Shown here: positions 1 through 64,000 of the stretch, one piece after another
Layout: each line of letters opens with the position of its first letter
Position numbering within the stretch: the first letter of the stretch is position 1
Assembly: GCA_019637755.1 (NCBI GenBank)
Contig: JAHBVC010000001.1
Coordinates: 248,001-312,000 of the forward strand
Direction: 5' to 3'
DNA length: 64,000 nt
Origin: Anaerolineales bacterium
Lineage (GTDB): Bacteria > Chloroflexota > Anaerolineae > Anaerolineales > UBA11579
Translations under genes and position numbers: made by a program
The notes under the pieces: model-generated
What the model was told of the DNA's origin: nothing
What the model saw: only the letters and a program-made list of their open reading frames with translations
The model's database searches: none

Positions 1-579
1 TTCCTGGTGGTGGCGGCGCGTTTGATGCAAATCAAGTCTGAGGCGCTGCTGCCGCGCCCGGTGGTGCGCCAACCCGACGAAGAGGACCCGGCCGAAGCGC
101 TGGTGCAGCAGTTGCTGCTGTATAAGCGCTTCAAGGAGCTGGCCAGCCTGCTGACGCTGCGCCAGGACACCGCGCTGCGCAGTTACCTGCGCATGGCGCC
201 GCCGCCGAAGGTGGAGGGCCGCCTGGACCTGAGCGGGCTGACCGCGGTGGACATTCACCGCGCGGCGATGAAGGTGCATGCGCGTGCGGATGCGCGCGCC
301 CCGCTGCGCACGGTGGTGGCCGCGCCGCGCGTGACGATTCGCGAGAAGATCAAAACGATCGCCGATATGCTGCGCCAGAAGACGGTCACCAGCTTCCGCG
401 AACTGGTCGCCGGCACGCCGGACCGTTTGCACGTCGTGGTTACCTTCCTGGCAATGCTGGAGCTGGTGCGCCGTTACCGCATCGCCGCCAAGCAGGAGGC
501 GCTATTCGAAGATATTGAGCTGCGCCGCGATGACAACTGGAATGAGACGCTCGACTTTGAGTTGGAGTTTACGGAGTAA
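1..579 (+). CDS. scpA: Segregation and condensation protein A, C-terminal part
   Basis: This is the 3' part of a kleisin that bridges the SMC ATPase heads in chromosome condensation. The frame is open from base 1, so the true start lies upstream. The first visible residues include LMQIKSEALLPRP, matching the ScpA helix that ends in an IKS-x-LLP motif. The last ~80 residues form the winged-helix domain that binds the SMC head, with the conserved TSFRELV segment. SMC itself is encoded at 8.8-12.4 kb on the other strand. No scpB follows, although scpB commonly does in other bacteria. The family call rests on motif and architecture. Confidence 0.88.
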   Translation, partial: FLVVAARLMQIKSEALLPRPVVRQPDEEDPAEALVQQLLLYKRFKELASLLTLRQDTALRSYLRMAPPPKVEGRLDLSGLTAVDIHRAAMKVHARADARAPLRTVVAAPRVTIREKIKTIADMLRQKTVTSFRELVAGTPDRLHVVVTFLAMLELVRRYRIAAKQEALFEDIELRRDDNWNETLDFELEFTE

Positions 580-587
580 GTACCTCC

Positions 588-862
588 GTCATTCCGACGA
601 GGGCAAAGCCCGAGGAGGAATCCTTTAGGGCATTGCAAGGACCAGCTTGACTCCTAATGGCCCAAAGGATTCCTCGGCTTTGTACATAGCAACCCAAATA
701 GACTTAAGAATGCCGCCTCGGAATGACATAGACTTCAAGCACCCCCTCATTCCGAGCCTGAGTGAAGCGAATGGCGAGGATCCTTTAGGCATTCCGAGTA
801 CAAGCTTGACTTTTCCTGCCCTAAAGGATTCCTCACTCACTTCGTTCGTTCGGAATGACGGG
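588..862. repeat. Dispersed 'cattccgag...gaatccttta' inverted-repeat cluster
   Basis: Two inverted pairs of the same short element lie here. Forward copies begin cattccga and end ggaatccttta (about 590-625 and 748-790). Reverse copies begin taaaggattcctc and end cggaatgac (about 660-727 and 820-858). Related copies occur near 6.1-6.3, 53.2-53.95 and 63.3-63.4 kb. There is no coding potential beyond accidental open frames. It is a REP-like or non-autonomous mobile repeat; its mobility mechanism is not visible here. Confidence 0.75.
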
Positions 863-871
863 TCGGATTTT

Positions 872-1177
872 ATGCCTTACTACGTGTATATCATGTGCAA
901 CCGCACTCGCACGATCTATACCGGCGTGACCAGCAATCTAGAAGGCCGCGTATTGCAGCATAGATCCAAAGCACAGGCAGGCTTCACTCAAAAATACGAC
1001 ATTACTAAACTGGTTTATTATGAGGAGTACACAACCGCGCTGGAAGCGATTGCGCGCGAGAAGCAAGTTAAAACGTACAGAAGAGAAAAGAAGGTTGCTC
1101 TGATCAACGCCCTCAACCCCAAGTGGCAAGACCTAGCTGAGGATTGGGAACCGAATGCCCCCAAAGAAAACCGCTAA
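872..1177 (+). CDS. GIY-YIG superfamily small nuclease-like protein (UPF0213 type)
   Basis: A 101-residue single-domain protein of the GIY-YIG endonuclease superfamily. The signature is split as YVYIM near the N-terminus and IYTGVT about ten residues later, followed by the conserved Arg of LEGRVLQH, a KLVYYEE segment and REKQVKTYRREKK. ATG 872 is chosen because the fold begins at once; the longer open frame upstream lies inside the repeat cluster and is not gene-like. The 3' end overlaps the E1 gene by 23 nt. Stand-alone members are widespread and mostly without a proven function; DNA repair or mobility roles are only suggestions. Confidence 0.82.
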   Translation: MPYYVYIMCNRTRTIYTGVTSNLEGRVLQHRSKAQAGFTQKYDITKLVYYEEYTTALEAIAREKQVKTYRREKKVALINALNPKWQDLAEDWEPNAPKENR

Positions 1178-3245
1178 AACTACAAAAGCCAAAACCACAA
1201 AAAAGGCCGCCGCCCCCAGCGTGAACTGGGAGCAGGTGGCCCGGCTGCTGCTCACCTCGCGCACGATTGACGAGATCGAGGAGCAGGAGCTGGCGCCGGC
1301 TGGCAAGGTAACCTACCAGTTCTCCTCCAAGGGGCACGAGCTCTCGCAGATACTGCTGGGGCTGCAGCTGACCCAGGGGCATGATGCGGCTACGGTGTAT
1401 TACCGCAGCCGCCCGTTCATGCTGGCCGCCGGGCTCACGCCGCAGGAAGCCTTCGCCGCCGACATGGCGCGCACTGGCTCGCCGTCTGAGGGGCGCGATG
1501 TGGGCGTGGTGTACAGCCTGCCGCCGCGGCACGGCGTGACCGTGCTGCCCTCCTCCGGCGATGTGGGCGCGCAATACACCCCTGCGGCGGGTTGGGCGCA
1601 GGCGGCCACCTACTACCAGAACGAACTCAAGGACAAAGAGTGGAAAGGCGCCATCGCCGTGGCGCTGGGCGGCGACGGTTCGGTGGCCACCAATGGCTTC
1701 TGGGCAGCGCTGACGATTGCCACCACGCTTGAGCTGCCGATGCTGTTCTTTATCGAAGACAACGGCTACGGCATCTCAGTGCCCAAACACTTCCAAACGC
1801 CTGGCGGCGATATTGCCGCCAATTTGAAATCATTTAAGAACTTGCGCATCACCACTGGGTCTGGCACCGAGCCGAAGGAAACCGCCGAGCGCATCGCCGA
1901 CGCGGTGAGCTATGTACGCTCCGGCGCGGGCACGGCGCTGCTCAAACTCAGCGTACCGCGCCTTACCGGGCACACGTTTGGCGAAGACCAGACGGCCTAC
2001 AAGAGCGCCAAGCAACTCAAAGAAGAGCAAAGCCGCGATCCGTTGCTGGCGCTACGCAAGCACCTCGATGCGAAATTTGATTGGGACGGGCTGCAGGCCG
2101 ATGTTGAGAAGGACGTACGCAGCCAACTGGCGGCCGCCGAGGGCAACCCGCAGCCAGCCAGCTACAGCGGCACGCTGCATTTGTTCGCGGCGGGCGAGCA
2201 CCGCGCGCAGGTGCCGCCGGCGCTCAACAAGCCTGCCGCCACCTTCGCTAGCGCCCCTGCCGAAGATGGCGCACGCATCAACATGTCTGAAGCCATCCGG
2301 CGCACGATGGAAGTGGAGCTGGAGCAAAACCCGCGCCTGCTGATCTTCGGTGAGGATGTTGGCCCGCGCGGTGGCGTGCATCGCGTCACGCTGGATTTGC
2401 AAAAGAAATATGGTGCGGCACGCGTCTTCGATACCTCGCTGTCTGAGGAAGGCATCATCGGACGCGCCGCGGGCATCGCTATGGCCGGGCTGACCGCCCT
2501 GCCAGAAATTCAGTTCCGCAAATATGCAGACCCGGCCACCGAGCAAATTAATGACACAGGCTGGGTGCGCTGGCGCACGCACGGCAAATTCGCCGTGCCG
2601 ATGGTGATCCGCATCCCCGTCGGCTACAGCAAGAAGACTGGCGATCCGTGGCACTCCGTCTCGGGCGAGGCCATCTACGCGCACAGCCTGGGTTGGCGCG
2701 TGGCGATGCCCTCCAACGCTGCCGATGCAGTAGGCCTGCTACGTGCCGCGCTACGCGGCCAAGACCCGACGATATTCCTGGAACACCGTGCGCTATACGA
2801 CACGCCGCCCTCGCGCCGCCCCTATCCGGGCGACGACTACGCCCTGCCCTTCGGCAAGGCGGCCGTACTGCAAGCCGGCGCTAAGCTCACCGTGGTGAGC
2901 TGGGGCGAGATGCTGCACCGTTGCCTGGAAGCCGCCGAGCCGTTCGCCGGCCAGGTAGAGATCCTTGACCTGCGCACCGTATCCCCGTGGGATAAGGACG
3001 CTGTGCTGGCCTCGGTGCGCAAGACCGGGCGCGTGCTCATCGCCCACGAGGACACGCACACCGGTGGCTTCGGCGGCGAGATCGCCGCCACGATAGCCGA
3101 AGAAGCCTTTGCCTATCTTGATGCGCCCGTGGCGCGGGTAACCACGCCCGACGCATTGATCCCATACAACATTGCGTTGATGAACACTATCATTCCAAGT
3201 GTGGAGGCCTTACGAACACGCATAGACGAACTGCTCACGTGGTAA
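1155..3245 (+). CDS. 2-oxoacid dehydrogenase E1, fused alpha and beta subunits
   Basis: A thiamine-diphosphate enzyme that decarboxylates a 2-oxoacid and passes the acyl group to the lipoyl E2. A lysine- and alanine-rich N-terminus precedes an E1-alpha-like half (~25-345). It carries the TPP/Mg motif: GDG at 173-175, N180, and the closing EDN at 201-203. A linker rich in Ala and Pro leads to the E1-beta half from ~375, with LLIFGEDVG and EGIIGRAAGIA. The fusion (696 aa) resembles single-chain E1 proteins of branched-chain or pyruvate type. Substrate cannot be decided, since no E2 or E3 gene is nearby. It overlaps its upstream and downstream neighbours, suggesting co-transcription. Confidence 0.87.
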   Translation: MPPKKTAKTTKAKTTKKAAAPSVNWEQVARLLLTSRTIDEIEEQELAPAGKVTYQFSSKGHELSQILLGLQLTQGHDAATVYYRSRPFMLAAGLTPQEAFAADMARTGSPSEGRDVGVVYSLPPRHGVTVLPSSGDVGAQYTPAAGWAQAATYYQNELKDKEWKGAIAVALGGDGSVATNGFWAALTIATTLELPMLFFIEDNGYGISVPKHFQTPGGDIAANLKSFKNLRITTGSGTEPKETAERIADAVSYVRSGAGTALLKLSVPRLTGHTFGEDQTAYKSAKQLKEEQSRDPLLALRKHLDAKFDWDGLQADVEKDVRSQLAAAEGNPQPASYSGTLHLFAAGEHRAQVPPALNKPAATFASAPAEDGARINMSEAIRRTMEVELEQNPRLLIFGEDVGPRGGVHRVTLDLQKKYGAARVFDTSLSEEGIIGRAAGIAMAGLTALPEIQFRKYADPATEQINDTGWVRWRTHGKFAVPMVIRIPVGYSKKTGDPWHSVSGEAIYAHSLGWRVAMPSNAADAVGLLRAALRGQDPTIFLEHRALYDTPPSRRPYPGDDYALPFGKAAVLQAGAKLTVVSWGEMLHRCLEAAEPFAGQVEILDLRTVSPWDKDAVLASVRKTGRVLIAHEDTHTGGFGGEIAATIAEEAFAYLDAPVARVTTPDALIPYNIALMNTIIPSVEALRTRIDELLTW

Positions 3246-3625
3246 CCCGCGCCGCGCTCAGCCTGGCGGCACTCAGCCTGCTGCTGGCCGCCTGCGGCGA
3301 AAAGCCGGCCGCCAGCCCGCCGGCCGACGCGCCGCTCAGTGCGCAAGCCGAACAAGGCAAGCGCCTGTTCAGCCAGTACTGCGGCGCCTGTCACAGCATT
3401 GTGGGTGACGCCGCCATCGTTGGCCCGGCGATGGCCGGCATCGCCACGCGGGCGGGCACACGCATTGAGGGGCTGAGCGCCCAGGATTACATTGTGGAGT
3501 CGATCCTGGCGCCGGGCGCCTACCTGGTGCCAGGCTTCGATAACCTGATGCCGAGCACCTGGGGTACCACGCTCACCGGCGAAGAAATGGATGCCATTGT
3601 TGCGTTTCTGCTGACACTCCAATAG
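3239..3625 (+). CDS. Class I cytochrome c, predicted lipoprotein
   Basis: A small c-type cytochrome carrying electrons outside the membrane. It starts at GTG 3239, overlapping the E1 stop by 7 nt. A hydrophobic signal ends in the lipobox LAAC, placing the lipid-bearing Cys at residue 19. A Pro/Ala linker follows, then one haem site CGACH (residues 48-52). A candidate axial Met lies in NLMPSTWG near residue 104. At 128 aa it is typical for a single-haem class I domain. The next gene is a di-haem cytochrome c peroxidase homologue, so this protein is a plausible electron donor; that pairing is inferred from context only. Confidence 0.88.
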   Translation: MVTRAALSLAALSLLLAACGEKPAASPPADAPLSAQAEQGKRLFSQYCGACHSIVGDAAIVGPAMAGIATRAGTRIEGLSAQDYIVESILAPGAYLVPGFDNLMPSTWGTTLTGEEMDAIVAFLLTLQ

Positions 3626-3667
3626 CCCACGGGGTTAGTGTTAGCACATAGAAGAGGAGATATTCGC

Positions 3668-5914
3668 TTGATTAAAACCATACTCACCTGGATTGGGCGC
3701 GTGTTGGCGGCGCTGCTCGGCTTGCTCGCGCTGGCCTTGCTGGTCGCCGCCTTCCGCCCCGTGCCGCGCGATGAAGTGCCGGCCGTGTACGGCGCGGGGG
3801 CCAGCTCAGTGCAGCCCTCCACCACCGGTTTGCTGCGCGCCTTCCCGGAGCTCAACTCTCCGGTAGATAACCCGCAGACTGCCGAGAAGGTGGCGCTGGG
3901 CCGCCTGCTGTTCTTTGACCCGGTGCTCTCTGACAACAATGAGATGAGCTGTGCCAGTTGCCACCACCCGGATCTGGGCTTCGCCGATGGGCGCCAGCTC
4001 GCCCAAGGGGTGGATGGCGAGACTCAGCGCAACGCGCTGAGCTTATGGAACGTGGCCTATAGCGCCCACTTCTTCTGGGATGGGCGCGCCCCCTCGCTGG
4101 AAGAGCAGGTGCTGGTGCCGCTGGAACACCCCAACGAAATGCAAGTGAGCGACCGCGGCGCGCTGGAAGCCGAACTGGAAGCCATTCCGGAATATGTGCA
4201 ACTGTTCGATGCGGCCTTCCCCGGCCAGCGCATCAGCGTAAAGACGGTGCAGCACGCGCTGGCCGCTTTTGAGCGCACGCTGACCTCGCAAAACAGCCCG
4301 TTCGATGCCTACGCCGCCGGCGATCTGCAAGCGCTGACCGCTAGCCAGCGCCGCGGCTTCGCCCTGTTCCGCTCGGCGGCCACGCGCTGCTTTGAGTGCC
4401 ACACCGCGCCCACCTTCGGCAACGACACCTTCCGCATCACCGGCGTGGCTGACCTCGAGGGCCAGGAGCACGACCCCGGCCGCTCGGCGGTGGGCGATGC
4501 GCCCGATGGCGCCTTTAAGGTGCCCACGCTGCGCAACATCGTGCTCAGCGCGCCCTACATGCACAACGGCATCTTTGCCAGCCTGGAAGAAGTGATCGAC
4601 TTCTATGCCGGCGGTGGTGGCCGTGCCGATGGCGTGCAAGGCGTTGACCCGCTGATCCGCCCGTTTGAGCTCACTGATCAGGAAAAGAGCGATCTGATCG
4701 CCTTCCTCTACAGCCTGACGGACGAGAGCCAACTGCCCGAGATCCCCACGGAAGTGCCTTCCGGCCTGCCGGTGGTGACGCGCATCGAAAACCCGGAACG
4801 CAACAATGCTGCCGAGATCAATGCGCCCGGCAGCGGCGAGACGGTGAGCAATGGCAGCGGGGCGGAGATCGTGGTGCAGCCGGATGAAACCATCCAGGCC
4901 GCGGTGGACCGCGCCCGCCCGGGCGATACGGTGCTGATCCCCTATGGCCTGTATCACGAACGCGTGGTGGTGGACCTGAACGACATCACCATTCTGGGTG
5001 TGCCCAACGCCGCCGGCGAGAACCCCGTGCTGGATGGCGAAGACAAGCTGACCGAAGCGGTGATCGCTTCCGGCAACAACTTCGAGATCGGCTACCTGGA
5101 TGTGAAGAACTACACCGATAACGGCGTGATCGTGGAGGGCGTGACCAATGTGCACATGCACCACATCTACGCCGAGAAGACCGGCACCTACGGCCTCTAC
5201 CCGGTGCAGAGCACTGGCGTTTTGATCGAAGACAGCGAAGTGACCGGCGCCGATGATGCCGGCATCTACGCCGGGCAGAGCGAAGACGTGGTGATCCGCA
5301 ACAATATCGTGCACGGCAACGTGCTGGGCATTGAGGCGGAGAACACGGTGAACGCCGAGCTGTACGGCAACCATGCCTACAACAATACCTGTGGCATCCT
5401 GGTGGTGCTGCTGCCACATCTCACCTCACGCATTTCGTTGAACACGCAGGTGTACGACAACCTGATTGAAGCCAACAACCACAGCAACTTTGCCAAAGAT
5501 GGCACCGCCGCGGCGATCATGCCGCCGGGCACGGGCATCGCCCTGATCGCCTCGGACAAGGTGGAAGTCTATGGCAACACGGTGAAGGACAACAACACCG
5601 GCGGCATCGGTATCTTCAGCCTGACGATCGCCTACGCCAAGGATGAGATCGATGTGGGTGACCGCCCCGAGGATATCTACATCCACGACAACCAGTTGAT
5701 CAACAACGGCCAGCAGCCGGATCCGTTCCTGGCGCAACTGGGCGTGCCGGGCTCCGACATCCTGTGGGATGTGAGCGGCGCCGGGCTGCGGGTAGACCAG
5801 CCCGAAGAGGGCCTCAACGTCTTCCCGCCGCTGCTGCCCAGCTCCAGCTGGGGCGACTGGGCCTATCGTATGTACTGGCATGCGCTCAACTTCGTGATAG
5901 GGCTGGTGAGCTAG
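3668..5914 (+). CDS. Di-haem cytochrome c peroxidase/MauG-like domain fused to a right-handed beta-helix
   Basis: A 748-residue exported protein with two modules. TTG 3668 is chosen because a strong ribosome site (gaagaggag) lies 7-8 nt upstream; an in-frame GTG at 3638 has none. After an N-terminal membrane segment comes a di-haem peroxidase domain (~55-360) with haem motifs CASCH (95-99) and CFECH (241-245), plus ALGRLLFFDP and KVPTLRN. From ~395 to 720 the chain is a parallel beta-helix with repeating turns such as GIYAGQSEDVVIRNN, like NosD-type or carbohydrate-handling helices. The C-terminus has an aromatic hydrophobic end. The gene follows a cytochrome c lipoprotein. Its substrate is unknown. 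Confidence 0.85.
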   Translation: MIKTILTWIGRVLAALLGLLALALLVAAFRPVPRDEVPAVYGAGASSVQPSTTGLLRAFPELNSPVDNPQTAEKVALGRLLFFDPVLSDNNEMSCASCHHPDLGFADGRQLAQGVDGETQRNALSLWNVAYSAHFFWDGRAPSLEEQVLVPLEHPNEMQVSDRGALEAELEAIPEYVQLFDAAFPGQRISVKTVQHALAAFERTLTSQNSPFDAYAAGDLQALTASQRRGFALFRSAATRCFECHTAPTFGNDTFRITGVADLEGQEHDPGRSAVGDAPDGAFKVPTLRNIVLSAPYMHNGIFASLEEVIDFYAGGGGRADGVQGVDPLIRPFELTDQEKSDLIAFLYSLTDESQLPEIPTEVPSGLPVVTRIENPERNNAAEINAPGSGETVSNGSGAEIVVQPDETIQAAVDRARPGDTVLIPYGLYHERVVVDLNDITILGVPNAAGENPVLDGEDKLTEAVIASGNNFEIGYLDVKNYTDNGVIVEGVTNVHMHHIYAEKTGTYGLYPVQSTGVLIEDSEVTGADDAGIYAGQSEDVVIRNNIVHGNVLGIEAENTVNAELYGNHAYNNTCGILVVLLPHLTSRISLNTQVYDNLIEANNHSNFAKDGTAAAIMPPGTGIALIASDKVEVYGNTVKDNNTGGIGIFSLTIAYAKDEIDVGDRPEDIYIHDNQLINNGQQPDPFLAQLGVPGSDILWDVSGAGLRVDQPEEGLNVFPPLLPSSSWGDWAYRMYWHALNFVIGLVS

Positions 5915-5933
5915 AAATAAAGGCAAGTAATAC

Positions 5934-5974
5934 AAAAACGGCAGCCGCAGCATATGCTGCGGCTGCCGTTTTTT
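5934..5974 (+). terminator. Intrinsic terminator after the peroxidase gene
   Basis: A near-perfect palindrome, cggcagccgcagca paired with tgctgcggctgccg, is flanked by an A run and a run of T. It ends the E1-cytochrome-peroxidase operon. Confidence 0.9.
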
Positions 5975-5984
5975 GTGCTTAGCG

Positions 5985-6330
5985 CAATACTGGGGCGGGT
6001 CTGAGACCGCCCCTACGTTTGTGAGTCTATACATTCCACGCTCCTGCAAGTCTGAGCTAGCGGCAAGCTGGGTTTTGGCATAAGCCCAACTTAGTGTCAT
6101 CCCGAGCGTAGCGAGGGATCCTTTAGGTCACAGCAAAAGATAAGCATCTTTTGAAGCAACTTCACGGATCCCTGCTCGGCTTTACGGCCTCGCTCGGAAT
6201 GACAACGCGTGCCTACAGGTTTAGGCACTGTAAGGTGGCTTTTTGTATGACCTAAAGGATCCCTCCTCGGCCTAGCGGCCTCGTTCGGGATGACAACAAG
6301 ATTCAGGGAAGCGCTGCTGCCCTGCTCACC
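5985..6330. repeat. Intergenic repeat region upstream of rpsF
   Basis: A stretch without genes. It contains a gggcggtct/agaccgcccc-type hairpin at ~5993-6014. It also holds three copies of the dispersed element: one forward (cccgagcgtagcgagggatcc, ~6100-6125) and two reverse (ending gaatgaca at ~6200 and gggatgaca at ~6294). No other signal was seen. Confidence 0.7.
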
Positions 6331-6343
6331 GCCACCCTTCTCC

Positions 6344-6362
6344 CGCATTTATGCTAAAATTG
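6344..6362 (+). promoter_or_regulatory. Probable extended -10 promoter of the rpsF operon
   Basis: The sequence TATGCTAAAAT contains TAAAAT preceded by the TGn extension. No good -35 box is seen at 16-18 bp. It precedes a ~65-nt leader ending in the gagaaggaga ribosome site of rpsF. Confidence 0.5.
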
Positions 6363-6425
6363 CCAGGTTAAATCAACTCGCCCTTGGCCGCGCAGCCAAG
6401 GGCTTGCCCATGAGAAGGAGATTCG

Positions 6426-6716
6426 ATGCGCAAGTATGAAGTGACCTATATCATTCACCCTGACCTCGATGGTGACGCGTTCAAAGCGCTCAACGAGCAG
6501 GTGCAGGGCTGGATCACCGCCCCCGGCGGCACGATCGAAAAGACCGATGTGTGGGGCAAGCGCAAGCTGGCTTACCCGATCAAGAAGCAGGGCGAAGGCC
6601 AGTATGTGCTGCTGCACACCGAGATGGACCCGACCCAGTGTGCCGAGCTGGAGCGCCAGTTCCGCCTGCAGGAGGCGATCATGCGCTTCCTGATCGTGGC
6701 GGTTGACGAGGCGTAA
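6426..6716 (+). CDS. rpsF: 30S ribosomal protein S6
   Basis: A 96-residue S6 with the family landmarks RKYEVTYIIHPDL at the start, the VWGKRKLAYPIKKQGEGQYV core and IMRFLIVAVDE at the end. A strong ribosome site (agaaggaga) lies 5-6 nt before ATG 6426. It is the first gene of an operon with ssb 18 nt downstream, the widely conserved rpsF-ssb order. rpsR, which normally follows ssb, is absent here. Confidence 0.96.
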   Translation: MRKYEVTYIIHPDLDGDAFKALNEQVQGWITAPGGTIEKTDVWGKRKLAYPIKKQGEGQYVLLHTEMDPTQCAELERQFRLQEAIMRFLIVAVDEA

Positions 6717-6734
6717 GCCCGGCAACGAGGCACC

Positions 6735-7151
6735 ATGAGCCGCGGCCTCAACAAAGTGATGCTCATCGGCCATTTGGGCCGAGACCCAGAGTTGCGCTAC
6801 ACGCCCGGTAACCGGGCGGTAGCCAACTTTAGCCTGGCCAGCAATCAAAGCTGGAGCACGCCCGAGGGCGAAAAGCGCCGCTCTACCGAATGGTTCACGA
6901 TTGTGGCCTGGGCGGGGCTGGCTGAATTTGCCAAGCAGTACCTCAAAAAAGGGCAACAGGTCTACGTAGAAGGCCGCCTGAAGACACGCCGCTGGCAGGA
7001 CGAGCACGGCACCACGCGCAGCAGCGTGGAAGTGGTGGCACGCGAGATCCTGATGCTGAGTGAACGCCAGGAAAAGCTGGATGTGGATTCAGAAGCCCCC
7101 TTCCCCGAAGACAGCCTTCCTCAAAACGAGGATGACGAGTTTCCCTTTTAG
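6735..7151 (+). CDS. ssb: Single-stranded DNA-binding protein
   Basis: A 138-residue SSB that protects single-stranded DNA and recruits repair and replication proteins. The OB fold spans ~1-108, with MLIGHLGRDPELRYT, WFTIVAWAGLAE and the QQVYVEGRLKTR strand. A short acidic linker ends in DDEFPF, the C-terminal tip that binds partner proteins. The gene is 18 nt after rpsF and 25 nt before the foldase gene. Confidence 0.96.
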   Translation: MSRGLNKVMLIGHLGRDPELRYTPGNRAVANFSLASNQSWSTPEGEKRRSTEWFTIVAWAGLAEFAKQYLKKGQQVYVEGRLKTRRWQDEHGTTRSSVEVVAREILMLSERQEKLDVDSEAPFPEDSLPQNEDDEFPF

Positions 7152-7176
7152 TACACGCGCCAAGAAAGCAACCTAG

Positions 7177-8418
7177 ATGAAGAAATCATTTAACCTCACC
7201 CCCAATACTCTCATCGGCGCGGAGCGCGACCGTTTCATCACCCGCCTGCTGACCATCGGCACGATCGCCATCGTGGTGATCGTGCTGGCTCTGGTGGGCT
7301 ATGCCTACGCCCATGAGAAATACATCGTGCCGCGCCAAACACTGGCCCGGGTGGAAGGCGTTGAGATCAGCGGTGCGCAATATCAGCAACGCGTACGCGT
7401 CAACCGTACCCGCGTGGTGAACCTGTTCATGCAGTATTACCAGATGCAGAGCCTGATCACCGATCCCAGCTTTCAGCAGCAACTGTCTACCCAGTTGATG
7501 GGCATGCAGTATGACCTGCAGCCGCTGGTGATGGGCGAAAGCACGCTGAACGAGCTGATCGATGACGAGCTGCTTAAGCTGGCCGCCGCCGACAATGGCA
7601 TTGAGATCAGCGAAGCCGACGTGGAACGCGAGCTGCAGAGCTACTTTGGCTACTTTCCCCAGGGAACGCCAACCAGCCAGCCGACGCGCACGCCGTACGC
7701 CACCGCTACGCTGAACGCCACGCAGCAAAGCTTGCTGGGTATTACCCCCAGCGCGGAGGAAGCGGCAACCGCCACCGTGCAGCCAACCGCCACGAGCGCC
7801 AGCAGCAATGCCACCCCGGTCCCCAGCGCCACGCCGGTGAACGAAGAAGGCTACCGCCAGCTACTAAGCGAGTACTTCACCACCCAGGCTGGCGAAGGGG
7901 TAGACGAGCAAGCGATCCGCGAGCTGGTGTACGCCAACCTGCTGCGCCAGGCCTATCGCCAAAAATTTGAGCCCACCGTAGCCAACAGCGAAGACCAGGT
8001 GTGGGCACGCCATATTCTGGTGGCCACCCAGCAGGAAGCGATCGAAGTGCTGGCCCGCCTGGCCGCGGGCGAAGACTTCGCTAGCGTAGCCAGCGAAGTC
8101 TCGCTGGACACGGGCAGCAAGAACATCGGTGGTGACCTGGGCTGGTTCCCGCGGGGGCGCATGGTAGAGCCGTTCGAGGAAGCCGCTTTCGCTCTGCCAG
8201 TGGGCAGCACCAGCGAAGTGGTGCAGACCGACTTCGGCTGGCATGTGATCCAGGTGCTCGGCCACCAGGAGCAGCCGATGAGCGAGACCGACTTCAACCA
8301 GCGCGTAGAAGATGCGCTGAACGCCTACCTGGCCGAATTGCGTGAGCAATACGACTGGGAGATCATCGGGGAGCGCTGGAAAGCAGCCACCCCAGACAAG
8401 CCGGATCTGAACGGCTAG
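7177..8418 (+). CDS. Membrane-anchored parvulin-type peptidyl-prolyl isomerase (SurA/PrsA-like)
   Basis: A 413-residue predicted extracytoplasmic foldase. A single membrane segment (~23-45) anchors it. A SurA-N-like helical region follows (~55-160), interrupted by a Pro/Thr/Ser-rich low-complexity insert (~165-220, repeated TPT and ATAT motifs). The parvulin domain is near 275-365, with ARHILV at its start and GGDLGWFPRGRMV and FGWHVIQV later. Low-complexity TPT linkers recur in exported proteins of this genome. Third gene of the rpsF operon, ended by the hairpin at 8435. Confidence 0.87.
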   Translation: MKKSFNLTPNTLIGAERDRFITRLLTIGTIAIVVIVLALVGYAYAHEKYIVPRQTLARVEGVEISGAQYQQRVRVNRTRVVNLFMQYYQMQSLITDPSFQQQLSTQLMGMQYDLQPLVMGESTLNELIDDELLKLAAADNGIEISEADVERELQSYFGYFPQGTPTSQPTRTPYATATLNATQQSLLGITPSAEEAATATVQPTATSASSNATPVPSATPVNEEGYRQLLSEYFTTQAGEGVDEQAIRELVYANLLRQAYRQKFEPTVANSEDQVWARHILVATQQEAIEVLARLAAGEDFASVASEVSLDTGSKNIGGDLGWFPRGRMVEPFEEAAFALPVGSTSEVVQTDFGWHVIQVLGHQEQPMSETDFNQRVEDALNAYLAELREQYDWEIIGERWKAATPDKPDLNG

Positions 8419-8434
8419 CCAGTAAGCACACGAA

Positions 8435-8469
8435 CAAAAAAGCCGCTCCATAAGGAGCGGCTTTTTTTG
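8435..8469. terminator. Bidirectional terminator between the foldase and PspC genes
   Basis: The hairpin agccgctcc/ggagcggct has an A run on one side and a T run on the other. It can end the convergent transcripts from both sides. Confidence 0.9.
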
Positions 8470-8481
8470 TGCACATCGCGC

Positions 8482-8682
8482 TTACTCGACCGGAATGACC
8501 GCCCAGCCGATGATGTAGAGCAGCAAGCCCGGTACACCGCCCGGCAGGAAGGCGATCACAAATGCCAGGCGGAACCAGAACGGGCTGATGCCGAAGAAGG
8601 CGCCTAAGCCGCCACACACCCCAGCAAAAACACGGTCGTTACGCAAGCGGCGCAGCGGCCGCCCTGAAGCATTAGTCATCAT
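8482..8682 (-). CDS. PspC-domain small membrane protein
   Basis: A 66-residue protein consisting almost only of a PspC domain: basic RRLRNDRVFAGVCGGLG, then two hydrophobic helices and the GWAVIPVE end. PspC domains occur in envelope-stress regulators and in small standalone membrane proteins of unknown role. A gaggtg ribosome site precedes ATG 8682; a second ATG lies one codon in. The gene is separate from smc, which ends 80 nt upstream on the same strand. Confidence 0.85.
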   Translation of the reverse strand: MMTNASGRPLRRLRNDRVFAGVCGGLGAFFGISPFWFRLAFVIAFLPGGVPGLLLYIIGWAVIPVE

Positions 8683-8762
8683 TCACCTCGTTTCAATCAC
8701 CTTGAGCGAAAGCGCCCATCTATCACTATACGTTGCGCCGCCGCGGTGGTTGCACGGCAAGG

Positions 8763-11700
8763 TTAGCGCGAATAGCGCTCGTCTACTTCGTCGAGGCGCA
8801 GGCTGATCACCTGGCTGGCGGTATCGCGCCCCATGGTGATGCCGTAGATCACGTCAGCGGCCTGCACCGTGTTGCGGTTGTGGGTGATGACCACAAACTG
8901 GGTTTCCTGGCTCAGCTCCTTGAGCACTTCGGTAAAGCGGCCGACGTTGGCTTCATCCAACATCGCGTCCACTTCATCCATCACGCAGAAGGGCGTAGGC
9001 GAAGCCTTGAGCAGCGCGAAGACCAGCGCGGCGGCCGTGAGGCTGCGTTCGCCGCCGGAGAGCAGCGCCAGGCGCTGGGTGCGCTTGCCGGGCAGGCGCG
9101 CCTCGATGTCAATGCCGGTCTGGCCGCCTTCGCCGGCCTCGGTGAGCAGCAAGCTGGCCGAGCCACCGTTGAACAAGCGGCTGAAGATGACTTTGAATTC
9201 AGCGGCCACCTTTTCGAAAGTGACCTGGAATTCCTTCTCCATCATCACATCCAACTCAGCGATGACTTGCTTCAGATCCGCCTCGGCAGCGCGCAGATCG
9301 GTGACCTGAGTCTCCATGTTCTCGACGCGGGCTTTGATCTCGAGGTACTCTTTTTGCGCCTCGGGGTTCACTGCGCCCAGGCGGCGGATCTGGTTGCGTT
9401 GCTGCTTGAGGATCTCCTCCAGCTCGGGCGAGAGCTCCTGCACCAGCGGTAGCTTCTCCACCAGCTCGCCCAGCGGCAACGGCGTAGGACCGGAGACGAT
9501 CTCATCGTATTGAAAGTTCACCAGGCCAAAATCGTCTTCGATGCGGCCGCGCAGGGTTTCCAGCGCCTCCTGTTGGCGGGCCAGCAAAATTTGCGCCTGG
9601 GTGTTGTTGCGCTCAGCGCTGCTGAGGGCTTGCAATGCGCCGGTTTCGTTCTTTTGAGCCTCCAGCTGGGCGGCATCCGCCGCGGCCAGCTCGGTTTCCG
9701 TGGGAGCGATCTGCACCTGCAACGCTTCGATCTCCGCGCCAACCACGCCTTCTTGCTGGCTGAGGTGCTGTTTCTCGGCGCTGATCGCCTGTACCTGCTG
9801 CTCCAGCTCGGCCACGCGCTCGTGATGCGAGGCCAACTGCGCTTCGGCACGCTGCAGCAGTTGCAGGCGCTCGCTGACGCGACGCTGCGCCTCCTGCTGG
9901 GCGCGCTGGCCGACGGCCTGGCGCATTTCCCAATGCGCCACCTGGGCGTGCAGTTCCTCGGCCGGCTCTTCGACGGCTACCGCCATCTCACTTTCAAATT
10001 CCGCTTCGGCGGCATCCACATGGGCGGCGATTTCGGTTTCCTTGGCAGCCAGGGTAGCCACGGCTTCTTCGCCCGTGGCTTGCTCACCCTGCAGCGTGCG
10101 CTGCTGGGTGAGGAACCAATCCAACTGGCGCTGCAATTGATCCGCTTCCATTTGTTGGCCTTGGCCTTCGCGCCGCGCCAGATCCAGGGCGGTTTGGGCC
10201 AGTTCCAGCTCGCGTTGGGCGGCCTGACGCGATAGGTCAAGCTCGGCCTGGCGCTCGGCCAGGCGGTTGGCTTCGCTCTCGGCCTGGGCTAACTGGGTGG
10301 CGGTTTGCTCCAGTTCGGCACGCAGCTCACGGGCCTGGCGCGGGCGCGCCAGCGCGGCGGCAGCCGCCTTGGCGGAGCGCACCTCGATCGGTCCGCTGCG
10401 GTGGAACACTTCGCCGCGCAGCGTAACCGCCTGGGTGGCTTCGGCGTGTTGCGCCAGCAGGCGTGGTGCGGCCTGGCGGCTCTCGGCCACCAGTACCCGG
10501 CCGAGCAAAACGTCTACGGCGCGGCGCAATTCGCCGGGCGCGTCTACCAGATCAGCCGCCACGCCCACCAGGCCATTGCCAGGGCTGGCCTGCAAGCGGG
10601 CCCCCGGCGCCAAGCCACTGAGTGGTAGCAAGGCGGCCGAGGTTTCGCCGCCCTCGAGCAAACCGAGAGCGGCTTCGGGATCATCCACCAATACGCCATC
10701 GGCATAGGCGCCCAGGGCGGCGGCGATGGCAGCTTCGTAGCGCGGCTCTACGCGCAGCTCGCGGCCCAAGGTACCCTTGCCCAGTTGCAGGCCGCGCTCT
10801 TTGGCGGCCTGCAACAGCAGCTTGGCGCCTTCGGCGAAGCCCGCGGCGCTGGCTTCTTCCAGGCCGGCCAGTTCGGCGGTCAAGCGTGCCTGGCGGGTTT
10901 GCAACTGGTTGCGGGCGGCTTCTTGCTGCTTGAGCTGCTCCTGCGCCTGGGCCAGTTGGGCCGTAGCTTGTTCGACGCGCTGCTGCTCTTCCTGATAGCG
11001 TGCTTCGGCGGCGCTAACCTTGGCTTGCAGTTTGTGGGTCGCTTCCTGCTGCTCGGCAATATCATTGTGCACTTTGGCGATCGTGCCAGCCAACTCGGCT
11101 AGCTCGACCTTGCGGCGTTCGAGGCTGGAGAGCAGCATCTCGCGCTGGGCGCGTGAATTGGCAATTTGCGCCTGGAGCTCGACGACGCGCTCGCGGGCGG
11201 CACGGGTTTTGGCTTCCTGCTCTTGCTTGGCGCCCTGCTTGCTTTGCAGCACGGCACGGGCTTCATCGAGCTTCTTTTGGGCCTCGGCGCTCTCTTCTTC
11301 GTAGCGCGCCGCGTCCTGCTCGGCTTCCTTCAGGCGCGCGCGCAGGCCACCCAGCTCGCTCTCGACGCGCTGGCGCTCTTCTTCCAGGGCCTTGCGGCGC
11401 TCGCCAAGGGCGCGTTCGCGCTCATCGGCCACCGCCAGATCGCGGCTGGCGCCCTGGCGGCCGGCGTGCAGCTCGGCCAGTTTGCGGTGCCATTCATTGA
11501 GCTGCACGCGCAGCTCCTGAGTTTTGGTGCGCAGCCCGCTCACTTCTTCGCTATGTTGCAATTGTTTTTGGCGGGCCTGGGCCAGATTTTGCTCATGCAG
11601 ATCGGCATCCTGGCGTAGATTGCGAATTTCGGCCTGGGCTTTGTTCCAGTGGTAGCCGTACCACTCGCGCAGGGTGTTGCGCAGATCGGCGCGCAGGGTG

Positions 11701-12356
11701 GCAAACTCTTCGGCGCGCTCGGCCTGGCGCTGCAAGCTGCGCAAGCGCGGCTTGAGCTCGGCGAGGATATCTTCGACGCGCTCGAGGTTGCGCAAGGTGG
11801 TATCCAGGCGGCGCAGCGATTGCTCCTTGCGGTCACGGTACAAGCCGATACCGGCGGCCTCCTCGAAGAGGCGGCGGCGCTCATCTGACTTCAGGGTCAG
11901 CGCGGCATCCACCAGGCCCTGGCCGATGACGGTATAGGTGCGCTCCGACAGGCCGCTGGCGGCGAGCAGTTCGCTGACATCTTTGAGGCGCACCTTCTGG
12001 TTGTTGATGAGGTATTCATTCTGCCCGTCGCGATAGGCGCGGCGGGTAACGGCCACTTCGGCAAAATCGACGGGCAGCCAGCCCTCGCTGTTATCGAAGG
12101 TGATGGTGACGCTGGCCATGCCCGATTTGGGGCGCGATTCGGAGCCGGCGAAGATCATGTCTTCGGTTTTGCGGCCGCGCAGCAGGGCATAGGACTGCTC
12201 GCCCAGCACCCAGCGCAGCGAATCAGCAATGTTGGATTTGCCGGAGCCGTTGGGGCCGACGACGGCCGTGATCGGGGCGCCAAATTCAAAATTTTGCGCG
12301 CTGGCAAAGGTTTTGTAGCCGTTAAGTTCCAGGGACTTTAGTCGTAGTGTCTTCAC
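8763..12356 (-). CDS. smc: Chromosome segregation ATPase SMC
   Basis: A 1197-residue SMC. Walker A is GPNGSGKS (34-41). Long Ala/Glu/Gln-rich coiled coils flank a hinge (~500-660, with GVAADLVDAP). The ABC signature LSGGE is near 1099 and Walker B FCVMDE near 1123. GTG 12356, 4 nt after the rnc stop, is preferred to an upstream TTG inside rnc, because homologues begin with the equivalent of KTLRLKSLELNGYKTFA. It acts with ScpA, whose end opens this window. Last gene of the fabF-rnc-smc run. Confidence 0.95.
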   Translation of the reverse strand: MKTLRLKSLELNGYKTFASAQNFEFGAPITAVVGPNGSGKSNIADSLRWVLGEQSYALLRGRKTEDMIFAGSESRPKSGMASVTITFDNSEGWLPVDFAEVAVTRRAYRDGQNEYLINNQKVRLKDVSELLAASGLSERTYTVIGQGLVDAALTLKSDERRRLFEEAAGIGLYRDRKEQSLRRLDTTLRNLERVEDILAELKPRLRSLQRQAERAEEFATLRADLRNTLREWYGYHWNKAQAEIRNLRQDADLHEQNLAQARQKQLQHSEEVSGLRTKTQELRVQLNEWHRKLAELHAGRQGASRDLAVADERERALGERRKALEEERQRVESELGGLRARLKEAEQDAARYEEESAEAQKKLDEARAVLQSKQGAKQEQEAKTRAARERVVELQAQIANSRAQREMLLSSLERRKVELAELAGTIAKVHNDIAEQQEATHKLQAKVSAAEARYQEEQQRVEQATAQLAQAQEQLKQQEAARNQLQTRQARLTAELAGLEEASAAGFAEGAKLLLQAAKERGLQLGKGTLGRELRVEPRYEAAIAAALGAYADGVLVDDPEAALGLLEGGETSAALLPLSGLAPGARLQASPGNGLVGVAADLVDAPGELRRAVDVLLGRVLVAESRQAAPRLLAQHAEATQAVTLRGEVFHRSGPIEVRSAKAAAAALARPRQARELRAELEQTATQLAQAESEANRLAERQAELDLSRQAAQRELELAQTALDLARREGQGQQMEADQLQRQLDWFLTQQRTLQGEQATGEEAVATLAAKETEIAAHVDAAEAEFESEMAVAVEEPAEELHAQVAHWEMRQAVGQRAQQEAQRRVSERLQLLQRAEAQLASHHERVAELEQQVQAISAEKQHLSQQEGVVGAEIEALQVQIAPTETELAAADAAQLEAQKNETGALQALSSAERNNTQAQILLARQQEALETLRGRIEDDFGLVNFQYDEIVSGPTPLPLGELVEKLPLVQELSPELEEILKQQRNQIRRLGAVNPEAQKEYLEIKARVENMETQVTDLRAAEADLKQVIAELDVMMEKEFQVTFEKVAAEFKVIFSRLFNGGSASLLLTEAGEGGQTGIDIEARLPGKRTQRLALLSGGERSLTAAALVFALLKASPTPFCVMDEVDAMLDEANVGRFTEVLKELSQETQFVVITHNRNTVQAADVIYGITMGRDTASQVISLRLDEVDERYSR

Positions 12357-12360
12357 GCGC

Positions 12361-13092
12361 TTAGCGATCCATCTCTTCCGTTTCAAGCAATCGTAGGGCG
12401 GCGCGGGCGGCGGCTTTGCTGGCGGCCTGCTTGCTGCGGCCTTTGCCGGTGGCCAGGCTACGGCCTTGCACGCGCACGTCTACTTCAAAATCTTTGGCAT
12501 GGTCTGGCCCGTGCTCGGCCACAATCTCATAGCGCGGTGCGCCCAGGCCGCGCGCCTGCACCCATTCCTGCAAGAGGCTCTTCGGGTCACGGTCGCCCTC
12601 GGTGGCCAGGATGGTCTCGATCGCCTCACTGAGCATGGGTGCCAGAAAGCGCTCCACGGCGGGGATGTTGCCATCCAGGTACAGCGCACCGACCAGGGCT
12701 TCAAACGCATTGCACAGCATCGAGGTGCGCGTGCGCCCGCCGCCTTCTTCTTCCCCATGGCCAATGCGCAGGGCACGGTTGATCTGGATCTGGCGGCCGA
12801 ATTCGCCCAGGCGTTCGGTGCTCACCAGGCTGGCCCGCAGGCGGGTCATCTCGCCTTCGGGCATCACCGGGAACTGCTGAAAGAGCCAGGCGCCGACGAT
12901 GAAATCGAGCACGGCATCGCCGAGAAACTCGAGGCGCTCGTTATCCACCAGCGCGTCGGGATTCTCGTTGAGGTATGAGCGATGGGTCAGCGCGCTGACC
13001 AGCAAACGTGAATCAGTGAAATGCAGCCCCACCCGCGCGGCAAAGCCGTGGGGATCTTCCCGCTCCGGGGCTTGTTGAGGGCCGTTGTGCAT
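12361..13092 (-). CDS. rnc: Ribonuclease III
   Basis: A 243-residue double-strand-specific RNase processing rRNA and other duplex RNA. The signature NERLEFLGDAVLD (51-63) supplies catalytic acidic residues. The second acidic cluster is in NAFEALVGALYLDG. A C-terminal double-stranded RNA-binding domain starts near 170 with DPKSLLQEW and ends with SKQAASKAAARAAL. A ribosome site (ggaaggaagg) precedes ATG 13092. Its position between fabF and smc is a common bacterial arrangement. Confidence 0.95.
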   Translation of the reverse strand: MHNGPQQAPEREDPHGFAARVGLHFTDSRLLVSALTHRSYLNENPDALVDNERLEFLGDAVLDFIVGAWLFQQFPVMPEGEMTRLRASLVSTERLGEFGRQIQINRALRIGHGEEEGGGRTRTSMLCNAFEALVGALYLDGNIPAVERFLAPMLSEAIETILATEGDRDPKSLLQEWVQARGLGAPRYEIVAEHGPDHAKDFEVDVRVQGRSLATGKGRSKQAASKAAARAALRLLETEEMDR

Positions 13093-13118
13093 ACCCTACA
13101 CCTTCCTTCCGGAACTGA

Positions 13119-13161
13119 AGGAACGCTAGCCACCCCACAACGCGATGTGGGTGGCTGGCGA
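13119..13161 (-). other. Hairpin between fabF and rnc
   Basis: The sequence cgctagccacccc pairs with gggtggctggcg around a short loop, with a one-base mismatch or bulge. No T run follows on the minus strand, so it may be an attenuator or a processing site (an RNase III substrate upstream of rnc would fit) rather than a full terminator. Confidence 0.4.
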
Positions 13162-13188
13162 TCCGCTAGTTCCTAACCGGGGAGTATT

Positions 13189-14421
13189 TTATTCGTATTT
13201 TCGTAAAACGAGGACGGCATTGTGGCCGCCAAAGCCGAAGGCATTGGTGATGGCCACTTTGATGTTGGCCTGGCGAGCCTGGTTGGGGATGTAATCCAGA
13301 TCGCATTCCGGATCGGGCTCTTCGTAGTTGATGGTGGGCGGCAAGACGCCCTCGCGCACGGCCAGGGCGCAGAAGATCGTCTCCAGCGCTCCGGTGGCGC
13401 CCATCATGTGCCCGGTCATCGACTTGGTGGAGGAGATGGGGATGTTGTAGGCCTGCTGGCCAAAGGCCGATTTGATCGCGGCGGTTTCGGAGGCATCGTT
13501 GAGCGGCGTACCCGTGCCGTGAGCACTAATGTAGCCAACCTCATCGGGATTGACGCCGGCAATGTTGAGCGCAGCCTTGATGGCTTGCGCCCCGCCTGCC
13601 CCGGTGGGTGACGGCGCGGTGATGTGGCTGGCATCGGCCGAGGAGGCGTAGCCGGCCAGCTCGGCGATGATGTTGGCGCCGCGGCGTTTGGCGTGGCTTT
13701 CGCTTTCGATCATCATTACCGCGGCGCCCTCGCCCATTACGAAGCCGTCACGATTTTTATCGAAGGGGCGCGGGGTGGCCTCGCTGGGCGCCTTGCGCGA
13801 CATAGCCTGCATGCGGTCAAACGAAGCGATGGCCACGCTGGTGATGGTGGCCTCGGCGGCGCCAGCAAAAGCGGCGTCGATGACCCCGGCGCGGATCAGC
13901 GTCCAGGCCATGCCAATACCATCCTGGCCGGAGGCACAGGCGGAGGCCACCGAGAGTGCCGGCCCCTTGGGGCCGTGATCAATGCTGGCCAAGCCAGCGG
14001 CTCCGTTGGGCATGAGCATGGGGATGAGGAAGGGGCTGACGCGGCGCGGGCCGCCGGCGGCGATATCGAGCACACCGGATTCCAACGCCCCAATGCCGCC
14101 GATGGCGGCAGAGATGATGCTGCCGACGCGCGGCGCGTTGCTCTCGGTAATCTCCAGGCCGGAGCTGTGCATGGCCTGGGCGGCGGCACCCGCGCCGAAG
14201 AGCTGGTAGCGATCACGGCGGCGGGTTTCGCGCACATCCATGTATTGGCTGGCATCGAAGTCCTTGACTTCGCAGGCGATCTTGACCAAAAAGTCGGACG
14301 CATCAAAGCAGGTGATCGGGCCTACGCCAGACACTCCGTTGGTGACATTTTTCCACGTCTGCTCTACGGTGTTGCCCAAGGGGTTGACCGTGCCCAAACC
14401 CGTGATGACGACTTTTTCCAT
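13189..14421 (-). CDS. fabF: 3-oxoacyl-[acyl-carrier-protein] synthase II
   Basis: A 410-residue condensing enzyme of fatty-acid elongation. ATG 14421 begins MEKVVITGLGTVNPLG, the usual KAS start; the open frame extends 40 codons further without family similarity. The nucleophile is C162 in SVASACASG. The two active-site histidines lie in SAHGTGTPLND and MTGHMMGATG. A gagg ribosome site precedes the start. acpP, which often precedes fabF, is absent; a threonine-synthase-like gene is immediately upstream. Confidence 0.94.
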   Translation of the reverse strand: MEKVVITGLGTVNPLGNTVEQTWKNVTNGVSGVGPITCFDASDFLVKIACEVKDFDASQYMDVRETRRRDRYQLFGAGAAAQAMHSSGLEITESNAPRVGSIISAAIGGIGALESGVLDIAAGGPRRVSPFLIPMLMPNGAAGLASIDHGPKGPALSVASACASGQDGIGMAWTLIRAGVIDAAFAGAAEATITSVAIASFDRMQAMSRKAPSEATPRPFDKNRDGFVMGEGAAVMMIESESHAKRRGANIIAELAGYASSADASHITAPSPTGAGGAQAIKAALNIAGVNPDEVGYISAHGTGTPLNDASETAAIKSAFGQQAYNIPISSTKSMTGHMMGATGALETIFCALAVREGVLPPTINYEEPDPECDLDYIPNQARQANIKVAITNAFGFGGHNAVLVLRKYE

Positions 14422-14441
14422 GTGATACCTCAATTCCTCTC

Positions 14442-15548
14442 TTACGGCGCTTTCAAACCAGACCCGCTGAGAATCAGTGCGATCGGGCCGGGGAGATCGG
14501 CAAAGTGTGCCAAGGTGGATAGCTGCCCCAACCCTGCCCACACAATCGCAGAGGTTGGCTCTACAAATAACCCTGCACGAGCCAGTGCGTCGCGGGCGGG
14601 TTGGATCTCGCCTTCGTCTACGGCGAGGAACTGGCCGCCGCTGACCTGTACGGCGCGCAGCAACTCATCGCCGCGCACAGGCTGGTGCACGCGCACGCCT
14701 TCGGCCAGGGTTTGGCCCTCGGTGACCCAGGCCAGGCCGGCGGGGCCTTGCGTGCTGAGCGCCCACAGCGGCGCGCAGGCACGCGCTTGCACGCCGATGA
14801 GTACAGGCAGGCGTTGAATGAGGCCGGCGGCTTGGAGAGCGGCGAAGCCGCGCGCAATGCCGAGCAGCAGGCTGCCGTGGCCCACCGGGGCGATCACGCA
14901 GCCCGGTGCCTGGCCGCCGAGCTGCTCATAGAGCTCATAGGCGATGGTGGCGATGCCCGGCAGCCCGAAGGGCATGTAGGCGTGGCTGGCATAGGTTTCG
15001 CCGTCCTCGGCGGCGCGCTGAACGGCGAGGGCCGCCGCGGAGCGCGGGCCAAGGATGCTGACCAGTTCAGCGCCATAGGCTTCGATCTGGGCGCGCTTGG
15101 GGCCGGAGGCTGAGTCTGGCACGAAGACGCGCGCAGCAATGGCGGCGCGGGCGGCATAGGCGGCGAAGGAGGCGCCGGCGTTGCCGGAGGAATCTTCGAT
15201 AGCGGAGGTGACGCCGCGGGCGCGCAGGAAGCTGAGCAGCGGCGCTGAACCGCGATCCTTGTAGGAGCCGGTGGGATTGAGATACTCCAGCTTGAAGGCC
15301 AGGCGCTTGCCGAAGGCGGCGCCCGGCACCAGCGGGGTGTTGCCCTCGCCGAGATAGACCGCCTCGGCCGAGGCGGGCGGCCCGAAGCTGGCGCGGTAGC
15401 GCCATAGCCCGGGCTGGCTGCTCTCGGGTGGCGCGTAGGCTAGCTCACCCTGCAGGCTGAACACGCCGCCACAGTGCAGGCAGCGATGCGGGGCGCCAGT
15501 CTCGGGGTATGGGCGGCGGCAGTTGGTGCAGGAGTAGGTCGTCATCAT
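14442..15548 (-). CDS. Threonine synthase-like PLP enzyme
   Basis: A 368-residue fold-type II PLP enzyme. An N-terminal zinc-ribbon-like motif (C7, C10, C23, C26) precedes the catalytic domain. The PLP lysine is K97 in NPTGSYKDRG. Phosphate- and substrate-binding motifs are GEGNTPLV and SSGNAG. Threonine synthase converts O-phosphohomoserine to threonine; the zinc-ribbon architecture is common in thrC products, but no thrA or thrB is adjacent, so another beta- or gamma-replacement activity is possible. ATG 15548 or 15545 fits; the ribosome site is weak. The gene ends 20 nt before fabF. Confidence 0.77.
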   Translation of the reverse strand: MMTTYSCTNCRRPYPETGAPHRCLHCGGVFSLQGELAYAPPESSQPGLWRYRASFGPPASAEAVYLGEGNTPLVPGAAFGKRLAFKLEYLNPTGSYKDRGSAPLLSFLRARGVTSAIEDSSGNAGASFAAYAARAAIAARVFVPDSASGPKRAQIEAYGAELVSILGPRSAAALAVQRAAEDGETYASHAYMPFGLPGIATIAYELYEQLGGQAPGCVIAPVGHGSLLLGIARGFAALQAAGLIQRLPVLIGVQARACAPLWALSTQGPAGLAWVTEGQTLAEGVRVHQPVRGDELLRAVQVSGGQFLAVDEGEIQPARDALARAGLFVEPTSAIVWAGLGQLSTLAHFADLPGPIALILSGSGLKAP

Positions 15549-15578
15549 GATGAATAGTAATGGCAATCGCTTGCTTGG

Positions 15579-15620
15579 GTCAGTTGACTAGTCGACTAGT
15601 TGACTAGTCAACTGCTAATC
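15579..15620. repeat. Octamer array A1 (cagttgac/tagtcgac/tagttgac/tagtcaac)
   Basis: Five successive units of 8 nt follow the pattern TRGTYRAC and form a self-complementary block. The array overlaps the last codons of the moaD-moaE gene. The same octamer family occurs at five or six other intergenic sites in the window. Confidence 0.8.
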
Positions 15621-16337
15621 ACTTTCCGTTGGAAGGTATTCCCCTTCCACCCACTCTTCACCGTGCGGGCCGACCTCTTTTTTCCAGATGGGCACAATTT
15701 CTTTGAGGCGGTCGATGCCATAGCGAGCGGCTTCGAAGACACCACTGTCACGGTGGGCGGCGGTGCAGGCGATGAGCACGGTGGGTGTGCCGGGCTGCAG
15801 CGTGCCGATGCGCTGAGCGATGGCGATGCCCTCGACGGCGGGCCAGCGCAGGCGAATTTCGGCAGCTACCTGGGCCAGCTTGGCCTCGGCCATCGGAACG
15901 TAGGCCTCGTACACAAGATGCTGTGTCACGAGGTGCTGCGTGCTGTGCGGCTCGCCGCGCGTGGTTTCGGCGCGCACCATGCCGCTGAAGAAGCAGGCGG
16001 CGCCGGTGCTGGGCAGCGTGATGCTGGCCAGCATGGCGTTGAGATCCAGCGCGTCTTCGGTGATGGTGAGCTGCGTGGGCGGCGCGCCAGAGCCGCCGCT
16101 CACCGGCGGGAACAGGGCTATCTCAGCGCCGTCTGGCACCGGGTCGGCATCGAAGGCAAATTCCTTGTTGATCGCCACCAAGATGGCCTTGGCGTGCGGC
16201 GCCAACTGCGGATAGGCAGCGAAGAGGGCCTGTTTGAAGGCCGCCACATCGCTACCTGCGGGCAGTTGCAAGCTGGCTTGCAACACCCCGGCGCGTTCCC
16301 GCAATGTGGCGAAGAACAATACAGTGACGGTGATCAT
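15615..16337 (-). CDS. Molybdopterin synthase, MoaD-MoaE fusion
   Basis: A 240-residue fusion of both molybdopterin synthase subunits, which add two sulfurs to precursor Z (cPMP). The N-terminal MoaD-like ubiquitin fold (~1-82) ends in SGG, with the Gly-Gly at 81-82 that carries thiocarboxylate in separate MoaD. The MoaE part (~85-240) follows, with GACFFSGMVR, TAAHRDSGVFEAARYGIDRLK and the lysine pair in PIWKKEV. In mycobacterial MoaX, release of the MoaD part by cleavage is reported; the same may be needed here. The ATG overlaps the TGA of the 59-aa ORF upstream, so translation is probably coupled. Confidence 0.9.
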   Translation of the reverse strand: MITVTVLFFATLRERAGVLQASLQLPAGSDVAAFKQALFAAYPQLAPHAKAILVAINKEFAFDADPVPDGAEIALFPPVSGGSGAPPTQLTITEDALDLNAMLASITLPSTGAACFFSGMVRAETTRGEPHSTQHLVTQHLVYEAYVPMAEAKLAQVAAEIRLRWPAVEGIAIAQRIGTLQPGTPTVLIACTAAHRDSGVFEAARYGIDRLKEIVPIWKKEVGPHGEEWVEGEYLPTESD

Positions 16338-16513
16338 GGGCGCTTCTTTTTACGGTGCAGGGTAAGCGCGAGTTTAGCCGGCGGCTGTGCTTGTGCCACC
16401 TCGGCACGCTTGCGCTGCATCTCCTGTAAGGTGAATACGCTGCGGCCTGTTACGCGCATGCCGTGCTTCTTCTTTTCAAGTTTGGCCTCGCGGCGTTCCC
16501 ATTTTTCGTTCAT
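16334..16513 (-). CDS. Short basic protein of unknown function, 59 aa
   Basis: A small open frame starting at ATG 16513 and ending in a TGA that shares an ATGA overlap with the moaD-moaE start, a sign of genuine translational coupling. The product is highly charged: MNEKWERREAKLEKKKHG at the start, GRSVFTLQEMQRKRAEV in the middle, and a basic tail HRKKKRP. It looks like an amphipathic helix with basic ends. I do not recognise a family. Position between moaC and moaDE is the only hint of role. Confidence 0.7.
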   Translation of the reverse strand: MNEKWERREAKLEKKKHGMRVTGRSVFTLQEMQRKRAEVAQAQPPAKLALTLHRKKKRP

Positions 16514-16520
16514 GGCACAT

Positions 16521-16650
16521 TCAGTGAAGAGTACTCCGTGATGAGTGATGAGTGAGCAGTAATCAGTGAGTTGTAATCAGTGAGCTGTAATCAGTACTAC
16601 TGTTCACTGTTCACTGTTCACTGCTTACTATTCACTACTCACTCGCCTCT
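16521..16650. repeat. Heptamer array H1, arranged as an inverted pair
   Basis: Left arm: 7-nt units gatgagt, gagcagt, aatcagt, gagttgt, aatcagt, gagctgt. Right arm: units such as ttcactg repeated three times, then cttacta, ttcacta. The two arms can pair imperfectly. The right end codes for the last residues of moaC. Confidence 0.7.
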
Positions 16651-17129
16651 CGATACTCCCCACCTGCCCCACCCGTCTTGCTGACCAGGCGGATGTTCTC
16701 AATGTACATGCTCTTCTCGGCGGCCTTGGCCATATCGTAGATGGTGAGGGCCGCTACGGAAACGGCGGTGAGCGCTTCCATCTCGACGCCGGTCTTGCCG
16801 CGGGTGCGCGCCGTGGCGCGGATGCGGATGCCCGGCAGCGCATCGTCGAGCTCAAACTCCAGTGAGATGTGCTCCAGCGGCAACGGATGGCAGAAGGGGA
16901 TCAGTTCAGCGGTGCGCTTGGCGGCCTGGATGCCGGCTACCTGGGCCACGGTGAGCACATCGCCCTTCTTGAGCTGCCCAGTACGCACTAGCGCCAGCGT
17001 GTCTGGCCGCATGCGTACCTCGCCCGCGGCCACCGCGGTGCGCTCGGTGATGCTTTTGTCGCCAACATCGACCATGCGGGCGTTGCCGGAGGGGTCGAGG
17101 TGTGAGAGTGCGCTTGATTGCTTGGGCAT
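16635..17129 (-). CDS. moaC: Cyclic pyranopterin monophosphate synthase accessory protein MoaC
   Basis: A 164-residue MoaC acting with MoaA in the first step of molybdenum cofactor synthesis. Landmarks are [33 protein letters not shown] with its active-site His, and [24 protein letters not shown] minus-strand TATAAT box (17136-17141) ends 6 nt before ATG 17129 with no ribosome site, suggesting a leaderless transcript. moaC, the 59-aa ORF and moaDE form one transcriptional direction. Confidence 0.95.
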
Positions 17130-17138
17130 GAGTTAATT

Positions 17139-17216
17139 ATAGCTATCAGCACTCAGCAATCAGCCAAATTCTCGCAGACAGCTGAGCGCTGAAAGCTAAT
17201 CGCTGAACGCTATAAT
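17139..17216. repeat. Heptamer array H2 between moaC and prfB
   Basis: Units of 7 nt run from cagcact, cagcaat, cagccaa through cagacag, ctgagcg, ctgaaag, ctaatcg to ctgaacg. The array is bounded on each side by a TATAAT box: the minus-strand one for moaC at 17136-17141 and the plus-strand one for prfB at 17211-17216. Confidence 0.7.
17189..17216 (+). promoter_or_regulatory. prfB promoter, leaderless type
   Basis: CTGAAA (17189-17194, 4/6 match to the -35 consensus), a 16-bp spacer and a perfect TATAAT (17211-17216). The ATG starts 6 nt later, about where transcription would begin. Confidence 0.65.
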
Positions 17217-17222
17217 TACCCC

Positions 17223-18309
17223 ATGCAAGACATCATCGACCGCTTATCTGACGCTCAGGCCCGCATCCAATCCCTGCTGGAGCGTCTTTGACTTACCCAG
17301 ACAAGAAGCCGAACTAGCCAAGCTTGAAGAGCAATCCGCTGCGCCGGATCTGTGGGATACCCCGAGCCAGGCGCAGCAACTGATGAAACGCGTGGCCAGC
17401 CTGCGTGAAAACATCCAAAGCTGGCGCAGCCTGGAACAACGCATCGCCGATAACCGCGAGCTGGCCGAGCTGGGCGATGAGAGCCTGCGCGGTGAACTGG
17501 ACAGCGAAGCCAGCGCCATCGCGCGCGAGGTGGAGCAGCGCGAGCTGCGCACCTTGCTGGCAGGCGACTACGACGAAGGCGAAGCGCTGCTGAGCATCAA
17601 CGCCGGCGCCGGCGGCACCGACTCGCAAGACTGGGCCGAGATGCTGCAGCGCATGTACCTGCGCTGGGCCGAAGAGGCGGGCTACAAGACCGAGATCCTC
17701 GACACCACGCCGGGCGAAGAAGCCGGCATTAAGAGCGTTACTATCGCAGTGAGCGGGCCTTACGCCTATGGCTACTTACGCTCGGAGAAGGGCGTGCACC
17801 GCCTGGTGCGCCTCTCGCCGTTCGACTCGGCCAAGCGCCGCCATACCTCCTTTGCACAGGTGGAAGTGCTGCCGCAGGTGGAGGATGTGGACCTGGATAT
17901 CAATCCTAACGATCTGCGCATCGACACCTTCCGCTCCGGCGGCGCGGGCGGCCAGAACGTGCAGAAGAACGATACCGCCGTGCGCATCACCCACATCCCA
18001 ACTGGCATTGTGGCCAGTTGTCAGAACGAACGCTCGCAGACGCAAAACCGCGAGAATGCGATGCGCGTGCTGAAGGCACGTTTGCTGGAAGTGCTGGAAG
18101 GGGAGCAAGCCAAAGAATTGGCCGAGCTGCGCGGTGCGTACCAGAAGGCCGAATGGGGCAGCCAAATTCGCTCGTACGTGCTGCACCCCTACCAACTGGT
18201 GAAAGACCACCGCACCGAGTACGAAGAAGGCAACAGCCAGGCGGTGCTGGATGGGCGGCTGAACGGGTTTATTGAGGCGTACTTGAAGAGCCAAGTGGGG
18301 AACAACTAG
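17223..18309 (+). CDS. prfB: Peptide chain release factor 2, with programmed +1 frameshift
   Basis: RF2 recognises UGA and UAA. Codons 1-22 run from ATG 17223 to CTT 17286-17288, followed by an in-frame TGA at 17289-17291 and C, the classic CTT-TGA-C slippery site. A GGAG sequence just upstream (17278-17282) fits the internal Shine-Dalgarno-like stimulator. A +1 shift continues in the main frame (GAC at 17290) to give about 361 aa. The catalytic GGQ is in FRSGGAGGQNVQ. If RF2 is limiting, the shift is favoured, giving autoregulation; this is established for the family and inferred here. Confidence 0.95.
17278..17292 (+). promoter_or_regulatory. RF2 autoregulatory frameshift site
   Basis: GGAG, cgt, CTT-TGA-C: the conserved RF2 recoding signal. 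The zero frame stops at TGA 17289; the +1 frame is the long release-factor frame. Confidence 0.93.
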
Positions 18310-18369
18310 ACAACCAAGCGACTAGCAGACCAGTCGACTGGTCAGTTAGTCAATTAGTCGACGCAGACC
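18310..18369. repeat. Octamer array A2 between prfB and the CDF gene
   Basis: Period-8 units gcgactag, cagaccag, tcgactgg, tcagttag, tcaattag, tcgacgca fill the whole gap between the prfB stop and the next ATG. Confidence 0.75.
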
Positions 18370-19281
18370 ATGCAAAGCGAAACGCGCGCAAACTTAACTA
18401 AGTACGCCTGGCTCTCAATCGCCGCCGCCTTGGTGACGATTGGGCTCAAGGCCGCCGCCTACTGGGTTACCGGCTCGGTGGGTCTGCTGTCGGATGCGCT
18501 CGAATCGCTGGTGAACCTGGCCGGCGCGGTGCTGGCGCTGGGCATGCTCAGCTTGGCCGCCGCCCCACCCGATGAAGAGCACGCCTACGGCCACACCAAG
18601 GCCGAGTACTTCTCCAGTGTGGTGGAAGGTGTGCTGATCCTGCTGGCGGCCGGCAGCATTGGCTACACCGCCGTGCGTGGCCTGATGAACCCGCGCCCGA
18701 TCGAAGCCTTTGGCCTCGGCCTGGCGGTTTCGGTATTGGCCTCGCTGATCAACTTGGCGGTGGCGTTGGTGCTGCGTCGGGCCGCCCGCACGCACCACTC
18801 TGCGAGCCTGGAGGCCAACGCCCAGCACTTGCTCACCGATGTGTGGACCTCGGCCGGCGTGCTGGCGGCGGTGGGCCTGGTGGCACTGAGCGGCTGGCAA
18901 GTGCTCGACCCCATTATTGCGCTGGTGGTGGCGGCTAACATCACCTACAGCGGGGTCAAGATCGTGCGCAGCTCAGCCGCCGGGCTGCTGGATGCGGCGC
19001 TGCCGCCGGAGCAGTTGGCGGCGGTGCGCAGCGCCATCGCAGGCGAGCTACCGGCGGGCGTGCAGTATCACGCCTTGCGCACGCGGCAATCCGGGGCACG
19101 CAGCTTCGTCTCGCTGCACGTGCTGGTGCCGGGCGGCTGGACGGTGGCGCGCGGCCACCGCCTACTGGAGCGTGTGGAGGCAGCGGTACGCGCCGCGCTC
19201 AGCGGCGACGTCACCGTGTTCACGCACCTGGAGTCGATTGGCGACGTGGCGAGCTACGAGGACGAGGGGCTGGATCGGTAA
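18370..19281 (+). CDS. Cation diffusion facilitator family metal transporter
   Basis: A 303-residue CDF (ZitB/FieF-like) exporter of divalent metals such as Zn or Fe by proton antiport. Predicted membrane helices fill ~12-205. Metal-site residues lie in LLSDALESL (helix 2) and HLLTDVWTS (helix 5), with [11 protein letters not shown] in the loop between. A cytoplasmic C-terminal domain (~210-303) carries His residues in FVSLHVLV and FTHLE. Metal specificity cannot be read from this. The next gene starts at the last base of its stop codon. Confidence 0.9.
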
Positions 19282-19760
19282 TGTCTGCCATGATTGAGTT
19301 CACTGTGGAAGGCTTACCACCAAAGAAATACGGTGCAAACTCAATGTGGCGTAAAGCTACTGAAATTCCACGTCTAATTGCCCTACGCGAAAAAGCCTAT
19401 GAAGCGCTAGGCGGCCACAGCTCCTTCACCGGAAGGCTAAAACTCACGCTCATTCTCTATTCAGACAGCAATACAAATGGAGATTTAGACAATTTCATCA
19501 CAGGGATTTGCGATGGCCTGATGGCAGCAGATGGCAAGACTCCAATAGATGAGATTTCATGGCCTGTAAACAGCCCAATCCACCCAAGCAAAAAGCTCAT
19601 CTACTTTGATGACCGAGATATCTATGAAATTATTGCCGCGCGGCGGCCCTCGGACGGAAACGGCAACCACTATTATATAAAGCTTGAGGCCGAGAATTGG
19701 CAGAGCAGCCTTCTTGACACCCTACCCCCGCCCCTGTATAATCCCAACTTGCCTGCCTAA
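19281..19760 (+). CDS. RusA-like Holliday junction endodeoxyribonuclease
   Basis: A 159-residue protein of the RusA resolvase family, usually of phage or prophage origin. The hallmark acidic motif GDLDNFITGICDGL carries the paired Asp residues that bind Mg, followed by a second acidic site in YFDDRDIYEI. Base composition is visibly less GC-rich than the neighbours, with many AT-rich codons, suggesting transfer. It starts at a TAATG overlap with the transporter gene. The last codons contain the rpmF promoter. Confidence 0.78.
   Translation: MSAMIEFTVEGLPPKKYGANSMWRKATEIPRLIALREKAYEALGGHSSFTGRLKLTLILYSDSNTNGDLDNFITGICDGLMAADGKTPIDEISWPVNSPIHPSKKLIYFDDRDIYEIIAARRPSDGNGNHYYIKLEAENWQSSLLDTLPPPLYNPNLPA
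19714..19742 (+). promoter_or_regulatory. Consensus sigma-70-type promoter of rpmF
   Basis: TTGACA (19714-19719), a 17-bp C-rich spacer and TATAAT (19737-19742): a perfect match to both boxes. It lies inside the 3' end of the RusA-like gene and drives rpmF about 60 nt downstream. Confidence 0.92.
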
Positions 19761-19807
19761 ACCGCAGGCGCTTTTGTGAGTTTACTAGCCAAGAGAGATT
19801 AGCTGAA

Positions 19808-19993
19808 ATGACACCGCTTCCGAAACGCAAGCATTCCAAGGGCCGCCGTGACCGCCGCCGCGCCCATGACGCCCTGCAGGCCCGCCAGACGGTGACCTGC
19901 TCCAACTGCGGCCAGATGCGCCTGCCCCATCAGGTCTGCGCCAACTGCGGCTACTACAAGGGCCGCGAAGTCGTAAAGGTCGAGCGCGAGTAA
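19808..19993 (+). CDS. rpmF: 50S ribosomal protein L32
   Basis: A 61-residue L32 with an N-terminal PKRKHSKGRRDRRRAHDAL and a zinc-ribbon of two CxxC pairs (CSNCG and CANCG), the zinc-binding form of L32. It ends in GYYKGREVVKVERE. A perfect promoter lies upstream and a terminator follows, so it is probably monocistronic. In many bacteria rpmF precedes plsX and fab genes; here fabD is the next gene but has its own promoter. Confidence 0.95.
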   Translation: MTPLPKRKHSKGRRDRRRAHDALQARQTVTCSNCGQMRLPHQVCANCGYYKGREVVKVERE

Positions 19994-20009
19994 GCGCACG
20001 CAAGCAATC

Positions 20010-20041
20010 AAAGAGACCCGCCATTCGGTGGGTCTTTTTAT
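20010..20041 (+). terminator. Terminator after rpmF
   Basis: Stem agacccgcc/ggtgggtct, loop attc, followed by TTTTTA. Confidence 0.88.
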
Positions 20042-20042
20042 T

Positions 20043-20117
20043 TGACCTAGATTGCTTGTCATTTAGTCTGTTGGTCGATTGGTTGACCAGCAGACCATCG
20101 GACCAAGTGACGCAGCA
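20043..20117. repeat. Octamer array A3 upstream of fabD
   Basis: Period-8 units such as agtctgtt, ggtcgatt, ggttgacc, agcagacc, atcggacc and aagtgacg run up to the fabD promoter. Confidence 0.75.
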
Positions 20118-20139
20118 GATTTTCGTCTACAATTTGCCC

Positions 20140-21087
20140 ATGATCCTAGACGCTAACACCACCGCATTCCTGTTCCCCGGCCAAGGCTCACAAAAAGTGG
20201 GCATGGGCAAAGAACTGGCCGACGCCTACCCAGAAGCCAAGCAGGTCTTCGAGGAAGCCGATGCCACGCTCGGCCTGGCGCTGTCTGCGCTGGCCTGGGA
20301 CGGTCCCGAGGCCGAACTTAACGACACGGTGAACACGCAGCCGGCGCTGTTTGTGCACTCGCTGGCGGCCCTGCGCGTACTGCAGGCGCAGCAGCCCGGC
20401 TTTGTGCCCGCCTATGTCGCCGGGCACAGCCTGGGCGAACTGAGCGCGGCGGTGGCCGCCGGGGCGCTGGACTATGCCGCAGGCGTGCAGTTGGTGCGCC
20501 GCCGCGGTGAGCTGATGAAGGAAGCTGGCACTCTGGCACCCGGTGGCATGGCGGCGATTTTAGGACTGGATATCCCCTCGCTAGATGCAATTTGTGCCGA
20601 AGCCAGCACAGCTGACGAGACGGTACAAGTGGCCAACGACAACTGCCCAGGCCAGGTGGTGATCAGTGGCCATGCGGCCGCGGTGGAACGCGCCATGCTG
20701 GCCGCCAAGGCAGCCGGTGCCAAGCGCGCCCTGCCCCTGCCGGTGAGCATCGCTGCTCATTCGGCGTTGATGGCCACGGCGCAAGCCGGCTTCAATGCGG
20801 CGGTGGCGGCGGCGCACATCACCAACCCCACCACCCCGCTGATCGGCAACGTGAGCGCCGCGCCGCTGGCGGATGCGGCCGCCCTGCGTGCCGACCTGGA
20901 AGCGCAGCTGACCAGCCGCGTGCGCTGGACGGAAACCATCCAGGCGCTGCGTGCCGCGGGCGTGAATACGTTCGTTGAGTTGGGTACAGGCAATGTGCTC
21001 ACTGGCTTGCTTAAGCGCATCGACCCTGACGCGGTTGGCATCGCCTTGGGCACGCCAGAAGATTTTGAGAAGCTGGCAGCAAGTTAG
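20140..21087 (+). CDS. fabD: Malonyl-CoA:ACP transacylase
   Basis: A 315-residue enzyme loading malonyl groups onto ACP for fatty-acid synthesis. ATG 20140 gives MILDANTTAFLFPGQGSQ, the standard start; the upstream open frame is an octamer array. The nucleophile is S97 in GHSLGE, with the oxyanion motif GQGSQ at 15-19 and the His of VSIAAHSALM. A TACAAT box (20128-20133) ends 6 nt before the ATG and no ribosome site is present, so the mRNA is probably leaderless. Confidence 0.94.
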   Translation: MILDANTTAFLFPGQGSQKVGMGKELADAYPEAKQVFEEADATLGLALSALAWDGPEAELNDTVNTQPALFVHSLAALRVLQAQQPGFVPAYVAGHSLGELSAAVAAGALDYAAGVQLVRRRGELMKEAGTLAPGGMAAILGLDIPSLDAICAEASTADETVQVANDNCPGQVVISGHAAAVERAMLAAKAAGAKRALPLPVSIAAHSALMATAQAGFNAAVAAAHITNPTTPLIGNVSAAPLADAAALRADLEAQLTSRVRWTETIQALRAAGVNTFVELGTGNVLTGLLKRIDPDAVGIALGTPEDFEKLAAS

Positions 21088-21095
21088 TAGAAGAC

Positions 21096-21124
21096 AAAAA
21101 GCGGGCTAAAAGCCCGCTTTTTTA
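21096..21124. terminator. Bidirectional terminator after fabD
   Basis: The hairpin agcgggct/agcccgct is flanked by A and T runs, between convergent genes. Confidence 0.88.
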
Positions 21125-22738
21125 TTGCGCTGGCAGGTTGCTGGCGAAAAATTGGGCATAGAGTGCATCGCGCACAAACACCATCCCCATCGGCGCGCTA
21201 CGCAGCAGCAAGGTGTAGCCTTCCAACTCTCCTCGATCGACCTGGCGGTAAAAGGCCTGGCTGGCGGCAAAACCCACGGGGTCAATGCCCACCACGTCCT
21301 CATTCAGGTAATCCCAAATGCGCGTTTGGCTGATGAACGCCAGATCGAACTCATTGTCTTCAAAATAAGCATGATCGAGAGTTTCAAAGCGTCCGGTACG
21401 CCGCCAGCCTAGCCGGTCAGGAATATATAGGTTCACATCGGCATACACGCGATAGCTGGAAGCTGGCAAGGCGCTCAAGGCCGCCTCGGCTTCGGCGAAG
21501 AAGGCCAGTGCCGGATTGCGCGCCTCACGCGCCATTTGCAACTGGTAGCGCTGGGCCGAGTTTTGCACAAAGCCAACCAGCGAATAGGCCGCGAAGAGCG
21601 CGAGCACCAACGCCGCCAGCGCCCAGGGCCGGCGTTCCCGCCACCAACTGCGCAGCTCGCCCCACCCACCAGGCAGCACGATCACCAAGCTGGAAAGCAG
21701 CGGCAAGGCGGCGGGCAGCCAGTACTGGTACTTGAGGAACGAGAAGCCAAAGACAAATATGGAGAGCGGCAGCACCCAGGCCAGGATCAGGCGGTGCAGC
21801 AGCGGGCGCGGCCCGCGCCAGGCCGCCCAGACGCTAGTAGCCAGCGTGGCCGCCAGCAGCAGCCAGCCGCCGTAGTACTGGCGCAGAATCTCCAGGTTGT
21901 GCGCCAGGCTGGGGGCGTAAAACACCTCGTAGCCATCGGCGAGCAGGCGGCTTTGGGCCTGCAGAGTTTGCCAGTACTGCGCCCGCGCCCCAGGGTAGAT
22001 GAGGATCGGGTTGCTGGCGAAGAAGGCCAGCACCATCACGGCTAAGAAGCCGAGCGCAGCCAGCAGCACGCGGCGCAGCGGCAGGCCAGCACGCCAGCTC
22101 CACCATAGGTACAGCGCTATGGCTAAAAAGAAGTACACGCCGATCAGCTTGGTTTGAGCACACACGCCACAAGCCAGCGCGGCCAGATAAAAGTTGCCGC
22201 CCAGGCGCAGATCGTCGCGCACCAGGAAGAACAGCGTGAGCGTGGCTAACAAGATCGCCAAACTATCGGGGTGCCACCAGAAGTTGTTCTGCACCACCGC
22301 GGGCACCGCCGCCAGCAGCGCAAACAGCAGCAAAGCGCGGGCATCGCGGAAACCGGTTTGCAAATAGACCAGCACGGCGATCGCCGCCAGCATGGGCAAG
22401 GTGCTGACTACGGTGCGCAGCACCCCCATTGCCAGCGGAATGCTGTCGATCTGCTGGGTGAGCTGCAGCGGCAGGAGCGCCAGCGCGGAATAGGCAAAAT
22501 GGGGAAAGCCGTAGAAGTAATAATCGTAGGCGAAGAAATTGGCGACGGTGTGCTTAAGCGTGTCGCGCGGTTGGAGCATATCGCGCACATAGGGAAACGG
22601 CACGGCCTCGTCGGCTTCGAACGCCAACACCATGGCGAGGTCTTGCGAGGCGGCTTGGTTGGGCCGCCAGAAGGCCGCCAGCAGCGCCAGCGAGAGCATG
22701 AGCAACAACGCGATGATGATCTTTTGGCGAGCGGGCAT
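21122..22738 (-). CDS. Polytopic membrane protein, glycosyltransferase family 39/ArnT-like (GT-C fold) candidate
   Basis: A 538-residue integral membrane protein with about 10-12 hydrophobic helices and an exported C-terminal region (~400-538). The acidic pattern SQDLAMVLAFEADEAVP after the first helix and NNFWWHPDSLAILL later resemble lipid-linked-sugar GT-C enzymes (dolichyl-phosphate-mannose mannosyltransferase and ArnT groups). No single catalytic motif is decisive. ATG 22738 is chosen; a TAAGAT box ends 8 nt upstream. It is divergent from tRNA-Asp. Confidence 0.6.
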   Translation of the reverse strand: MPARQKIIIALLLMLSLALLAAFWRPNQAASQDLAMVLAFEADEAVPFPYVRDMLQPRDTLKHTVANFFAYDYYFYGFPHFAYSALALLPLQLTQQIDSIPLAMGVLRTVVSTLPMLAAIAVLVYLQTGFRDARALLLFALLAAVPAVVQNNFWWHPDSLAILLATLTLFFLVRDDLRLGGNFYLAALACGVCAQTKLIGVYFFLAIALYLWWSWRAGLPLRRVLLAALGFLAVMVLAFFASNPILIYPGARAQYWQTLQAQSRLLADGYEVFYAPSLAHNLEILRQYYGGWLLLAATLATSVWAAWRGPRPLLHRLILAWVLPLSIFVFGFSFLKYQYWLPAALPLLSSLVIVLPGGWGELRSWWRERRPWALAALVLALFAAYSLVGFVQNSAQRYQLQMAREARNPALAFFAEAEAALSALPASSYRVYADVNLYIPDRLGWRRTGRFETLDHAYFEDNEFDLAFISQTRIWDYLNEDVVGIDPVGFAASQAFYRQVDRGELEGYTLLLRSAPMGMVFVRDALYAQFFASNLPAQ

Positions 22739-22777
22739 AGGCCCGAATCTTATCATCTGCGATTGGCGCGGATGTGC

Positions 22778-22805
22778 TTGACTGTGCGCGTAGGCATGTG
22801 ATAAA
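22778..22805 (+). promoter_or_regulatory. Promoter of tRNA-Asp
   Basis: TTGACT (22778-22783), a 16-bp spacer and GATAAA (22800-22805), about 15 nt before the tRNA 5' end. Confidence 0.7.
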
Positions 22806-22819
22806 CTCCTGCCGTTAAC

Positions 22820-22895
22820 GGTCTCGTGGTGTAGCCTGGTTCAACACGCTGCCCTGTCAAGGCAGAGACCGCGGGTTCGAATCCCGTCGAGACCG
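22820..22895 (+). tRNA. tRNA-Asp(GTC)
   Basis: The cloverleaf is complete. Acceptor ggtctcg pairs with cgagacc, with discriminator G at 22895. The anticodon stem ctgcc/ggcag encloses loop ctgtcaa with anticodon GTC (22856-22858). The T arm is gcggg-ttcgaat-cccgt. CCA is not encoded. Confidence 0.97.
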
Positions 22896-22898
22896 CTC

Positions 22899-22934
22899 AA
22901 AAAAAGCCTCCGCACATGCGGAGGCTTTTTTTTG
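22899..22934 (+). terminator. Terminator after tRNA-Asp
   Basis: Stem gcctccgca/tgcggaggc between an A run and a long T run. Confidence 0.92.
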
Positions 22935-23008
22935 TAAGGGGATAAGCAGGGTACGGAGATCAAGAAAAATGCGATGACGATTACTCCTCAATCACTCTTG
23001 ATACCTGG

Positions 23009-23039
23009 TTGACTGCTCACGAGTTACTCGATTTATAAT
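23009..23039 (+). promoter_or_regulatory. Promoter of the GcvT-like gene, leaderless type
   Basis: TTGACT (23009-23014) and a perfect TATAAT (23034-23039) are 19 bp apart. The ATG at 23046 is 6 nt after the -10 box and there is no ribosome site. Confidence 0.65.
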
Positions 23040-23045
23040 CCGCCC

Positions 23046-24248
23046 ATGCCGATCCCCTCACCACTCTATAGCCGCACCGCCGCCCTGTGCACTACGCAAG
23101 AATGGCGAGACTGGTCCGGCTACTTCTCCGCCATCACCTACGGCCCCAGCCACGAAGTGGAGTACTACGCCGTGCGCAATGCCGCGGGGCTGATGGATGC
23201 TTCGCCCCTCTATAAATACGAAATCCGTGGTGCAGACGCTGAGCGCTTGCTTGACCGCATGGTCACGCGCAACGTGGCCAAGAGCCGCGTGGGCCAAGTG
23301 CTGTACACGCCGTGGTGCGATGAGGACGGTAAGGTCATCGACGATGGCACGCTGGCTCGCCTAGGCAAGGACCACTTCCGTCTGACGGCGGCCGACCCAA
23401 GCCTGCGCTGGTTGCAGGATGTAGGCTACGGGCTGGATGTTGAGCTGCGCGATGTCTCGACCGAGCTGGCCGCGTTAGCGCTGCAAGGACCAAACAGCTA
23501 CCCCATTCTCAAATCTCTATTCTCGAATCTCAAACTAGAAACCCTACGTTATTACAACCTGCGCCAAACGGAGTTCAACGGCGCCCCACTCACCATCACG
23601 CGCACCGGCTACACCGGTGACCTGGGCTATGAGTTGTGGACGCCTGCCGAGCACGCCCCCGCCCTGTGGGACGCAGTGATGCAGGCCGGCGCCGGCTACG
23701 GCATCATGCCGTTGGGGCTGGCCGCGCTGGATATTCTGCGCGTGGAGGCTGGCTTGCTGTTGATCGAGGTGGACTACAGCAGTACCCTGCACGCCCGCAT
23801 CCCAGAGCAGCAGAGCAGCCCGTATGAGATTGGCCTGGGCTGGGCGGTAGACCTGGACAAGGGTGACTTCATCGGCAAGCAGGCACTGCTGGCCGAGCAC
23901 GCCGCAGGCACGCCGCGCAGTTTGGTTGGCCTGGAAGTGGATTGGTATGACCTAGAGCGCCTGTTCGGCGAGGCCAACCTGCCGCCGCAGGTGGCGGGCC
24001 GCGCCAGCCGCACGGCGGTGCCCGTGTACGCCGGCGGCCAGCATGTGGGCCAAGCCACCAGCATGGTGTTCTCGCCCATCCTCAAAAAATACATCGCCCT
24101 CGCCACCGTGCGCAGCGAATACGCCGCGCTGGGCACTCCGCTTGAATTTGAAATCACCGTAGAGTACGAGCGCAAGCGCGCCGGCGCCACGGTAAGCAAG
24201 ATGCCTTTCTACAACCCAGCACAGAAACGAGCGCTGCCCAATGGCTAA
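23046..24248 (+). CDS. Aminomethyltransferase (GcvT)-like folate-dependent protein
   Basis: A 400-residue member of the GcvT/dimethylglycine-dehydrogenase T-domain family, enzymes that move a one-carbon unit from an amine or S/O-methyl donor to tetrahydrofolate. Landmarks are GLMDASPLYKYEIRG, LALQGPNS, RTGYTGDLGYELW and GLAALDILRVEAGL. The C-terminal barrel ends near KMPFYNP. No glycine-cleavage H, P or L genes are adjacent; instead two FAD oxidoreductases follow with overlapping ends, so demethylation of some methylated compound is more likely than glycine cleavage. The substrate is unknown. Confidence 0.78.
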   Translation: MPIPSPLYSRTAALCTTQEWRDWSGYFSAITYGPSHEVEYYAVRNAAGLMDASPLYKYEIRGADAERLLDRMVTRNVAKSRVGQVLYTPWCDEDGKVIDDGTLARLGKDHFRLTAADPSLRWLQDVGYGLDVELRDVSTELAALALQGPNSYPILKSLFSNLKLETLRYYNLRQTEFNGAPLTITRTGYTGDLGYELWTPAEHAPALWDAVMQAGAGYGIMPLGLAALDILRVEAGLLLIEVDYSSTLHARIPEQQSSPYEIGLGWAVDLDKGDFIGKQALLAEHAAGTPRSLVGLEVDWYDLERLFGEANLPPQVAGRASRTAVPVYAGGQHVGQATSMVFSPILKKYIALATVRSEYAALGTPLEFEITVEYERKRAGATVSKMPFYNPAQKRALPNG

Positions 24249-25839
24249 GCAAGCACAGTACGATGCCATCGTCATTGGCGGTGGGCACAACGGCTTGGTC
24301 AACGCCGCCTACCTCTCACGTGCCGGGCTGAAAACGCTGGTATTGGAACAACGCCACGTATTGGGCGGCGCCACGGTGAGCGAAGAGATCTACCCAGGCT
24401 TCAAGTTCAGCGTGTTCTCGTATGTGGTCAGCTTGATGCGCCCGGAGATCATCCGTGAGCTGCAACTGGTGCGCCACGGGTTGACCATGCTGCCGCTGGA
24501 ATCGACGATCACGCCGCTGCCGGATGGCCGCTACATTTACCGCGGGCCGGACTCGGCAGCCACCTTCCGCAGCATCAGCCAATTCTCCACCCGCGATGCG
24601 GAGGCCTACCGCGAGTACAGCTACGCCATGTATCACATGGCCAAGGCGGTCAAGTACATTCTTGGCATCCGCCCACCCGACCCGACCTCGTTCCATCCGC
24701 GCGAGCTGATGGCGCTGCTCAAGCTGGGCAAGCATTTCCTCGGCCTGGGCGAAGAGAACATCTATACGCTGGCCAAGTTGATGACGATGAGCTCGGCCGA
24801 TTTCCTTGAGGAGTGGTTTGAGACGGACCCGCTGGTGGCCACGCTATCGGCGAGTGGCATCATCGGCACCTTCCTCGGCCCGCGCTCACCGGGCAGCGCC
24901 TATGTGCTGCTGCATCACTACATGGGCGAGATCGATGGCGTGTTCCGCGCCTGGGGCTTTGCCCGCGGCGGCACGGGCGGCGTGGCCGAGGCCATCGCCA
25001 GCTCGGCGCGTGCGCTCGGTGCGGAGTTACGTACTGAAGCACGCGTGGCGCAGGTCATCACGCGCAATGGGCGCGCCGTGGGCGTCGCGCTGCAAAACGG
25101 CGAGGAGATCTATGCCAAACGCATTATCTCCAGCCTGGACCCCAAACTCACCTTCCTCAAGCTGGTAAACCAAAATGAGCTGCCCAGCGATTTGGTGCAG
25201 CGTGTGAGTAAGTTCGACTCGTATGGCTCGTCTGGCAAGGTGAACTTAGCCTTGGACGGCATGCCAGAGTTGAGTTGCCTGCCTGGTTTCGGCGAGCACA
25301 TGCGCGGCGCCATCTCGATCAGCCCCAGCGTGAATTACATTGAGCGTGCCTACGACGAAGCCAAGTACGGCCGCTTTGCGCAGAAGCCGTATATTGACAT
25401 CATCCTGCCCTCTGCCATTGACCCCGGCATGGCCCCTCCGGGCAAGCACGTCATGTCGTGCTTCGTACAATACGCCCCCTACCAACTGGCTGAGGGTGAC
25501 TGGAACAGCCAGCGCGAAGCCTTTGGCGATGCGGTGGTGAATACGCTGAGTGAGTACATGCCCAACTTGAAGAACATGATCTTGCACCGCCAGGTGCTTT
25601 CGCCGTGGGATATTGAGCAGACCATCGGCATGAGCGGCGGCAACATCTTCCAGGGCGAGCTCAGTTTGTCGCAGCTGTTCTTCCTGCGGCCCGCCCCCGG
25701 CTGGGCGCAATACCGCACACCCATCGCCAACTACTACCAGTGCGGCTCCGGCACGCACCCGGGCGGCGGCATCACCGGCGCACCGGGGCGCCTGGCCGCC
25801 ATTGAGATCCTCAAAGACGCCGGCAAGGTGTTGGTATGA
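24241..25839 (+). CDS. Phytoene-dehydrogenase-like FAD oxidoreductase (PYROXD2-like), first copy
   Basis: A 532-residue flavoprotein of the COG1233 group. The N-terminal Rossmann motif is IVIGGGHNGLVNAAYLSRAG followed by LVLEQRHVLGG. The C-terminus has the FAD-closing segment YQCGSGTHPGGGITG. It overlaps the GcvT-like gene by 8 nt and its paralogue by 4 nt (ATGA). Carotenoid desaturases share the fold, but no carotenoid genes occur here, and the two-copy arrangement with GcvT suggests oxidation of a small amine, alcohol or methylated substrate. Function is not established. Confidence 0.78.
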   Translation: MAKQAQYDAIVIGGGHNGLVNAAYLSRAGLKTLVLEQRHVLGGATVSEEIYPGFKFSVFSYVVSLMRPEIIRELQLVRHGLTMLPLESTITPLPDGRYIYRGPDSAATFRSISQFSTRDAEAYREYSYAMYHMAKAVKYILGIRPPDPTSFHPRELMALLKLGKHFLGLGEENIYTLAKLMTMSSADFLEEWFETDPLVATLSASGIIGTFLGPRSPGSAYVLLHHYMGEIDGVFRAWGFARGGTGGVAEAIASSARALGAELRTEARVAQVITRNGRAVGVALQNGEEIYAKRIISSLDPKLTFLKLVNQNELPSDLVQRVSKFDSYGSSGKVNLALDGMPELSCLPGFGEHMRGAISISPSVNYIERAYDEAKYGRFAQKPYIDIILPSAIDPGMAPPGKHVMSCFVQYAPYQLAEGDWNSQREAFGDAVVNTLSEYMPNLKNMILHRQVLSPWDIEQTIGMSGGNIFQGELSLSQLFFLRPAPGWAQYRTPIANYYQCGSGTHPGGGITGAPGRLAAIEILKDAGKVLV

Positions 25840-27407
25840 GCGCGCAAGCCAACTACGATGCAATCATCATCGGCGGCGGGCACAACGGCTTGGTCTCGGC
25901 GCTGGTGCTGGCGCGTGCTGGCCGCCGCGTGCTGGTGCTGGAACGCCGCGGCCAATTGGGCGGCGCCGCCAGCACTGAGGAGTTGATTCCCGGCTTCCAC
26001 TTCAACACTGGCGCACCGAATGCCAACCTGCTGCCGGCGGATGTGTTGGCGCTGCTAGGCAAAGACGCGCTGCACTTCGTGGAGCCTGAGGTGCGCGCCT
26101 TTGCGCCGCAACTAGACGAGAGCGCCGTCACCATCTGGCGCAGCACCGAGCGCACCGCCATGGAGCTGGCTACCCATTCTGCCAACGATGCGCGCGCCTA
26201 CTGGGAGTACGCCCGCCAACTGGAACGCTTTTCCGGCGTGCTCTCCAAGATGGCGCACTTGCGCCCGCCCAGCCTGACCGAGAACCCGGCGCGTGTGCTG
26301 TGGGGCTGGGCGCGGCTGGCGCTGGAGCTGCGCCGCTTGGGCGGCGGCGACATGATGGATTTCATGCGCGTGCTGCCGATGGGCGCGGCTACCTGGCTGA
26401 ACGAACACTTTGAAACTGAAGCCATCAAGGGCTTGTATGCGGCCTATGCCACCACCGGCGTAATGCAAGGCCCACGCGCCAGCGGCACTGCCTTCATGCT
26501 GCTGTACCAGCACATGGGCGGTTTGCAGCAACGCGCGGTGGTGGGCGGCGTGGGCGCAGTGAGCGCTGGGCTGGCCGCCGAGGCGCAGGAGCATGGCGCC
26601 GAGATCCGCACGGATGCCAGCGTAATGCGCATTCTGTTGAAAGATGGCCGCGTGTACGGCGTGGAGCTTGAAGGCGGCGAGCAGCTCACCGCACCCCAGG
26701 TGCTCTCCAATGCCGACCCGCATACTACTTATCTGAAACTATTGGGCGCGGCACAACTGCAGCCGCGTATGTACCGCCGCTTGCGCAGCCTTAAGCTGCG
26801 CGGCAGCAGCGCCACAGTGCACTTTGCGCTCAGCGGCCTGCCGCAGTTCCTGGCAGCCGCCGGCCAGCCGGAACGGCTGCAGGGCGACATCCTCATCAGC
26901 CCCAGTTTGGATTACGCCGAGCAAGCCTATGACAATGCCAAGCATGGCCGCCTCTCAGCCAAGCCCGTGCTGATGGCGCGCATCCCCACGCTCTTGGATA
27001 GCAGCTTGGCGCCCGCCCACAAGCACACCCTCTCCGTCACCGTGCGCTATGCGCCCTATTCGCTGGCAGAAAGCGATTGGGATGCACAACGTGAGCGCCT
27101 GGGCGACCTGGCGCTGGACACGCTGGCCGAATACGCCCCCAACCTGCGCACATTAGTAGAAGCGCGCCGCGTGATCACGCCGTTGGACTATGAGAGCGAC
27201 TACGGCTTGGCGGGCGGCAGCGAGATGCACGGCCAGATGGGCTTGGACCAATTGCTGCTGCAGCGCCCCATTCCGGGCACCATCGGCTACCGCCTCGGCA
27301 CGCCGGCACCGCAGGGCCTGTACCTCTGCGGCGCGGGCGCCCACCCCGGCGGCGGGCTGACTGGCTTGCCGGGGCTGCTGGCAGCCCGCCAGGCACTGGG
27401 CGAATAA
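25836..27407 (+). CDS. Phytoene-dehydrogenase-like FAD oxidoreductase, second copy
   Basis: A 523-residue paralogue of the preceding gene with the same layout. The FAD motif is IIIGGGHNGLVSALVLARAG, then LVLERRGQLGG, and the C-terminal closure is LCGAGAHPGGGLTG. Moderate divergence between the two copies suggests an old duplication. They may form a heterodimer or act in successive oxidation steps. Start ATG 25836 overlaps the previous stop. Confidence 0.78.
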   Translation: MSAQANYDAIIIGGGHNGLVSALVLARAGRRVLVLERRGQLGGAASTEELIPGFHFNTGAPNANLLPADVLALLGKDALHFVEPEVRAFAPQLDESAVTIWRSTERTAMELATHSANDARAYWEYARQLERFSGVLSKMAHLRPPSLTENPARVLWGWARLALELRRLGGGDMMDFMRVLPMGAATWLNEHFETEAIKGLYAAYATTGVMQGPRASGTAFMLLYQHMGGLQQRAVVGGVGAVSAGLAAEAQEHGAEIRTDASVMRILLKDGRVYGVELEGGEQLTAPQVLSNADPHTTYLKLLGAAQLQPRMYRRLRSLKLRGSSATVHFALSGLPQFLAAAGQPERLQGDILISPSLDYAEQAYDNAKHGRLSAKPVLMARIPTLLDSSLAPAHKHTLSVTVRYAPYSLAESDWDAQRERLGDLALDTLAEYAPNLRTLVEARRVITPLDYESDYGLAGGSEMHGQMGLDQLLLQRPIPGTIGYRLGTPAPQGLYLCGAGAHPGGGLTGLPGLLAARQALGE

Positions 27408-27408
27408 G

Positions 27409-28851
27409 ATGGCTGGCCCCAGCCGCCGTAGCGTCAGCTTTGTACTAGCCCTGTTAGCCATCCTGACCCTGGCCTCGCTGGCGGTCTTCGCCTGGGTGGG
27501 CCGCTCGGCCCGGCTGTGGGCCGATGATTTCTGCTACTCGGCCGCGGTGCAAGCCCACCCCATTCCGCAAGACATGCTGTTCTGGCGCGAGACCAGCGGC
27601 AACCGCTTCGCTACCTTGCTGCTGGTGCGCCTCAGCGACACTGTGCTCGGACCATACGGCCCGGCCTGGCTGCCGGGCATCACCATCGCCCTGCTGGTAC
27701 TGGCCAGCTATGTGGCGTTGCGCACGCTGTGGCCGGGCGCGGGCAGGGCTCGCTGGCTGGCGGCGCTACTGTTCGTATTCTTTTATGTGCTCATGCTCCC
27801 CAGCCTGATGCAAGCCTTGTTCTGGCGCATGGGCACCCTGCACTACACCTTCCCGATCATTCCCGGCTTGCTGCTACTGAGCCTGGTGGGCTGGATCTGG
27901 CGCGGCGGCACGCCACGCCGGCCAGCGCTGTGGCTGGCTGGCGCAACGCTGCTGAGTTTCCTGGCCGCTGGGCTCTCTGAAACCTATGCTGCCTTCCAGA
28001 CCGGCGCGCTGCTGCTGGCGCTGGGTGCCAGCTTCATTTTTGCGCAGCGTGCCGTGCGCCCGGTGTTGCTCGGCAGCCTGCTGGGCTCGCTGGCGGCGAT
28101 GGCGTTGATGGCCACCGCGCCGGCCAATGCCTGGCGCCAGGCCGAGTTGCCTCCGCCCGATAGCCTGGCCGACCTGCTGCTGTATACGCTGCGCTTTAGC
28201 TATGATTTCATCCGTGCCACTCTAGGCTCACGCCCGCTGCCCAGCTTGGTGCTGAGTGCCACGGCGTTCGCGTTCGGGGCGCTGCCCGTGCTGCCACTGA
28301 GGCCGCGCAACCTGGCGGCTACCACCCGCGGGCTGGTTCTGGGGGCCTTCCTCACCTTCGGCCTGGTGGCGTGCGCCATCGCCCCCAGTGTGTACGCCGG
28401 TTTGCAGTACCCAGCCGAACGCGCCCAATCGATCGCCCTGTTCGCCTTGCTGAGCGGGTTGGTTGCGGGCGCGATATGGCTAGGCAATGCGGCGCGCAGC
28501 GTGCTATCCGCAGGCGTGCTGCCCGCAGGCGTGCTGCCCGCAGGCGGGCTGCCCGCACGCTGGCTGCTTGGTTGGCTGGCGCTCGCGCTGCTGCTGGGCG
28601 CTAGTGCTTACATCCCCAGCAGTCTCGATCATCCTTTGAGCTTTGAAGCTGGCCTGCAGCAGCGCGCCCAGAATTGGGATGCGCGCCATGCACAGCTGCT
28701 CGCGGCGCGGGCACAGGGCGCGCACACGGTCAGCGTGGCGGCCCGTGAGATCGTAGATGGCTTGGAAGACCTGCACGAAGAGGCCAACTTCTGGGTGAAC
28801 GCCTGCATGGCCGAGTATTACGGCTTGGAAAGCATCGTACCCACGCCGTAA
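27409..28851 (+). CDS. Polytopic membrane protein, DUF6056-like
   Basis: A 480-residue protein with about ten predicted membrane helices. WADDFCYS after helix 1 and FWRETSGNRFA resemble the DDxxY and W-x-x-x-NGR pattern of uncharacterised DUF6056/GT-C-like membrane proteins. A tandem coding repeat near residues 367-384 reads (AGVLP)n. It lies 1 nt after the FAD oxidoreductase gene, so it is probably co-transcribed. A glycosyl- or lipid-linked transfer role is possible but unproven. Confidence 0.55.
   Translation: MAGPSRRSVSFVLALLAILTLASLAVFAWVGRSARLWADDFCYSAAVQAHPIPQDMLFWRETSGNRFATLLLVRLSDTVLGPYGPAWLPGITIALLVLASYVALRTLWPGAGRARWLAALLFVFFYVLMLPSLMQALFWRMGTLHYTFPIIPGLLLLSLVGWIWRGGTPRRPALWLAGATLLSFLAAGLSETYAAFQTGALLLALGASFIFAQRAVRPVLLGSLLGSLAAMALMATAPANAWRQAELPPPDSLADLLLYTLRFSYDFIRATLGSRPLPSLVLSATAFAFGALPVLPLRPRNLAATTRGLVLGAFLTFGLVACAIAPSVYAGLQYPAERAQSIALFALLSGLVAGAIWLGNAARSVLSAGVLPAGVLPAGGLPARWLLGWLALALLLGASAYIPSSLDHPLSFEAGLQQRAQNWDARHAQLLAARAQGAHTVSVAAREIVDGLEDLHEEANFWVNACMAEYYGLESIVPTP
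28509..28560 (+). repeat. 15-nt in-frame tandem repeat
   Basis: The unit gcaggcgtgctgccc is repeated about 3.5 times (last copies degenerate) inside the membrane-protein gene, encoding AGVLP units. It is likely slippage-prone. Confidence 0.85.
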
Positions 28852-28966
28852 ACACACGCGGCCAAACGAACACAAGCGCACTAAATCTGAAAATTCCGGC
28901 TAGAATCAGAAACCGCTTGCGCCCGGTGGGCTGAGCATTACTTTTTAGTTTTTTGGAGATTTACGC

Positions 28967-29833
28967 ATGTCATTTAACGATCAAAAACGACTCGATCCCT
29001 CCCAGGTGCAAGACCGGCGCGGCCGCAGCACTGGGCGCACCGTGCTGGTGGGCGGCGGCGGGCTGGGCCTGATCCTGCTGTTGGTCTCGATGTTCCTGGG
29101 GATCGACCCCTCCGCCTTGCTGGGCGCGGCCGAGCCGCAGACTGGCTATGCGCAAGAGCCGGCCGCATTGGCCAGCGAATGCCGCACCGGGGCGGATGCC
29201 AACAGCCGCGAGGATTGCCAACTGGTTGGCTTCGTCAACAGCATCCAGGCTTTCTGGGCAGACGAGTTGCCGCAATATGGCGTGAACTACGTGCCGGCAC
29301 AAACCGTGCTCTTCTCCGGCTCTACCGAAGCGGCCTGTGGCTTTGCGTCCAGTGCCAGTGGCCCGTTCTACTGCCAGCGGGATCGCACGGTGTACGTCGA
29401 TCTCTCGTTCTTCGACACCATCCTCACCCGGCTTGGGGCGCGCGGCGGCCCATTGGCGACTGCCTATGTGATCGCGCACGAGTACGGCCACCATGTGCAG
29501 AACCTGTTCGGCGTGCTCAACACCTCGGGGGCGATCCAGGACACCGGGCCAGAGAGCGACATCGTTTTCACCGAGTTGCAGGCCGATTGCCTGGCCGGCA
29601 TTTGGATGAGCCACGCCACGGAGACCGGTTACCTCAGCAGCCTGACGCGCGACGAAATTCTGCAGGCGCTGGACGCAGCCGTCTCGGTGGGCGACGATCG
29701 CATCCAGCAGCAGACACAAGGCTACATCGTGCCGGATGCGTGGACGCACGGCTCATCGCAACAGCGTTTGGATGCGCTGCAAGACGGGCTGAACTCGGGT
29801 GATATCGAAAGCTGCAACACCCCTGGCTGGTAA
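28967..29833 (+). CDS. Neutral zinc metallopeptidase, YpfJ/KPN_02809 family
   Basis: A 288-residue membrane-anchored metalloprotease-like protein. A polar N-terminus (DQKRLDPSQVQDRRG) precedes one membrane helix (~28-48). The catalytic zinc motif is HEYGHH near residue 168, with the third ligand region ELQADCLAGIW. A ribosome site (ggag) and ATG 28967 define the start. A TAGAAT box lies ~60 nt upstream. Physiological substrate of the family is not known. Confidence 0.88.
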   Translation: MSFNDQKRLDPSQVQDRRGRSTGRTVLVGGGGLGLILLLVSMFLGIDPSALLGAAEPQTGYAQEPAALASECRTGADANSREDCQLVGFVNSIQAFWADELPQYGVNYVPAQTVLFSGSTEAACGFASSASGPFYCQRDRTVYVDLSFFDTILTRLGARGGPLATAYVIAHEYGHHVQNLFGVLNTSGAIQDTGPESDIVFTELQADCLAGIWMSHATETGYLSSLTRDEILQALDAAVSVGDDRIQQQTQGYIVPDAWTHGSSQQRLDALQDGLNSGDIESCNTPGW

Positions 29834-29847
29834 GCAAGACAACTCAA

Positions 29848-29884
29848 ACAAAAAAAGCCCTTTCAGCAGAAAGGGCTTTTTTAT
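29848..29884. terminator. Bidirectional terminator
   Basis: The stem agccctttc/gaaagggct has A and T runs, between convergent genes. Confidence 0.9.
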
Positions 29885-31144
29885 TCACACTTCTTTCGTC
29901 GTAAAGCTCGCCACCCAAGCCGCGGCAACAAATAACAGCGCCGCTACCCCATACAGCGTCAGATAGCCCAGCGTACCCGCCGGGGTGAGCTGATTGAGCG
30001 GGTCGATCAGCAGGCCGCCCAGCAGCCGCGCCAGCGTGCCACCCGCCGCCCCGGCGATGCCAGCCAGGCCAATGTAGCGCCCGGCCTCCGGCTTGGGCAC
30101 GATGTCAGTCAGTTGGGCAAAATTGGCTGAGAGATAAATGCCCGCCCCGCAGCCGATAAGACCCGCGGCCACCATCAGCCAGTTGAGGTCACGCACCACC
30201 AGCACCAGCAGCGTGCCCGCCGCGGCCATCAGGCAGGCGGCGATGACCACGGGTGCACGGCCAATACGGTCGGCCAGGCGGCCAGAGGGCACGGCCACCG
30301 CCAGGATCGCGCCCCCCAGCACGATGGATAGGCGCGCCAGGTAGCGCTGCGCGTCGGCTTCGGGTAGGCCCACCACACCCACCACGAAGAGCAGCAGGAA
30401 CTGGCTGAGCGTCACGAAGGCAACCCAGAACAAGAAGCGGTTGAGGAACCACCAGCGAAAGGCGTGCTGGGTGCGCCAATCAAAGCGAAAGCTATCTATG
30501 TAGGTGTTGAGCAGCGGCTCGCGCACCGGCTCGCCTTGCTCGAAGGGCTCATCACGCATAACCAGCCAGGTGAACAGCAGTGCCAGCAGCAAACCCAGTG
30601 AGGGCACGGCCATGGCAGCCAGCAAGGCGACTTGGCCGTGCAGCGGCACAGCCGCCATCAGCTCACCGGCGGCCAAGCGCCCCACCAGCACGGCCAGGAT
30701 CTCAGTGAGCGATTTGAGCCCCGAGGCCAGGCCGCGCTGGGCCGCCGGCACGCGGTCGGCATATAGCGCCTCCCAGGGGGCGAAGATGATGTTGTCACCA
30801 AAGCGCCACAGCAGCACGCCGAGCACAAAGGCCGCTACCGAGGGCGCCAGGCCGACCAGCAGCAGGCCAGCGATCATTAGCGGCACGCCAGCGATGAAGT
30901 ATGGCAAGCGGCGGCCGAGCGGGGAGCGCGTGCGGTCAGACAGCAGGCCTACCAGCGGCCCCATCAGCAGCACCAGCAGCGAACCGGCGGCAGTGCTGAA
31001 ACCCAGCAGCGTATTCGGATTCTGGGGGGCGAGCTGCAAGACCTTGAAGCCGTACAGCGCCGGGTCGAGCGTGTTGGTGAACAGCGTCAGAGCGAAGCCA
31101 AACGAGGCGATGGCGAGCAGTTTTAGCAAAGGTAACTTTTGCAT
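29885..31144 (-). CDS. Major facilitator superfamily transporter
   Basis: A 419-residue transporter with about 12 helices. ATG 31144 (MQKLPLLKLLAIASFGFALT) is preferred; the longer open frame runs into the octamer palindrome. The MFS loop 2-3 motif appears as GLLSDRTRSPLGRR, typical of the sugar-cation symporter/GPH-like branch, and a second copy GRLADRIGRAPVV follows after helix 8. A TACAAT box ends 10 nt before the start. The substrate is unknown; it is divergent from gltA. Confidence 0.82.
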   Translation of the reverse strand: MQKLPLLKLLAIASFGFALTLFTNTLDPALYGFKVLQLAPQNPNTLLGFSTAAGSLLVLLMGPLVGLLSDRTRSPLGRRLPYFIAGVPLMIAGLLLVGLAPSVAAFVLGVLLWRFGDNIIFAPWEALYADRVPAAQRGLASGLKSLTEILAVLVGRLAAGELMAAVPLHGQVALLAAMAVPSLGLLLALLFTWLVMRDEPFEQGEPVREPLLNTYIDSFRFDWRTQHAFRWWFLNRFLFWVAFVTLSQFLLLFVVGVVGLPEADAQRYLARLSIVLGGAILAVAVPSGRLADRIGRAPVVIAACLMAAAGTLLVLVVRDLNWLMVAAGLIGCGAGIYLSANFAQLTDIVPKPEAGRYIGLAGIAGAAGGTLARLLGGLLIDPLNQLTPAGTLGYLTLYGVAALLFVAAAWVASFTTKEV

Positions 31145-31160
31145 ACCAGCAGCGATTGTA

Positions 31161-31200
31161 AGCCAATCGATTAATTGATTAATCAATTAATCGATTGGGG
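31161..31200. repeat. Octamer array A4: perfect palindrome upstream of gltA
   Basis: Units aatcgatt, aattgatt, aatcaatt, aatcgatt form a 36-bp perfect palindrome (31163-31198). Its inner 32 bp are identical to the copy at 32399-32430 on the other side of gltA. Confidence 0.95.
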
Positions 31201-31266
31201 TGCTATTCAAGTGCGCTAGAATACACGCACACTACCGGTCTTTACTTTCACAGGAGCAATCCCCAA

Positions 31267-32397
31267 ATGTCTAACTACGTACCCGGTTTGCAGGGCATCG
31301 TTGCCGTGCAGACGAATAAAAGCAAAGTGGATGGCCAGGCAGGCGAGCTGGTCATCGCTGGTTTCAAGCTGGAAGAGATCGCCAGCCGCGCCAGTTTCGA
31401 AGAGATGGTCTATCTGCTATGGCATGACCGCTTGCCCAGCGCCAGCGAGCTGGCTGCCTTCACGCAGTCGCTGGCGGCGCTGCGCGCGCTGCCCGAGGCC
31501 ACACTGGCCTTGCTAAAAGCTAGCGCCAGCCCCCAGCTGGACTTGATGGACGCGCTGCGCATGGCTACCGGCACGCTGGGCCTCGATGCGCCCGCGGATG
31601 ACACGGATGACTGGCTGGCCAAGCGCCTGCTTGCCACCTTCCCCACCATTGTGGCTGCGGCCTGGCGCCTAGCCAACGGCAAGGAGCCGATTGCGCCGGA
31701 CGCTAGCTTGGGCCACGCGGCCAACTACCTCTACATGCTGGAGGGCAAGGCGCCCAGTGCGGCACGCGTGCGCGGGCTGGAGACCTACCTCAACACCGTG
31801 ATCGACCACGGTTCGAACGCATCCACCTTCACGGCACGCGTGATCATGTCCACCGGTACGGATTTCGTCTCGGCCATCGTGGGCGCCATCGGCGCGCTCA
31901 AGGGCCCGCTGCACGGCGGCGCGCCCGGCCCGGCGCTGGACATGGTCTTCGAGATCGGCACGGCGGAGAACGCCGAGCCGGTGCTGCGCAAAAAGCTGGA
32001 GGCGGGCGAGCTGCTGATGGGCTTCGGCCACCGCGTCTACAAAGTGCGTGACCCGCGTGCCGATGTGCTCTCCAAGGCGGCACGTGAATTCTACGAAGCC
32101 GACGGCGACATGGCGCTCTATAACCTGGTGCAGGATGTGGAGCAGACCGCTATCCGCCTGCTGGAAGAGTACAAGCCCGGCCGCAACTTGCAAACCAACG
32201 TGGAGTTTTACACCGCCCTGCTGCTGCACGGGCTGGACTTCCCCATTCCGCTGTTCACGCCCACCTTCGCGGTGAGCCGCGTGGGCGGCTGGCTGGCGCA
32301 CTGCTTCGAGCAGCGCGCCGAGGGCCGCATCATCCGCCCGCAGTCTGAGTACACCGGCGTGGATGATAGAAAATGGGTGCCAGTAGAACAACGATAG
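31267..32397 (+). CDS. gltA: Citrate synthase
   Basis: A 376-residue citrate synthase condensing acetyl-CoA and oxaloacetate at the entry of the TCA cycle. Motifs: HGSNASTFTARV, the active-site His of LHGGAPG, and GFGHRVYKVRDPRA with the second His; the catalytic Asp is in the LDFPIPLF region. ATG 31267 has an aggag ribosome site; a TAGAAT box is ~50 nt upstream. Length is that of the shorter, dimeric type. It sits alone between two identical palindromes. Confidence 0.93.
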   Translation: MSNYVPGLQGIVAVQTNKSKVDGQAGELVIAGFKLEEIASRASFEEMVYLLWHDRLPSASELAAFTQSLAALRALPEATLALLKASASPQLDLMDALRMATGTLGLDAPADDTDDWLAKRLLATFPTIVAAAWRLANGKEPIAPDASLGHAANYLYMLEGKAPSAARVRGLETYLNTVIDHGSNASTFTARVIMSTGTDFVSAIVGAIGALKGPLHGGAPGPALDMVFEIGTAENAEPVLRKKLEAGELLMGFGHRVYKVRDPRADVLSKAAREFYEADGDMALYNLVQDVEQTAIRLLEEYKPGRNLQTNVEFYTALLLHGLDFPIPLFTPTFAVSRVGGWLAHCFEQRAEGRIIRPQSEYTGVDDRKWVPVEQR

Positions 32398-32398
32398 C

Positions 32399-32450
32399 AA
32401 TCGATTAATTGATTAATCAATTAATCGATTCGTCTGTTGGTCTTTTGGTC
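32399..32450. repeat. Octamer array A5: perfect palindrome downstream of gltA
   Basis: A 32-bp perfect palindrome (32399-32430) is made of the same units as array A4, starting 2 nt after the gltA stop. It continues as looser octamers tcgtctgt, tggtcttt, tggtcagc. Confidence 0.95.
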
Positions 32451-32496
32451 AGCACACCGCGTTGTCGCTTGCTTCGCTCGGGGTGCACTCAGAATA

Positions 32497-32532
32497 AACA
32501 AAAAGAGCCGCTTTGCAGCGGCTCTTTTTATT
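32497..32532. terminator. Bidirectional terminator between gltA and DUF2200 genes
   Basis: The stem agagccgct/agcggctct is flanked by A and T runs. Confidence 0.9.
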
Positions 32533-32533
32533 C

Positions 32534-32911
32534 TTAGCTTACAGCCTCAGCCGGCTGGCGCAGGATCTTTTCCATTGCCTTGCCCTTGGCTAGTTCGTCT
32601 ACCAGCTTATCCAGGTAGCGCATCTCTTTCATCAACGGGTCTTCGATCTCTTCGAGGCGGATACCGCAGATCACACCGGTGATGAGCTGGCGCGCCGGGT
32701 TCATCTTGGGCGCTTCAGCGAAAAAGGTTTCGAAAGTAACTTCCTTCTTGATCTGCGCGTCCATCTGCTTCTTGTTGTAGCCCGTCAGCCAGTGCACGAT
32801 GGTGTCCACCTCAGCCTGGGTGCGGCCTTTTTTCTCGGCCTTCTGCACGTACATAGGGTACACGCTGGCAAAGGTGAGCTTGTAGATACGCGGGTTTAAG
32901 GTTTTGGCCAT
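32534..32911 (-). CDS. DUF2200 family protein
   Basis: A 125-residue cytoplasmic protein. [31 protein letters not shown] and the acidic [26 protein letters not shown] region match the DUF2200 family, widespread and without known function. A ggag ribosome site precedes ATG 32911, and a TAGAAT box is ~20 nt further up. Confidence 0.85.
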
Positions 32912-32955
32912 CAGGCTACTCCGTTATGCAAATTCTACCTTACGGCTCCGCTTGG

Positions 32956-33708
32956 CTAGTTGCCGCCCATGAAGGTGGTGAACAAGTCGGCCAGCACGCC
33001 ACCGTTGCGCTTGACGCGGGCGCGGGTGTTGGCGGCGATGATGCGGCCCGCCAGTCGCGAGAGCGGCAGGCTCTGCAGGTACACCTTGCCGGGGCCGGTA
33101 AGCTGGGTCAGAAACAGGCCTTCGCCAGCGAACAAGGCGTTGCGCACACCCTTCATCATCTTGATGTTGTAATCCACCGTGGGCGCAAAGGCCACCAGGC
33201 AGCCGGTATCCACCCGCAGGGTCTCGCCCACCGCCAGAGTCTTTTCGATGAGCGTGCCGCCGGCGTGCACCCAGGCCATGCCGTTACCTTCAAGGCGCTG
33301 GAGGATAAAACCCTCACCGCCGAAGAGGCCGGCGCCCATGCGCCGGGTGAATTCGACCTCGATCTCGACGCTGCTGTCGGCGCACAGGAACGAATCCTTC
33401 TGGCAGATGAACTTGCCGCCTTCAGCGCCCAGGTTGATCGGCAGGATGCTGCCCGGGTACGGTGCGGCGAAGGCGACATGCGAAACGGCCGCGCTGACAT
33501 TGCTAAACGTGGAGATGAAGAAGCTCTCGCCGGTGAACATACGCTTGAGGCCTCTGAACAGGCCACCCACGCCGGTCTGCATATCGATACCGGGTTCCAT
33601 ATAGGCCATGGTGCCGGCTTCGCCGCGCACCGCCTCGCTTGGGTCCAGCTCGATCTCGAGCAACTGCAAATCGTCACCATAGATCTTGTACGCAATCTCA
33701 TTTGCCAT
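32956..33708 (-). CDS. TIGR00266/AIM24-like protein
   Basis: A 250-residue protein of the AIM24/TIGR00266 family, made of beta-rich TRAP-like repeats rich in glycine. Landmarks are the N-terminal VRGEAGTMAYMEPGI, GGEGFILQRLEGNG in the middle and the NALFAGEGLFLTQLTGPG segment. Yeast AIM24 affects inner-membrane organisation; the bacterial role is unknown. A ggag ribosome site precedes ATG 33708. It ends 45 nt before the DUF2200 start on the same strand. Confidence 0.85.
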   Translation of the reverse strand: MANEIAYKIYGDDLQLLEIELDPSEAVRGEAGTMAYMEPGIDMQTGVGGLFRGLKRMFTGESFFISTFSNVSAAVSHVAFAAPYPGSILPINLGAEGGKFICQKDSFLCADSSVEIEVEFTRRMGAGLFGGEGFILQRLEGNGMAWVHAGGTLIEKTLAVGETLRVDTGCLVAFAPTVDYNIKMMKGVRNALFAGEGLFLTQLTGPGKVYLQSLPLSRLAGRIIAANTRARVKRNGGVLADLFTTFMGGN

Positions 33709-33837
33709 TGGTGAAACTCCTCACTCCGAATCACTGGGCGGCGCCGCGCGTGGGTGACTCATGCCAAGCCACGGCCTAATGCACGCTAGCACATCTGATT
33801 ATATACGGGCGGTTTGCGTGTAGGTTTCGCACAAAAG

Positions 33838-33906
33838 CTGAACCACAAAGAACACAAAGCAACCCCTTAAGATTTTCTTTGTGTCCTTTGTGCCTTTGTG
33901 GTTGTA
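33838..33906. repeat. Inverted repeat element (aaccacaaag ... ctttgtggtt)
   Basis: The left arm, gaaccacaaagaacacaaag, pairs with a right arm built of ctttgtg units ending cctttgtggttg. The arms are imperfectly complementary around a ~20-nt centre. It lies in the 250-bp divergent gap before the zinc-ribbon membrane gene; no other gene signal is seen there. Confidence 0.7.
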
Positions 33907-33957
33907 GTACTAGGGCTCAAAATCGGCTAAACTTGCTGTTCAGGAGCCCGAAAAAAC

Positions 33958-34311
33958 ATGAAATCTATTGCAAAAGTAGCTTCATGGATCTTGATCTTCT
34001 TTGGCGTGCTCTTCATCTGGGGCGCCTTTAGCGCTGAAGGCCAGCCCAGTTGGCTGCTCATCGGCGGCATCACCGTGGCGATCGGCTTCGGCTTGATGTG
34101 GTACGCCGGGCAAAAGCTGGCCGCCCCCGGCGAGCAAAAGGTAACCTATAACGTCGATCTCACCGGTGACGTTAAGTTAGAGAAGTTTCAATGCCAGCAA
34201 TGTGGCGGCGCGCTGAGCGACAAGAACGTGGCCCTGGTGGGCGGTGCGCTCACCGTCACCTGCCCCTACTGCGGCGCGGTCTACCAGATCGAAGAAGCGC
34301 CCAAGTGGTAA
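33958..34311 (+). CDS. Small membrane protein with C-terminal zinc ribbon
   Basis: A 117-residue protein with two predicted helices (~7-24 and ~32-52), then a cytoplasmic part with a zinc ribbon of CQQCGG and CPYCGA. No family is recognised. An aggag ribosome site precedes ATG 33958. It is the first gene of the cluster with the Cys-tail membrane protein and the radical-SAM-like protein; a heptamer array separates it from the next gene. Confidence 0.75.
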   Translation: MKSIAKVASWILIFFGVLFIWGAFSAEGQPSWLLIGGITVAIGFGLMWYAGQKLAAPGEQKVTYNVDLTGDVKLEKFQCQQCGGALSDKNVALVGGALTVTCPYCGAVYQIEEAPKW

Positions 34312-34360
34312 ACAGCCTACAGTCCACAGTTGACAGCCAACAGCTTCAGCCTTGCAGTTA
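34308..34360. repeat. Heptamer array H4
   Basis: Period-7 units aacagcc, tacagtc, cacagtt, gacagcc and aacagct lie between two plus-strand genes. Confidence 0.65.
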
Positions 34361-34380
34361 CTAAACGACCGGGTTGACCG

Positions 34381-36069
34381 ATGAAACTACGACGCCGAAT
34401 TCTGCTTTTCGCACTCACCCTGCTCATTGCGTTGGTGCCGCTGGGTGTGGTGTACGCGCAAACCTATGCCTTTCAAGTGCCGCGCCAGCGCGTGGATGTG
34501 TACTGGCAGAGCAACGGCACACTCACCGTTAGCTATGAGATCTTGTTCCTCAACGAGTCCTACGCCGACCCGATCGATTATGTAGATGTGGGCCTGCCCA
34601 ATGATTCGTACTCCATCTCCAACATCAGCGCCTCGATCGACGGCGAGCCGATCCGCCACATTGCCTATTCTCCCTATGTAGATAGCGGCGTGGAGCTGGG
34701 CCTGGGCGGTGCGGCGATCCCGCCGGGCACCAGCGGCACGCTGCGCATGACCGCCAGCGGCATTAGCGATGTCTTGTACGAAGACAACCAAGACGATGCC
34801 TACGCCAGCGCGCTGTTCATGCCCAACTATTTCGGCTCGGAATTCGTGAACGGCCGCAGCGACATCACCGTGGTGTTCCACCTCCCGCCGGGCGTACAGC
34901 CCAGCGAGCCGCGCTGGCACACGGCCGGGCACGCGGGCTTCCCCGAGGCGCCAGTCACCGGCGTGGATAACTCCGGCCGCATCACCTACACCTGGCGCAG
35001 CAGCAGCGCCAGCGCCAGCGAGGACTACTTGTTTGGCGCCTCGTTCCCGCGCAGCTACGTGCCTGCCAGCAGCGTTACCACGCCCAGCTTCTGGCAACGC
35101 TACGGGATCGACCCCGGCGCGCTGGTAACCCTGATGGTGTGCCTGTGTTTCGCCGCCACTTTTATTCTGATCATTGTTGTGAGTGTGCGCGCCGAAAAAT
35201 CGCGCCGCTTGAAATACTTGCCGCCCAAGATCTCGGTTGAGGGACACGGCATCAAACGCGGCCTCACCGCACCCGAAGCCGCCATTCTGCTCGAACAGCC
35301 AATGGACAAGATCCTCTCGATGATCTTGTTTTCCGTAGTCAAGAAGGGCGCGGCCGAAGTGGTGAGCCGCGACCCGCTGGATGTCGCCCGTAGCACCAAG
35401 GAAGTTACCGGGCTGCACGAATATGAGAATGATTTCCTTAACGCCTTCGCCGAGGACGATAAGGCCAAGCGCCGCCGTGCTCTGCAACAGATGATGATCG
35501 GCCTGGTGCGCCGGGTGGCCAATAAGATGCGTGGCTTTAGCAAGGGCGAGACGGTAACCTTTTACAAGAAGATCACCGCTGACGCCTGGGCTGAAGTAGA
35601 AGCCGCCGACACTCCCAAGGTGAAGAGCGCCGCCTTCGACGAGAATTTGGAATGGACAATGCTCGACCCGAACTACGAGCGGCGCACCCGCGATGTCTTC
35701 AGCAGCGGGCCGGTGATCCTGCCGCGCTGGTACGGCGGCTACAACCCCACCTACACCACCGCCGGCAGCGGCAGCAGTAGCGTAGGCAAGAGCGGCGGCG
35801 GCAGCCCCACGCGCACCACTGGCGGCGCCTCGCTACCCACCTTGCCCGGCGGCGACTTCGCCGCCTCGATGGTAGGCGGCGCCCAGAACTTTGCCGGCAG
35901 TGTGATCGGCAGCCTGTCTGACTTTACGGGCGGCGTCACCAAGGTCACCAACCCACCCCCGCCGCCGAGCACGTCCAGTGGTGGCGGTGGCGGCTTCAGC
36001 GGCGGCGGCTCTTCGTGCGCCTGCGCGTGTGCGGGCTGTGCCTGCGCCTGCGCTGGCGGCGGCCGCTAG
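34381..36069 (+). CDS. DUF2207-like membrane protein with a C-terminal Cys-Ala repeat tail
   Basis: A 562-residue protein. A signal sequence (~1-26) leads to an exported beta-rich domain (~30-235) with LTVSYEILFLNESYADP. One membrane helix (~245-268) follows, then a cytoplasmic region (~275-455) with LPPKISVEGHGIKRGLTAPEAAILL, like DUF2207 proteins. A Gly/Ser/Thr/Pro linker ends in an extraordinary tail (544-562): SSCACACAGCACACAGGGR, six cysteines alternating with alanine. The tail would be cytoplasmic. The adjacent gene encodes a PqqD-radical-SAM-like protein, so the tail may be a modification target; that is inference. Confidence 0.82.
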   Translation: MKLRRRILLFALTLLIALVPLGVVYAQTYAFQVPRQRVDVYWQSNGTLTVSYEILFLNESYADPIDYVDVGLPNDSYSISNISASIDGEPIRHIAYSPYVDSGVELGLGGAAIPPGTSGTLRMTASGISDVLYEDNQDDAYASALFMPNYFGSEFVNGRSDITVVFHLPPGVQPSEPRWHTAGHAGFPEAPVTGVDNSGRITYTWRSSSASASEDYLFGASFPRSYVPASSVTTPSFWQRYGIDPGALVTLMVCLCFAATFILIIVVSVRAEKSRRLKYLPPKISVEGHGIKRGLTAPEAAILLEQPMDKILSMILFSVVKKGAAEVVSRDPLDVARSTKEVTGLHEYENDFLNAFAEDDKAKRRRALQQMMIGLVRRVANKMRGFSKGETVTFYKKITADAWAEVEAADTPKVKSAAFDENLEWTMLDPNYERRTRDVFSSGPVILPRWYGGYNPTYTTAGSGSSSVGKSGGGSPTRTTGGASLPTLPGGDFAASMVGGAQNFAGSVIGSLSDFTGGVTKVTNPPPPPSTSSGGGGGFSGGGSSCACACAGCACACAGGGR

Positions 36070-36091
36070 CTACAACAGGAACGGGAACGCG

Positions 36092-37270
36092 ATGAGCTTA
36101 CTTGAGCGATTGGGATTGCGCGGCGGCGAACGGGCCAAACCACTGGAGCCGGGCCTGTTCTCCTACACCTCGCCCCCCAGCCACCCCACCCATTACCGTT
36201 TGCACCTGCGCATTGAGCCGGATGGCGAGGGTTTGCTGGTGGTCAATGCCAGCACGGTGCTGCACCTCAACCAAACCGCCACGGAAATGGCCTGGCACTT
36301 TATTCGCCTCACCCCGCCGGAGCAGGTAGCCCAGCAAGTATCCAAACGCTATCGCATCAAGGCGCAGCAAGCCGAAAATGATTACCGCGAGTTTGCCCAA
36401 ACGATCCAGACCTTGATCGAAACGCCAGATCTGGACCCGATCACCTACCTTGACCTTGAGCGCGCCGTGCCGTATGAGAACCTCAGCGCGCCGTATCGCC
36501 TGGACATCGCCCTCACCTATCGCCTGCCCGCCGGGGCGCCGGCGGAAGCCGCCCCCACCAAGCGCGTAGACCGCGAGCTGAGCACCGAAGAGTGGAAGCA
36601 AGTGATCGACAAGGCGTACGCAGCCGGCATCCCGCATGTGACCTTTACCGGCGGCGAGCCCACCCTGCGCGACGATCTGGCCAGCTTGTTGGAGCACGCC
36701 GAGGAGCGCGGCCTGGTGAGCGGTCTGATCACCGATGGCCACAAGCTGGCCGACACGCGCTACCTGAAGACCCTGCTGGACGCGGGGCTAGACCATGCCA
36801 TGATCGTGCTGCAACCCAGCGGCACGCAAACCTGGGATTCGCTGGCCAGCTTTGCCTACTGGCGCGAGGTGCTCAACGATGACATCTTCATCGCCGCACA
36901 CCTGACGCTGACGCCGGACAATGTGGGCCAAGCCAACGCCCTGATCGACAAGCTCTCCGGCAGCGGCATCCGCGCCCTGTCGTTGAGCGCCAGTGACCCG
37001 GCGCTCAACGCAGTGCTGCAAACCGCCCGTGACCATGCCGGCGCGCTGAACCTGCCGCTGGTGTGGGATTTGCCGGTGCCTTATTCGGCGCTCAACCCGG
37101 TGGCGCTGGAGCTCACAGACGGCGCCAGCCCGGCGCCCCAGGGCGCAGGGAGTGCTTGGTTGTATGTGGAGCCTGATGGCGATGTGCTGCCTGGCCAAGG
37201 TATCCAGCGCGTGCTGGGCAATTTTGCGAAGGATGCCTGGGACGCGATCTGGAGCACAGCCAGCAACTAA
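36092..37270 (+). CDS. PqqD-like domain fused to a cysteine-less radical SAM-like protein
   Basis: A 392-residue protein with two recognisable parts. Residues ~38-110 resemble a PqqD/RRE peptide-binding domain (LLVVNASTVLHLNQTATEMAW, then EQVAQQVSKRY). Residues ~135-390 follow a radical SAM/SPASM layout: HVTFTGGEPTLRDDL is the SAM-binding GGEP segment, and WLYVEPDGDVLPGQG...LGNFAKDAWDAIW is a SPASM-like end. The CxxxCxxC iron-sulfur motif is replaced (region 138-165), the SPASM Cys is Gly, and I find no cysteine anywhere in the protein. It cannot bind a 4Fe-4S cluster in the usual way. ATG 36092 has an agga ribosome site, 22 nt after the Cys-tail gene. Confidence 0.8.
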   Translation: MSLLERLGLRGGERAKPLEPGLFSYTSPPSHPTHYRLHLRIEPDGEGLLVVNASTVLHLNQTATEMAWHFIRLTPPEQVAQQVSKRYRIKAQQAENDYREFAQTIQTLIETPDLDPITYLDLERAVPYENLSAPYRLDIALTYRLPAGAPAEAAPTKRVDRELSTEEWKQVIDKAYAAGIPHVTFTGGEPTLRDDLASLLEHAEERGLVSGLITDGHKLADTRYLKTLLDAGLDHAMIVLQPSGTQTWDSLASFAYWREVLNDDIFIAAHLTLTPDNVGQANALIDKLSGSGIRALSLSASDPALNAVLQTARDHAGALNLPLVWDLPVPYSALNPVALELTDGASPAPQGAGSAWLYVEPDGDVLPGQGIQRVLGNFAKDAWDAIWSTASN

Positions 37271-37287
37271 GCCAATAGCGATAGTCA

Positions 37288-37327
37288 ACAAAAAAGAGCC
37301 GCATTCGTTGAATGCGGCTCTTTTGTT
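37288..37327. terminator. Bidirectional terminator
   Basis: The stem agagccgcattc/gaatgcggctct has an A run before and TTTTGTTTT after, between convergent genes. Confidence 0.9.
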
Positions 37328-37340
37328 TTCCTTGAATCAG

Positions 37341-38099
37341 TTACTTGCTGCGATTCAAAAATCGCTCTACGGCTTGGCGGCGAAACTCGCTGTCCCACAA
37401 GAACGAGAACAGTCGCCGCTCGGCGTGGCGCGCCACTAGCGGGCTGGCAACGGCGAAGCGCAGCAGGCGCTTCGCCGCCTGCACTGCTTGGCGTGGGTGC
37501 TGCGCCATCTCCGCCGCCAGGGTCTGCGCCGCGGGCAGTGCGCCGCCGGGCGGGCACACCTGCCCCACCAGGCCGATGCGGCGCGCTTCCGCCGCGCTCA
37601 GTACGCGCGCCGTGCTGAGCAGCTCCAGCGCGGTTGGATACCCGACGAGTTGTAATAGATAACGCGCCCCGCCCCAGGCGGTGGTGATACCCAGACGGGC
37701 ATGCACGAAGCCAATATCGGCATCCTCGGCCATCACGCGCTGGTCACAGGCTACGGCGATCTCCGCCCCGCCGCCGCGTGCCGGCCCGTTGATCGCGGCG
37801 ATAGTAGGGCAATGCAGCCCGCGCAGCTTGCCCAGCGCCTTGCCCATGATGGTGGCCAGGCGCATCCCGTCGCGGCGCTTGGTGTATGGCGCCAGGGCGC
37901 GCAGATCGCCGCCGGAGACAAAGGTGGCCCCCGCGCCGGTGACGATCAGGGCGCGCAGCTGCGGCATGGCCGCGGCGGCATCTACCGCGGCGGCAAAGGC
38001 GCGCATCGCTGCCCAGTCCAGGCCGTTGCGCACCTGCGGCCGGTTGACCGTCAGCGTGGCGATCGATGCTGTGTCGACTACGAATTCAATTCCGCTCAT
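37341..38099 (-). CDS. Enoyl-CoA hydratase/isomerase (crotonase) family protein
   Basis: A 252-residue crotonase-fold protein. The oxyanion-hole motifs are ATFVSGGDLRAL and INGPARGGGAEIAVACD. The first catalytic Glu (GGGAE) is present. The second, in the PE-x-x-x-G position of true hydratases, is replaced (segment VHARLGITTAWGG). It may therefore be an isomerase, decarboxylase, thioesterase or hydrolase rather than a hydratase. ATG 38099 is preferred over an upstream TTG. It lies downstream of transaldolase with a strong hairpin between. Confidence 0.78.
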   Translation of the reverse strand: MSGIEFVVDTASIATLTVNRPQVRNGLDWAAMRAFAAAVDAAAAMPQLRALIVTGAGATFVSGGDLRALAPYTKRRDGMRLATIMGKALGKLRGLHCPTIAAINGPARGGGAEIAVACDQRVMAEDADIGFVHARLGITTAWGGARYLLQLVGYPTALELLSTARVLSAAEARRIGLVGQVCPPGGALPAAQTLAAEMAQHPRQAVQAAKRLLRFAVASPLVARHAERRLFSFLWDSEFRRQAVERFLNRSK

Positions 38100-38111
38100 A
38101 TGCAATTGGTG

Positions 38112-38152
38112 GCTTAAACCCAATGCGGCGCATTCGGTTGCGCCGCATTGGC
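38112..38152 (-). terminator. Hairpin terminator after the transaldolase gene
   Basis: A perfect 13-bp stem (ccaatgcggcgca/tgcgccgcattgg, loop of 6). On the minus strand it is followed by gggtttaag, a weak U tract. Confidence 0.7.
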
Positions 38153-38167
38153 AGATTGCTGGGAAGG

Positions 38168-39289
38168 TTAGCGAAACTCAACCGCGCGCTGTTCGATCGT
38201 AGTAAACAGATCGGCAATCGCCTTACTGAACGCGGCCACACCTTCGTGCTCAACTTCATCGGTGGCTTTGTCCAGCGAGAGGCCCAGGGCGGCCAGCTCG
38301 TCCAGTTGGGCCTGCGCCTCGGCCAGCTCTGCTTCGATGCTCAGTTGGGTGGCGCCGTGATCCTTGACCGCCTCCAGCGTGGCAGGCGGCACCGTGTTCA
38401 CCGTGTCTTTACCCACCAGGGTATCCACATACAAAAGATCCGGATAGGCGGGGTTCTTGGTGCTGGTGGAAGCCCACAGCGGGCGCTGCACGCGGCCGCC
38501 CTTCTGGGCGATGGCGGCAAAGCGCGGCGTGGCGAAGCTCTCTTTGAAGAGCTGATAGGCCAGCTTGGCATTGGCCACAGCCACCTTGCCCTTGAGCGCC
38601 TGCGCCCTGGCGGCGTTTTCGCCGCCCTGCTCAGCCAGCGCATCCAGCCAGGCATCCACCTTGCTGTCAATGCGCGAAACAAAAAACGAAGCCACCGAGG
38701 CGATCTGCGCGATGGGCAGGTTGTTGGCAATGCGCTCTTCCAAACCGGCGATGTACGCTTCGATCACTTGCGCATAGCGCTGGCGCGAGAAGATCAGGGT
38801 GATATTGATGTTAATGCCGTGGGCGATCGAGGACTGGATGGCGGCGATGCCCGCCTGGGTGGCAGGGATCTTGACCATCAGGTTGGGCCGGTCTACCAGC
38901 GCCCACAGGCGCTGCGCCTCGGCGGCGGTGGCCTGCGTGTCAGCGGCCAGGTCCGGATGCACCTCAATGCTCACATAGCCATCGCCGCCGCGCGTGCTGT
39001 CATACAGGGAGCGGAACAGATCACAGGCCGCCTGGATGTCAGCCACGGTGAGCGCATCGTAAATTTCAGCGGTGGTGTGGCCGGCGCGGGCCAGCTCGGC
39101 CAGTTGGCCGTCATAATCCCTGGATTTGCCGATGGCATTGTTGAAAATGCTCGGGTTAGAGGTGACACCGTAGATATCGCCACGCGCGATCATTGCCGCC
39201 AGCTCGCCATTCTCGAGCAAACGGCGTTCGATGTTGTCATACCACAGGGACTGGCCCAGGGCATAGAGTTTTTGAGGGGTTGTGGTCAT
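38168..39289 (-). CDS. tal: Transaldolase
   Basis: A 373-residue transaldolase of the longer (370-aa) class, transferring a dihydroxyacetone unit in the non-oxidative pentose phosphate pathway. Landmarks are IYGVTSNPSIFNNAI, the Schiff-base lysine in NLMVKIPAT and ASVASFFVSRID. ATG 39289 has a caaggag ribosome site; the open frame above is not family-like. It lies downstream of the DNA methyltransferase and transketolase genes on the same strand. Confidence 0.94.
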   Translation of the reverse strand: MTTTPQKLYALGQSLWYDNIERRLLENGELAAMIARGDIYGVTSNPSIFNNAIGKSRDYDGQLAELARAGHTTAEIYDALTVADIQAACDLFRSLYDSTRGGDGYVSIEVHPDLAADTQATAAEAQRLWALVDRPNLMVKIPATQAGIAAIQSSIAHGININITLIFSRQRYAQVIEAYIAGLEERIANNLPIAQIASVASFFVSRIDSKVDAWLDALAEQGGENAARAQALKGKVAVANAKLAYQLFKESFATPRFAAIAQKGGRVQRPLWASTSTKNPAYPDLLYVDTLVGKDTVNTVPPATLEAVKDHGATQLSIEAELAEAQAQLDELAALGLSLDKATDEVEHEGVAAFSKAIADLFTTIEQRAVEFR

Positions 39290-39352
39290 AAGACTCCTTG
39301 TATGGCTGAAGTTGAACAAATAGCAATTGGCAACCAGCGTACGGCTCACCGA

Positions 39353-40210
39353 TTACTGACTTTGAATAAATTCAACATCCTTTCCTTTGAAGCGGTTGCG
39401 CATCACCTCAATCGCTTCGGCATTGCTATCCACCAGCAGGAAACGGCGGCCAAGCTCCAGCGCAGCGGCGCCGGTGGTGCCGCTGCCGGCAAAGAAATCG
39501 AGCACCAGGTCAGCGGGGTTGGAGGAAGCGCTGAGGATGCGGCGCAGGATGCCCAGCGGCTTTTGCGTCGGATAGCCGGTCTTCTCTTTGCCGGTCGGGC
39601 TGACGATGGTGTGCCACCAGGTATCCGTGGGCAGCTTGCCGCGGGCGGCTTTGGCTTCGCCCGCCAGGGCCGGCGCCATGTAGGGGATGCGCTCGATCGC
39701 TTCGGTATTGAAGGTGTAGTGCTTGCGATCCTTCACATACAGCAAGATGTTATCGTGTTTGGCGGGCCAACGGTTCTTGGCGCGCCCGCCGTAATCATAG
39801 GCCCAGATGATCTCGTTGAGAAAATTCGCCCGGCCAAAGATCTCATCCAACAAGAGCTTGCAGTAGTGCACCTCGCGATAATCAACATGGAAGTAAAAAC
39901 TGCCCTGCGGCGCCAGGACGCGATAGGCCTCTTGCAAACGCGGCGCCAGGAATTCCAGATAATCGTCGAAGGCATCGGCGAAGGCGCGGCGCGCCAGGCG
40001 CGTGGTGCTGTAGCGCCGCCCGCCAAAGCCGGTGCGATCGCCATGCGCATCGCGATCGGTGCGCAGTTGCGTGCGCGCCTGCAACTTGCCAGTGTTGAAG
40101 GGCGGATCGATGTAGATCAAATCCACGCAGCCATCCGGCAGGCCGCGCAGCACGGCCAGGTTATCGCCATGAACCACGCGGGCTTGAAGGGCCAGCTTGG
40201 CGCGCGACAT
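39353..40210 (-). CDS. DNA adenine/cytosine-N4 methyltransferase, beta-class layout
   Basis: A 285-residue SAM-dependent DNA methyltransferase. The catalytic motif IV DPPF (35-38) comes first and the SAM-binding FAGSGTTG motif (~248) near the end, the beta-class order shared with CcrM/HinfI-like enzymes. Between them lies a target-recognition region with YREVHYCKLLLDEIF and ENYPTQKPL-like GYPTQKPLGI. No restriction endonuclease is nearby. ATG 40210 begins 1 nt after the transketolase stop, placing an orphan methyltransferase inside a sugar-phosphate operon. Recognition site is unknown. Confidence 0.88.
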   Translation of the reverse strand: MSRAKLALQARVVHGDNLAVLRGLPDGCVDLIYIDPPFNTGKLQARTQLRTDRDAHGDRTGFGGRRYSTTRLARRAFADAFDDYLEFLAPRLQEAYRVLAPQGSFYFHVDYREVHYCKLLLDEIFGRANFLNEIIWAYDYGGRAKNRWPAKHDNILLYVKDRKHYTFNTEAIERIPYMAPALAGEAKAARGKLPTDTWWHTIVSPTGKEKTGYPTQKPLGILRRILSASSNPADLVLDFFAGSGTTGAAALELGRRFLLVDSNAEAIEVMRNRFKGKDVEFIQSQ

Positions 40211-40211
40211 G

Positions 40212-42239
40212 CTAACGCTTCTTGGTTTTGGGCAGCAAGGCGCGGGCGCGCTTGAGCACGTTGGCAACGCTGAAGCCCAGCTTGTGCATGGCTTCCTCGC
40301 CGGGGGCCGAGGCCCCGAAGCGCTCCAGGCTGACGTGCGCGCTGGCCCACTGCTGCCAGCCCTGCGCCACGCCCGCCTCCACCGAGAGGCGCGCCTTCAC
40401 TTCGGGCGGCAGCACCTTCTCGCGGTAGCTCTTGGACTGGGCTGCAAACAGCTCCCAACTGGGGAAGGACACTAGGCGCACGGTAACGCCATCCTTGGCC
40501 AGCTTGCGGCCGGCTTCAACGATCAGCGCCACTTCAGAGCCGGAGGCCATCAGGATGATATCCGGCTTGGCCTTCTTGCCCCACTGCGCCAGCACATAGG
40601 CGCCCTTGTGCAGCCCGCTGGCGGCGGCGAACTCGCCACCACGGCGGCGATCCAGGGTGGGCAGATCCTGGCGCGAGAAGATCAGCGTGGTGGGATTCTT
40701 GCGATCGCGGATGGCGGCGATCCAGGCTTCGCGCACTTCGTTGGCATCCGCCGGGCGGATGACGCGCAGATTGGGGATGGCGCGCAGCGCGGCCAGATGC
40801 TCAACCGGCTGGTGGGTCGGCCCGTCTTCGCCTACGCCGACGCTGTCATGCGTGAAGACCCAAATGCTGGGATACGGCGAGAGCGCCGAGAGACGCATCG
40901 AGGGACGCATGTAATCCGAGAATACTAAGAACGTAGCGCCAAAGGGAATGATGCCCGGCGTCACGCTCAGGCCGTTGACGATACCGCCCATGGCATGCTC
41001 GCGAATGCCGTAGTGAATACTACGGCCCTGCGGCGTGCTGGGCTGAAAATCTGGCGCCGAGTCAATGAAGGTTTTGGTGGAAGGATGCAAATCGGCGGAG
41101 CCACCCAGCAGATCGGGCAGTTGGCCGGCGATGGCGTTGATCACCTTGCCGGAGGACACCCGCGTGGCCATGCCCTTGGCATCTGCCGGAAACTCCGGCA
41201 GGCCTTGCTCCCAGCCGGCGGGCAGCTCGCCCGCCAGGATGCGCTGCAACTCGGCGTGTTCCTGCGGGTAGGCGGCCTGGTACGCCGTAAGCATGGCCTG
41301 CCAAGCCGCCTGGTGCGCCGCGCCCTGCTCCACCGCGCTGCGGAAGTGCTCGAGCACCTCGCCGGGGATGAGGAAGCGCGGCTCAAGCGGCCAACCGAGG
41401 GCCTGCTTGGCGGCGTTGAGCTCCTCGTCGCCGGGCGGCTCGCCGTGCGCCTTGGCGGTGCCTTGGCGCTTGGGCATGCCGAAGCCGATCACGGTTTTGA
41501 CGCAAATGATCGAAGGGCGCTGGCTCTCGGCCTGGGCGGCGCGTAGCGCGGCATCCACCGCGTCTACATCGTTGCCATCGGCCACCTGCAGCACCTGCCA
41601 GCCATAGGCCGCGAAGCGCTCGGGCACGTTCTCGGTGAAGGCGAGCTGCGTGCTGCCATCGATCGAGATATTGTTATCGTCATACAGGAAGATCAGCTTG
41701 CTGAGTTGAAGATGGCCGGCCAGCGAGGCGGCCTCGGAGGTGATGCCCTCCATCAGATCGCCATCGGTAACAATCGCATAGGTAAAGTAATCGAAGATGG
41801 TGTGCCCGGGGCGGTTAAAGCGCGCCGCCAGGTGCTGCTGGCCGATGGCCATGCCAACTGCATTGGCAAAGCCCTGCCCCAGCGGGCCGGTGCTGGTTTC
41901 TACGCCAGGGGTGACCCAGTATTCAGGGTGGCCGGGGGTCTTGCTCTCCCATTGGCGGAATTGCTGGATATCTTCGAGTGTAAGCGGGTAGCCAGTGAGG
42001 TGCAGCAGCGAGTAGAGCAGCATGGAGCCATGCCCGCCGGAGAGCACAAAGCGGTCTCGATTGCCCCAGGCAGGGTCCTGCGGGTTGTGGCGCAGATGGC
42101 GCGCCCACAAAGCATAGGCCATCGCTGCCGCCCCCATCGGCAGGCCGGGGTGCCCGGAATTGGCCTTTTGAATCGCATCCGCCGAGAGAAAGCGAATGGT
42201 ATTGATCGCACGTTGTTGAAGGTCTTTGGAGGTATCCAT
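40212..42239 (-). CDS. tkt: Transketolase
   Basis: A 675-residue TPP enzyme of the pentose phosphate pathway. The TPP motif is TDGDLMEGI...DDNN with NNISIDG. Other landmarks are [15 protein letters not shown] near the start and [21 protein letters not shown] in the pyrimidine domain. ATG 42239 follows a TAGAAT box by 10 nt, so the leader is very short. First gene of tkt-methyltransferase-tal. Confidence 0.96.
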
Positions 42240-42330
42240 GATATAGGCGATTCTACTCTACCTGCCAACCATAAGCTATACCTAGGTGAAGAAACGCGCC
42301 CCCAGCTATAGTAAGATTGCGGTTAACCCT

Positions 42331-43116
42331 ATGGCACGCGAAGATAAAACTCTCTTTCCCACGTTAGGCGAATGGCGCGGCACGCGTGACACCTTGCATG
42401 CCTATTGCAAAGTGCTCAGCGCGATCCGTGCCGCATTCACGCCGGAGCAGCCGCACCACGCGCACCTCAGCTTGCGTGTCTACACCTCCGGGCTAACCAC
42501 TACGCCGATCTCCTTCCCCGAGGACCCGGCGCAGACTTTCGCCTTGAGCTTGGATCTACGCAACCATTACCTGATCCTGAGCACCAGCGGCGGCCAGGTG
42601 CAGCAAATTCGCCTGAGCGAGGGCCTGAGCGCCAGCCAACTGGGTGATGAGCTGGTGGCGCGGCTGGCTGAGCTCGGCGTGCAGGGCAAGGTGAACAAGA
42701 AGAGTTACCAAAGTGACGCGCGGCGCGAATATGCCTTGGATGACGCCGAACGTTTTTTTGCCGCGCTGATGCGCAGCCAGCAAATCTTTGATCAGTTGCG
42801 CAAGCAACTGGGCGCCGATTGCGGCGTGGTGCAAATGTGGCCGCGCCAATTTGATCTGGCCTTCGCGGCGCCGAACGGCGAAGATGGCACGCTGACCTTT
42901 GGCTTCGCCACCCCGCCAGGCAACGAATATTTCTATGCCAGCCCGCAGCCCTTCGCCGCCACGCTGACCCAGCAGGCGCTGCCCGCCGAGGCGCGCTGGC
43001 ATAGCGAGGGCTGGCACGGCGCCCTGCTGCCTTACACCGCAGTGGAAGGCAAGCCAGATGGCGCCGAGCGCCTGCTCGCTTTCCTGCAGGCCGTGACCGC
43101 CCTCGCCGCGCCCTAG
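42331..43116 (+). CDS. DUF5996 family protein
   Basis: A 261-residue protein. The start FPTLGEWRGTRDTLHAYCKVLSAIR matches the DUF5996 opening (L-x-x-W-x-x-T-x-D-T-L-H). The end is HGALLPYTAV and a helical tail. Function is unknown. ATG 42331 is chosen over the GTG at 42286; TATAGT/TAAGAT boxes lie 13-19 nt upstream. It is divergent from transketolase. Confidence 0.72.
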   Translation: MAREDKTLFPTLGEWRGTRDTLHAYCKVLSAIRAAFTPEQPHHAHLSLRVYTSGLTTTPISFPEDPAQTFALSLDLRNHYLILSTSGGQVQQIRLSEGLSASQLGDELVARLAELGVQGKVNKKSYQSDARREYALDDAERFFAALMRSQQIFDQLRKQLGADCGVVQMWPRQFDLAFAAPNGEDGTLTFGFATPPGNEYFYASPQPFAATLTQQALPAEARWHSEGWHGALLPYTAVEGKPDGAERLLAFLQAVTALAAP

Positions 43117-43121
43117 CCCCA

Positions 43122-43814
43122 ATGCCCCAGATCATTGCCGTTGGCTCCGGGTATCACGCCATTGGGCGGCGTGGTAGCCATTTGGAGCGTTACCTGCTGG
43201 CGGCCACGCGCACGCGCCGGCCGCGGCTGTGCTACCTGCCCACCGCCGCCGGTGACCCGCCTGCCCATATTCGCCGGGTTGCGCGCATCTTCAGCGCCCT
43301 CGGCGCACGCGTCACGCACCTCAATTTATTGGAGCCCAATACCGCTGATGTAGCCAAGCTCTTGCTGGCTCAGGATCTGATCTGGGTGGGCGGCGGCAAC
43401 ACGCGCAACATGCTGGCGCTGTGGCGCGCCTGGGACGTGGACGCCGCCCTGCACAAAGCCTACCAACGTGGCACTGTATTAGCCGGCGGCAGCGCCGGGG
43501 CGATCTGCTGGTTCGAGTATGGCATCACCGATTCGGTACCCGGCCGCCTGCAGCCGATGGAGTGCCTGGGTTGGCTGCCCGGCAGTTGCTGCCCGCATTA
43601 TGACAGCGAGCCTAAGCGCCGCCCCAGCTACCGCAAACAATTGCTCGCTGGGCTGCCGGCAGGCCTGGCGCTGGATGATTTCGCCGCGGCGCACTACATA
43701 GATGGCCAGTTGGCCAAGGTGCTGAGCTTCGCGCCCGGGGCGCAGGCCTATCAAGTCAGCGTGGCGGCTGGCCGCGTGCAAGAGCAGGTGCTGCTCGCGC
43801 AGCCACTACCCTAG
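43122..43814 (+). CDS. Peptidase S51-like protein (dipeptidase E/cyanophycinase family)
   Basis: A 230-residue Class-I-glutamine-amidotransferase-like fold. The nucleophile elbow is AGGSAGAICWF, with Ser in GGSAGA; IWVGGGNTRNMLALW supplies the second conserved segment, and a His occurs in SCCPHYDSE. Family members cleave aspartyl dipeptides or cyanophycin. Starts 6 nt after the DUF5996 stop, so the two are probably co-transcribed. Confidence 0.85.
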   Translation: MPQIIAVGSGYHAIGRRGSHLERYLLAATRTRRPRLCYLPTAAGDPPAHIRRVARIFSALGARVTHLNLLEPNTADVAKLLLAQDLIWVGGGNTRNMLALWRAWDVDAALHKAYQRGTVLAGGSAGAICWFEYGITDSVPGRLQPMECLGWLPGSCCPHYDSEPKRRPSYRKQLLAGLPAGLALDDFAAAHYIDGQLAKVLSFAPGAQAYQVSVAAGRVQEQVLLAQPLP

Positions 43815-43828
43815 CAGGCCCAAGGTTA

Positions 43829-43864
43829 AAAAAAAACAGCCCACCGGTGGTGGGCTGTTTTTGT
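43829..43864. terminator. Bidirectional terminator
   Basis: The stem acagcccacc/ggtgggctgt has A and T runs, between convergent genes. Confidence 0.9.
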
Positions 43865-43879
43865 GTGTGTAGCTAGCAG

Positions 43880-44509
43880 CTACTTCTTGTCGCCGTCGGC
43901 GGCGGGGGCAGCAGCTTCGCCGCCCTGCTGGCCGTTGGTGCTTTCGGCTTCGGCCACCGGGGCGGAGGCCACTACCAGCAACTCGTCGCCATCGCTCAAC
44001 ACGGTGACGTTGGCCGGCACCACGAGATCGCGCACGAAGATGCCATCACCGAAGTTCTCCAGGCTGGATACATCGACAGTGAAGTTATCCGGCAGGTCTT
44101 GTGGCAGCGCTTCCACCTCAACGTACTCGAGGCCGTTGACCAGCAGACCACCAAGGTTGGAGACCACCGGGGCCTTGCCTTCCAGCACCACGCGCACTTC
44201 CGCACGCACAGTTTCGCTCAGCGAGACGGCCAGCAAGTCCACATGGGTCAGCTCGCGCAAGATCGCATCGACCTGGAAATCACGCACCAGGGCGTTATGC
44301 TCCTCACCATCCAGGTCAATCTGCACCAAGGTGGAGTAGTTGATGCGGCGCATCACTTTCGAGGCTTCACCGCGATCCAGCGTGATCGCAATTGGCTTTT
44401 CTACATGGCGGCCATACAGCACGGCCGGCAGCTTGCCTTCACGGCGCAGTTTGGAGACCTTCTTGCCTACCAGGTCACGGCGTGAAGCTTTAAGGGTTAC
44501 CCGTTCCAT
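43880..44509 (-). CDS. rplY: 50S ribosomal protein L25/general stress protein Ctc
   Basis: A 209-residue long-form L25 (Ctc) binding 5S rRNA. The L25 domain (~1-95) has ERVTLKASRRDLVGKKVSKLRREG and LPAVLYGRHVEKP. The C-terminal TL5-like domain (~96-185) has VDLLAVSLSETVRAEV. A low-complexity Ala/Gly/Glu tail ends DGDKK. ATG 44509 has a ggatggaag ribosome site; the upstream open frame is the mRNA leader. A strong promoter lies ~135 nt upstream. Confidence 0.93.
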   Translation of the reverse strand: MERVTLKASRRDLVGKKVSKLRREGKLPAVLYGRHVEKPIAITLDRGEASKVMRRINYSTLVQIDLDGEEHNALVRDFQVDAILRELTHVDLLAVSLSETVRAEVRVVLEGKAPVVSNLGGLLVNGLEYVEVEALPQDLPDNFTVDVSSLENFGDGIFVRDLVVPANVTVLSDGDELLVVASAPVAEAESTNGQQGGEAAAPAADGDKK

Positions 44510-44587
44510 TCTTCCATCCTTGGGATGCCTCTCACGACGCGGCCAGGCCGCGCCATTACCAATCATCCCGCTAGACCATTCCGCGAA

Positions 44588-44606
44588 AACGTCTCCGCAA
44601 CGGAGA
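44588..44606 (-). promoter_or_regulatory. Leader hairpin in the rplY 5' UTR
   Basis: The perfect stem cgtctccg/cggagacg with loop of 3 is followed on the minus strand by TTTT. It resembles a short terminator inside the leader, 79 nt before the rplY start. A second hairpin (gcgcggcc/ggccgcgt) lies closer to the gene. Confidence 0.5.
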
Positions 44607-44646
44607 CGCCAGCTTGCCCATGCACGCTGAGTGGAATGCGAGCGGA

Positions 44647-44675
44647 ATTTTAGCCCATCCCCCGTCCCACGTCAA
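44647..44675 (-). promoter_or_regulatory. rplY promoter
   Basis: On the minus strand TTGACG (44675-44670) and TAAAAT (44652-44647) are separated by exactly 17 bp, giving a leader of about 130 nt. Confidence 0.8.
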
Positions 44676-44746
44676 ACCACCCGCCCGCCAATAGGCACGC
44701 TTCTTGCAACAAGGGCTTTACTTTGGTCTTTACCGCGGAGGAAATC

Positions 44747-45076
44747 ATGTACGTATTGAATCAAGCTGACACTTTGTTGCTGATGGCGGCTGCCCTGTTT
44801 TTCTTGGGGATGTGCACCCTGGCGATGGGCCTGTTTGTGCTGGTGACGCGCACGCACAGCAAGGATGTCAAGAACCTGAGCAGCCATGCCGCCCAACTGG
44901 TGCAAAAAGGCATTGCCGAAGACGTGGCCCAATTAGTTAGCGGCGCCAGCGCCTTGCTGGAAGGCGTGCAGCAATTGGTCAAGACGGCTACTGGCGTCGG
45001 CATCTTTTTGACTTCGCTGGGCCTGGCCTTGATGGCGGGCGGCTTCTGGGTGGTATTGCAAGTCAACTGGGCTTAA
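44747..45076 (+). CDS. Small two-helix membrane protein, first gene of the TPR/peptidase operon
   Basis: A 109-residue protein with helices at ~8-34 and ~82-105 and a polar middle (~36-78) predicted amphipathic (HAAQLVQKGIAEDVAQLV). No family is recognised. ATG 44747 has a strong gcggagg ribosome site; the TTG further up has none. It ends 21 nt before the giant TPR gene, so it probably belongs to the same transcript and could anchor the complex at the membrane. Confidence 0.72.
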   Translation: MYVLNQADTLLLMAAALFFLGMCTLAMGLFVLVTRTHSKDVKNLSSHAAQLVQKGIAEDVAQLVSGASALLEGVQQLVKTATGVGIFLTSLGLALMAGGFWVVLQVNWA

Positions 45077-45097
45077 GCCGCAGAACGGATCGGTAGC

Positions 45098-48000
45098 ATG
45101 AGCACATTCATCGCAGACCTCAAGCAATGCCTGCCGCAGGCGGAGTGGCCGCTGGTGGTGGCCGCCTTGCGCAACGAGCCCAGCCTCTGGGCGGCTTTGC
45201 AGCAGGCGCCGTTTGGCGAGCAAGCGCTGGCGGCGGCCGGCGCCGAACGCCAGGCCTGGTCGCCGGCCTTTCTGGGCTTGCTCAGCCTGGAGCAGCCGGC
45301 CACGGTCTACGAGGAACTGCGCGCGGCGGCCTTTGAGCCGGCCGCCGAGAAATTGCGCTACCAATCCGCCAGTGCGTATGAGCAGCTCGCCACCGGGCAG
45401 GAGCGCCCGGCTATGCCCAGCCTGGAGCAAGCCACCCTGCTGGCCCTGGCGCTGCGTGAGCGCCGCCGCGTGCTGGGCGACTGGCAGCACTTGGCCGAAG
45501 AGTTAAGCATCGCACCCAGCAACGAGTGGAAGCTGCCGCTGGCGATCCTGTTCGGCCTGCTGCCGCAGCCACAGGAGCTGCTGGCAACCTTGTTGGCCGA
45601 AACGCAGTCCCCTGATATGCAGTCGTTAGGTTTGCATGCGCTGGTGAGCAACCCGCTCAGCGTGGAGGAGCAAAGCCAGTTATTGCTGGCGGTGGTGGCC
45701 AATCACTCGCTGCCGCATTTACTGGCCGTGCTGCGCCCCTTGGCCCATCTGCATTTGGCATTGGCGCAGCAGCTAGCCAACTACGCATTGGAGAAACTGG
45801 CTGAAGAACCGGCGGCAGGCTCCAGCGATCTGTCGCAAATTGAACGCTTGTCACTGCAAGCGGAAATTCGCCAACTGAGCGGCCAGGCCGGTGAGGCCCT
45901 GCCGTTGCTGCAGGCCGCCTGGGGCGCGGCCCAGCGCATCCAAGCGGAATTGGCCAGCAAGCTGGCGGAGACCGCAGTGGCCAACGGTGAAGCGGCACAG
46001 AGCCTAAGCGAGCCCGCGCTGGCCGTGGCGAAATCGGCGGGCAGCAAGCACCCCGCCGCGCTGGTGGCCGCCGCCCGCGTAGCGCTAAAGTCGAACGACA
46101 CGCAGGAAGCGCAGCGCATGGCCGCCGCGGCGCTGGGCGCGGCGCAAAATTCCAGCGCCGGCGAAAACGCGCCGCTGATGCGCCAACTGGGCGAGATCTT
46201 TATTGAGCTGAAGCTGCCCGAAGCGGCACGCCAGGCCGCCGAGTTGGCTACCCAGCACAGCCCCAACGATGCCGATAGTGCCGCCTTCCTGAGCCGCGTT
46301 TGGAGCCTGTGCAACCAGCCGGAGCAAGCCCTGCAGGCCGCTCACCTGGCCGCCGCTCTGGCGCCCGAGCGCAGCGACCTGCGCCGCCAGTTGGCCAAAG
46401 CGCTGCAAAGCAGCCAGCACGGCCCGGCGGCATATGCCGAGTGGCAAGCGGTGATGGCGCAGGACGCCGAGCCCACTCTGGAAGATATTTTTGGCCTGGC
46501 GCAGGCCGCGCTGGCCGCTGATGAATTGAGCGAATGCATTCAGGCCTGCCAGCGCGTGCTGGCCGTGCAAGCCACCCACGGTGGCGCGCACGCCTTGCTG
46601 GGCAAAGCTTTGCTGGCCCAGGACGATAGCAACAGCGCCATCGAGCACCTGCGCCGCGCTACCGAGCTGGCGCCGGCACAGAGCGAAGCCTGGATCGTGC
46701 TGGCGGATCTGTTGCGCGGCCAAGGCGATTGGCAAGCGGCGCGCGATACGCTGTTCAATGCGCAGCAGTACACCCCGCCCAGCGCGGAACTGCAGCAACT
46801 GCTCGCCGAAGTGTATGTAGCACTTGAGGAATATGAAGCCGCGCTCGGCGCGCTGACCCGCGCGGCGGAATTGCTCACCGAAACGCACAGCCCGGCCTTG
46901 GCACAGCGCATCGCGCTGCAGCTGGGCCGCTTGCAACGCCAGCTCGGCCACCGCAACCAGGCGCGCCACACGCTGGAGCGCGCCGTGCACACCTACCCCA
47001 CACACCCCGGCTTGCAGCACGCGCTGGGCCAACTACTTCTAGAAGTGGATGAGCCCGTTGCCGCACTCGCCGCACTGGCCGTCACCTTGCAGGCCGAGCC
47101 ACAAAATGTAGATGCCCTGCTCGACGCGGCGGCGGCGCACATGCGCAACCAGGCGGCGGCGGATGCCGAAGCCTGCCTGCGCCGCGCGCTGGAGTTGGCC
47201 CCCAGCCCGGTGGCCATCGCCCGCCTGGCCGAGGCGCTGGCCGCGCAGGAGAAGCCGGCCGAGGCGCTGCGCGAATACGAAGCCGCGCTGCGCAGCGAGC
47301 TGGCACAGGACGCAGAGTGGCAGCCGCGCCTAGCACTGGGCAAAGCCGTGGCGCAGGCCCAGTTGGGCCAGCATGCCGAGGCGATCGCCCAACTGGAAGC
47401 GCTGGATGCCCAGACCCCCGGAGATTTGCACGTGTTGCAGGCGCTGTGCCGCGCCTATAGCCAGGCCGGCCGCGCGGCAGAAGCCTTCCAGATCGCCAGC
47501 AAAGTGTATATGACCAGCGCCAAGGATGAAGATACGGTGCTGTGGTTCGCCGAACAAGCCCAGGCGCTCGGCCAGGGCGAAGATGCCCGCCGCGCCCTGG
47601 ATAAGAGCATTCGCCAGCACAACAACCCGGCGCACATCCTGCGCCTGGCTGAGATGGAATGGCAAGACGGCGCCCACGAGAAAGCAGTGGATACGCTGGC
47701 CAGCCTGCTGCGCAGCGCGAACAGCCAGGCACTGGCGCAGGCGGGGCGCTTCCTGCTGGAGCGCCGCGCCGCCGCTACCAGTGTGTCGTATTTCAAGCGT
47801 GCGCTGGAGCTGGAGCCGTTGCCCAGCCTGCTCGATGCGCTGACCGAAGCATACGAACACAGCCAGCAATGGAACGAAGCGCTGGAGACGGTGGAGAAGA
47901 GCCTGGCCGCCGAGCCCGGCCAGGGCAACTTGCTGGCGCGCAAAGCGCGCATCCTGCAGGCCGCCGGGCGGCCGCAAGCCGCCCTGGAAACGCTGGAGCA

Positions 48001-50215
48001 AGCCTTGGAGCGCATGCCGGCCGACCTGGGCCTGTTGGCTAACAAGGCACGCTTGCTGCGTGCCGCCGGCGAATGGAGCGCAGCGCTGAGCGCCGCCGAA
48101 AAAGCCTTCCAGCTTGATCCCAGCCATATGCCGCTGCTGCAACTGGCGGTAGAGTTGGCGTTGGCCACCCTGCAGCCGGAACGGGCACGCAGCCTGCTGG
48201 CCGCCGCCGAGTGGGCCGGCGCGCCTTCGCTGGAGCTGGCCTGCTTGCAAGCCGAACTGGCGCTGGAGAGCAACGAAGAGCTGGCCGCCGCCCAGGCGCT
48301 GGCCCCGGCGCTGGAAGCCGGCGAGCAGCACCCGCGCGTATTGGCCATTCAAGCGCGTTTGGCAGCGCGCCGCGGCGATAGCCGCCAGGCGGAGCAATTG
48401 TTCAGCCAGGCGCTGGCCTTGGTCGATACGCAACTCAGTGATACGCAAGACGTCTTTACGTTGATCAGTCTGGCACGCGCCGCGCAAGCCGTGCACACCT
48501 ACGAAGCCGCGGTACACCTGCTGCAATTGGCCACCAAACTCAGCCCGGCGATGGCACTGGCCCAGTTTGCGCTGGGCAAGGCCATCGTGCTGCGCGCCGA
48601 ATGGCAGCAACTGTGCGCCGCTAGCCAGATGCAGGCCAGCAGCCCCGCCGAAGTCAGCGCCGGTGCTGCGCTGGCCAGCGCACGGGCCGCCTTCAGTGCA
48701 GCGCGCAGCCAGGCGCCGCTGGCGGCCGCACGCAGCCAGATCGAAAACTGGCTGGCGCGCGCCAGCCTGCGCTTTGGCGCCGCGCCGGCAGAGGACGCCC
48801 TGCCGCACGGCTTCCCCAGCAACGCGGGCGAAGCCGCTGCCTTGGTCTACGCCGGGCGCACGCAGGGCGAGCTACCGGCACGCGAAGCACGCGCCAAGAG
48901 CTTCTGGCGTGCGCCTGAAGTGCTCGCCGAACGCGCCTTGGCCTATGCCGAGGCCGACGCGCCCAACGCGCTCAAGTGGATGCTGGGTGCGCTGGAGCAA
49001 AAACCGCAACTGGCCCCCTACCATGCCCTGGCCGCCCACTACGCCCAGCAAGCCGGGCAACTGCAAACCGCGCTGGAGCAGGTTCGCCAGGCCCTGGCCT
49101 TGGCACCGATGCAAGCCGCCTGGCACGCCTTCGCCGGCCGCCTGCTGCAACAGGCCGGCGCCTTGGGCGAGGCCATCGATTATTTCGAACACGCTGTGGC
49201 GATGCAACCCAGTGACGCGCAACGTTATTTTGAACTGGGTGAGGCCCAAATGGCCGCAGAGCAATACCCGCTGGCCCAGCAGAATTTTGCGCAAGCGCAT
49301 GAGCTGCAGCCCGCCAATGCCAGCTACCCCCTGGCGCTGGCCAAGGCCTGCTGGCTGGCCGGCGATGACAAGCAAGCCGCCCAGCACGCCCAAGCAGCCC
49401 AGCAACTGGCTCCCAAATCGCACGCGCCCTTGCTGCTGCAAGCCGAGATCGCTTTGCGCAACAGCCAGGCGGCGCAGGCCAAGGGCCTGGCCGAAGCCGC
49501 GCTGCGCCTGGCACCGACCGATAGCCATAGCCTGACGGTGTATGCGGAGTGCTTGCACGCCAGCGGCGAGGTAGCGGATGCCCTGGCCGTGTTGCAGCGT
49601 GCCGAGCATTACAGCGCTGACAAGTTGCCGATCCAGCTGCGCCGCGCCCAGTTGCTGCCGCTCGAAAAAGGCCTGAGCGAGATCGTAGCGCTCAGCAAGG
49701 CCAACAGCGAGCGCGCCGATGTCTACCTGGCGCTCTCCGAGATGTTGGCCGCCAACGGCGAGCGCCAGGACGCCATCCAGGCGGCCCAGCGCGCCGCCAA
49801 GAAGGCCGAGAGCCTGCCGTTGCCACAGCAGGCGCGCTTGCACCTGCACCTCGGCAAGCTGCTGCAGGCAGATGGCCAGTTGGACCAATCCTTGCATCAT
49901 CTGGATGAGGCCACCGCGCTGGCACCCCACCTCAGCGAAGCGCATATTGAACGTGGCCGGGTGTTCCTCAGCCGGCGGCAGATGAAGCCCGCCCTGCAGG
50001 CTTTTGAGCAGGCCGCACTGGCCGCCCCGCACAGCGCCCAGCCGCATTTGGAAGCCGCGCTGGCGCTGAAGGAAGCCAAAGACTACCCCGCCGCCGAGGC
50101 TGCGTTGCGGCAGGCCGCCACGCTGGCGCCGCGCGACCGCAGTATCCAACGCCAACTGGCCGCGGTGATCGCCCTCAATCTGATCCGCCAGCCACAGGAA
50201 GTGAGTGCGCTATGA
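45098..50215 (+). CDS. Giant tetratricopeptide-repeat protein, 1705 aa
   Basis: A very long alanine- and leucine-rich alpha-solenoid. Repeats with A-x-x-A-L at ~34-residue spacing run through most of the chain: for example GKALLAQDDSNSAIEHLRRA, AEVYVALEEYEAALGALTRA and LGKLLQADGQLDQSLHHLDEA. The first ~200 residues are less regular. No catalytic motif, signal peptide or membrane helix is seen. Its stop overlaps the start of the peptidase-like gene by 4 nt (ATGA), so the two are tightly coupled. The protein probably acts as a scaffold or sensor for its neighbour; this is inferred. Confidence 0.88.
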   Translation: MSTFIADLKQCLPQAEWPLVVAALRNEPSLWAALQQAPFGEQALAAAGAERQAWSPAFLGLLSLEQPATVYEELRAAAFEPAAEKLRYQSASAYEQLATGQERPAMPSLEQATLLALALRERRRVLGDWQHLAEELSIAPSNEWKLPLAILFGLLPQPQELLATLLAETQSPDMQSLGLHALVSNPLSVEEQSQLLLAVVANHSLPHLLAVLRPLAHLHLALAQQLANYALEKLAEEPAAGSSDLSQIERLSLQAEIRQLSGQAGEALPLLQAAWGAAQRIQAELASKLAETAVANGEAAQSLSEPALAVAKSAGSKHPAALVAAARVALKSNDTQEAQRMAAAALGAAQNSSAGENAPLMRQLGEIFIELKLPEAARQAAELATQHSPNDADSAAFLSRVWSLCNQPEQALQAAHLAAALAPERSDLRRQLAKALQSSQHGPAAYAEWQAVMAQDAEPTLEDIFGLAQAALAADELSECIQACQRVLAVQATHGGAHALLGKALLAQDDSNSAIEHLRRATELAPAQSEAWIVLADLLRGQGDWQAARDTLFNAQQYTPPSAELQQLLAEVYVALEEYEAALGALTRAAELLTETHSPALAQRIALQLGRLQRQLGHRNQARHTLERAVHTYPTHPGLQHALGQLLLEVDEPVAALAALAVTLQAEPQNVDALLDAAAAHMRNQAAADAEACLRRALELAPSPVAIARLAEALAAQEKPAEALREYEAALRSELAQDAEWQPRLALGKAVAQAQLGQHAEAIAQLEALDAQTPGDLHVLQALCRAYSQAGRAAEAFQIASKVYMTSAKDEDTVLWFAEQAQALGQGEDARRALDKSIRQHNNPAHILRLAEMEWQDGAHEKAVDTLASLLRSANSQALAQAGRFLLERRAAATSVSYFKRALELEPLPSLLDALTEAYEHSQQWNEALETVEKSLAAEPGQGNLLARKARILQAAGRPQAALETLEQALERMPADLGLLANKARLLRAAGEWSAALSAAEKAFQLDPSHMPLLQLAVELALATLQPERARSLLAAAEWAGAPSLELACLQAELALESNEELAAAQALAPALEAGEQHPRVLAIQARLAARRGDSRQAEQLFSQALALVDTQLSDTQDVFTLISLARAAQAVHTYEAAVHLLQLATKLSPAMALAQFALGKAIVLRAEWQQLCAASQMQASSPAEVSAGAALASARAAFSAARSQAPLAAARSQIENWLARASLRFGAAPAEDALPHGFPSNAGEAAALVYAGRTQGELPAREARAKSFWRAPEVLAERALAYAEADAPNALKWMLGALEQKPQLAPYHALAAHYAQQAGQLQTALEQVRQALALAPMQAAWHAFAGRLLQQAGALGEAIDYFEHAVAMQPSDAQRYFELGEAQMAAEQYPLAQQNFAQAHELQPANASYPLALAKACWLAGDDKQAAQHAQAAQQLAPKSHAPLLLQAEIALRNSQAAQAKGLAEAALRLAPTDSHSLTVYAECLHASGEVADALAVLQRAEHYSADKLPIQLRRAQLLPLEKGLSEIVALSKANSERADVYLALSEMLAANGERQDAIQAAQRAAKKAESLPLPQQARLHLHLGKLLQADGQLDQSLHHLDEATALAPHLSEAHIERGRVFLSRRQMKPALQAFEQAALAAPHSAQPHLEAALALKEAKDYPAAEAALRQAATLAPRDRSIQRQLAAVIALNLIRQPQEVSAL

Positions 50216-53121
50216 ACGAGAACATCAAACAGCAAATTCGTAACGGGAAAGCAATTGACCGCGCCGCGGTACTGACCCTGCTACAGGTCGGTCTCAACGC
50301 CGGTGAAATGCGCTTTGTGCGCCAGGTAGCCGAAGAATGGCTGGATGCCTATCCCTATGATCTGCACATCGAGCTGCTGCGTGCCCAAGCGCTGGCCAAA
50401 GAGGGCAAGAACGATGTTGCCTTCAAGGTACTGCGTAGGCTATGCGAATTGGACCCGCAATTCGTGGAAGCGCAGGAGCAATTGGCCAAGCTGGCACGGC
50501 GAGTGAAGCCGCAGATGGCCGAGGCCGCCCGTGCCGCGGCGGTGGTGCTGCGTGCGCCTTACCAGGCGCCCGGCGACATTCAGCCCTGGGCGCAGCATCT
50601 GGTGCAAGCCCAATTGGCATTCAAGGCCGGTGATCTGGAGCAGGCCGAGCAGCACATTCAGGCCGCCTTGCTGGCCGAGCCGCCCTCCCCGTTGCCCGCG
50701 CTGCTCCACATTCAGTTGGCGCACGCCCAGGGCCTGAGCTGGCTGGCGGTGGAGAATCTGGTCGAGCTGTATCGCAGCCAGTGGCCGCAGTGCTTGCAAC
50801 TGCGCTTGCTGCAAGCCAATTTCTTTATGGAAAGTGGGCAAGAGAACGCCGCGGTGGATCTCTTGCATGATTGTGCCGCCGAAGACGTGAGCGGCCAGGT
50901 GGCCCGCCGCCTGTGGGGCGCCGGCCACCGCTTTGGCGCCCTGTGGCCCAGTGCGCTGACCCAGGTGCTCAGCCTGCCGGTACCGGCCAAGGTGGCCGCC
51001 GGCTTGGGATGGAACCAGATCGATCTGTTGGCCACGCCCATGCCGGACGGCGGAGCTAAAGCCATCGAGGCCCCGGCGATTGAGGCCGTACACATGCCAT
51101 TGCTGGACGAAACCGCCTTGCTCAGCCGCGAGGTGAAGAAAGATTTCGCCAAGTCGATCAAGCTAGAGGGCAAGCGCGCCAAAAGCAAATACGTGCCCGA
51201 TGCAGAGACTTCGGGTGCCGCCGCCCATGTACCCATGCTGAGCGATGATGCGCTGAAGAACCTAAAAGTGAAATGGCAGTTCGCGCGTGGCGGGCGCGCT
51301 GAGGGCACGGCCGCCCCGGCTGCCGATGCGCCGCCACTGGCGCCGGAGTGGGCCACGCCCGAAGCAGCGCGGCCCAGCGAACCGGCGCACAGCCACGCCG
51401 CCAGCGTGCCCAATGATGCCGAACTCGACCAGGCGCTGCAGCAAGCCGTCTCGGCCTTGCCCGAAACCCTGATCGACCTGGAAGAGGTGAATACGGCCAC
51501 GGCCGAGTCGCTGCGGCTGCGAGCCGACGGCCGCTATCCGGCCTATATCCTGCTGAGCTCCAAGGAGAACCTGGTGCGCCAATACGGCGCGGCCGGCTTC
51601 GCCAGCGTGGATGCAAGCTTGCGTGCCGTGGCGACTGCCACAGACAGTCTGCCCAAATGGGGCGCGTATGTCATCTATGTGGATGACCCGCAGTGCATGG
51701 CCAGCTTCGGCTTGAGTGCAGTCAGCCCCAACGACCCGTGGGCGATCAAAAACCTACTGGCCGATCTGGACGAGGCCCTGCGCCAAAACGGAGAGATGAT
51801 CGGCGCGCTGCTGATCGTCGGCGGCCCCAAGATCGTGCCCTTCCATCACCTGCCCAACCCGGTGGATGATGACGACAAAGACGTGCCCTCAGACAATCCG
51901 TATGCCAGCCTGGACGAAAACTATTTCGTGCCCACCTGGCCCGCCGGGCGCCTACCCACTGGCACCGAAACGGAGCCCAGTGCGCTGCTCAAAGCGCTGA
52001 ACCGCATCGAGGCCAGCCGCGAGACAACCACCGCCGCCCAGAATGACCCGCTGCGCCAGTTGATCACGCGCCTGCTGATGCTATTGGGGCTGTGGAAGCC
52101 CAAGCGCAACAGCTTCGGCTATACCGCGCAGGTATGGCAACGTGCCTCGCACTCGGTATACCGCACGATCGGCGAGCCGAAGCGCCTCAGCCTGAGCCCG
52201 CCGACGGAGACCGGCCGGCTGCCTAAAGAAGCCAGCAAGGCTTTGCAAGTGGCCTATTTCAATCTGCATGGGGTAGAAGATGGGCCAGACTGGTACGGCC
52301 AGCGTGACCCGCTGTTGACCCCCAGTGGGCCGGATTACCCGGTGGCGCTCAGCCCCAGTGATGTGGTCAACCACGGGCGCGCCCCGCAGGTGGTGTTTAG
52401 CGAGGCCTGCTTCGGCGCCAACGTATTCAACAAAACCGTAGATAGCGCGCTGGCCTTGAAGTTCATCGATTCGGGCAGCAAGGCCGTGGTCGGCTCCACC
52501 GTCACCTCCTACGGCGCGGTATCCACGCCGCTGATCGCAGCGGACCTGCTAGGGCAAACCTTCTGGCGCTTGCTGAATGAAGGCCACCCGGTGGGCGAAG
52601 CGCTGCGCCGCGCCAAGATCGCCATGGCGCAAACCATGCACCGCCGCCAGGGGTATTTGGATGGCGAAGACCAGAAGACGCTGATCTCCTTCGTGCTGTA
52701 TGGCGATCCGCTGGCGCAAGTCAATGCCGATGCTAGCCTGCCCAAGCGCATCTTGCGCGCCGAGCCGAGCGATCTCAACACAGTCTGCGATCTGCCCGAG
52801 GCGCATAGCTTCGGGCGCCAGGCCAGCCTGGATGCCCTGCCTGAGGAGACTCTGGCTACAGTGAAGGCGGTGGTGAAGGAATACTTGCCGGGCATGCAGG
52901 GGAGTGAAGTGAGCGTGAGCCACGAGCACACCAACTGCCAGAACCACAATTGCCCGCTACCCCACGCGCACAGCGGCGCCAAGCGCGCCATTCTGGCGCC
53001 CAGCCGCAGCCTGGTGACGCTGAGCAAGAAGGTGCCCGGCGCCGGACGCATGCACCCGCAGTATGCGCGCATCACCATGAACGCGCAGGGCAAAGTGGTC
53101 AAGCTGGCGGTGAGCAGATAG
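50212..53121 (+). CDS. TPR protein with gingipain-like (clan CD, C25-type) cysteine peptidase domain
   Basis: A 969-residue protein. An N-terminal TPR-like helical region (~1-250) is followed by a low-complexity Ala/Pro linker. From ~415 there is a caspase-fold region like peptidase C25: LLIVGGPKIVPF, a SDNPYASLDENYF stretch and GRLPTGTETEP. The probable catalytic dyad is H686 (NLHG) and C733 (SEACFGAN), 47 residues apart as in clan CD. A Cys/His cluster (904-920: H904, H906, C909, H912, C914, H918, H920) near the C-terminus may bind metal. No signal peptide is seen, so it is probably cytoplasmic, unlike secreted gingipains. Confidence 0.8.
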   Translation: MNENIKQQIRNGKAIDRAAVLTLLQVGLNAGEMRFVRQVAEEWLDAYPYDLHIELLRAQALAKEGKNDVAFKVLRRLCELDPQFVEAQEQLAKLARRVKPQMAEAARAAAVVLRAPYQAPGDIQPWAQHLVQAQLAFKAGDLEQAEQHIQAALLAEPPSPLPALLHIQLAHAQGLSWLAVENLVELYRSQWPQCLQLRLLQANFFMESGQENAAVDLLHDCAAEDVSGQVARRLWGAGHRFGALWPSALTQVLSLPVPAKVAAGLGWNQIDLLATPMPDGGAKAIEAPAIEAVHMPLLDETALLSREVKKDFAKSIKLEGKRAKSKYVPDAETSGAAAHVPMLSDDALKNLKVKWQFARGGRAEGTAAPAADAPPLAPEWATPEAARPSEPAHSHAASVPNDAELDQALQQAVSALPETLIDLEEVNTATAESLRLRADGRYPAYILLSSKENLVRQYGAAGFASVDASLRAVATATDSLPKWGAYVIYVDDPQCMASFGLSAVSPNDPWAIKNLLADLDEALRQNGEMIGALLIVGGPKIVPFHHLPNPVDDDDKDVPSDNPYASLDENYFVPTWPAGRLPTGTETEPSALLKALNRIEASRETTTAAQNDPLRQLITRLLMLLGLWKPKRNSFGYTAQVWQRASHSVYRTIGEPKRLSLSPPTETGRLPKEASKALQVAYFNLHGVEDGPDWYGQRDPLLTPSGPDYPVALSPSDVVNHGRAPQVVFSEACFGANVFNKTVDSALALKFIDSGSKAVVGSTVTSYGAVSTPLIAADLLGQTFWRLLNEGHPVGEALRRAKIAMAQTMHRRQGYLDGEDQKTLISFVLYGDPLAQVNADASLPKRILRAEPSDLNTVCDLPEAHSFGRQASLDALPEETLATVKAVVKEYLPGMQGSEVSVSHEHTNCQNHNCPLPHAHSGAKRAILAPSRSLVTLSKKVPGAGRMHPQYARITMNAQGKVVKLAVSR

Positions 53122-53148
53122 GAAATTTCAGATTGGAGATTAGAGACT

Positions 53149-53187
53149 AAGGAGTGGCGGCAAAAATCGCCACTCCTTTTTTTTTTA
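53149..53187 (+). terminator. Terminator of the TPR/peptidase operon
   Basis: The stem ggagtggcg/cgccactcc is followed by ten T. Confidence 0.93.
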
Positions 53188-53189
53188 GA

Positions 53190-53955
53190 CAACGATTGGC
53201 ACATCTGAAACCCAGCCTACAGAGCGTAGCATGCTGTGCCGTGCATCCCGAGCGTAGCGAGGGATCCTCGCTACGCGTATGGGTGATACAAGCCCAGCAA
53301 AGAAGACGTGCCAGCAAGGATCCTTCGCTGGAGCACACCAGCAGTCTGGTGTAGCCATCTCTACCCGCTCAGGATGACAGGTAGCTGTAGGGGCGCACAT
53401 GCTGCGCCCCTACACAGCCAAGCCGTCATTCCGGGCGTAGCGAGGAATCCTTTAGGGCATAGCACAGTAAGCCTGTTTGCGCCTGCACGCGGGGATTGCT
53501 TCGTTGTTCAGCGGCTACGCAATGACGACTTGGGGTAGAGGTGCAGCACACTGCACCCCCTACGTTACGCATCCGGCATTTGCGAGGAGGCGCTGCGCAG
53601 CAGTGGCAACCGACGAAGCAATCTGTTTTGTAGACTGCGCTTATAACAACCGCGTGTCATTCTGACCGGGTTTGTACATCCACACCAGAATCGCCGGTGC
53701 CTGACCAGGGAAGAATCCTTGCTGCCAAGTCTTCTATGCATAGCCTGAGTAATTCCTACGCGCTGCAAGGATCCCTCGCTACGCTCGGGATACACAATAA
53801 GTTCGTAGGGTTGCCGCTGGTTTGGAATAAAAGCCTGAACGGAGCTTCCCTAAAGCCCATTTGCGTCTGCACTTGGGGATTGCTTCGTTGTTCAGCGGCT
53901 ACGCCGCTTCACGGCCTCGTAATGACGACCTGGGGTAGAGGCGCAGCATGCTGCC
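53190..53955. repeat. Repeat-rich intergenic region without genes
   Basis: Several copies of the dispersed repeat lie here: cccgagcgtagcgagggatcc near 53246, attccgggcgtagcgaggaatcc near 53428 and a reverse copy near 53770. Copies of the gcgagg...gaagcaatctg element sit near 53580-53625, with reversed gattgcttcgttgttcagcgg copies near 53494 and 53877. A gtaggggcgca/tgcgcccctac hairpin is at ~53386-53412. Open frames here are made of repeat sequence and are not credible genes. Confidence 0.75.
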
Positions 53956-53959
53956 CCCT

Positions 53960-54010
53960 ATCCAACGCAATATGCTGTCAACTGTCAACTGTAGACTGTC
54001 AACTGTCTAG
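53960..54010. repeat. Heptamer array H3 upstream of smpB
   Basis: Units tgtcaac, tgtcaac, tgtagac, tgtcaac and tgtctag end exactly at the TAGAAT box of smpB. Confidence 0.75.
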
Positions 54011-54016
54011 TAGAAT
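54011..54016 (+). promoter_or_regulatory. smpB -10 box, leaderless type
   Basis: TAGAAT lies 6 nt before ATG 54023; no ribosome site is present. A clear -35 is not seen. Confidence 0.55.
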
Positions 54017-54022
54017 CACGCG

Positions 54023-54475
54023 ATGGCAGAAAAAGTAGTCGCCCGCAACCGTAAGGCCAGCCATGATTTCTTCTTGCAAGAGAAATACGAGGCCGGCCTG
54101 GCCTTGCTGGGCAGTGAGATCAAATCCATCCGCGCCGGCCAGGTGAGCCTGAAAGAAGCCTATGTGCGCACCAACGGGCGCGAGGCGTTCTTGGTGAATG
54201 CGCACATCGCACCCTACAGCCAATCGGGCAAGAGCGGGCACGAGCCGCGCCGGGAGCGTAAGCTGCTGCTGCACGCCAAAGAAATCGCCGAGCTCTACGA
54301 AGAAGTCAAGCGCAACGGCAGCACGATCGTGCCGCTACAGATCTATCTCAAAAAGGGCCGCGCCAAACTGGAGATCTCGGTAGCCAAGGGGAAGAAGAAG
54401 TGGGATAAACGCCAGGATATTGCCAAGCGCGACGCGGAACGCGAAATGGCGCGCGCCATGAAGAACCGTGACTAG
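54023..54475 (+). CDS. smpB: SsrA-binding protein SmpB
   Basis: A 150-residue partner of tmRNA in trans-translation. Landmarks are VVARNRKASHDFF, YEAGLALLGSEIKSIRAGQVSLKEAYV, NAHIAPYS and the basic C-terminal helix KGKKKWDKRQDIAKRDAERE. A leaderless promoter is predicted. hutH follows 14 nt later. The tmRNA gene is not in the window. Confidence 0.96.
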   Translation: MAEKVVARNRKASHDFFLQEKYEAGLALLGSEIKSIRAGQVSLKEAYVRTNGREAFLVNAHIAPYSQSGKSGHEPRRERKLLLHAKEIAELYEEVKRNGSTIVPLQIYLKKGRAKLEISVAKGKKKWDKRQDIAKRDAEREMARAMKNRD

Positions 54476-54489
54476 CCACAGGGAGCCGC

Positions 54490-56049
54490 ATGTCAAACAC
54501 GCACATCGAAATTGATGGCGAACATCTTAGCCTGCACGCAGTAGTGCAGGTGGCCCACGGCCAGGCGCACGTGCAACTGGCCGCCAACGCCCGCCAAAGG
54601 GTGGCCCAGGCACAAGCCTGGGTGGAAGAGATCATCCAGCAGGAAAAGCCGGTATATGGCATCAATACCGGCTTTGGCATCTTTGCCGATAAGCAGATCA
54701 CCCCCGCGGATGCCCGCGCGCTCAATCGCAATCTGATCCTGAGCCACGCCACAGGCACCGGCGCGGAGCTGCCTGCTGAGGTGGTGCGGGCGGCGATGCT
54801 GATCCGCGCCAATACGCTGGCGGCGGGGCACTCCGGGGCGCGGCCGGAGCTGATCGAAACCCTGCTGGCGATGCTAAACCAGGGCGTCACGCCGATCATC
54901 CCTGCGCAAGGCTCGCTAGGCTCCTCCGGCGATCTGGCACCGCTGGCGCAACTGGCGCTGGTGCTGAGCACGGATGCCAATGACCGCGAGGAAGACTCGG
55001 GCTGGGCCTGGTACCGCGGTGAACGCCTGCGCGGCAAGGCCGCCATGGCCGCGGCGGGCATCCCGCGCCTGGTGCTGGGCCCGAAGGAAGGCTTGGCCGT
55101 CACCAACGGCGCCACCTTCTCCGCAGCGCTGGGCGCGCTGACGGTGGCGCTGGCCGGAACCCTGCTGGCCGGCGCCTCACTCAGCGCGGCAATGTCGCTG
55201 GAAGCGATGCAAGGCGCCCGCGCCGCGCTGGATGCGCGCCTGCACGCCGCCCGCAAACAACCCGGCCAGATGGCGGTCGCCGAACAACTGCGCACGCTGA
55301 CTGCTGGCAGCACCCTGCTGGATACCGCCGGCCGCGTACAGGACGTGTATTCGCTGCGCTGCGCGCCGCAAGTACAGGGGCCAGCCTACGAGGCCCTCGA
55401 ATACGTGCGCACCGTGATCCTGCGCGAGATCAACGCCGCCACAGACAACCCGCTCTTGTTCGCCAGCCAGGCTGGTGCGGGAGCCGATAGCATTTCGGGC
55501 GGCAACTTCCACGGGGAACCGGTGGGCATGGCGCTCGATTTCCTAAAGATCGCGCTGAGTGAAATTGCCGCCGTATCCGAGCGGCGCAGCTTCCTGCTGC
55601 TGGATAGCAAGATGAGCGGCGGCCTGCCGGCGATGCTGGTGGCGACGCCCGAAGCCGCCGGCTTGAATTCAGGCATGATGATGCTGCAATACACGGCCGC
55701 CTCGCTGGTGCTCGAGAACCAAACGCTCGCCGCGCCTGATTCGGTGCGCTCGTTGCCCACCAGCGCCGGCCAGGAGGATCACAACGCCAACGCCATGACG
55801 GCCGCACGCCACGGCTGGCAGATCGCCCATAACTGTGCGCATGTGCTGGCCATCGAGCTGACCCTGGCGGCGCGCGCCCTGGAGCTGCGCTTGCAGGCGC
55901 ACCCCAGACTGCAGGCCGGGCACGGCACCGCCGCAGCGTTGGCGGCCATCCGCCAGCGCGTGCCGTTCGAGGCCGGGGATGCTTTGTGGGCCCCCGGGGT
56001 CGAGATGGTGAAGGCGATGCTGCTGGCGGGTGAACTCACCGCGGGCTAA
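54490..56049 (+). CDS. hutH: Histidine ammonia-lyase family protein (MIO enzyme with SSG)
   Basis: A 519-residue aromatic amino acid lyase, probably converting histidine to urocanate. The catalytic Tyr is in VYGINTGFG (near 56). Residues SH of NLILSHATGTG and QEDHN fit the histidine branch. The MIO triad, normally Ala-Ser-Gly, reads Ser-Ser-Gly at 145-147 (GSLGSSGDLAPL; codons tcc tcc ggc). Whether this still forms the electrophile is uncertain, though Thr-Ser-Gly is known in some relatives. No hutU, hutI or hutG gene is nearby. A ggag ribosome site precedes ATG 54490. Confidence 0.87.
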   Translation: MSNTHIEIDGEHLSLHAVVQVAHGQAHVQLAANARQRVAQAQAWVEEIIQQEKPVYGINTGFGIFADKQITPADARALNRNLILSHATGTGAELPAEVVRAAMLIRANTLAAGHSGARPELIETLLAMLNQGVTPIIPAQGSLGSSGDLAPLAQLALVLSTDANDREEDSGWAWYRGERLRGKAAMAAAGIPRLVLGPKEGLAVTNGATFSAALGALTVALAGTLLAGASLSAAMSLEAMQGARAALDARLHAARKQPGQMAVAEQLRTLTAGSTLLDTAGRVQDVYSLRCAPQVQGPAYEALEYVRTVILREINAATDNPLLFASQAGAGADSISGGNFHGEPVGMALDFLKIALSEIAAVSERRSFLLLDSKMSGGLPAMLVATPEAAGLNSGMMMLQYTAASLVLENQTLAAPDSVRSLPTSAGQEDHNANAMTAARHGWQIAHNCAHVLAIELTLAARALELRLQAHPRLQAGHGTAAALAAIRQRVPFEAGDALWAPGVEMVKAMLLAGELTAG

Positions 56050-56075
56050 CATAGACCTAGCCCACGCTTGCACTA

Positions 56076-56081
56076 TATAAT
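56076..56081 (+). promoter_or_regulatory. -10 box of the DUF3592-like gene, leaderless type
   Basis: A perfect TATAAT lies 6 nt before ATG 56088. Confidence 0.55.
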
Positions 56082-56087
56082 CTGGCT

Positions 56088-56624
56088 ATGAAGACCGCCC
56101 AACGCATGCAACGCATCGGCCAATGGCTGTTCCTGTTTATGTGGATCCCGTTTTTGTGCATCTTCCTTGGCAACATCGGCGAGATCTTTGGGTCGGCAGG
56201 CGTGCGCATTGCGCAGGACGTTAACCGCTATATCCCCGGCCTGCTAGGCACCAGCGGCGAAGAACTCTCGATCCTTAGCCAAGTGTCACTGGTGCTGACG
56301 CTCGTCATGGCCGTGCTGGCGATGCTGCTTACCTTTGGCAGCCTGGGGTTCTCCTCGGCCGCCAACAGCCGCGTGCGCGCCCAAGGCAAGGAAGCCAGCG
56401 CCACGATCACGCACCTGGCCAGCACCGGCACGCGCGTGAACAACAACCCAATGGTGCATTTCACGCTGGAAGTCAAGCCTGCCGATGGCAGCCCAGCGTT
56501 CTTCGCTGAAACCGAGCAATTGGTGGATATCGTGAACCTGCCACGCCTGCAAAAGGGCAGTAGCGTGCGCGTGCGCTATGACCCGAATAGCCAGGAAGTC
56601 GCCATCGACCCGAGCGAACTGTAA
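56088..56624 (+). CDS. Membrane protein with DUF3592-like domain
   Basis: A 178-residue protein with helices at ~12-35 and ~63-90 and a C-terminal beta-rich domain (~95-178). The pattern GKEASATITHLASTG...VHFTLEV...GSSVRVRYDPNSQEVAID fits the DUF3592 family of small membrane proteins. Function is unknown. A leaderless promoter is predicted. Confidence 0.7.
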   Translation: MKTAQRMQRIGQWLFLFMWIPFLCIFLGNIGEIFGSAGVRIAQDVNRYIPGLLGTSGEELSILSQVSLVLTLVMAVLAMLLTFGSLGFSSAANSRVRAQGKEASATITHLASTGTRVNNNPMVHFTLEVKPADGSPAFFAETEQLVDIVNLPRLQKGSSVRVRYDPNSQEVAIDPSEL

Positions 56625-56658
56625 AGGCTTGCGCCGGCGGCAAACGGCCAGCTCCTAC

Positions 56659-56686
56659 TTGCCTTTTCTGCCAGTATTGATAAAAT
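56659..56686 (+). promoter_or_regulatory. Promoter of the IscA/ErpA-like gene
   Basis: TTGCCT (56659-56664), a 16-bp spacer and TAAAAT (56681-56686). An aaggag ribosome site follows. Confidence 0.7.
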
Positions 56687-56716
56687 AGATACGCGTCACT
56701 TTGAAAAGGAGCTTTC

Positions 56717-57202
56717 ATGGCACTTGCTGAGACTCAAATCCAGTCACAACCGATGGTTGAGACCCCCGTTTTGTCCGTTTCCCCTGCGGCGGCAGATGCC
56801 GTGCGCGGTTTGATGACCCAACGCAACCTGGAAGACCACGCTTTGCGTGTCTTCGTGCAGGGTGGCGGCTGCAGTGGCTACCAATATGGCATGGCGCTGG
56901 AATCGACTGTGCGCGATAGCGATTTTGTGCTGGAGCAGCACGGCGTGCGCGTGGTGGTGGACGAAGTTTCGATCGGCTACCTGCGTGGCGCCAGCATTGA
57001 CTATGTTAATGACGTGATGGCCAGCGGCTTCAAGATCGATAACCCGAATGCCAGCTCGGCCTGCGGTTGTGGTCACTCCTTCCGCACCGATGGGCAGGAC
57101 GCCCCCGAGCATCACGGCGAAGCCGGTTGCGGCTGCGGTGGCCACGGCGAGCACGCCCACAGCCATGCGGGCGGCGGCAGCTGTGGCTGCGGCGCACACT
57201 AA
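56717..57202 (+). CDS. A-type iron-sulfur carrier (IscA/ErpA/HesB-like) with Cys/His-rich tail
   Basis: A 161-residue protein. Residues ~15-120 form the A-type carrier fold with the three cluster ligands: GGGCSGYQYG (first Cys) and SACGCG (second and third). It differs from standard ~110-residue carriers by a 45-residue tail rich in Cys, His and Gly: EAGCGCGGHGEHAHSHAGG and GSCGCGAH. The tail could bind metal. An aaggag ribosome site precedes ATG 56717. Two copies of an 18-bp sequence overlap the stop region. Confidence 0.9.
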   Translation: MALAETQIQSQPMVETPVLSVSPAAADAVRGLMTQRNLEDHALRVFVQGGGCSGYQYGMALESTVRDSDFVLEQHGVRVVVDEVSIGYLRGASIDYVNDVMASGFKIDNPNASSACGCGHSFRTDGQDAPEHHGEAGCGCGGHGEHAHSHAGGGSCGCGAH

Positions 57203-57228
57203 CGTAAACGTGCGGCGCACACTAACGT
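57188..57228 (+). repeat. 18-bp direct repeat at the end of the carrier gene
   Basis: The sequence tgcggcgcacactaacgt occurs twice (57188-57205 and 57211-57228). The first copy carries the last codons and the stop. Confidence 0.95.
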
Positions 57229-57238
57229 GACCATATGC

Positions 57239-57274
57239 AACAAAAAGGCTGCTCAATGAGCAGCCTTTTTTTAT
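57239..57274. terminator. Bidirectional terminator
   Basis: The stem aggctgctca/tgagcagcct with A and T runs separates the carrier gene from the convergent small membrane gene. Confidence 0.9.
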
Positions 57275-57289
57275 TACGCTGACGGGTGC

Positions 57290-57610
57290 TTATTTGCGGC
57301 GCTTGATGAGCGCAACGGCCAGCAGGCTGGAGATCAACACCAGTACCAGCAACGTAATGCGCAGCGCCCCGCCCTGCTCGGGGTTAGTGATCCCGTTCTG
57401 CACAACAAACCAACCATTCAAGCCCAGGTAGGCTAGCAAAGCCAGCCAGCCGCGCCCGGTTGGCTGGCGCATGGCTACTAGTGCCCAGCCAGCCAGGATC
57501 AGGCTGGCCAGGATGCGTACCCACTCCACCTGGCCCGTGCTGACATGCAGCAAAATATCCGCAGCTTGCACCAGCAACAATAGACTGGTCAAAGTCTTGG
57601 CACTCTTCAT
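57290..57610 (-). CDS. Small polytopic membrane protein, 106 aa
   Basis: The predicted product has about three to four hydrophobic helices and a basic end IKRRK. No family is recognised. A gagg-type ribosome site (ttgaggagagc) precedes ATG 57610. It follows the SH3b gene by 33 nt on the same strand, so the two may be co-transcribed. Confidence 0.65.
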   Translation of the reverse strand: MKSAKTLTSLLLLVQAADILLHVSTGQVEWVRILASLILAGWALVAMRQPTGRGWLALLAYLGLNGWFVVQNGITNPEQGGALRITLLVLVLISSLLAVALIKRRK

Positions 57611-57643
57611 TCTTTTGCTCTCCTCAATGATGACGACGGTGAG

Positions 57644-58276
57644 TTAGCGCTCACGCACATAGCTAATCGCAGCAGCAAACAGCCCCATTAACCCCACGCC
57701 GGTAATGAGCATGCCGACGGGCACGCCCCCCACGCGGCCAGTGCCAGACTGTTCAAACTGCGGAATCTCCAAAGGCTCGGCTGGCGTGAAGGTGGGCATG
57801 CGCGTGGCCGGGATCTCCAGGATGAACTGCGCCGCCAGGGTTGGATCCACCGTGGGGGTGACGCGCGGCGTGGGCGTCGGCGGCGGCTCGATGATCGACA
57901 GCTCCTGCTGCGGATCCGGGCGGAACAAGCTCACCAGCGGGGCATACACCCAGGCTACGCCCTCGGGGACGGCGGGGTAGAAGACCTGGATCCATTCGCC
58001 GGCAACCGAGCGGCCTTTGGCCGCCACGCGCTCCCCGCCAATCAGCACGCCGACGGTGGGGTAATCGGTGCCCGGGCCGCTGCGCACATTCACCTGGACA
58101 TGCGAGGAATCAACGATGATGTATGCGCCCACCGGGGTGCCGGTAACGGTAGCCATGGAGACGGTAGGCTGCTGCGCGAGCGGCGCTGCTTGCGCCGCCA
58201 AGGGCGCCAGCAGCAGGCTGAACAGCCCGGCCAGCACGATGGCACAACTGATCGAAAAGATACGCGAGGGTTTCAT
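57644..58276 (-). CDS. Exported SH3b-domain protein with C-terminal membrane anchor
   Basis: A 210-residue protein. A signal peptide (~1-32), then a bacterial SH3 domain (~48-118) with VQVNVRSGPGTDYPTVGVL and GEWIQVFYP. A Pro/Thr linker (PPPTPTPRVTPT) precedes a C-terminal helix (~183-204) and a basic end. SH3b domains often bind peptidoglycan. ATG 58276 is chosen over a longer frame. It shares a divergent promoter region with the zinc-ribbon gene at 58318. Confidence 0.82.
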   Translation of the reverse strand: MKPSRIFSISCAIVLAGLFSLLLAPLAAQAAPLAQQPTVSMATVTGTPVGAYIIVDSSHVQVNVRSGPGTDYPTVGVLIGGERVAAKGRSVAGEWIQVFYPAVPEGVAWVYAPLVSLFRPDPQQELSIIEPPPTPTPRVTPTVDPTLAAQFILEIPATRMPTFTPAEPLEIPQFEQSGTGRVGGVPVGMLITGVGLMGLFAAAISYVRER

Positions 58277-58289
58277 AGCAAGCTCAAAG

Positions 58290-58297
58290 ATTATAAT
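58290..58297. promoter_or_regulatory. Overlapping divergent -10 boxes
   Basis: The octamer attataat supplies TATAAT to both strands: 58292-58297 on plus and 58295-58290 on minus. Each faces one of the divergent genes, 20 and 13 nt away. Confidence 0.6.
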
Positions 58298-58317
58298 CAC
58301 GCCCGCATGAGCTTGCG

Positions 58318-58905
58318 ATGAAAACAAAACTTTATCACGGCGATTTGGATGCCGAAGAAATGGCGGTAACCCTGGCCAATTTCTTCAACCGCGGCGGGCT
58401 GACGGCGCAGTCTTCCGTGCGCGGTGAAACGGCCTATGTGCGCATCACTACGCGTGAGGCACGTGGCAGCGGCGGGCGCACCAGCCTGGCAGTGGCGCTG
58501 GCGCAACGCGGCGAGCGCGTCGAAGCCAGTGTGGGCGAGCAGTCGATGCTGGGGCTGGCCGGCAGCCTGGGCGCCAGCGCCTTGCTGGCCTGGCTGAACC
58601 CGCTGAACTTGCTCGGCCGCCTGGATGACATCGCCGCGGATATTGAGAACCTGACCCTGGAAGACCAGGTATGGAAGCTGCTCGACCGCATGGCTGCCAA
58701 CGGCGGCGCCAGCACGCAGTTGGCGCGGCGGCTGCAGCGCATGGCGTGCAGCTACTGCAACACCGCCAACGCAGTGGGCGCGGGCCGCTGCGTGGCGTGC
58801 GGCGCCCCCCTGGGCGACGTGCAGCCCAGCGGCTGCCCGCAGTGCGGTTTTGTGGTGTTGGCGGGGGAAAAGCAATGCCCGAATTGCGGGCAGAAGCTCA
58901 GATAA
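58318..58905 (+). CDS. Protein of unknown function with tandem C-terminal zinc ribbons
   Basis: A 195-residue protein. The N-terminal part (~1-75) is mixed alpha/beta, followed by a hydrophobic stretch (~76-100). Two zinc ribbons close it: CSYCNT...CVACGA and CPQCGF...CPNCGQ. No family is recognised beyond zinc-ribbon proteins. A four-codon ORF (58307-58321) starts closer to the -10 box and ends over the start codon (ATGA), so translation may be coupled. Confidence 0.7.
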   Translation: MKTKLYHGDLDAEEMAVTLANFFNRGGLTAQSSVRGETAYVRITTREARGSGGRTSLAVALAQRGERVEASVGEQSMLGLAGSLGASALLAWLNPLNLLGRLDDIAADIENLTLEDQVWKLLDRMAANGGASTQLARRLQRMACSYCNTANAVGAGRCVACGAPLGDVQPSGCPQCGFVVLAGEKQCPNCGQKLR

Positions 58906-58915
58906 TCAAAGGCAA

Positions 58916-59002
58916 TGGATTAATCTAATTCGTCGCGTGGTCAATTAGTTGTTTAGTCGACCAAGCAACTAATTGACCAATCGACTAATTAATCGACTGT
59001 TT
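58916..59002. repeat. Octamer array A6 between the zinc-ribbon gene and rsmD
   Basis: About ten period-8 units such as gcgtggtc, aattagtt, gtttagtc, gaccaagc, aactaatt, gaccaatc, gactaatt. The block 58940-58977 has a 12-bp perfect stem gtcaattagttg/caactaattgac. The array encodes the last residues of rsmD. Confidence 0.8.
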
Positions 59003-59564
59003 CTGATTGCAGCTTTTCGTAGAAGACCAACAGCACATTCCCATACTTGCGCTGGTCAAACTCTGCCAGGTTTTGCAACTCAACTGCGGCATATTCGGTA
59101 GGGTCGATCTGTACGATCACCCAGGCATCTTCCACCAGCCAACCTGGATTCGCATCCAGCGCCAGCAGCGCACGCGTCCACAGGTCATGAAATTGCGGCG
59201 GAGCAATGAAGGCATAGTCAAACGGGCGATCGGGCGGCATGGCCAGGTAGGCGAAGCTATCCGTCTGGCGCACTTCGCCGCGCGCTTGCAGTTTGGTGGT
59301 GATCAGATTGCTGTAGATGGTTTCGACGGCGGCGCGGCTGTTATCGAGCAGGCGCGCAAACCCGGCGCCCTGGCTGAGCGCCTCGATGCCTACGGAACCC
59401 GTGCCAGCAAACAGATCCAAGAACGCTCCGCCGGCTAGATCGGGGCGCAGGATGTTGAAGAGCGACTCTTTGGCGCGATCGGTGATCGGGCGGGTGCCAT
59501 CGCCGGGCACAGACTTGAGGCGCACGCCCCGGGCGCTGCCAGCGATGATGCGCGGCGCGGCCAT
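58989..59564 (-). CDS. rsmD: 16S rRNA (guanine966-N2)-methyltransferase family protein, atypical motif IV
   Basis: A 191-residue RsmD homologue. RIIAGSARGVRLKSVPGDGTRPITDRAKESLFNIL and the SAM-binding FLDLFAGTGSVGIEALSQGA are typical. The catalytic DPPY/NPPF motif of the family is replaced by IAPPQF at the equivalent place (FDYAFIAPPQF). Activity on the rRNA is therefore likely but not assured. The C-terminus runs into an octamer array. Starts 5 nt after the thioesterase stop on the same strand. Confidence 0.85.
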   Translation of the reverse strand: MAAPRIIAGSARGVRLKSVPGDGTRPITDRAKESLFNILRPDLAGGAFLDLFAGTGSVGIEALSQGAGFARLLDNSRAAVETIYSNLITTKLQARGEVRQTDSFAYLAMPPDRPFDYAFIAPPQFHDLWTRALLALDANPGWLVEDAWVIVQIDPTEYAAVELQNLAEFDQRKYGNVLLVFYEKLQSETVD

Positions 59565-59569
59565 GCGCG

Positions 59570-60061
59570 CTACTTGCCGAAGTTGGAGCGTTCTTGCTTG
59601 GCCTGCTCCAGGCGGTAGGTCTGGCGGGCGGCGCCCTGCTGCATGCGCTGGCGCTGAAAGTCGGTCTCGGCCTCGAGGGGCGGCACGCGCACCGGCTTGC
59701 CCTGCTCATCCAGCGCTACATATACAAGGTAGGCGGTGTTGGTGTGCCAGCTCTCGCCCGTGGTGGGGTTCTCGGCATAGACGGAGACCTCGGCTTCCAT
59801 TGAGGTGCTGCCGACGTAACTGACCTCGGCATGGATGATGATGAGATCCCCGATGCGGATGGGGTGCTGGAAGGTCATGCGGTCCACCGCCACGGTGACG
59901 ACGCGCTGGCGGCTGTGCTTCATGCAGGCCAGGGCGCCGGCCTCGTCCACCAGCTTCATGATATGGCCACCGTGCACGTTGCCGAGGATATTGGCATCGT
60001 CCGGCTGCATGAGCTGGGAGATGGTGATGCGCGAGGCGGAGACGGGTTGGGGATTAGTCAT
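59570..60061 (-). CDS. Acyl-CoA thioesterase, hot-dog fold (YciA/BACH type)
   Basis: A 163-residue hot-dog protein hydrolysing acyl-CoA. The family segment ANILGNVHGGHIMKLVDEAGALA and VDRMTFQHPIRIGDLI are clear. Co-directional with rsmD, 5 nt apart. A TATAAT box (60075-60070, minus strand) ends 8 nt before ATG 60061, so the leader is very short. Confidence 0.92.
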   Translation of the reverse strand: MTNPQPVSASRITISQLMQPDDANILGNVHGGHIMKLVDEAGALACMKHSRQRVVTVAVDRMTFQHPIRIGDLIIIHAEVSYVGSTSMEAEVSVYAENPTTGESWHTNTAYLVYVALDEQGKPVRVPPLEAETDFQRQRMQQGAARQTYRLEQAKQERSNFGK

Positions 60062-60109
60062 AGGCTGAGATTATATCTGTGCACCTATGTCTAGCTAATC
60101 CATTTCCGA

Positions 60110-60115
60110 TACAAT
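60110..60115 (+). promoter_or_regulatory. -10 box of the VanW-murA operon, leaderless type
   Basis: TACAAT lies 6 nt before ATG 60122; no ribosome site is seen. Confidence 0.55.
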
Positions 60116-60121
60116 CTCCCC

Positions 60122-62002
60122 ATGTCCAGCGCTACCTTCCCGCAGTCGTACAGCCCTGCCCCGCCGCGCTTCGTAGCGCAGGCGGCCGCCGCTTTGGCGC
60201 TGGCCGCCGGGCTACTGGCGCTGACTGCCTTCGTGTTCTCGGCGGTGTTTGGGCTCATGTACCTGGGCCGCGTGTACCCCGGCGTGAGCGTGGGCGGTGT
60301 GGACATCGGCGGCATGCGCCGCACCGAGGCAACCGGCTACCTGGCGCAACAACTCAGCTACCCGCTGAGCGGCCAGGTGACGCTGACCTATGGCGACCAA
60401 AGCTGGACCTATAGCCCGGCACAACTGGGCCTAGTGCTGGACGCCGAAGCCAGCGCCCAGGCGGCCTACGCCTTTGGCCGCAGTTGGCTGCCCTGGGAGA
60501 ACGTTGCCGAGAAAGTGCAATCGCTGCGGGCTGGGGCGCAGTTAGCGCCGCGGCTGATCTTCAGCGGCGATCAGGCGCAAAGCACCCTGCAAAGCCTGGC
60601 AGCGCAATTCAACCGCCCCACCCTGGAAGCACAGCTCAGCGTGAACGGGCTGGATGTGCAGGTGCAGCCCGGCCAGGTGGGCCTGACGCTGGATACCGAA
60701 CGCACCGCCGCCTTCCTGGCGGCGACGCTGCTGGACATGCGCAACGTGAGCGTGCCGCTGGCCGTGGTGGAAAGCCCACCGCGCATTCTTGATGTCAGCC
60801 AGCAGGCCGAGATCGCCCGCAACATTCTCAGCCAGCCGCTCGTGCTGTCCGCCGGCGGCCAATACGAGAAGAACCCCGGCCCGTGGACGCTGGCGCCGGA
60901 GCAGTTGGCCGGCATGCTCAGCATCGAGCGCGTCGAAAGCGCAGAGGGCGCCCACTACCAAGTGGGCCTCGAATCGAGCGAGCTGGCCTCGATCCTGCTG
61001 CCACTCTCGGCGGATGTTGCCGCCAGCCCGCGCAACGCGCGCTTCGTCTTCAATGATGAGACCCGCGAAATAGAGCTATACAAATCCGCCATCATCGGCC
61101 GCAACCTGCATGTGCAAAATAGCATCGATTACATCAACGCCAAGCTGGCCGAAGGCGCACACGAGATCGAGCTGCAATACACCCTGACCCAGCCCGAGGT
61201 GCAAGACGATGCCAAGGCCGCCGATCTCGGGCTGCGCGAGTTGGTGGCCGAGCAGACCACCTACTTCTATGGCTCCAGCCCGGAGCGTATTCAAAACATC
61301 GTCACCGCCGCCGAGCGCTTTCACGGCCTGCTGGTGCCGCCCGGCGCGATCTTCTCCATGGTCGATAACATCGGCGATATCAGCCTCGATTCGGGCTTTG
61401 CCGAGGCGCTGATCATTTTTGGTGGGCGCACGATCCAAGGCGTGGGCGGCGGGGTGTGCCAGGTGAGCACCACCCTGTTTCGCACGGTGTTCTTTGGCGG
61501 CTTCCCGATCGTCGAGCGCTGGGCGCATGCCTACCGCGTGAGCTACTACGAGTACAATGCCGCCGTGCAGCGCGATCCCAAGCTGGTCGGGCTGGACGCC
61601 ACCGTGTATGCACCGGTGGTGGACTTCAAGTTCCAGAACGATACGGATAGCTGGCTGCTGATGGAAACCTACGTCAATCCAACGGTGCGCACGATCACCT
61701 GGAAGTTCTATTCCACTGCGGATGGCCGCAGCATTGAATGGGATACGAGCGGCCCGCGTGACATCGTGCCTGCTCCGGATGATAAGTATGAAGAGAACGG
61801 CGAGTTCTCTGCCGGACAGATTAAGCAAGTAGACTATGCAGCAGACGGGGCGACTGTGCGCGTCACCCGCACGGTGTATCGCAACGGAGAAATCATTGAC
61901 GAAGATGTCATCACCACCAAGTACCAGCCCTGGGCGGCCGTCTACCAATACGGCCCCGGCACGCCGGGCATGCCGCCCGACGCGGATAACGGAGACGAAT
62001 GA
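60122..62002 (+). CDS. VanW family protein with peptidoglycan-binding-like repeats
   Basis: A 626-residue membrane-anchored exported protein. One helix (~20-48) precedes GVSVGGVDIGGMRRTEA and two PG_binding_4-like repeats (~60-340). The VanW domain (~390-520) has FHGLLVPPGAIFSMVDNIG, GGGVCQVSTTLFRTVFFGG and RWAHAYRVSYY. VanW occurs in vancomycin-resistance clusters and widely in cell-wall-associated proteins; its activity is unknown. murA follows with ATGA overlap, consistent with a wall role. Confidence 0.9.
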   Translation: MSSATFPQSYSPAPPRFVAQAAAALALAAGLLALTAFVFSAVFGLMYLGRVYPGVSVGGVDIGGMRRTEATGYLAQQLSYPLSGQVTLTYGDQSWTYSPAQLGLVLDAEASAQAAYAFGRSWLPWENVAEKVQSLRAGAQLAPRLIFSGDQAQSTLQSLAAQFNRPTLEAQLSVNGLDVQVQPGQVGLTLDTERTAAFLAATLLDMRNVSVPLAVVESPPRILDVSQQAEIARNILSQPLVLSAGGQYEKNPGPWTLAPEQLAGMLSIERVESAEGAHYQVGLESSELASILLPLSADVAASPRNARFVFNDETREIELYKSAIIGRNLHVQNSIDYINAKLAEGAHEIELQYTLTQPEVQDDAKAADLGLRELVAEQTTYFYGSSPERIQNIVTAAERFHGLLVPPGAIFSMVDNIGDISLDSGFAEALIIFGGRTIQGVGGGVCQVSTTLFRTVFFGGFPIVERWAHAYRVSYYEYNAAVQRDPKLVGLDATVYAPVVDFKFQNDTDSWLLMETYVNPTVRTITWKFYSTADGRSIEWDTSGPRDIVPAPDDKYEENGEFSAGQIKQVDYAADGATVRVTRTVYRNGEIIDEDVITTKYQPWAAVYQYGPGTPGMPPDADNGDE

Positions 62003-63300
62003 ACACCTGGGTGATTGAAGGTGGCGAACCGCTGCGCGGCGAGATCAAGGTCAGCGGCGCTAAGAATTCGATTACCAAGTTGCTGGTGGCTTCGCTGCTC
62101 AGTGAGCAGCCCAGCCACTTCAGCAACGTGCCGAACATTGGCGACCGTGACATTACGCAAGAGATGTGCGCGGCGGTAGGCGCGACCTTCAGCAGCACCA
62201 ACGGCCACAGCCTGCAGGTCAGCACGCCCACGATCAGCACCAACCATATCAGCAAGGAGCTGGGCGGGCGCAACCGCCTGGCAATCATGCTGATGGGCCC
62301 GCTGCTGCACCGCACTGGCAAGGCGATCATTCCGGCGGCCGCCGGCGGCGACCAGATCGGCCCGCGCCCGGTGGATTTTCACCTGCAGGGCGTGCAACAG
62401 ATGGGCGCCAGCGTGGAAACCAAGGATGGCAACTACATCATCCAGGCGGATCGCCTGCGCGGCGCCGAGATCACGCTCGATTACCCCAGCGTGACCAGCA
62501 CCGAAAATCTGCTGATGGCGGCCAGCATGGCCAAAGGGCGCACCATCATCCAAAACGCTGCCATCGAGCCGGAAGTGGTGGACTTGGTGAGCTATCTGCA
62601 AAAGATGGGCGCCATTATTGATTATCAGGTTGACCGCACCTTCGTTGTCGAGGGGGTAGACACGCTCAGTGGCGCCAGCCACCGCCTGCTGCCAGACCGC
62701 ATCGTGGCCGCCTCGCTGGGCGCGGCAGCCGTGGCCACTGGCGGCGATGTGTTCGTGCGCAACGCCAGCCAGCCAGATATGCTCACCTTCCTGAACACGC
62801 TGCGCCGCGTAGGCGGCAAGTTTGAAGTACAGGAAGACGGCATTCGCTTCTATGCGGATGGGCCGCTCAAAGCCATCCACCTGGAAACCAGCGTACATCC
62901 CGGCTTCATGACCGATTGGCAATCACCCTTCCTGTTGCTGCTCACTCAAGCGGAGGGCATGTCCGTAGTGCACGAAACCGTATTCGAAGATCGCTTCGGC
63001 TACGTCAAAGCGCTGCAAGATATGGGCGCTGAGATTGCGCTGTACGACAGCTGCATGGGCCACCGTTGCCGCTTTGCCGCAAGTAGCTACAAGCACAGCG
63101 CGGTGATCAAAGGCCCCAGCAAGCTACGCTCGGCAGAGGTGACCGTGCCTGATCTGCGCGCCGGCTTCACCTATCTGATTGCCGCCATTATGGCCGCAGG
63201 CCAATCGCGCGTGCACGGTATTGAGCACATCACGCGCGGCTACGAGAATTTGGAAAGCAGCCTGCGCAATCTTGGGGCGCGCATTCAGGCTGTACAATAG
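61999..63300 (+). CDS. murA: UDP-N-acetylglucosamine 1-carboxyvinyltransferase, Cys-to-Asp variant
   Basis: A 433-residue MurA, the first committed enzyme of peptidoglycan synthesis. K22-N23 in VSGAKNS and the RPVDFHLQG loop are typical. The active-site loop reads [12 protein letters not shown]: the Cys (E. coli C115) that fosfomycin alkylates is Asp (D118). Natural Asp variants occur in mycobacteria and chlamydiae and confer fosfomycin resistance; resistance here is inferred. ATG 61999 overlaps the VanW stop. Confidence 0.94.
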
Positions 63301-63309
63301 GCGCACATT

Positions 63310-63436
63310 TCGTCATTGCGAGGAGTAGGCGCTGCGCAGCAGCGGCAACGGACGAAGCAATCTGGCCTTGCGCACCAAGCTTAAAAACCAGTTGCTTCGT
63401 GCGCAGCTCCTGACGGAGCTGGCCTCGCAATGACAA
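63310..63436. repeat. Inverted pair of the 'cattgcgagg...gaagcaatctg' element
   Basis: A forward copy (cgtcattgcgaggag ... gacgaagcaatctgg, ~63310-63365) and a reversed copy (ccagttgcttcgtgcg ... cctcgcaatgacaaacg, ~63390-63436) form an imperfect palindrome of ~127 bp between murA and the Trm112-like gene. Confidence 0.8.
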
Positions 63437-63456
63437 ACGAAGATAGGAGAACTGAC

Positions 63457-63684
63457 ATGGTGAGCACTGAACTGATTGAGATTTTGCGCTGCCCGCAGTG
63501 TGTACAAAGCGGCAAAGGCGAGCTGGAATTTTATAAAGAGGCCTGGTTCGTGTGCAATGATTGCGGCCGCAAGTACCCGGTGATCGATGATATCCCCGTG
63601 ATGCTGATCGAAGTTGGCGACAAATGGGTCAGCACCGCCAAGGACAAGCTGGAAGTCCCCGCCCCCAAGAGCGCTGCCGACTGA
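63457..63684 (+). CDS. Trm112-like zinc-ribbon protein
   Basis: A 75-residue Trm112/YcaR-like protein. LIEILRCPQC and WFVCNDCGRKYPVIDDIPVML give the two Cys pairs of the fold. Trm112 proteins activate methyltransferases; many bacterial members are orphans. ATG 63457 has an aggaga ribosome site; the longer frame runs into the repeat. Confidence 0.88.
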   Translation: MVSTELIEILRCPQCVQSGKGELEFYKEAWFVCNDCGRKYPVIDDIPVMLIEVGDKWVSTAKDKLEVPAPKSAAD

Positions 63685-63725
63685 CGTCGGGGCCGACTAA
63701 AGTCGGGGCCGACTAAGGTCGGAGC
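63683..63725. repeat. 16-bp (two octamers) tandem repeat
   Basis: The unit gtcggggccgactaaa is repeated about 2.5 times between the Trm112-like gene and the next start. It fits the octamer period seen elsewhere. Confidence 0.8.
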
Positions 63726-63733
63726 CTTTTACT

Positions 63734-64000
63734 GTGACCACGCTGGCAGAGCGGATGGCTGACCTCCTGAGCGGTGATGTTGAGCGCGCCGAGGCAGCCG
63801 CCGCGGCCTTGCCCGCTGATAATGCAGAGGCGGCCTTCACCGCCCTGCTCCCACTACTTCAAGACAAAAACGAAGACACGCGCTGGTGGGCCGTACGCGG
63901 CTTGGCGGGCTTCAATACGCCTGCCGCCAGTGAGCAGCTCACTGCCGCGTTGGGCGATGCCAGCCCCAGCGTGCAACAGTGTGCCGCGCTAGCACTCAGC
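63734..64000 (+). CDS. HEAT-repeat protein, N-terminal part
   Basis: An open frame from GTG 63734 (or ATG 63755) to the window end, 89 codons. Residues DTRWWAVRGLAGFNTPAASEQLTAALGD and SPSVQQCAALALS match HEAT/PBS-lyase-type helical repeats. The gene is truncated by the window edge. A ggagc sequence lies 10 nt upstream of the GTG. Confidence 0.72.
   Translation, partial: MTTLAERMADLLSGDVERAEAAAAALPADNAEAAFTALLPLLQDKNEDTRWWAVRGLAGFNTPAASEQLTAALGDASPSVQQCAALALS

Follow-up and report, generated by a model that had tools for sequence, protein, structure and literature searches.

A near-invariant Cys-Ala tail on a membrane protein, its candidate RRE-radical-SAM maturase and a degenerate paralogue of that enzyme

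What would a protein with the layout of a radical-SAM peptide maturase and without a single cysteine be doing directly behind a membrane protein that ends in a Cys-Ala repeat? The question is raised by a locus in the window, that is, the whole stretch of 64,000 nucleotides analysed here, which corresponds to C1:248001-312000 of a 2.26-Mb genome (G000). The membrane protein, M (P0001; 34381..36069, forward strand), has 562 residues and the C-terminus SSCACACAGCACACAGGGR. Its Cys-Ala tail, CACACAGCACACAGGGR (36016..36066, +), is composed of two CACACAG repeats followed by GGR and is the segment presumed to be modified. Protein B (P0002; 36092..37270, +) starts 22 nt past M; its 392 residues form PqqD/RRE, pseudo-radical-SAM and pseudo-SPASM regions, the whole chain is devoid of Cys, and neither CxxxCxxC nor the SPASM cysteines are present. 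Upstream of M lies Z (P0003; 33958..34311, +), of 117 aa, with two TM segments and a C-terminal zinc ribbon (CxxC...CxxC). All these coordinates and lengths, the tail, the gap and the Cys-free chain had been described in the same way by a sequence-only reading of this DNA, which took the pair for a possible RiPP-like or protein-modification system whose maturase had itself become a Cys-free binder of the tail. An AIM24-family protein (32956-33708, -) adjoins the module in the window, and DUF2200 is found farther out; the AIM24-family protein was not among the frequent neighbours when loci were clustered.

The layout read for P0002 is borne out by Pfam, where PqqD (PF05402; 29.8 bits, cut-off 23.4) and Radical_SAM (PF04055; 40.9 bits, cut-off 29.5) both pass and SPASM stays sub-threshold. 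No NCBIfam family cut-off was reached by P0002: the PqqE equivalog TIGR02109, which needs at least 381 bits, gave 83 bits (80-122 for the A proteins described below), and the pseudo-SAM family TIGR04347 gave 57.6 bits against a cut-off of 525. The AlphaFold2 model of P0002 (pLDDT 81) was matched to SkfB (Z 23.4, 301 residues aligned), PqqE (Z 22.3, 230 residues) and SuiB (Z 22.0, 315 residues), and the SkfB and SuiB alignments span the protein from about residue 24-35 to 392, covering the RRE. With these matches, the model confirms the PqqD and radical-SAM folds in a protein that can no longer build the clusters; an RRE-like fold accompanies the above-threshold PqqD score, and the motif that defines the enzymes of the radical SAM superfamily is missing though the fold is present. 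CxxxCxxC is gone in all 36 type-B homologues first collected, P0002 included. Since the loss is common to all of them, a sequencing error was rejected as its cause.

Of 61 genomes searched in the order, 50 have a match to P0002, and many of them have two distinct homologues. The second type, A, measures about 440-580 aa and keeps both CxxxCxxC (40/40) and eight conserved SPASM cysteines (40/40), with about 30-39% identity to B. The window's B is a degenerate paralogue of this intact maturase. In the genome of the window, the A gene maps to G000:C1:155346-156971 (L031:5347-6972, +), which is outside the window and about 125 kb away from M; its neighbours are a methyltransferase gene, T (L031:4554-5285, -), and a tail-less paralogue of M (L031:7102-8112). 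Many enzymes of the clade of this A (A-II, see below), for example this one, carry a Gly/Cys-rich C-terminal extension, GGGCSGCSGSCGTGG, which is absent in clade A-I. The earlier idea that the maturase itself had turned into a binding protein is not supported, an intact A being present at C1:155.3 kb here and in the same operon in most of the order. The complete absence of Cys in the window's B is incidental: only 8 of 83 B proteins have none, and since most retain 1-3 Cys, the idea that Cys were lost to cope with a reactive tail was rejected.

From its N-terminus, M comprises a signal/TM segment, a beta-sandwich ectodomain (residues ~30-225; window 34459-35055), a TM segment (249-267), a cytoplasmic helical domain, a low-complexity linker and the tail. 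P0001 has no Pfam match, and the label DUF2207-like given to it before is weakly supported, the best DUF2207 (PF09972/PF20990) score being a sub-threshold E of 0.0087 in one of 19 homologues; for TIGR04222, P0001 gave 15.8 bits and a CHSAC-type M (described below) 23.9, the cut-off being 43. The ectodomain was modelled with good confidence as a beta sandwich, for which the PDB offers as closest folds ribophorin I, from oligosaccharyltransferase, and the N-domain of M1 aminopeptidases; the Asgard members (L089, L090, L099, L142) might count as ribophorin-like eukaryotic signature proteins. Considering the charges around the two TM segments, the positive-inside rule predicts that the N-terminus and the tail are cytoplasmic and the ectodomain is outside, which would leave the tail within reach of A. 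The model leaves the tail disordered, and the low-complexity linker ahead of it varies freely among homologues.

Within the order, all 34 P0001 homologues that have the tail keep it down to its final residue, each with two Cys-Ala blocks, a single Gly joint and a GGGR end. A DNA scan of 84,980 genomes with the 13-residue core CACACAGCACACA in every codon spelling detected at least 119 loci (L076-L194) in about 20 phyla, Asgard archaea among them. GGGR followed by a stop lay outside the query, and exactly this end was found in 117 among the 119 matches listed, in some after one extra CA unit; of the other two, one ends GGGGGR and one (Hungatella) runs past the tail. The 39-base core occurs in 117 different nucleotide versions among these 119, with variation at every degenerate codon position. 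The use of all synonymous codons indicates that selection acts on the peptide, and the conservation of the tail in these sequences is not a matter of chance. The bacterial origins among the matches listed are Chloroflexota, Fermentibacterota, Aminicenantes, Acidobacteriota, Armatimonadota, Planctomycetota, Zixibacteria, Coatesbacteria, Edwardsbacteria, Hydrogenedentota, Myxococcota, Bacillota and Actinomycetota, the archaeal ones Heimdall-, Hodarch-, Loki- and Sigynarchaeota, and the named relatives found there by the tail are mostly Anaerolineae/Chloroflexota. Most of these genomes are metagenome bins, so that single assignments may be wrong; isolates with the tail are Hungatella hathewayi WAL-18680 and several members of the Anaerolineaceae. 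The full operon is present in the isolates Bellilinea caldifistulae GOMI-1 (L147), Levilinea saccharolytica KIBI-1 (L153) and Ornatilinea apprima P3M-1 (L087). A further Cys-tailed protein, with the tail GGGGGCSGCGGCGGGCGGCGG (L213:2275-3648, -), is encoded in the Sigynarchaeota genome of L099, where it directly adjoins a more distant radical-SAM gene (L213:1117-2211, -).

Around each tail locus a stretch of 8 kb at most was fetched. In 103 among the 119 matches listed, A or B stands beside the tail, and in most of the 16 remaining loci M is at the edge of the locus. When 12 whole genomes were checked, picked mainly from those outside Chloroflexota and from orphan loci, an A homologue was present in every one (E <=8e-69), including the Asgard, myxobacterial and Hungatella genomes. 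Among 298 Anaerolineae genomes, all 36 with the tail fall within the 48 that have A or B (E <=1e-40; hypergeometric P 2e-36 with genomes treated as unrelated), and one that is 99% complete (G060) has no A, B, M or tail. The correspondence is looser on the side of the enzymes: A is present and M or tail was not detected in G065, G066 and G214, B is alone in G249, and a relaxed tail pattern found nothing in the A-only or B-only genomes. In most of the order A is in the same operon, the commonest arrangements being Z, M, A, B, T (17 loci) and M, A, B, T (16 loci); the Asgard loci are arranged M, A, T. T is a class I methyltransferase (Methyltransf_11) that occurs in 69 loci also containing A or B, usually within ~100 nt. 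The A homologue of Hungatella overlaps the gene for the tailed protein, and relatives of this enzyme are rare in its class, with 2 of 148 genomes having one. Several Anaerolineae operons have a protein of ~335 aa between A and B (L068:5688-6692, +; L078:4219-5232, +; L065:7172-8194, -), the one member scanned having no Pfam match.

With this operon linkage and co-occurrence, the earlier proposal that the tail and a PqqD/radical-SAM-like protein form one conserved RiPP-like modification system stands, and so does the membership of the zinc-ribbon protein, Z homologues being directly upstream of M in most operons of the order; the part that did not stand is a maturase turned binder and adapted by Cys loss, A having been missed. 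We propose, with a probability of about 0.7, a post-translational tail-maturation system in which A modifies the tail of M and B is a non-catalytic partner. The tail could instead be an unmodified metal or Fe-S ligand, as a metal sensor or a redox or copper/zinc buffer on the inner side of the membrane, with A and B serving another substrate or inserting the metal. With alternating cysteines, every thiol of a strand would point the same way, there is a zinc-ribbon protein in the operon, fused to M in one locus (L217), and A has its eight SPASM cysteines. We nevertheless hold this improbable, considering that the partner which the tail has everywhere belongs to the radical-SAM enzymes of the peptide-maturase type and has an RRE-like domain, which predicts modification, and that every Ala, the single Gly and the terminal GGGR are near-invariant, beyond what metal binding needs.

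In the tree, A is divided into clades A-I and A-II and deep lineages (Asgard, Clostridia and CHSAC type), and B into B-I, to which the window belongs, and B-II. The two B groups are joined at 92% support with a branch length of 2.96 to B-II; given this very long branch, a single origin of B was not retained, and one or two losses both fit. Apart from the window's family, which was excluded from these counts, the repeat type of the tail follows the clade of A: n+3 tails go with A-I in 90 of 90 cases and n+4 tails with A-II in 8 of 9, a match that co-inheritance of M, A and B could explain in part. Clade A-I was not found in the window's family, where A-II is present instead; most relatives encode it on the other strand, some 1.5-4 kb away from B. 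The family is a hybrid system, with B-I and M of one type and the maturase of the other. This coexistence of A-II with an A-I-type tail counts against the model, and so does the position of A in the window's genome, far from M and next to a tail-less M paralogue. Another possibility is that the Cys-free protein binds the tail alone, with no maturase left. B is indeed the sole radical-SAM-like gene beside M in the window, and it occurs without A in the stretch fetched at 6 among the 119 tail loci listed; these B-only loci, however, belong to the window's family or are stretches that end before A could show, and A is present in the genome of the window and in most relatives, which makes this explanation very unlikely.

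Among the sequences examined, B was confined to Chloroflexota, Armatimonadota, Planctomycetota and one myxobacterial genome (G359), and this limitation to few phyla points to M and A as the core of the system. Strictly conserved in B are GGEP, EPDGDVLP, the PqqD core and other core motifs, which might be taken to mean that B is catalytic without a cluster, for example as a SAM-dependent transferase through the kept GGEP region. We give this little credit: all cluster ligands are gone in the large B clade, the kept motifs may just maintain the fold or a peptide cleft, and most phyla do without B, M and A being enough there. The same strict conservation fits a pseudo-enzyme retained for its binding cleft.

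A further line of evidence was obtained by choosing A homologues without regard to the tail and then examining their neighbours. In a second Clostridia genome (L217), the gene next to A (L217:2900-4156, +) encodes an ectodomain, a TM segment, an internal zinc ribbon and SSCAHSSCACACACACAGGGRAGC; this fusion of a zinc ribbon into the tailed protein supports the tie of the Z gene to the tail. In the Anaerolineae family f35 (L222-L224), the neighbour of A ends in CACAG-CACACACAGGGR or CACAG-CACACAGGGR, and these shorter CACAG tails were invisible to the first tail pattern. The most distant A homologues have as neighbour a related membrane protein with a different Cys tail, CHSACHSACHSACV...CHSAC, and (CHSAC)n tails were found next to A homologues in L207, L227-L234, L236 and L237, for example at L227:7103-8857 (-), L230:6512-8215 (-), L233:6203-8035 (-) and L207:3790-4263 (-), each beside a distant A-type radical-SAM enzyme. 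The CHSAC-type tail is about 45 residues long, with CHSAC/VHDAC repeats and the end ACVSxF. The prediction missed in L218-L220, where A has no M, and in L226, where A has no tailed neighbour. A role of the tail as a signal for processing or degradation, with the radical-SAM enzyme modifying another part of M or another protein, would agree with the C-terminus being the most conserved part of M and with the nearly invariant GGGR, but deserves hardly any weight, as the tails of Hungatella and G490 are internal, with more residues after them, and still paired with A, and (CHSAC)n tails end differently yet pair with A homologues.

In the proposed tail maturation, M would sit in the membrane such that its ectodomain faces outward and its Cys-Ala tail reaches into the cytoplasm, and A, an RRE(PqqD)-radical-SAM-SPASM enzyme with ligands for one SAM-cleaving cluster and for auxiliary clusters, would recognise the repeat and modify it. 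Cys-to-alpha-carbon thioether crosslinks are a plausible product: a Cys/Ala repeat about one Gly would suit a crosslinked hairpin, CACACA-G-CACACA, with the single Gly as the turn. SkfB is reported as a sactipeptide thioether synthase (PMC6231123), and Ala has served as thioether acceptor in a radical-SAM RiPP variant, Cys24-Ala31 of a ruminococcin C mutant (PMC6779426). We would still put thioether chemistry at one-third likely at most, the alternatives being methylation, oxidation and metal insertion, and T may add a second mark. B, descended from an A-type enzyme with loss of its clusters, would most likely act as a non-catalytic partner that binds M, its tail or A and presents the tail to A.

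If the system is real, a tail unchanged letter for letter between phyla implies a defined product that serves a defined function, for which a new cofactor derived from protein, or a new metal site, is the probable candidate. Somewhat better than even, in our estimate, are the chances of the wider statement that an RRE-radical-SAM enzyme of about 20 phyla, Asgard archaea included and in some lineages aided by a pseudo-enzyme, covalently modifies the ultra-conserved Cys-Ala (or CHSAC) tail of a membrane protein with a ribophorin-like ectodomain, giving a new cofactor or metal site on the cytoplasmic side of the membrane. If true, radical-SAM/RRE chemistry would reach beyond small secreted peptides to a conserved membrane-protein tail, over a wide range with Asgard archaea and cultured anaerobes in it, and B would be a tractable example of a maturase become a partner.

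All the proteins stay under the cut-offs that define named NCBIfam families, and searches of the open-access literature, itself incomplete, for the tail as a protein sequence or for a pseudo-rSAM gave nothing relevant. TIGR04347, from haloarchaea, is likewise described as radical-SAM-like but lacking a functional SAM site; P0002 scores under its cut-off and is not a member, and we know of no Cys-Ala tail partner for it. SkfB, SuiB and PqqE with PqqD, the best structural matches of B, share the RRE, radical-SAM and SPASM architecture. They differ in that the presumed substrate here is the C-terminal stretch of a membrane protein of ~560 aa and no small leader-core precursor like those of sactipeptides and ranthipeptides, that B is without cluster ligands, and that A and B are far under the NCBIfam cut-offs. 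The closest precedent is the proposed modification by MNIO (DUF692) enzymes of the tails of TIGR04222 membrane proteins (PMC12452194). There, too, a membrane protein with a Gly/Ser/Cys-rich, low-complexity C-terminal tail adjoins a peptide-modifying metalloenzyme, and M has sub-threshold similarity to TIGR04222. The enzyme here, in contrast, is radical SAM, and the tail, in which Cys and Ala repeat strictly and GGGR is the fixed end, is predicted to be cytoplasmic and not periplasmic as there (PMC12452194). A link to MNIO itself was rejected, no PF05114 being detected in the window's genome (97% complete) while control genomes were positive. The system proposed here is best called RRE-guided maturation, applied through radical-SAM chemistry to a conserved membrane-protein tail.

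Follow-up and report, generated by a model that had tools for sequence, protein, structure and literature searches.

A TPR-protease operon of Anaerolineales co-inherited with a sigma-54 circuit and an FtsZ paralogue: a candidate module for division or septal wall synthesis

What might a bacterial cell do with a gingipain-type peptidase that appears to stay in the cytoplasm and is encoded beside a small membrane protein and a TPR protein of 1705 residues? The question is raised by three genes, P0001, P0002 and P0003, on the + strand of a 64,000-nucleotide stretch of DNA (the window) from a 2.26 Mb Anaerolineales genome. A preliminary description had proposed a three-gene operon encoding a cytoplasmic proteolytic switch held by the TPR scaffold, possibly at the membrane, and had likened it to the type III-E CRISPR TPR-CHAT protease. 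The neighbouring genes, which from their translations we take to be an S51-like peptidase, rplY, smpB and hutH, look ordinary, and an Rfam search of 40000-56000 gave no match. The features of the locus are as follows.

44693..44708, + strand: sigma-54 (-24/-12) promoter, AGGCACGCTTCTTGCA, score 16.0 of 19.6
44747..45076, + strand: P0001, two-TM membrane anchor, 109 aa (ORF, hydropathy, start-site check)
45098..50215, + strand: P0002, TPR scaffold, 1705 aa (ORF, Pfam)
50212..53121, + strand: P0003, N-terminal TPR and C25-type peptidase, 969 aa (ORF, Pfam, dyad alignment)
52267..52269, + strand: codon of the predicted catalytic His686 (43/43 rows)
52408..52410, + strand: codon of the predicted catalytic Cys733 (42/43 rows)
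53149..53178, + strand: intrinsic terminator, 12 pairs followed by a T run

The operon reading holds. The three genes lie on one strand, with a gap of 21 nt between P0001 and P0002 (45077-45097) and a 4-nt overlap between P0002 and P0003, and they end at a strong terminator; no other terminator-like match in the window is as strong, and taken together such matches are not in excess of shuffled sequence (12 against 10.7 expected). The ATG of P0001 at 44747 is preceded by GGAGG at 44737-44741, which resembles a Shine-Dalgarno sequence, a TTG at 44723 being a possible but less likely alternative start, and the -24/-12 site ends about 38 nt before the ATG.

P0003 matches Peptidase_C25 in Pfam over 329 residues (507-835) at E 4.3e-15, with a score of 56.3 bits against a curated cut-off of 23, and TPRs are matched in its N-terminal part. 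Across 23 protease domains of the family, 16 match C25 at E 0.01 or better, and a CHAT match is weak and seen in four; in a best-family test C25 gave 3.7e-16 and CHAT 0.0057, the latter below its cut-off. The preliminary description had picked out H686 and C733 as a clan CD dyad, which we take to be equivalent to the gingipain catalytic residues. The histidine proved invariant in 43/43 aligned rows and the cysteine was kept in 42/43, some rows being near-copies from one genus; the lack of conservation that would have refuted the preliminary description was thus not observed. By profile and dyad, P0003 is a C25-type peptidase and, by best family, not a member of the TPR-CHAT group, and we are fairly confident that the predicted protease is active. 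P0003 could instead be inert, a TPR scaffold with a peptidase domain that serves binding alone, as the loss of the cysteine in one relative (L097_14, with Gly) might suggest; however, the dyad persists in an alignment where many rows share no more than 24-45% identity with P0003, and we consider an inert scaffold very improbable. A 19-residue hydropathy scan revealed no N-terminal hydrophobic stretch in P0003, in agreement with the earlier claim that it lacks a signal peptide, which fits a cytoplasmic location. A PDB profile search with the P0003 domain only ranked gingipain R chains best (E 0.34 and 0.42, neither significant by itself), the search with whole P0003 was dominated by TPR matches, and AF2 models from five-sequence alignments (the window plus L002-L005) reached pLDDT values of 37.8 and 39.3, too low to inform on a caspase-type fold.

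Two further observations were made within this protein family. The relative with Gly for the catalytic Cys (L097:10919-13483, in G393) has no recognisable scaffold gene beside it and is a candidate pseudo-protease. Near the C-terminus of P0003, residues 909-914 (window 52936-52953) form a Cys/His-rich stretch, partly conserved as CxGxxC in relatives, which is a possible metal or redox site.

The two other products are consistent with a membrane anchor and a scaffold. P0001 displays two hydrophobic stretches in the same 19-residue scan, with conserved G/T/F residues around TM2 (25 rows), and P0002 matches many TPR families in Pfam and showed no N-terminal hydrophobic stretch in that scan. The best-conserved part of P0002 is its last ~50 residues, and the last 19 residues of P0003 are likewise among its best-conserved parts, which suggests that these ends serve docking. 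The co-inherited scaffold and the two-helix membrane protein thus fit the earlier picture of a TPR-held protease at the membrane, with the reservation that the scaffold gene is absent in two genomes of one genus (L087, L088). There the genes for kinase, regulator, anchor and protease stand in a row, the TPR scaffold gene having been lost.

The survey of Chloroflexota that the preliminary description had called for found relatives of P0003 in 149/201 genomes of the order and 25/301 of the phylum, mostly as one locus per genome, and the operon is therefore not there by chance. One order match, in G106 (E 8e-4), was treated as absent, leaving 148/201. The locus set (40 fetched regions plus L002-L005, some genomes occurring twice, as with L004 and L103) held 43 loci with the protease family including the window, 35 with the scaffold and 25 with the anchor; members were called automatically, in a way that overlooks divergent ones.

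In many Anaerolineales the operon belongs to a larger cluster of rpoN, a PAS histidine kinase (HK), an NtrC-type regulator (RR), anchor, scaffold, protease, a gene that we call orfG, and an FtsZ homologue (FtsZ2), neither the additional genes nor the sigma-54 promoter having featured in the earlier account. In several families rpoN-HK-RR lies upstream of the operon and orfG with the FtsZ homologue downstream; the full order rpoN-HK-RR-anchor-TPR-C25-orfG-FtsZ is found in L072, L074 and L091, L078 is alike with its anchor uncalled, and other loci hold part of the cluster. Among the 201 genomes of the order, rpoN was over the cut-off in 147 (G038, G132 and G173 falling below it), orfG was found in 148, and at least two FtsZ matches in 142. 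The FtsZ counts of this analysis lack one FtsZ (G353, L144) and one FtsZ2 (G022, L152) that the gene caller missed. In the 108 good genomes (>=90% complete, <=5% contaminated), 75 carry all four features (protease, rpoN, orfG, two or more FtsZ matches), 28 carry none of them, and five are mixed (G003, G031, G059, G086, G190). The 28 genomes with none fall in three families (f11, 25; f12, 2; f14, 1), so that they represent at least three joint absences and not 28 independent ones. Furthermore, of 113 genomes in which protease, rpoN and orfG could be placed, the distance to the protease was no more than 20 kb for rpoN in 49, for orfG in 50 and for either in 74. We are highly confident that this is a functional module.

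In the genome of the window the parts occupy three separate loci, with rpoN-HK-RR at about 329456-333975 and orfG-FtsZ2 at about 507345-510049 of G000:C1, and a -24/-12 promoter stands ahead of each, the sites before rpoN and orfG-FtsZ2 being equal to that of the operon. Promoter scores of at least 13 were obtained for 17/25 anchor genes (17/20 in the order, 0/5 outside), 15/22 orfG and 5/8 rpoN genes, against a background of 17/557 other genes and none in reversed controls. The search reached 120 nt into called ORFs, as some starts are mis-called, and four anchor sites (L002, L071, L081, L085) lie inside called ORFs. A pattern search of the window's genome returned 30 sites, whereas the reversed pattern gave 7; the majority of the 30 fell inside called ORFs, and only four were intergenic and 10-100 nt ahead of a substantial ORF, the fourth preceding a LytR_cpsA_psr gene. 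In family f12, the motif TGGCAYN5TTGCA was rare in rpoN-negative genomes (G052 0, G063 0, G088 1, G096 0, G112 1, G126 1, G140 1) and more frequent in rpoN-positive ones (G012 10, G026 8, G039 6, G072 12, G080 8, G104 7, G147 13). The contrast is less clean in other f12 genomes (G133 9 and G154 5, both without an rpoN match; G161 1, incomplete and rpoN-positive; G119 6, rpoN-positive), and counts of at least 10 occur in some f11 genomes without rpoN over the cut-off.

The components of a sigma-54/NtrC system were found: RpoN with its AID, CBD and DBD, an activator with receiver and AAA domains, and the -24/-12 promoters. The genome of the window has one rpoN match, one strong bEBP (7.5e-71) and two weak AAA matches. 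Its activator, of 393 aa, stops at the AAA lid, and no DNA-binding Pfam family was found in the two activators scanned. With a single strong bEBP that lacks a DNA-binding domain, one input probably drives a small sigma-54 regulon that contains the module itself. The immediate adjacency of rpoN-HK-RR could also indicate a cut-and-release loop, in which the protease acts back on the kinase or the activator of the sigma-54 circuit and plays no part of its own in division. Outside the order, however, the core operon is present without rpoN nearby, and we regard such a loop as unlikely.

FtsZ2 carries Tubulin and FtsZ_C domains and the GTP-binding G-box, which places it in the FtsZ family, and its C-terminal peptide is kept in most sequences. 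The split between FtsZ1 and FtsZ2 was supported 100/100 in a tree with long branches inside FtsZ2. The T7-loop aspartate, presumably at the position of E. coli D212, is replaced by His, Asn or Ala in 20/21 FtsZ2 sequences (the exception being G039) and is kept in 9/9 FtsZ1. In E. coli FtsZ, D212G is reported to lower GTPase activity about tenfold and to leave rings static (PMC7320174). By analogy with D212G, FtsZ2 filaments should turn over slowly; we describe FtsZ2 as FtsZ-like and do not claim a working FtsZ GTPase. In the loci read, the gene directly ahead of FtsZ2 is orfG, with a product of about 445 aa (e.g. L109:7346-8683). As this product matched no Pfam family at a useful E in 18/18 sequences scanned, and a PDB search gave chance-level matches only, no function is claimed for it; among such chance-level matches, those of its last third were to S-layer chains.

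Outside the order, the core operon keeps different company. In family f71, where 21/26 genomes have the protease, a division or peptidoglycan gene stands beside the core operon in 12/14 loci read, which is 12/12 of those readable, as the contigs of the remaining two (G479, G480) end too soon. Three of these loci (G330, G500, G492) have the operon embedded in the dcw cluster, with mraW on one side and ftsI on the other, in the order mraW-orf386-anchor-TPR-C25-(121-128 aa)-ftsI-mraY, and G330 continues with a Mur ligase, ftsW, a second Mur ligase, ddl, ftsA and ftsZ. In G494 the downstream half of the mraW-ftsI arrangement is visible, a class B PBP lies upstream of the operon in G493, G497 and G491, and an Amidase_2 gene neighbours it in G353, G485, G478, G481 and G487, as it does upstream in G466 of another family. 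At seven other non-order loci (L093, L095-L098, L100, L101), no recognised division gene was found among the annotated neighbours. Among 15 protease-bearing genomes outside the order, five lack rpoN and ten have it, with none listed near the protease, and a single FtsZ match was found in five of six examined. With dcw and wall neighbours present, rpoN not nearby and FtsZ2 mostly absent, the older core would be anchor, scaffold and protease, a division- or wall-linked unit to which sigma-54 and FtsZ2 seem to have been added in Anaerolineales. Within the dcw cluster of G330, two FtsZ_C matches occur in tandem (G330:C13:2198-3705), one of which was recovered by the gene caller.

The sigma-54 circuit, the dcw and peptidoglycan neighbours, orfG and FtsZ2 point to division or wall synthesis more than to a generic or CRISPR-like switch. 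We somewhat favour a role of the module in division or septal wall synthesis, the operon encoding a membrane-docked TPR protease that in this order would be switched by sigma-54 together with a slow-turnover FtsZ; the balance tips in the same modest measure towards both statements. The gene linkage is strong. Gene order, co-inheritance, promoters, the dyad, the T7 substitution and the dcw and peptidoglycan neighbours are seen in the sequences themselves, whereas the mechanism, substrate and phenotype that follow are inferred. P0001, with its two TM segments, would anchor P0002, the TPR scaffold, and P0003, the cytoplasmic cysteine protease, in a membrane-docked complex. On some signal, the PAS histidine kinase would phosphorylate the activator, which would turn on sigma-54 at a few promoters, including those of its own operon, the protease operon and orfG-FtsZ2. 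FtsZ2 would bind GTP and, without the T7 aspartate, form filaments of slow turnover, by itself or together with FtsZ1, and the anchored protease would cut a division or scaffold protein and so commit the cell to the slow-filament state or end it. That the module acts as a proteolytic trigger on a divisome substrate is a tentative proposal. Equally tentative is a separase-like version, in which the TPR-clan CD enzyme, encoded in places inside the dcw cluster, times septation by cleaving a divisome or scaffold protein and Anaerolineales have added their own sigma-54 switch and a GTPase-impaired FtsZ for an alternative division mode, such as filament fragmentation or a non-dividing state. We know of no caspase-clan cysteine protease in the bacterial divisome. 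If the proposal is true, a deep bacterial phylum would control division by proteolysis and furnish a naturally occurring example of slow FtsZ filaments, and Chloroflexota would supply candidates for testing.

Each component is of a known kind and the novelty is their combination, at system level: order-wide, nearly all-or-none, with its own sigma factor and an FtsZ paralogue bearing a lesion at the hydrolysis residue. No description of this combination was found in the titles and abstract openings of the open-licence literature. Gingipain R resembles P0003 in the match over most of the Pfam C25 profile (PF01364) and in the His/Cys dyad; unlike it, P0003 has no signal-peptide-like start, carries N-terminal TPRs, is predicted to be cytoplasmic and is encoded with an anchor and a scaffold. 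The module may work like separase (family C50), described as a large clan CD protease linked to cell division (PMC4626109), to which no sequence match was found, or like Craspase, in both cases as an analogy only. The type III-E protein Csx29 (Craspase) shares the TPR-clan CD protease combination and, according to PMC10028731, has a sigma factor (CASP-sigma) among its associated genes, which could make the module an anti-phage or suicide system. That factor is ECF in type III-E and sigma-54 here; moreover, P0003 has C25 as its best family, the protease mostly occupies a single locus per genome across the order, and its neighbours are housekeeping or dcw genes. A defence role was rejected, as P0001-P0003 and the 23 protease domains gave no PADLOC match and the protease was found in no viral contigs, and we give it little credence. 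The Chlamydia CtcC-sigma-54 circuit, tied to membrane reorganisation (PMC7482065), likewise has an activator without a DNA-binding domain; the sites of the module, unlike those of that circuit, cover the circuit itself, the protease operon and the FtsZ paralogue. A second FtsZ encoded away from the dcw cluster is reported for few bacteria (PMC9871819), and chloroplasts have FtsZ1/FtsZ2; FtsZ2 here differs in having lost the T7 aspartate and in being coupled to sigma-54 and a protease.

The division reading has also to be weighed against a sigma-54 programme for the envelope or surface (secreted proteins, wall polymers). In such a programme, envelope factors would be matured or controlled by the protease and FtsZ2 would only position it, division not being the target. 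Sigma-54 has been proposed as a controller of the bacterial exterior (PMC3162934), and both the Amidase_2 neighbours and the site ahead of the LytR_cpsA_psr gene agree with this. Against it, an operon embedded between mraW and ftsI and an FtsZ paralogue with a retained C-terminal peptide point to the septum, and we hold the envelope programme to be possible though rather improbable. In four larger genomes (G053, G064, G013, G180), sigma-54-like sites mostly stand ahead of genes whose products are predicted to be membrane-bound or secreted, a pattern equally compatible with an envelope programme and with division. One membrane family behind such sites recurs in G053 and G064 (L162 and L164, in the range L161-L180).
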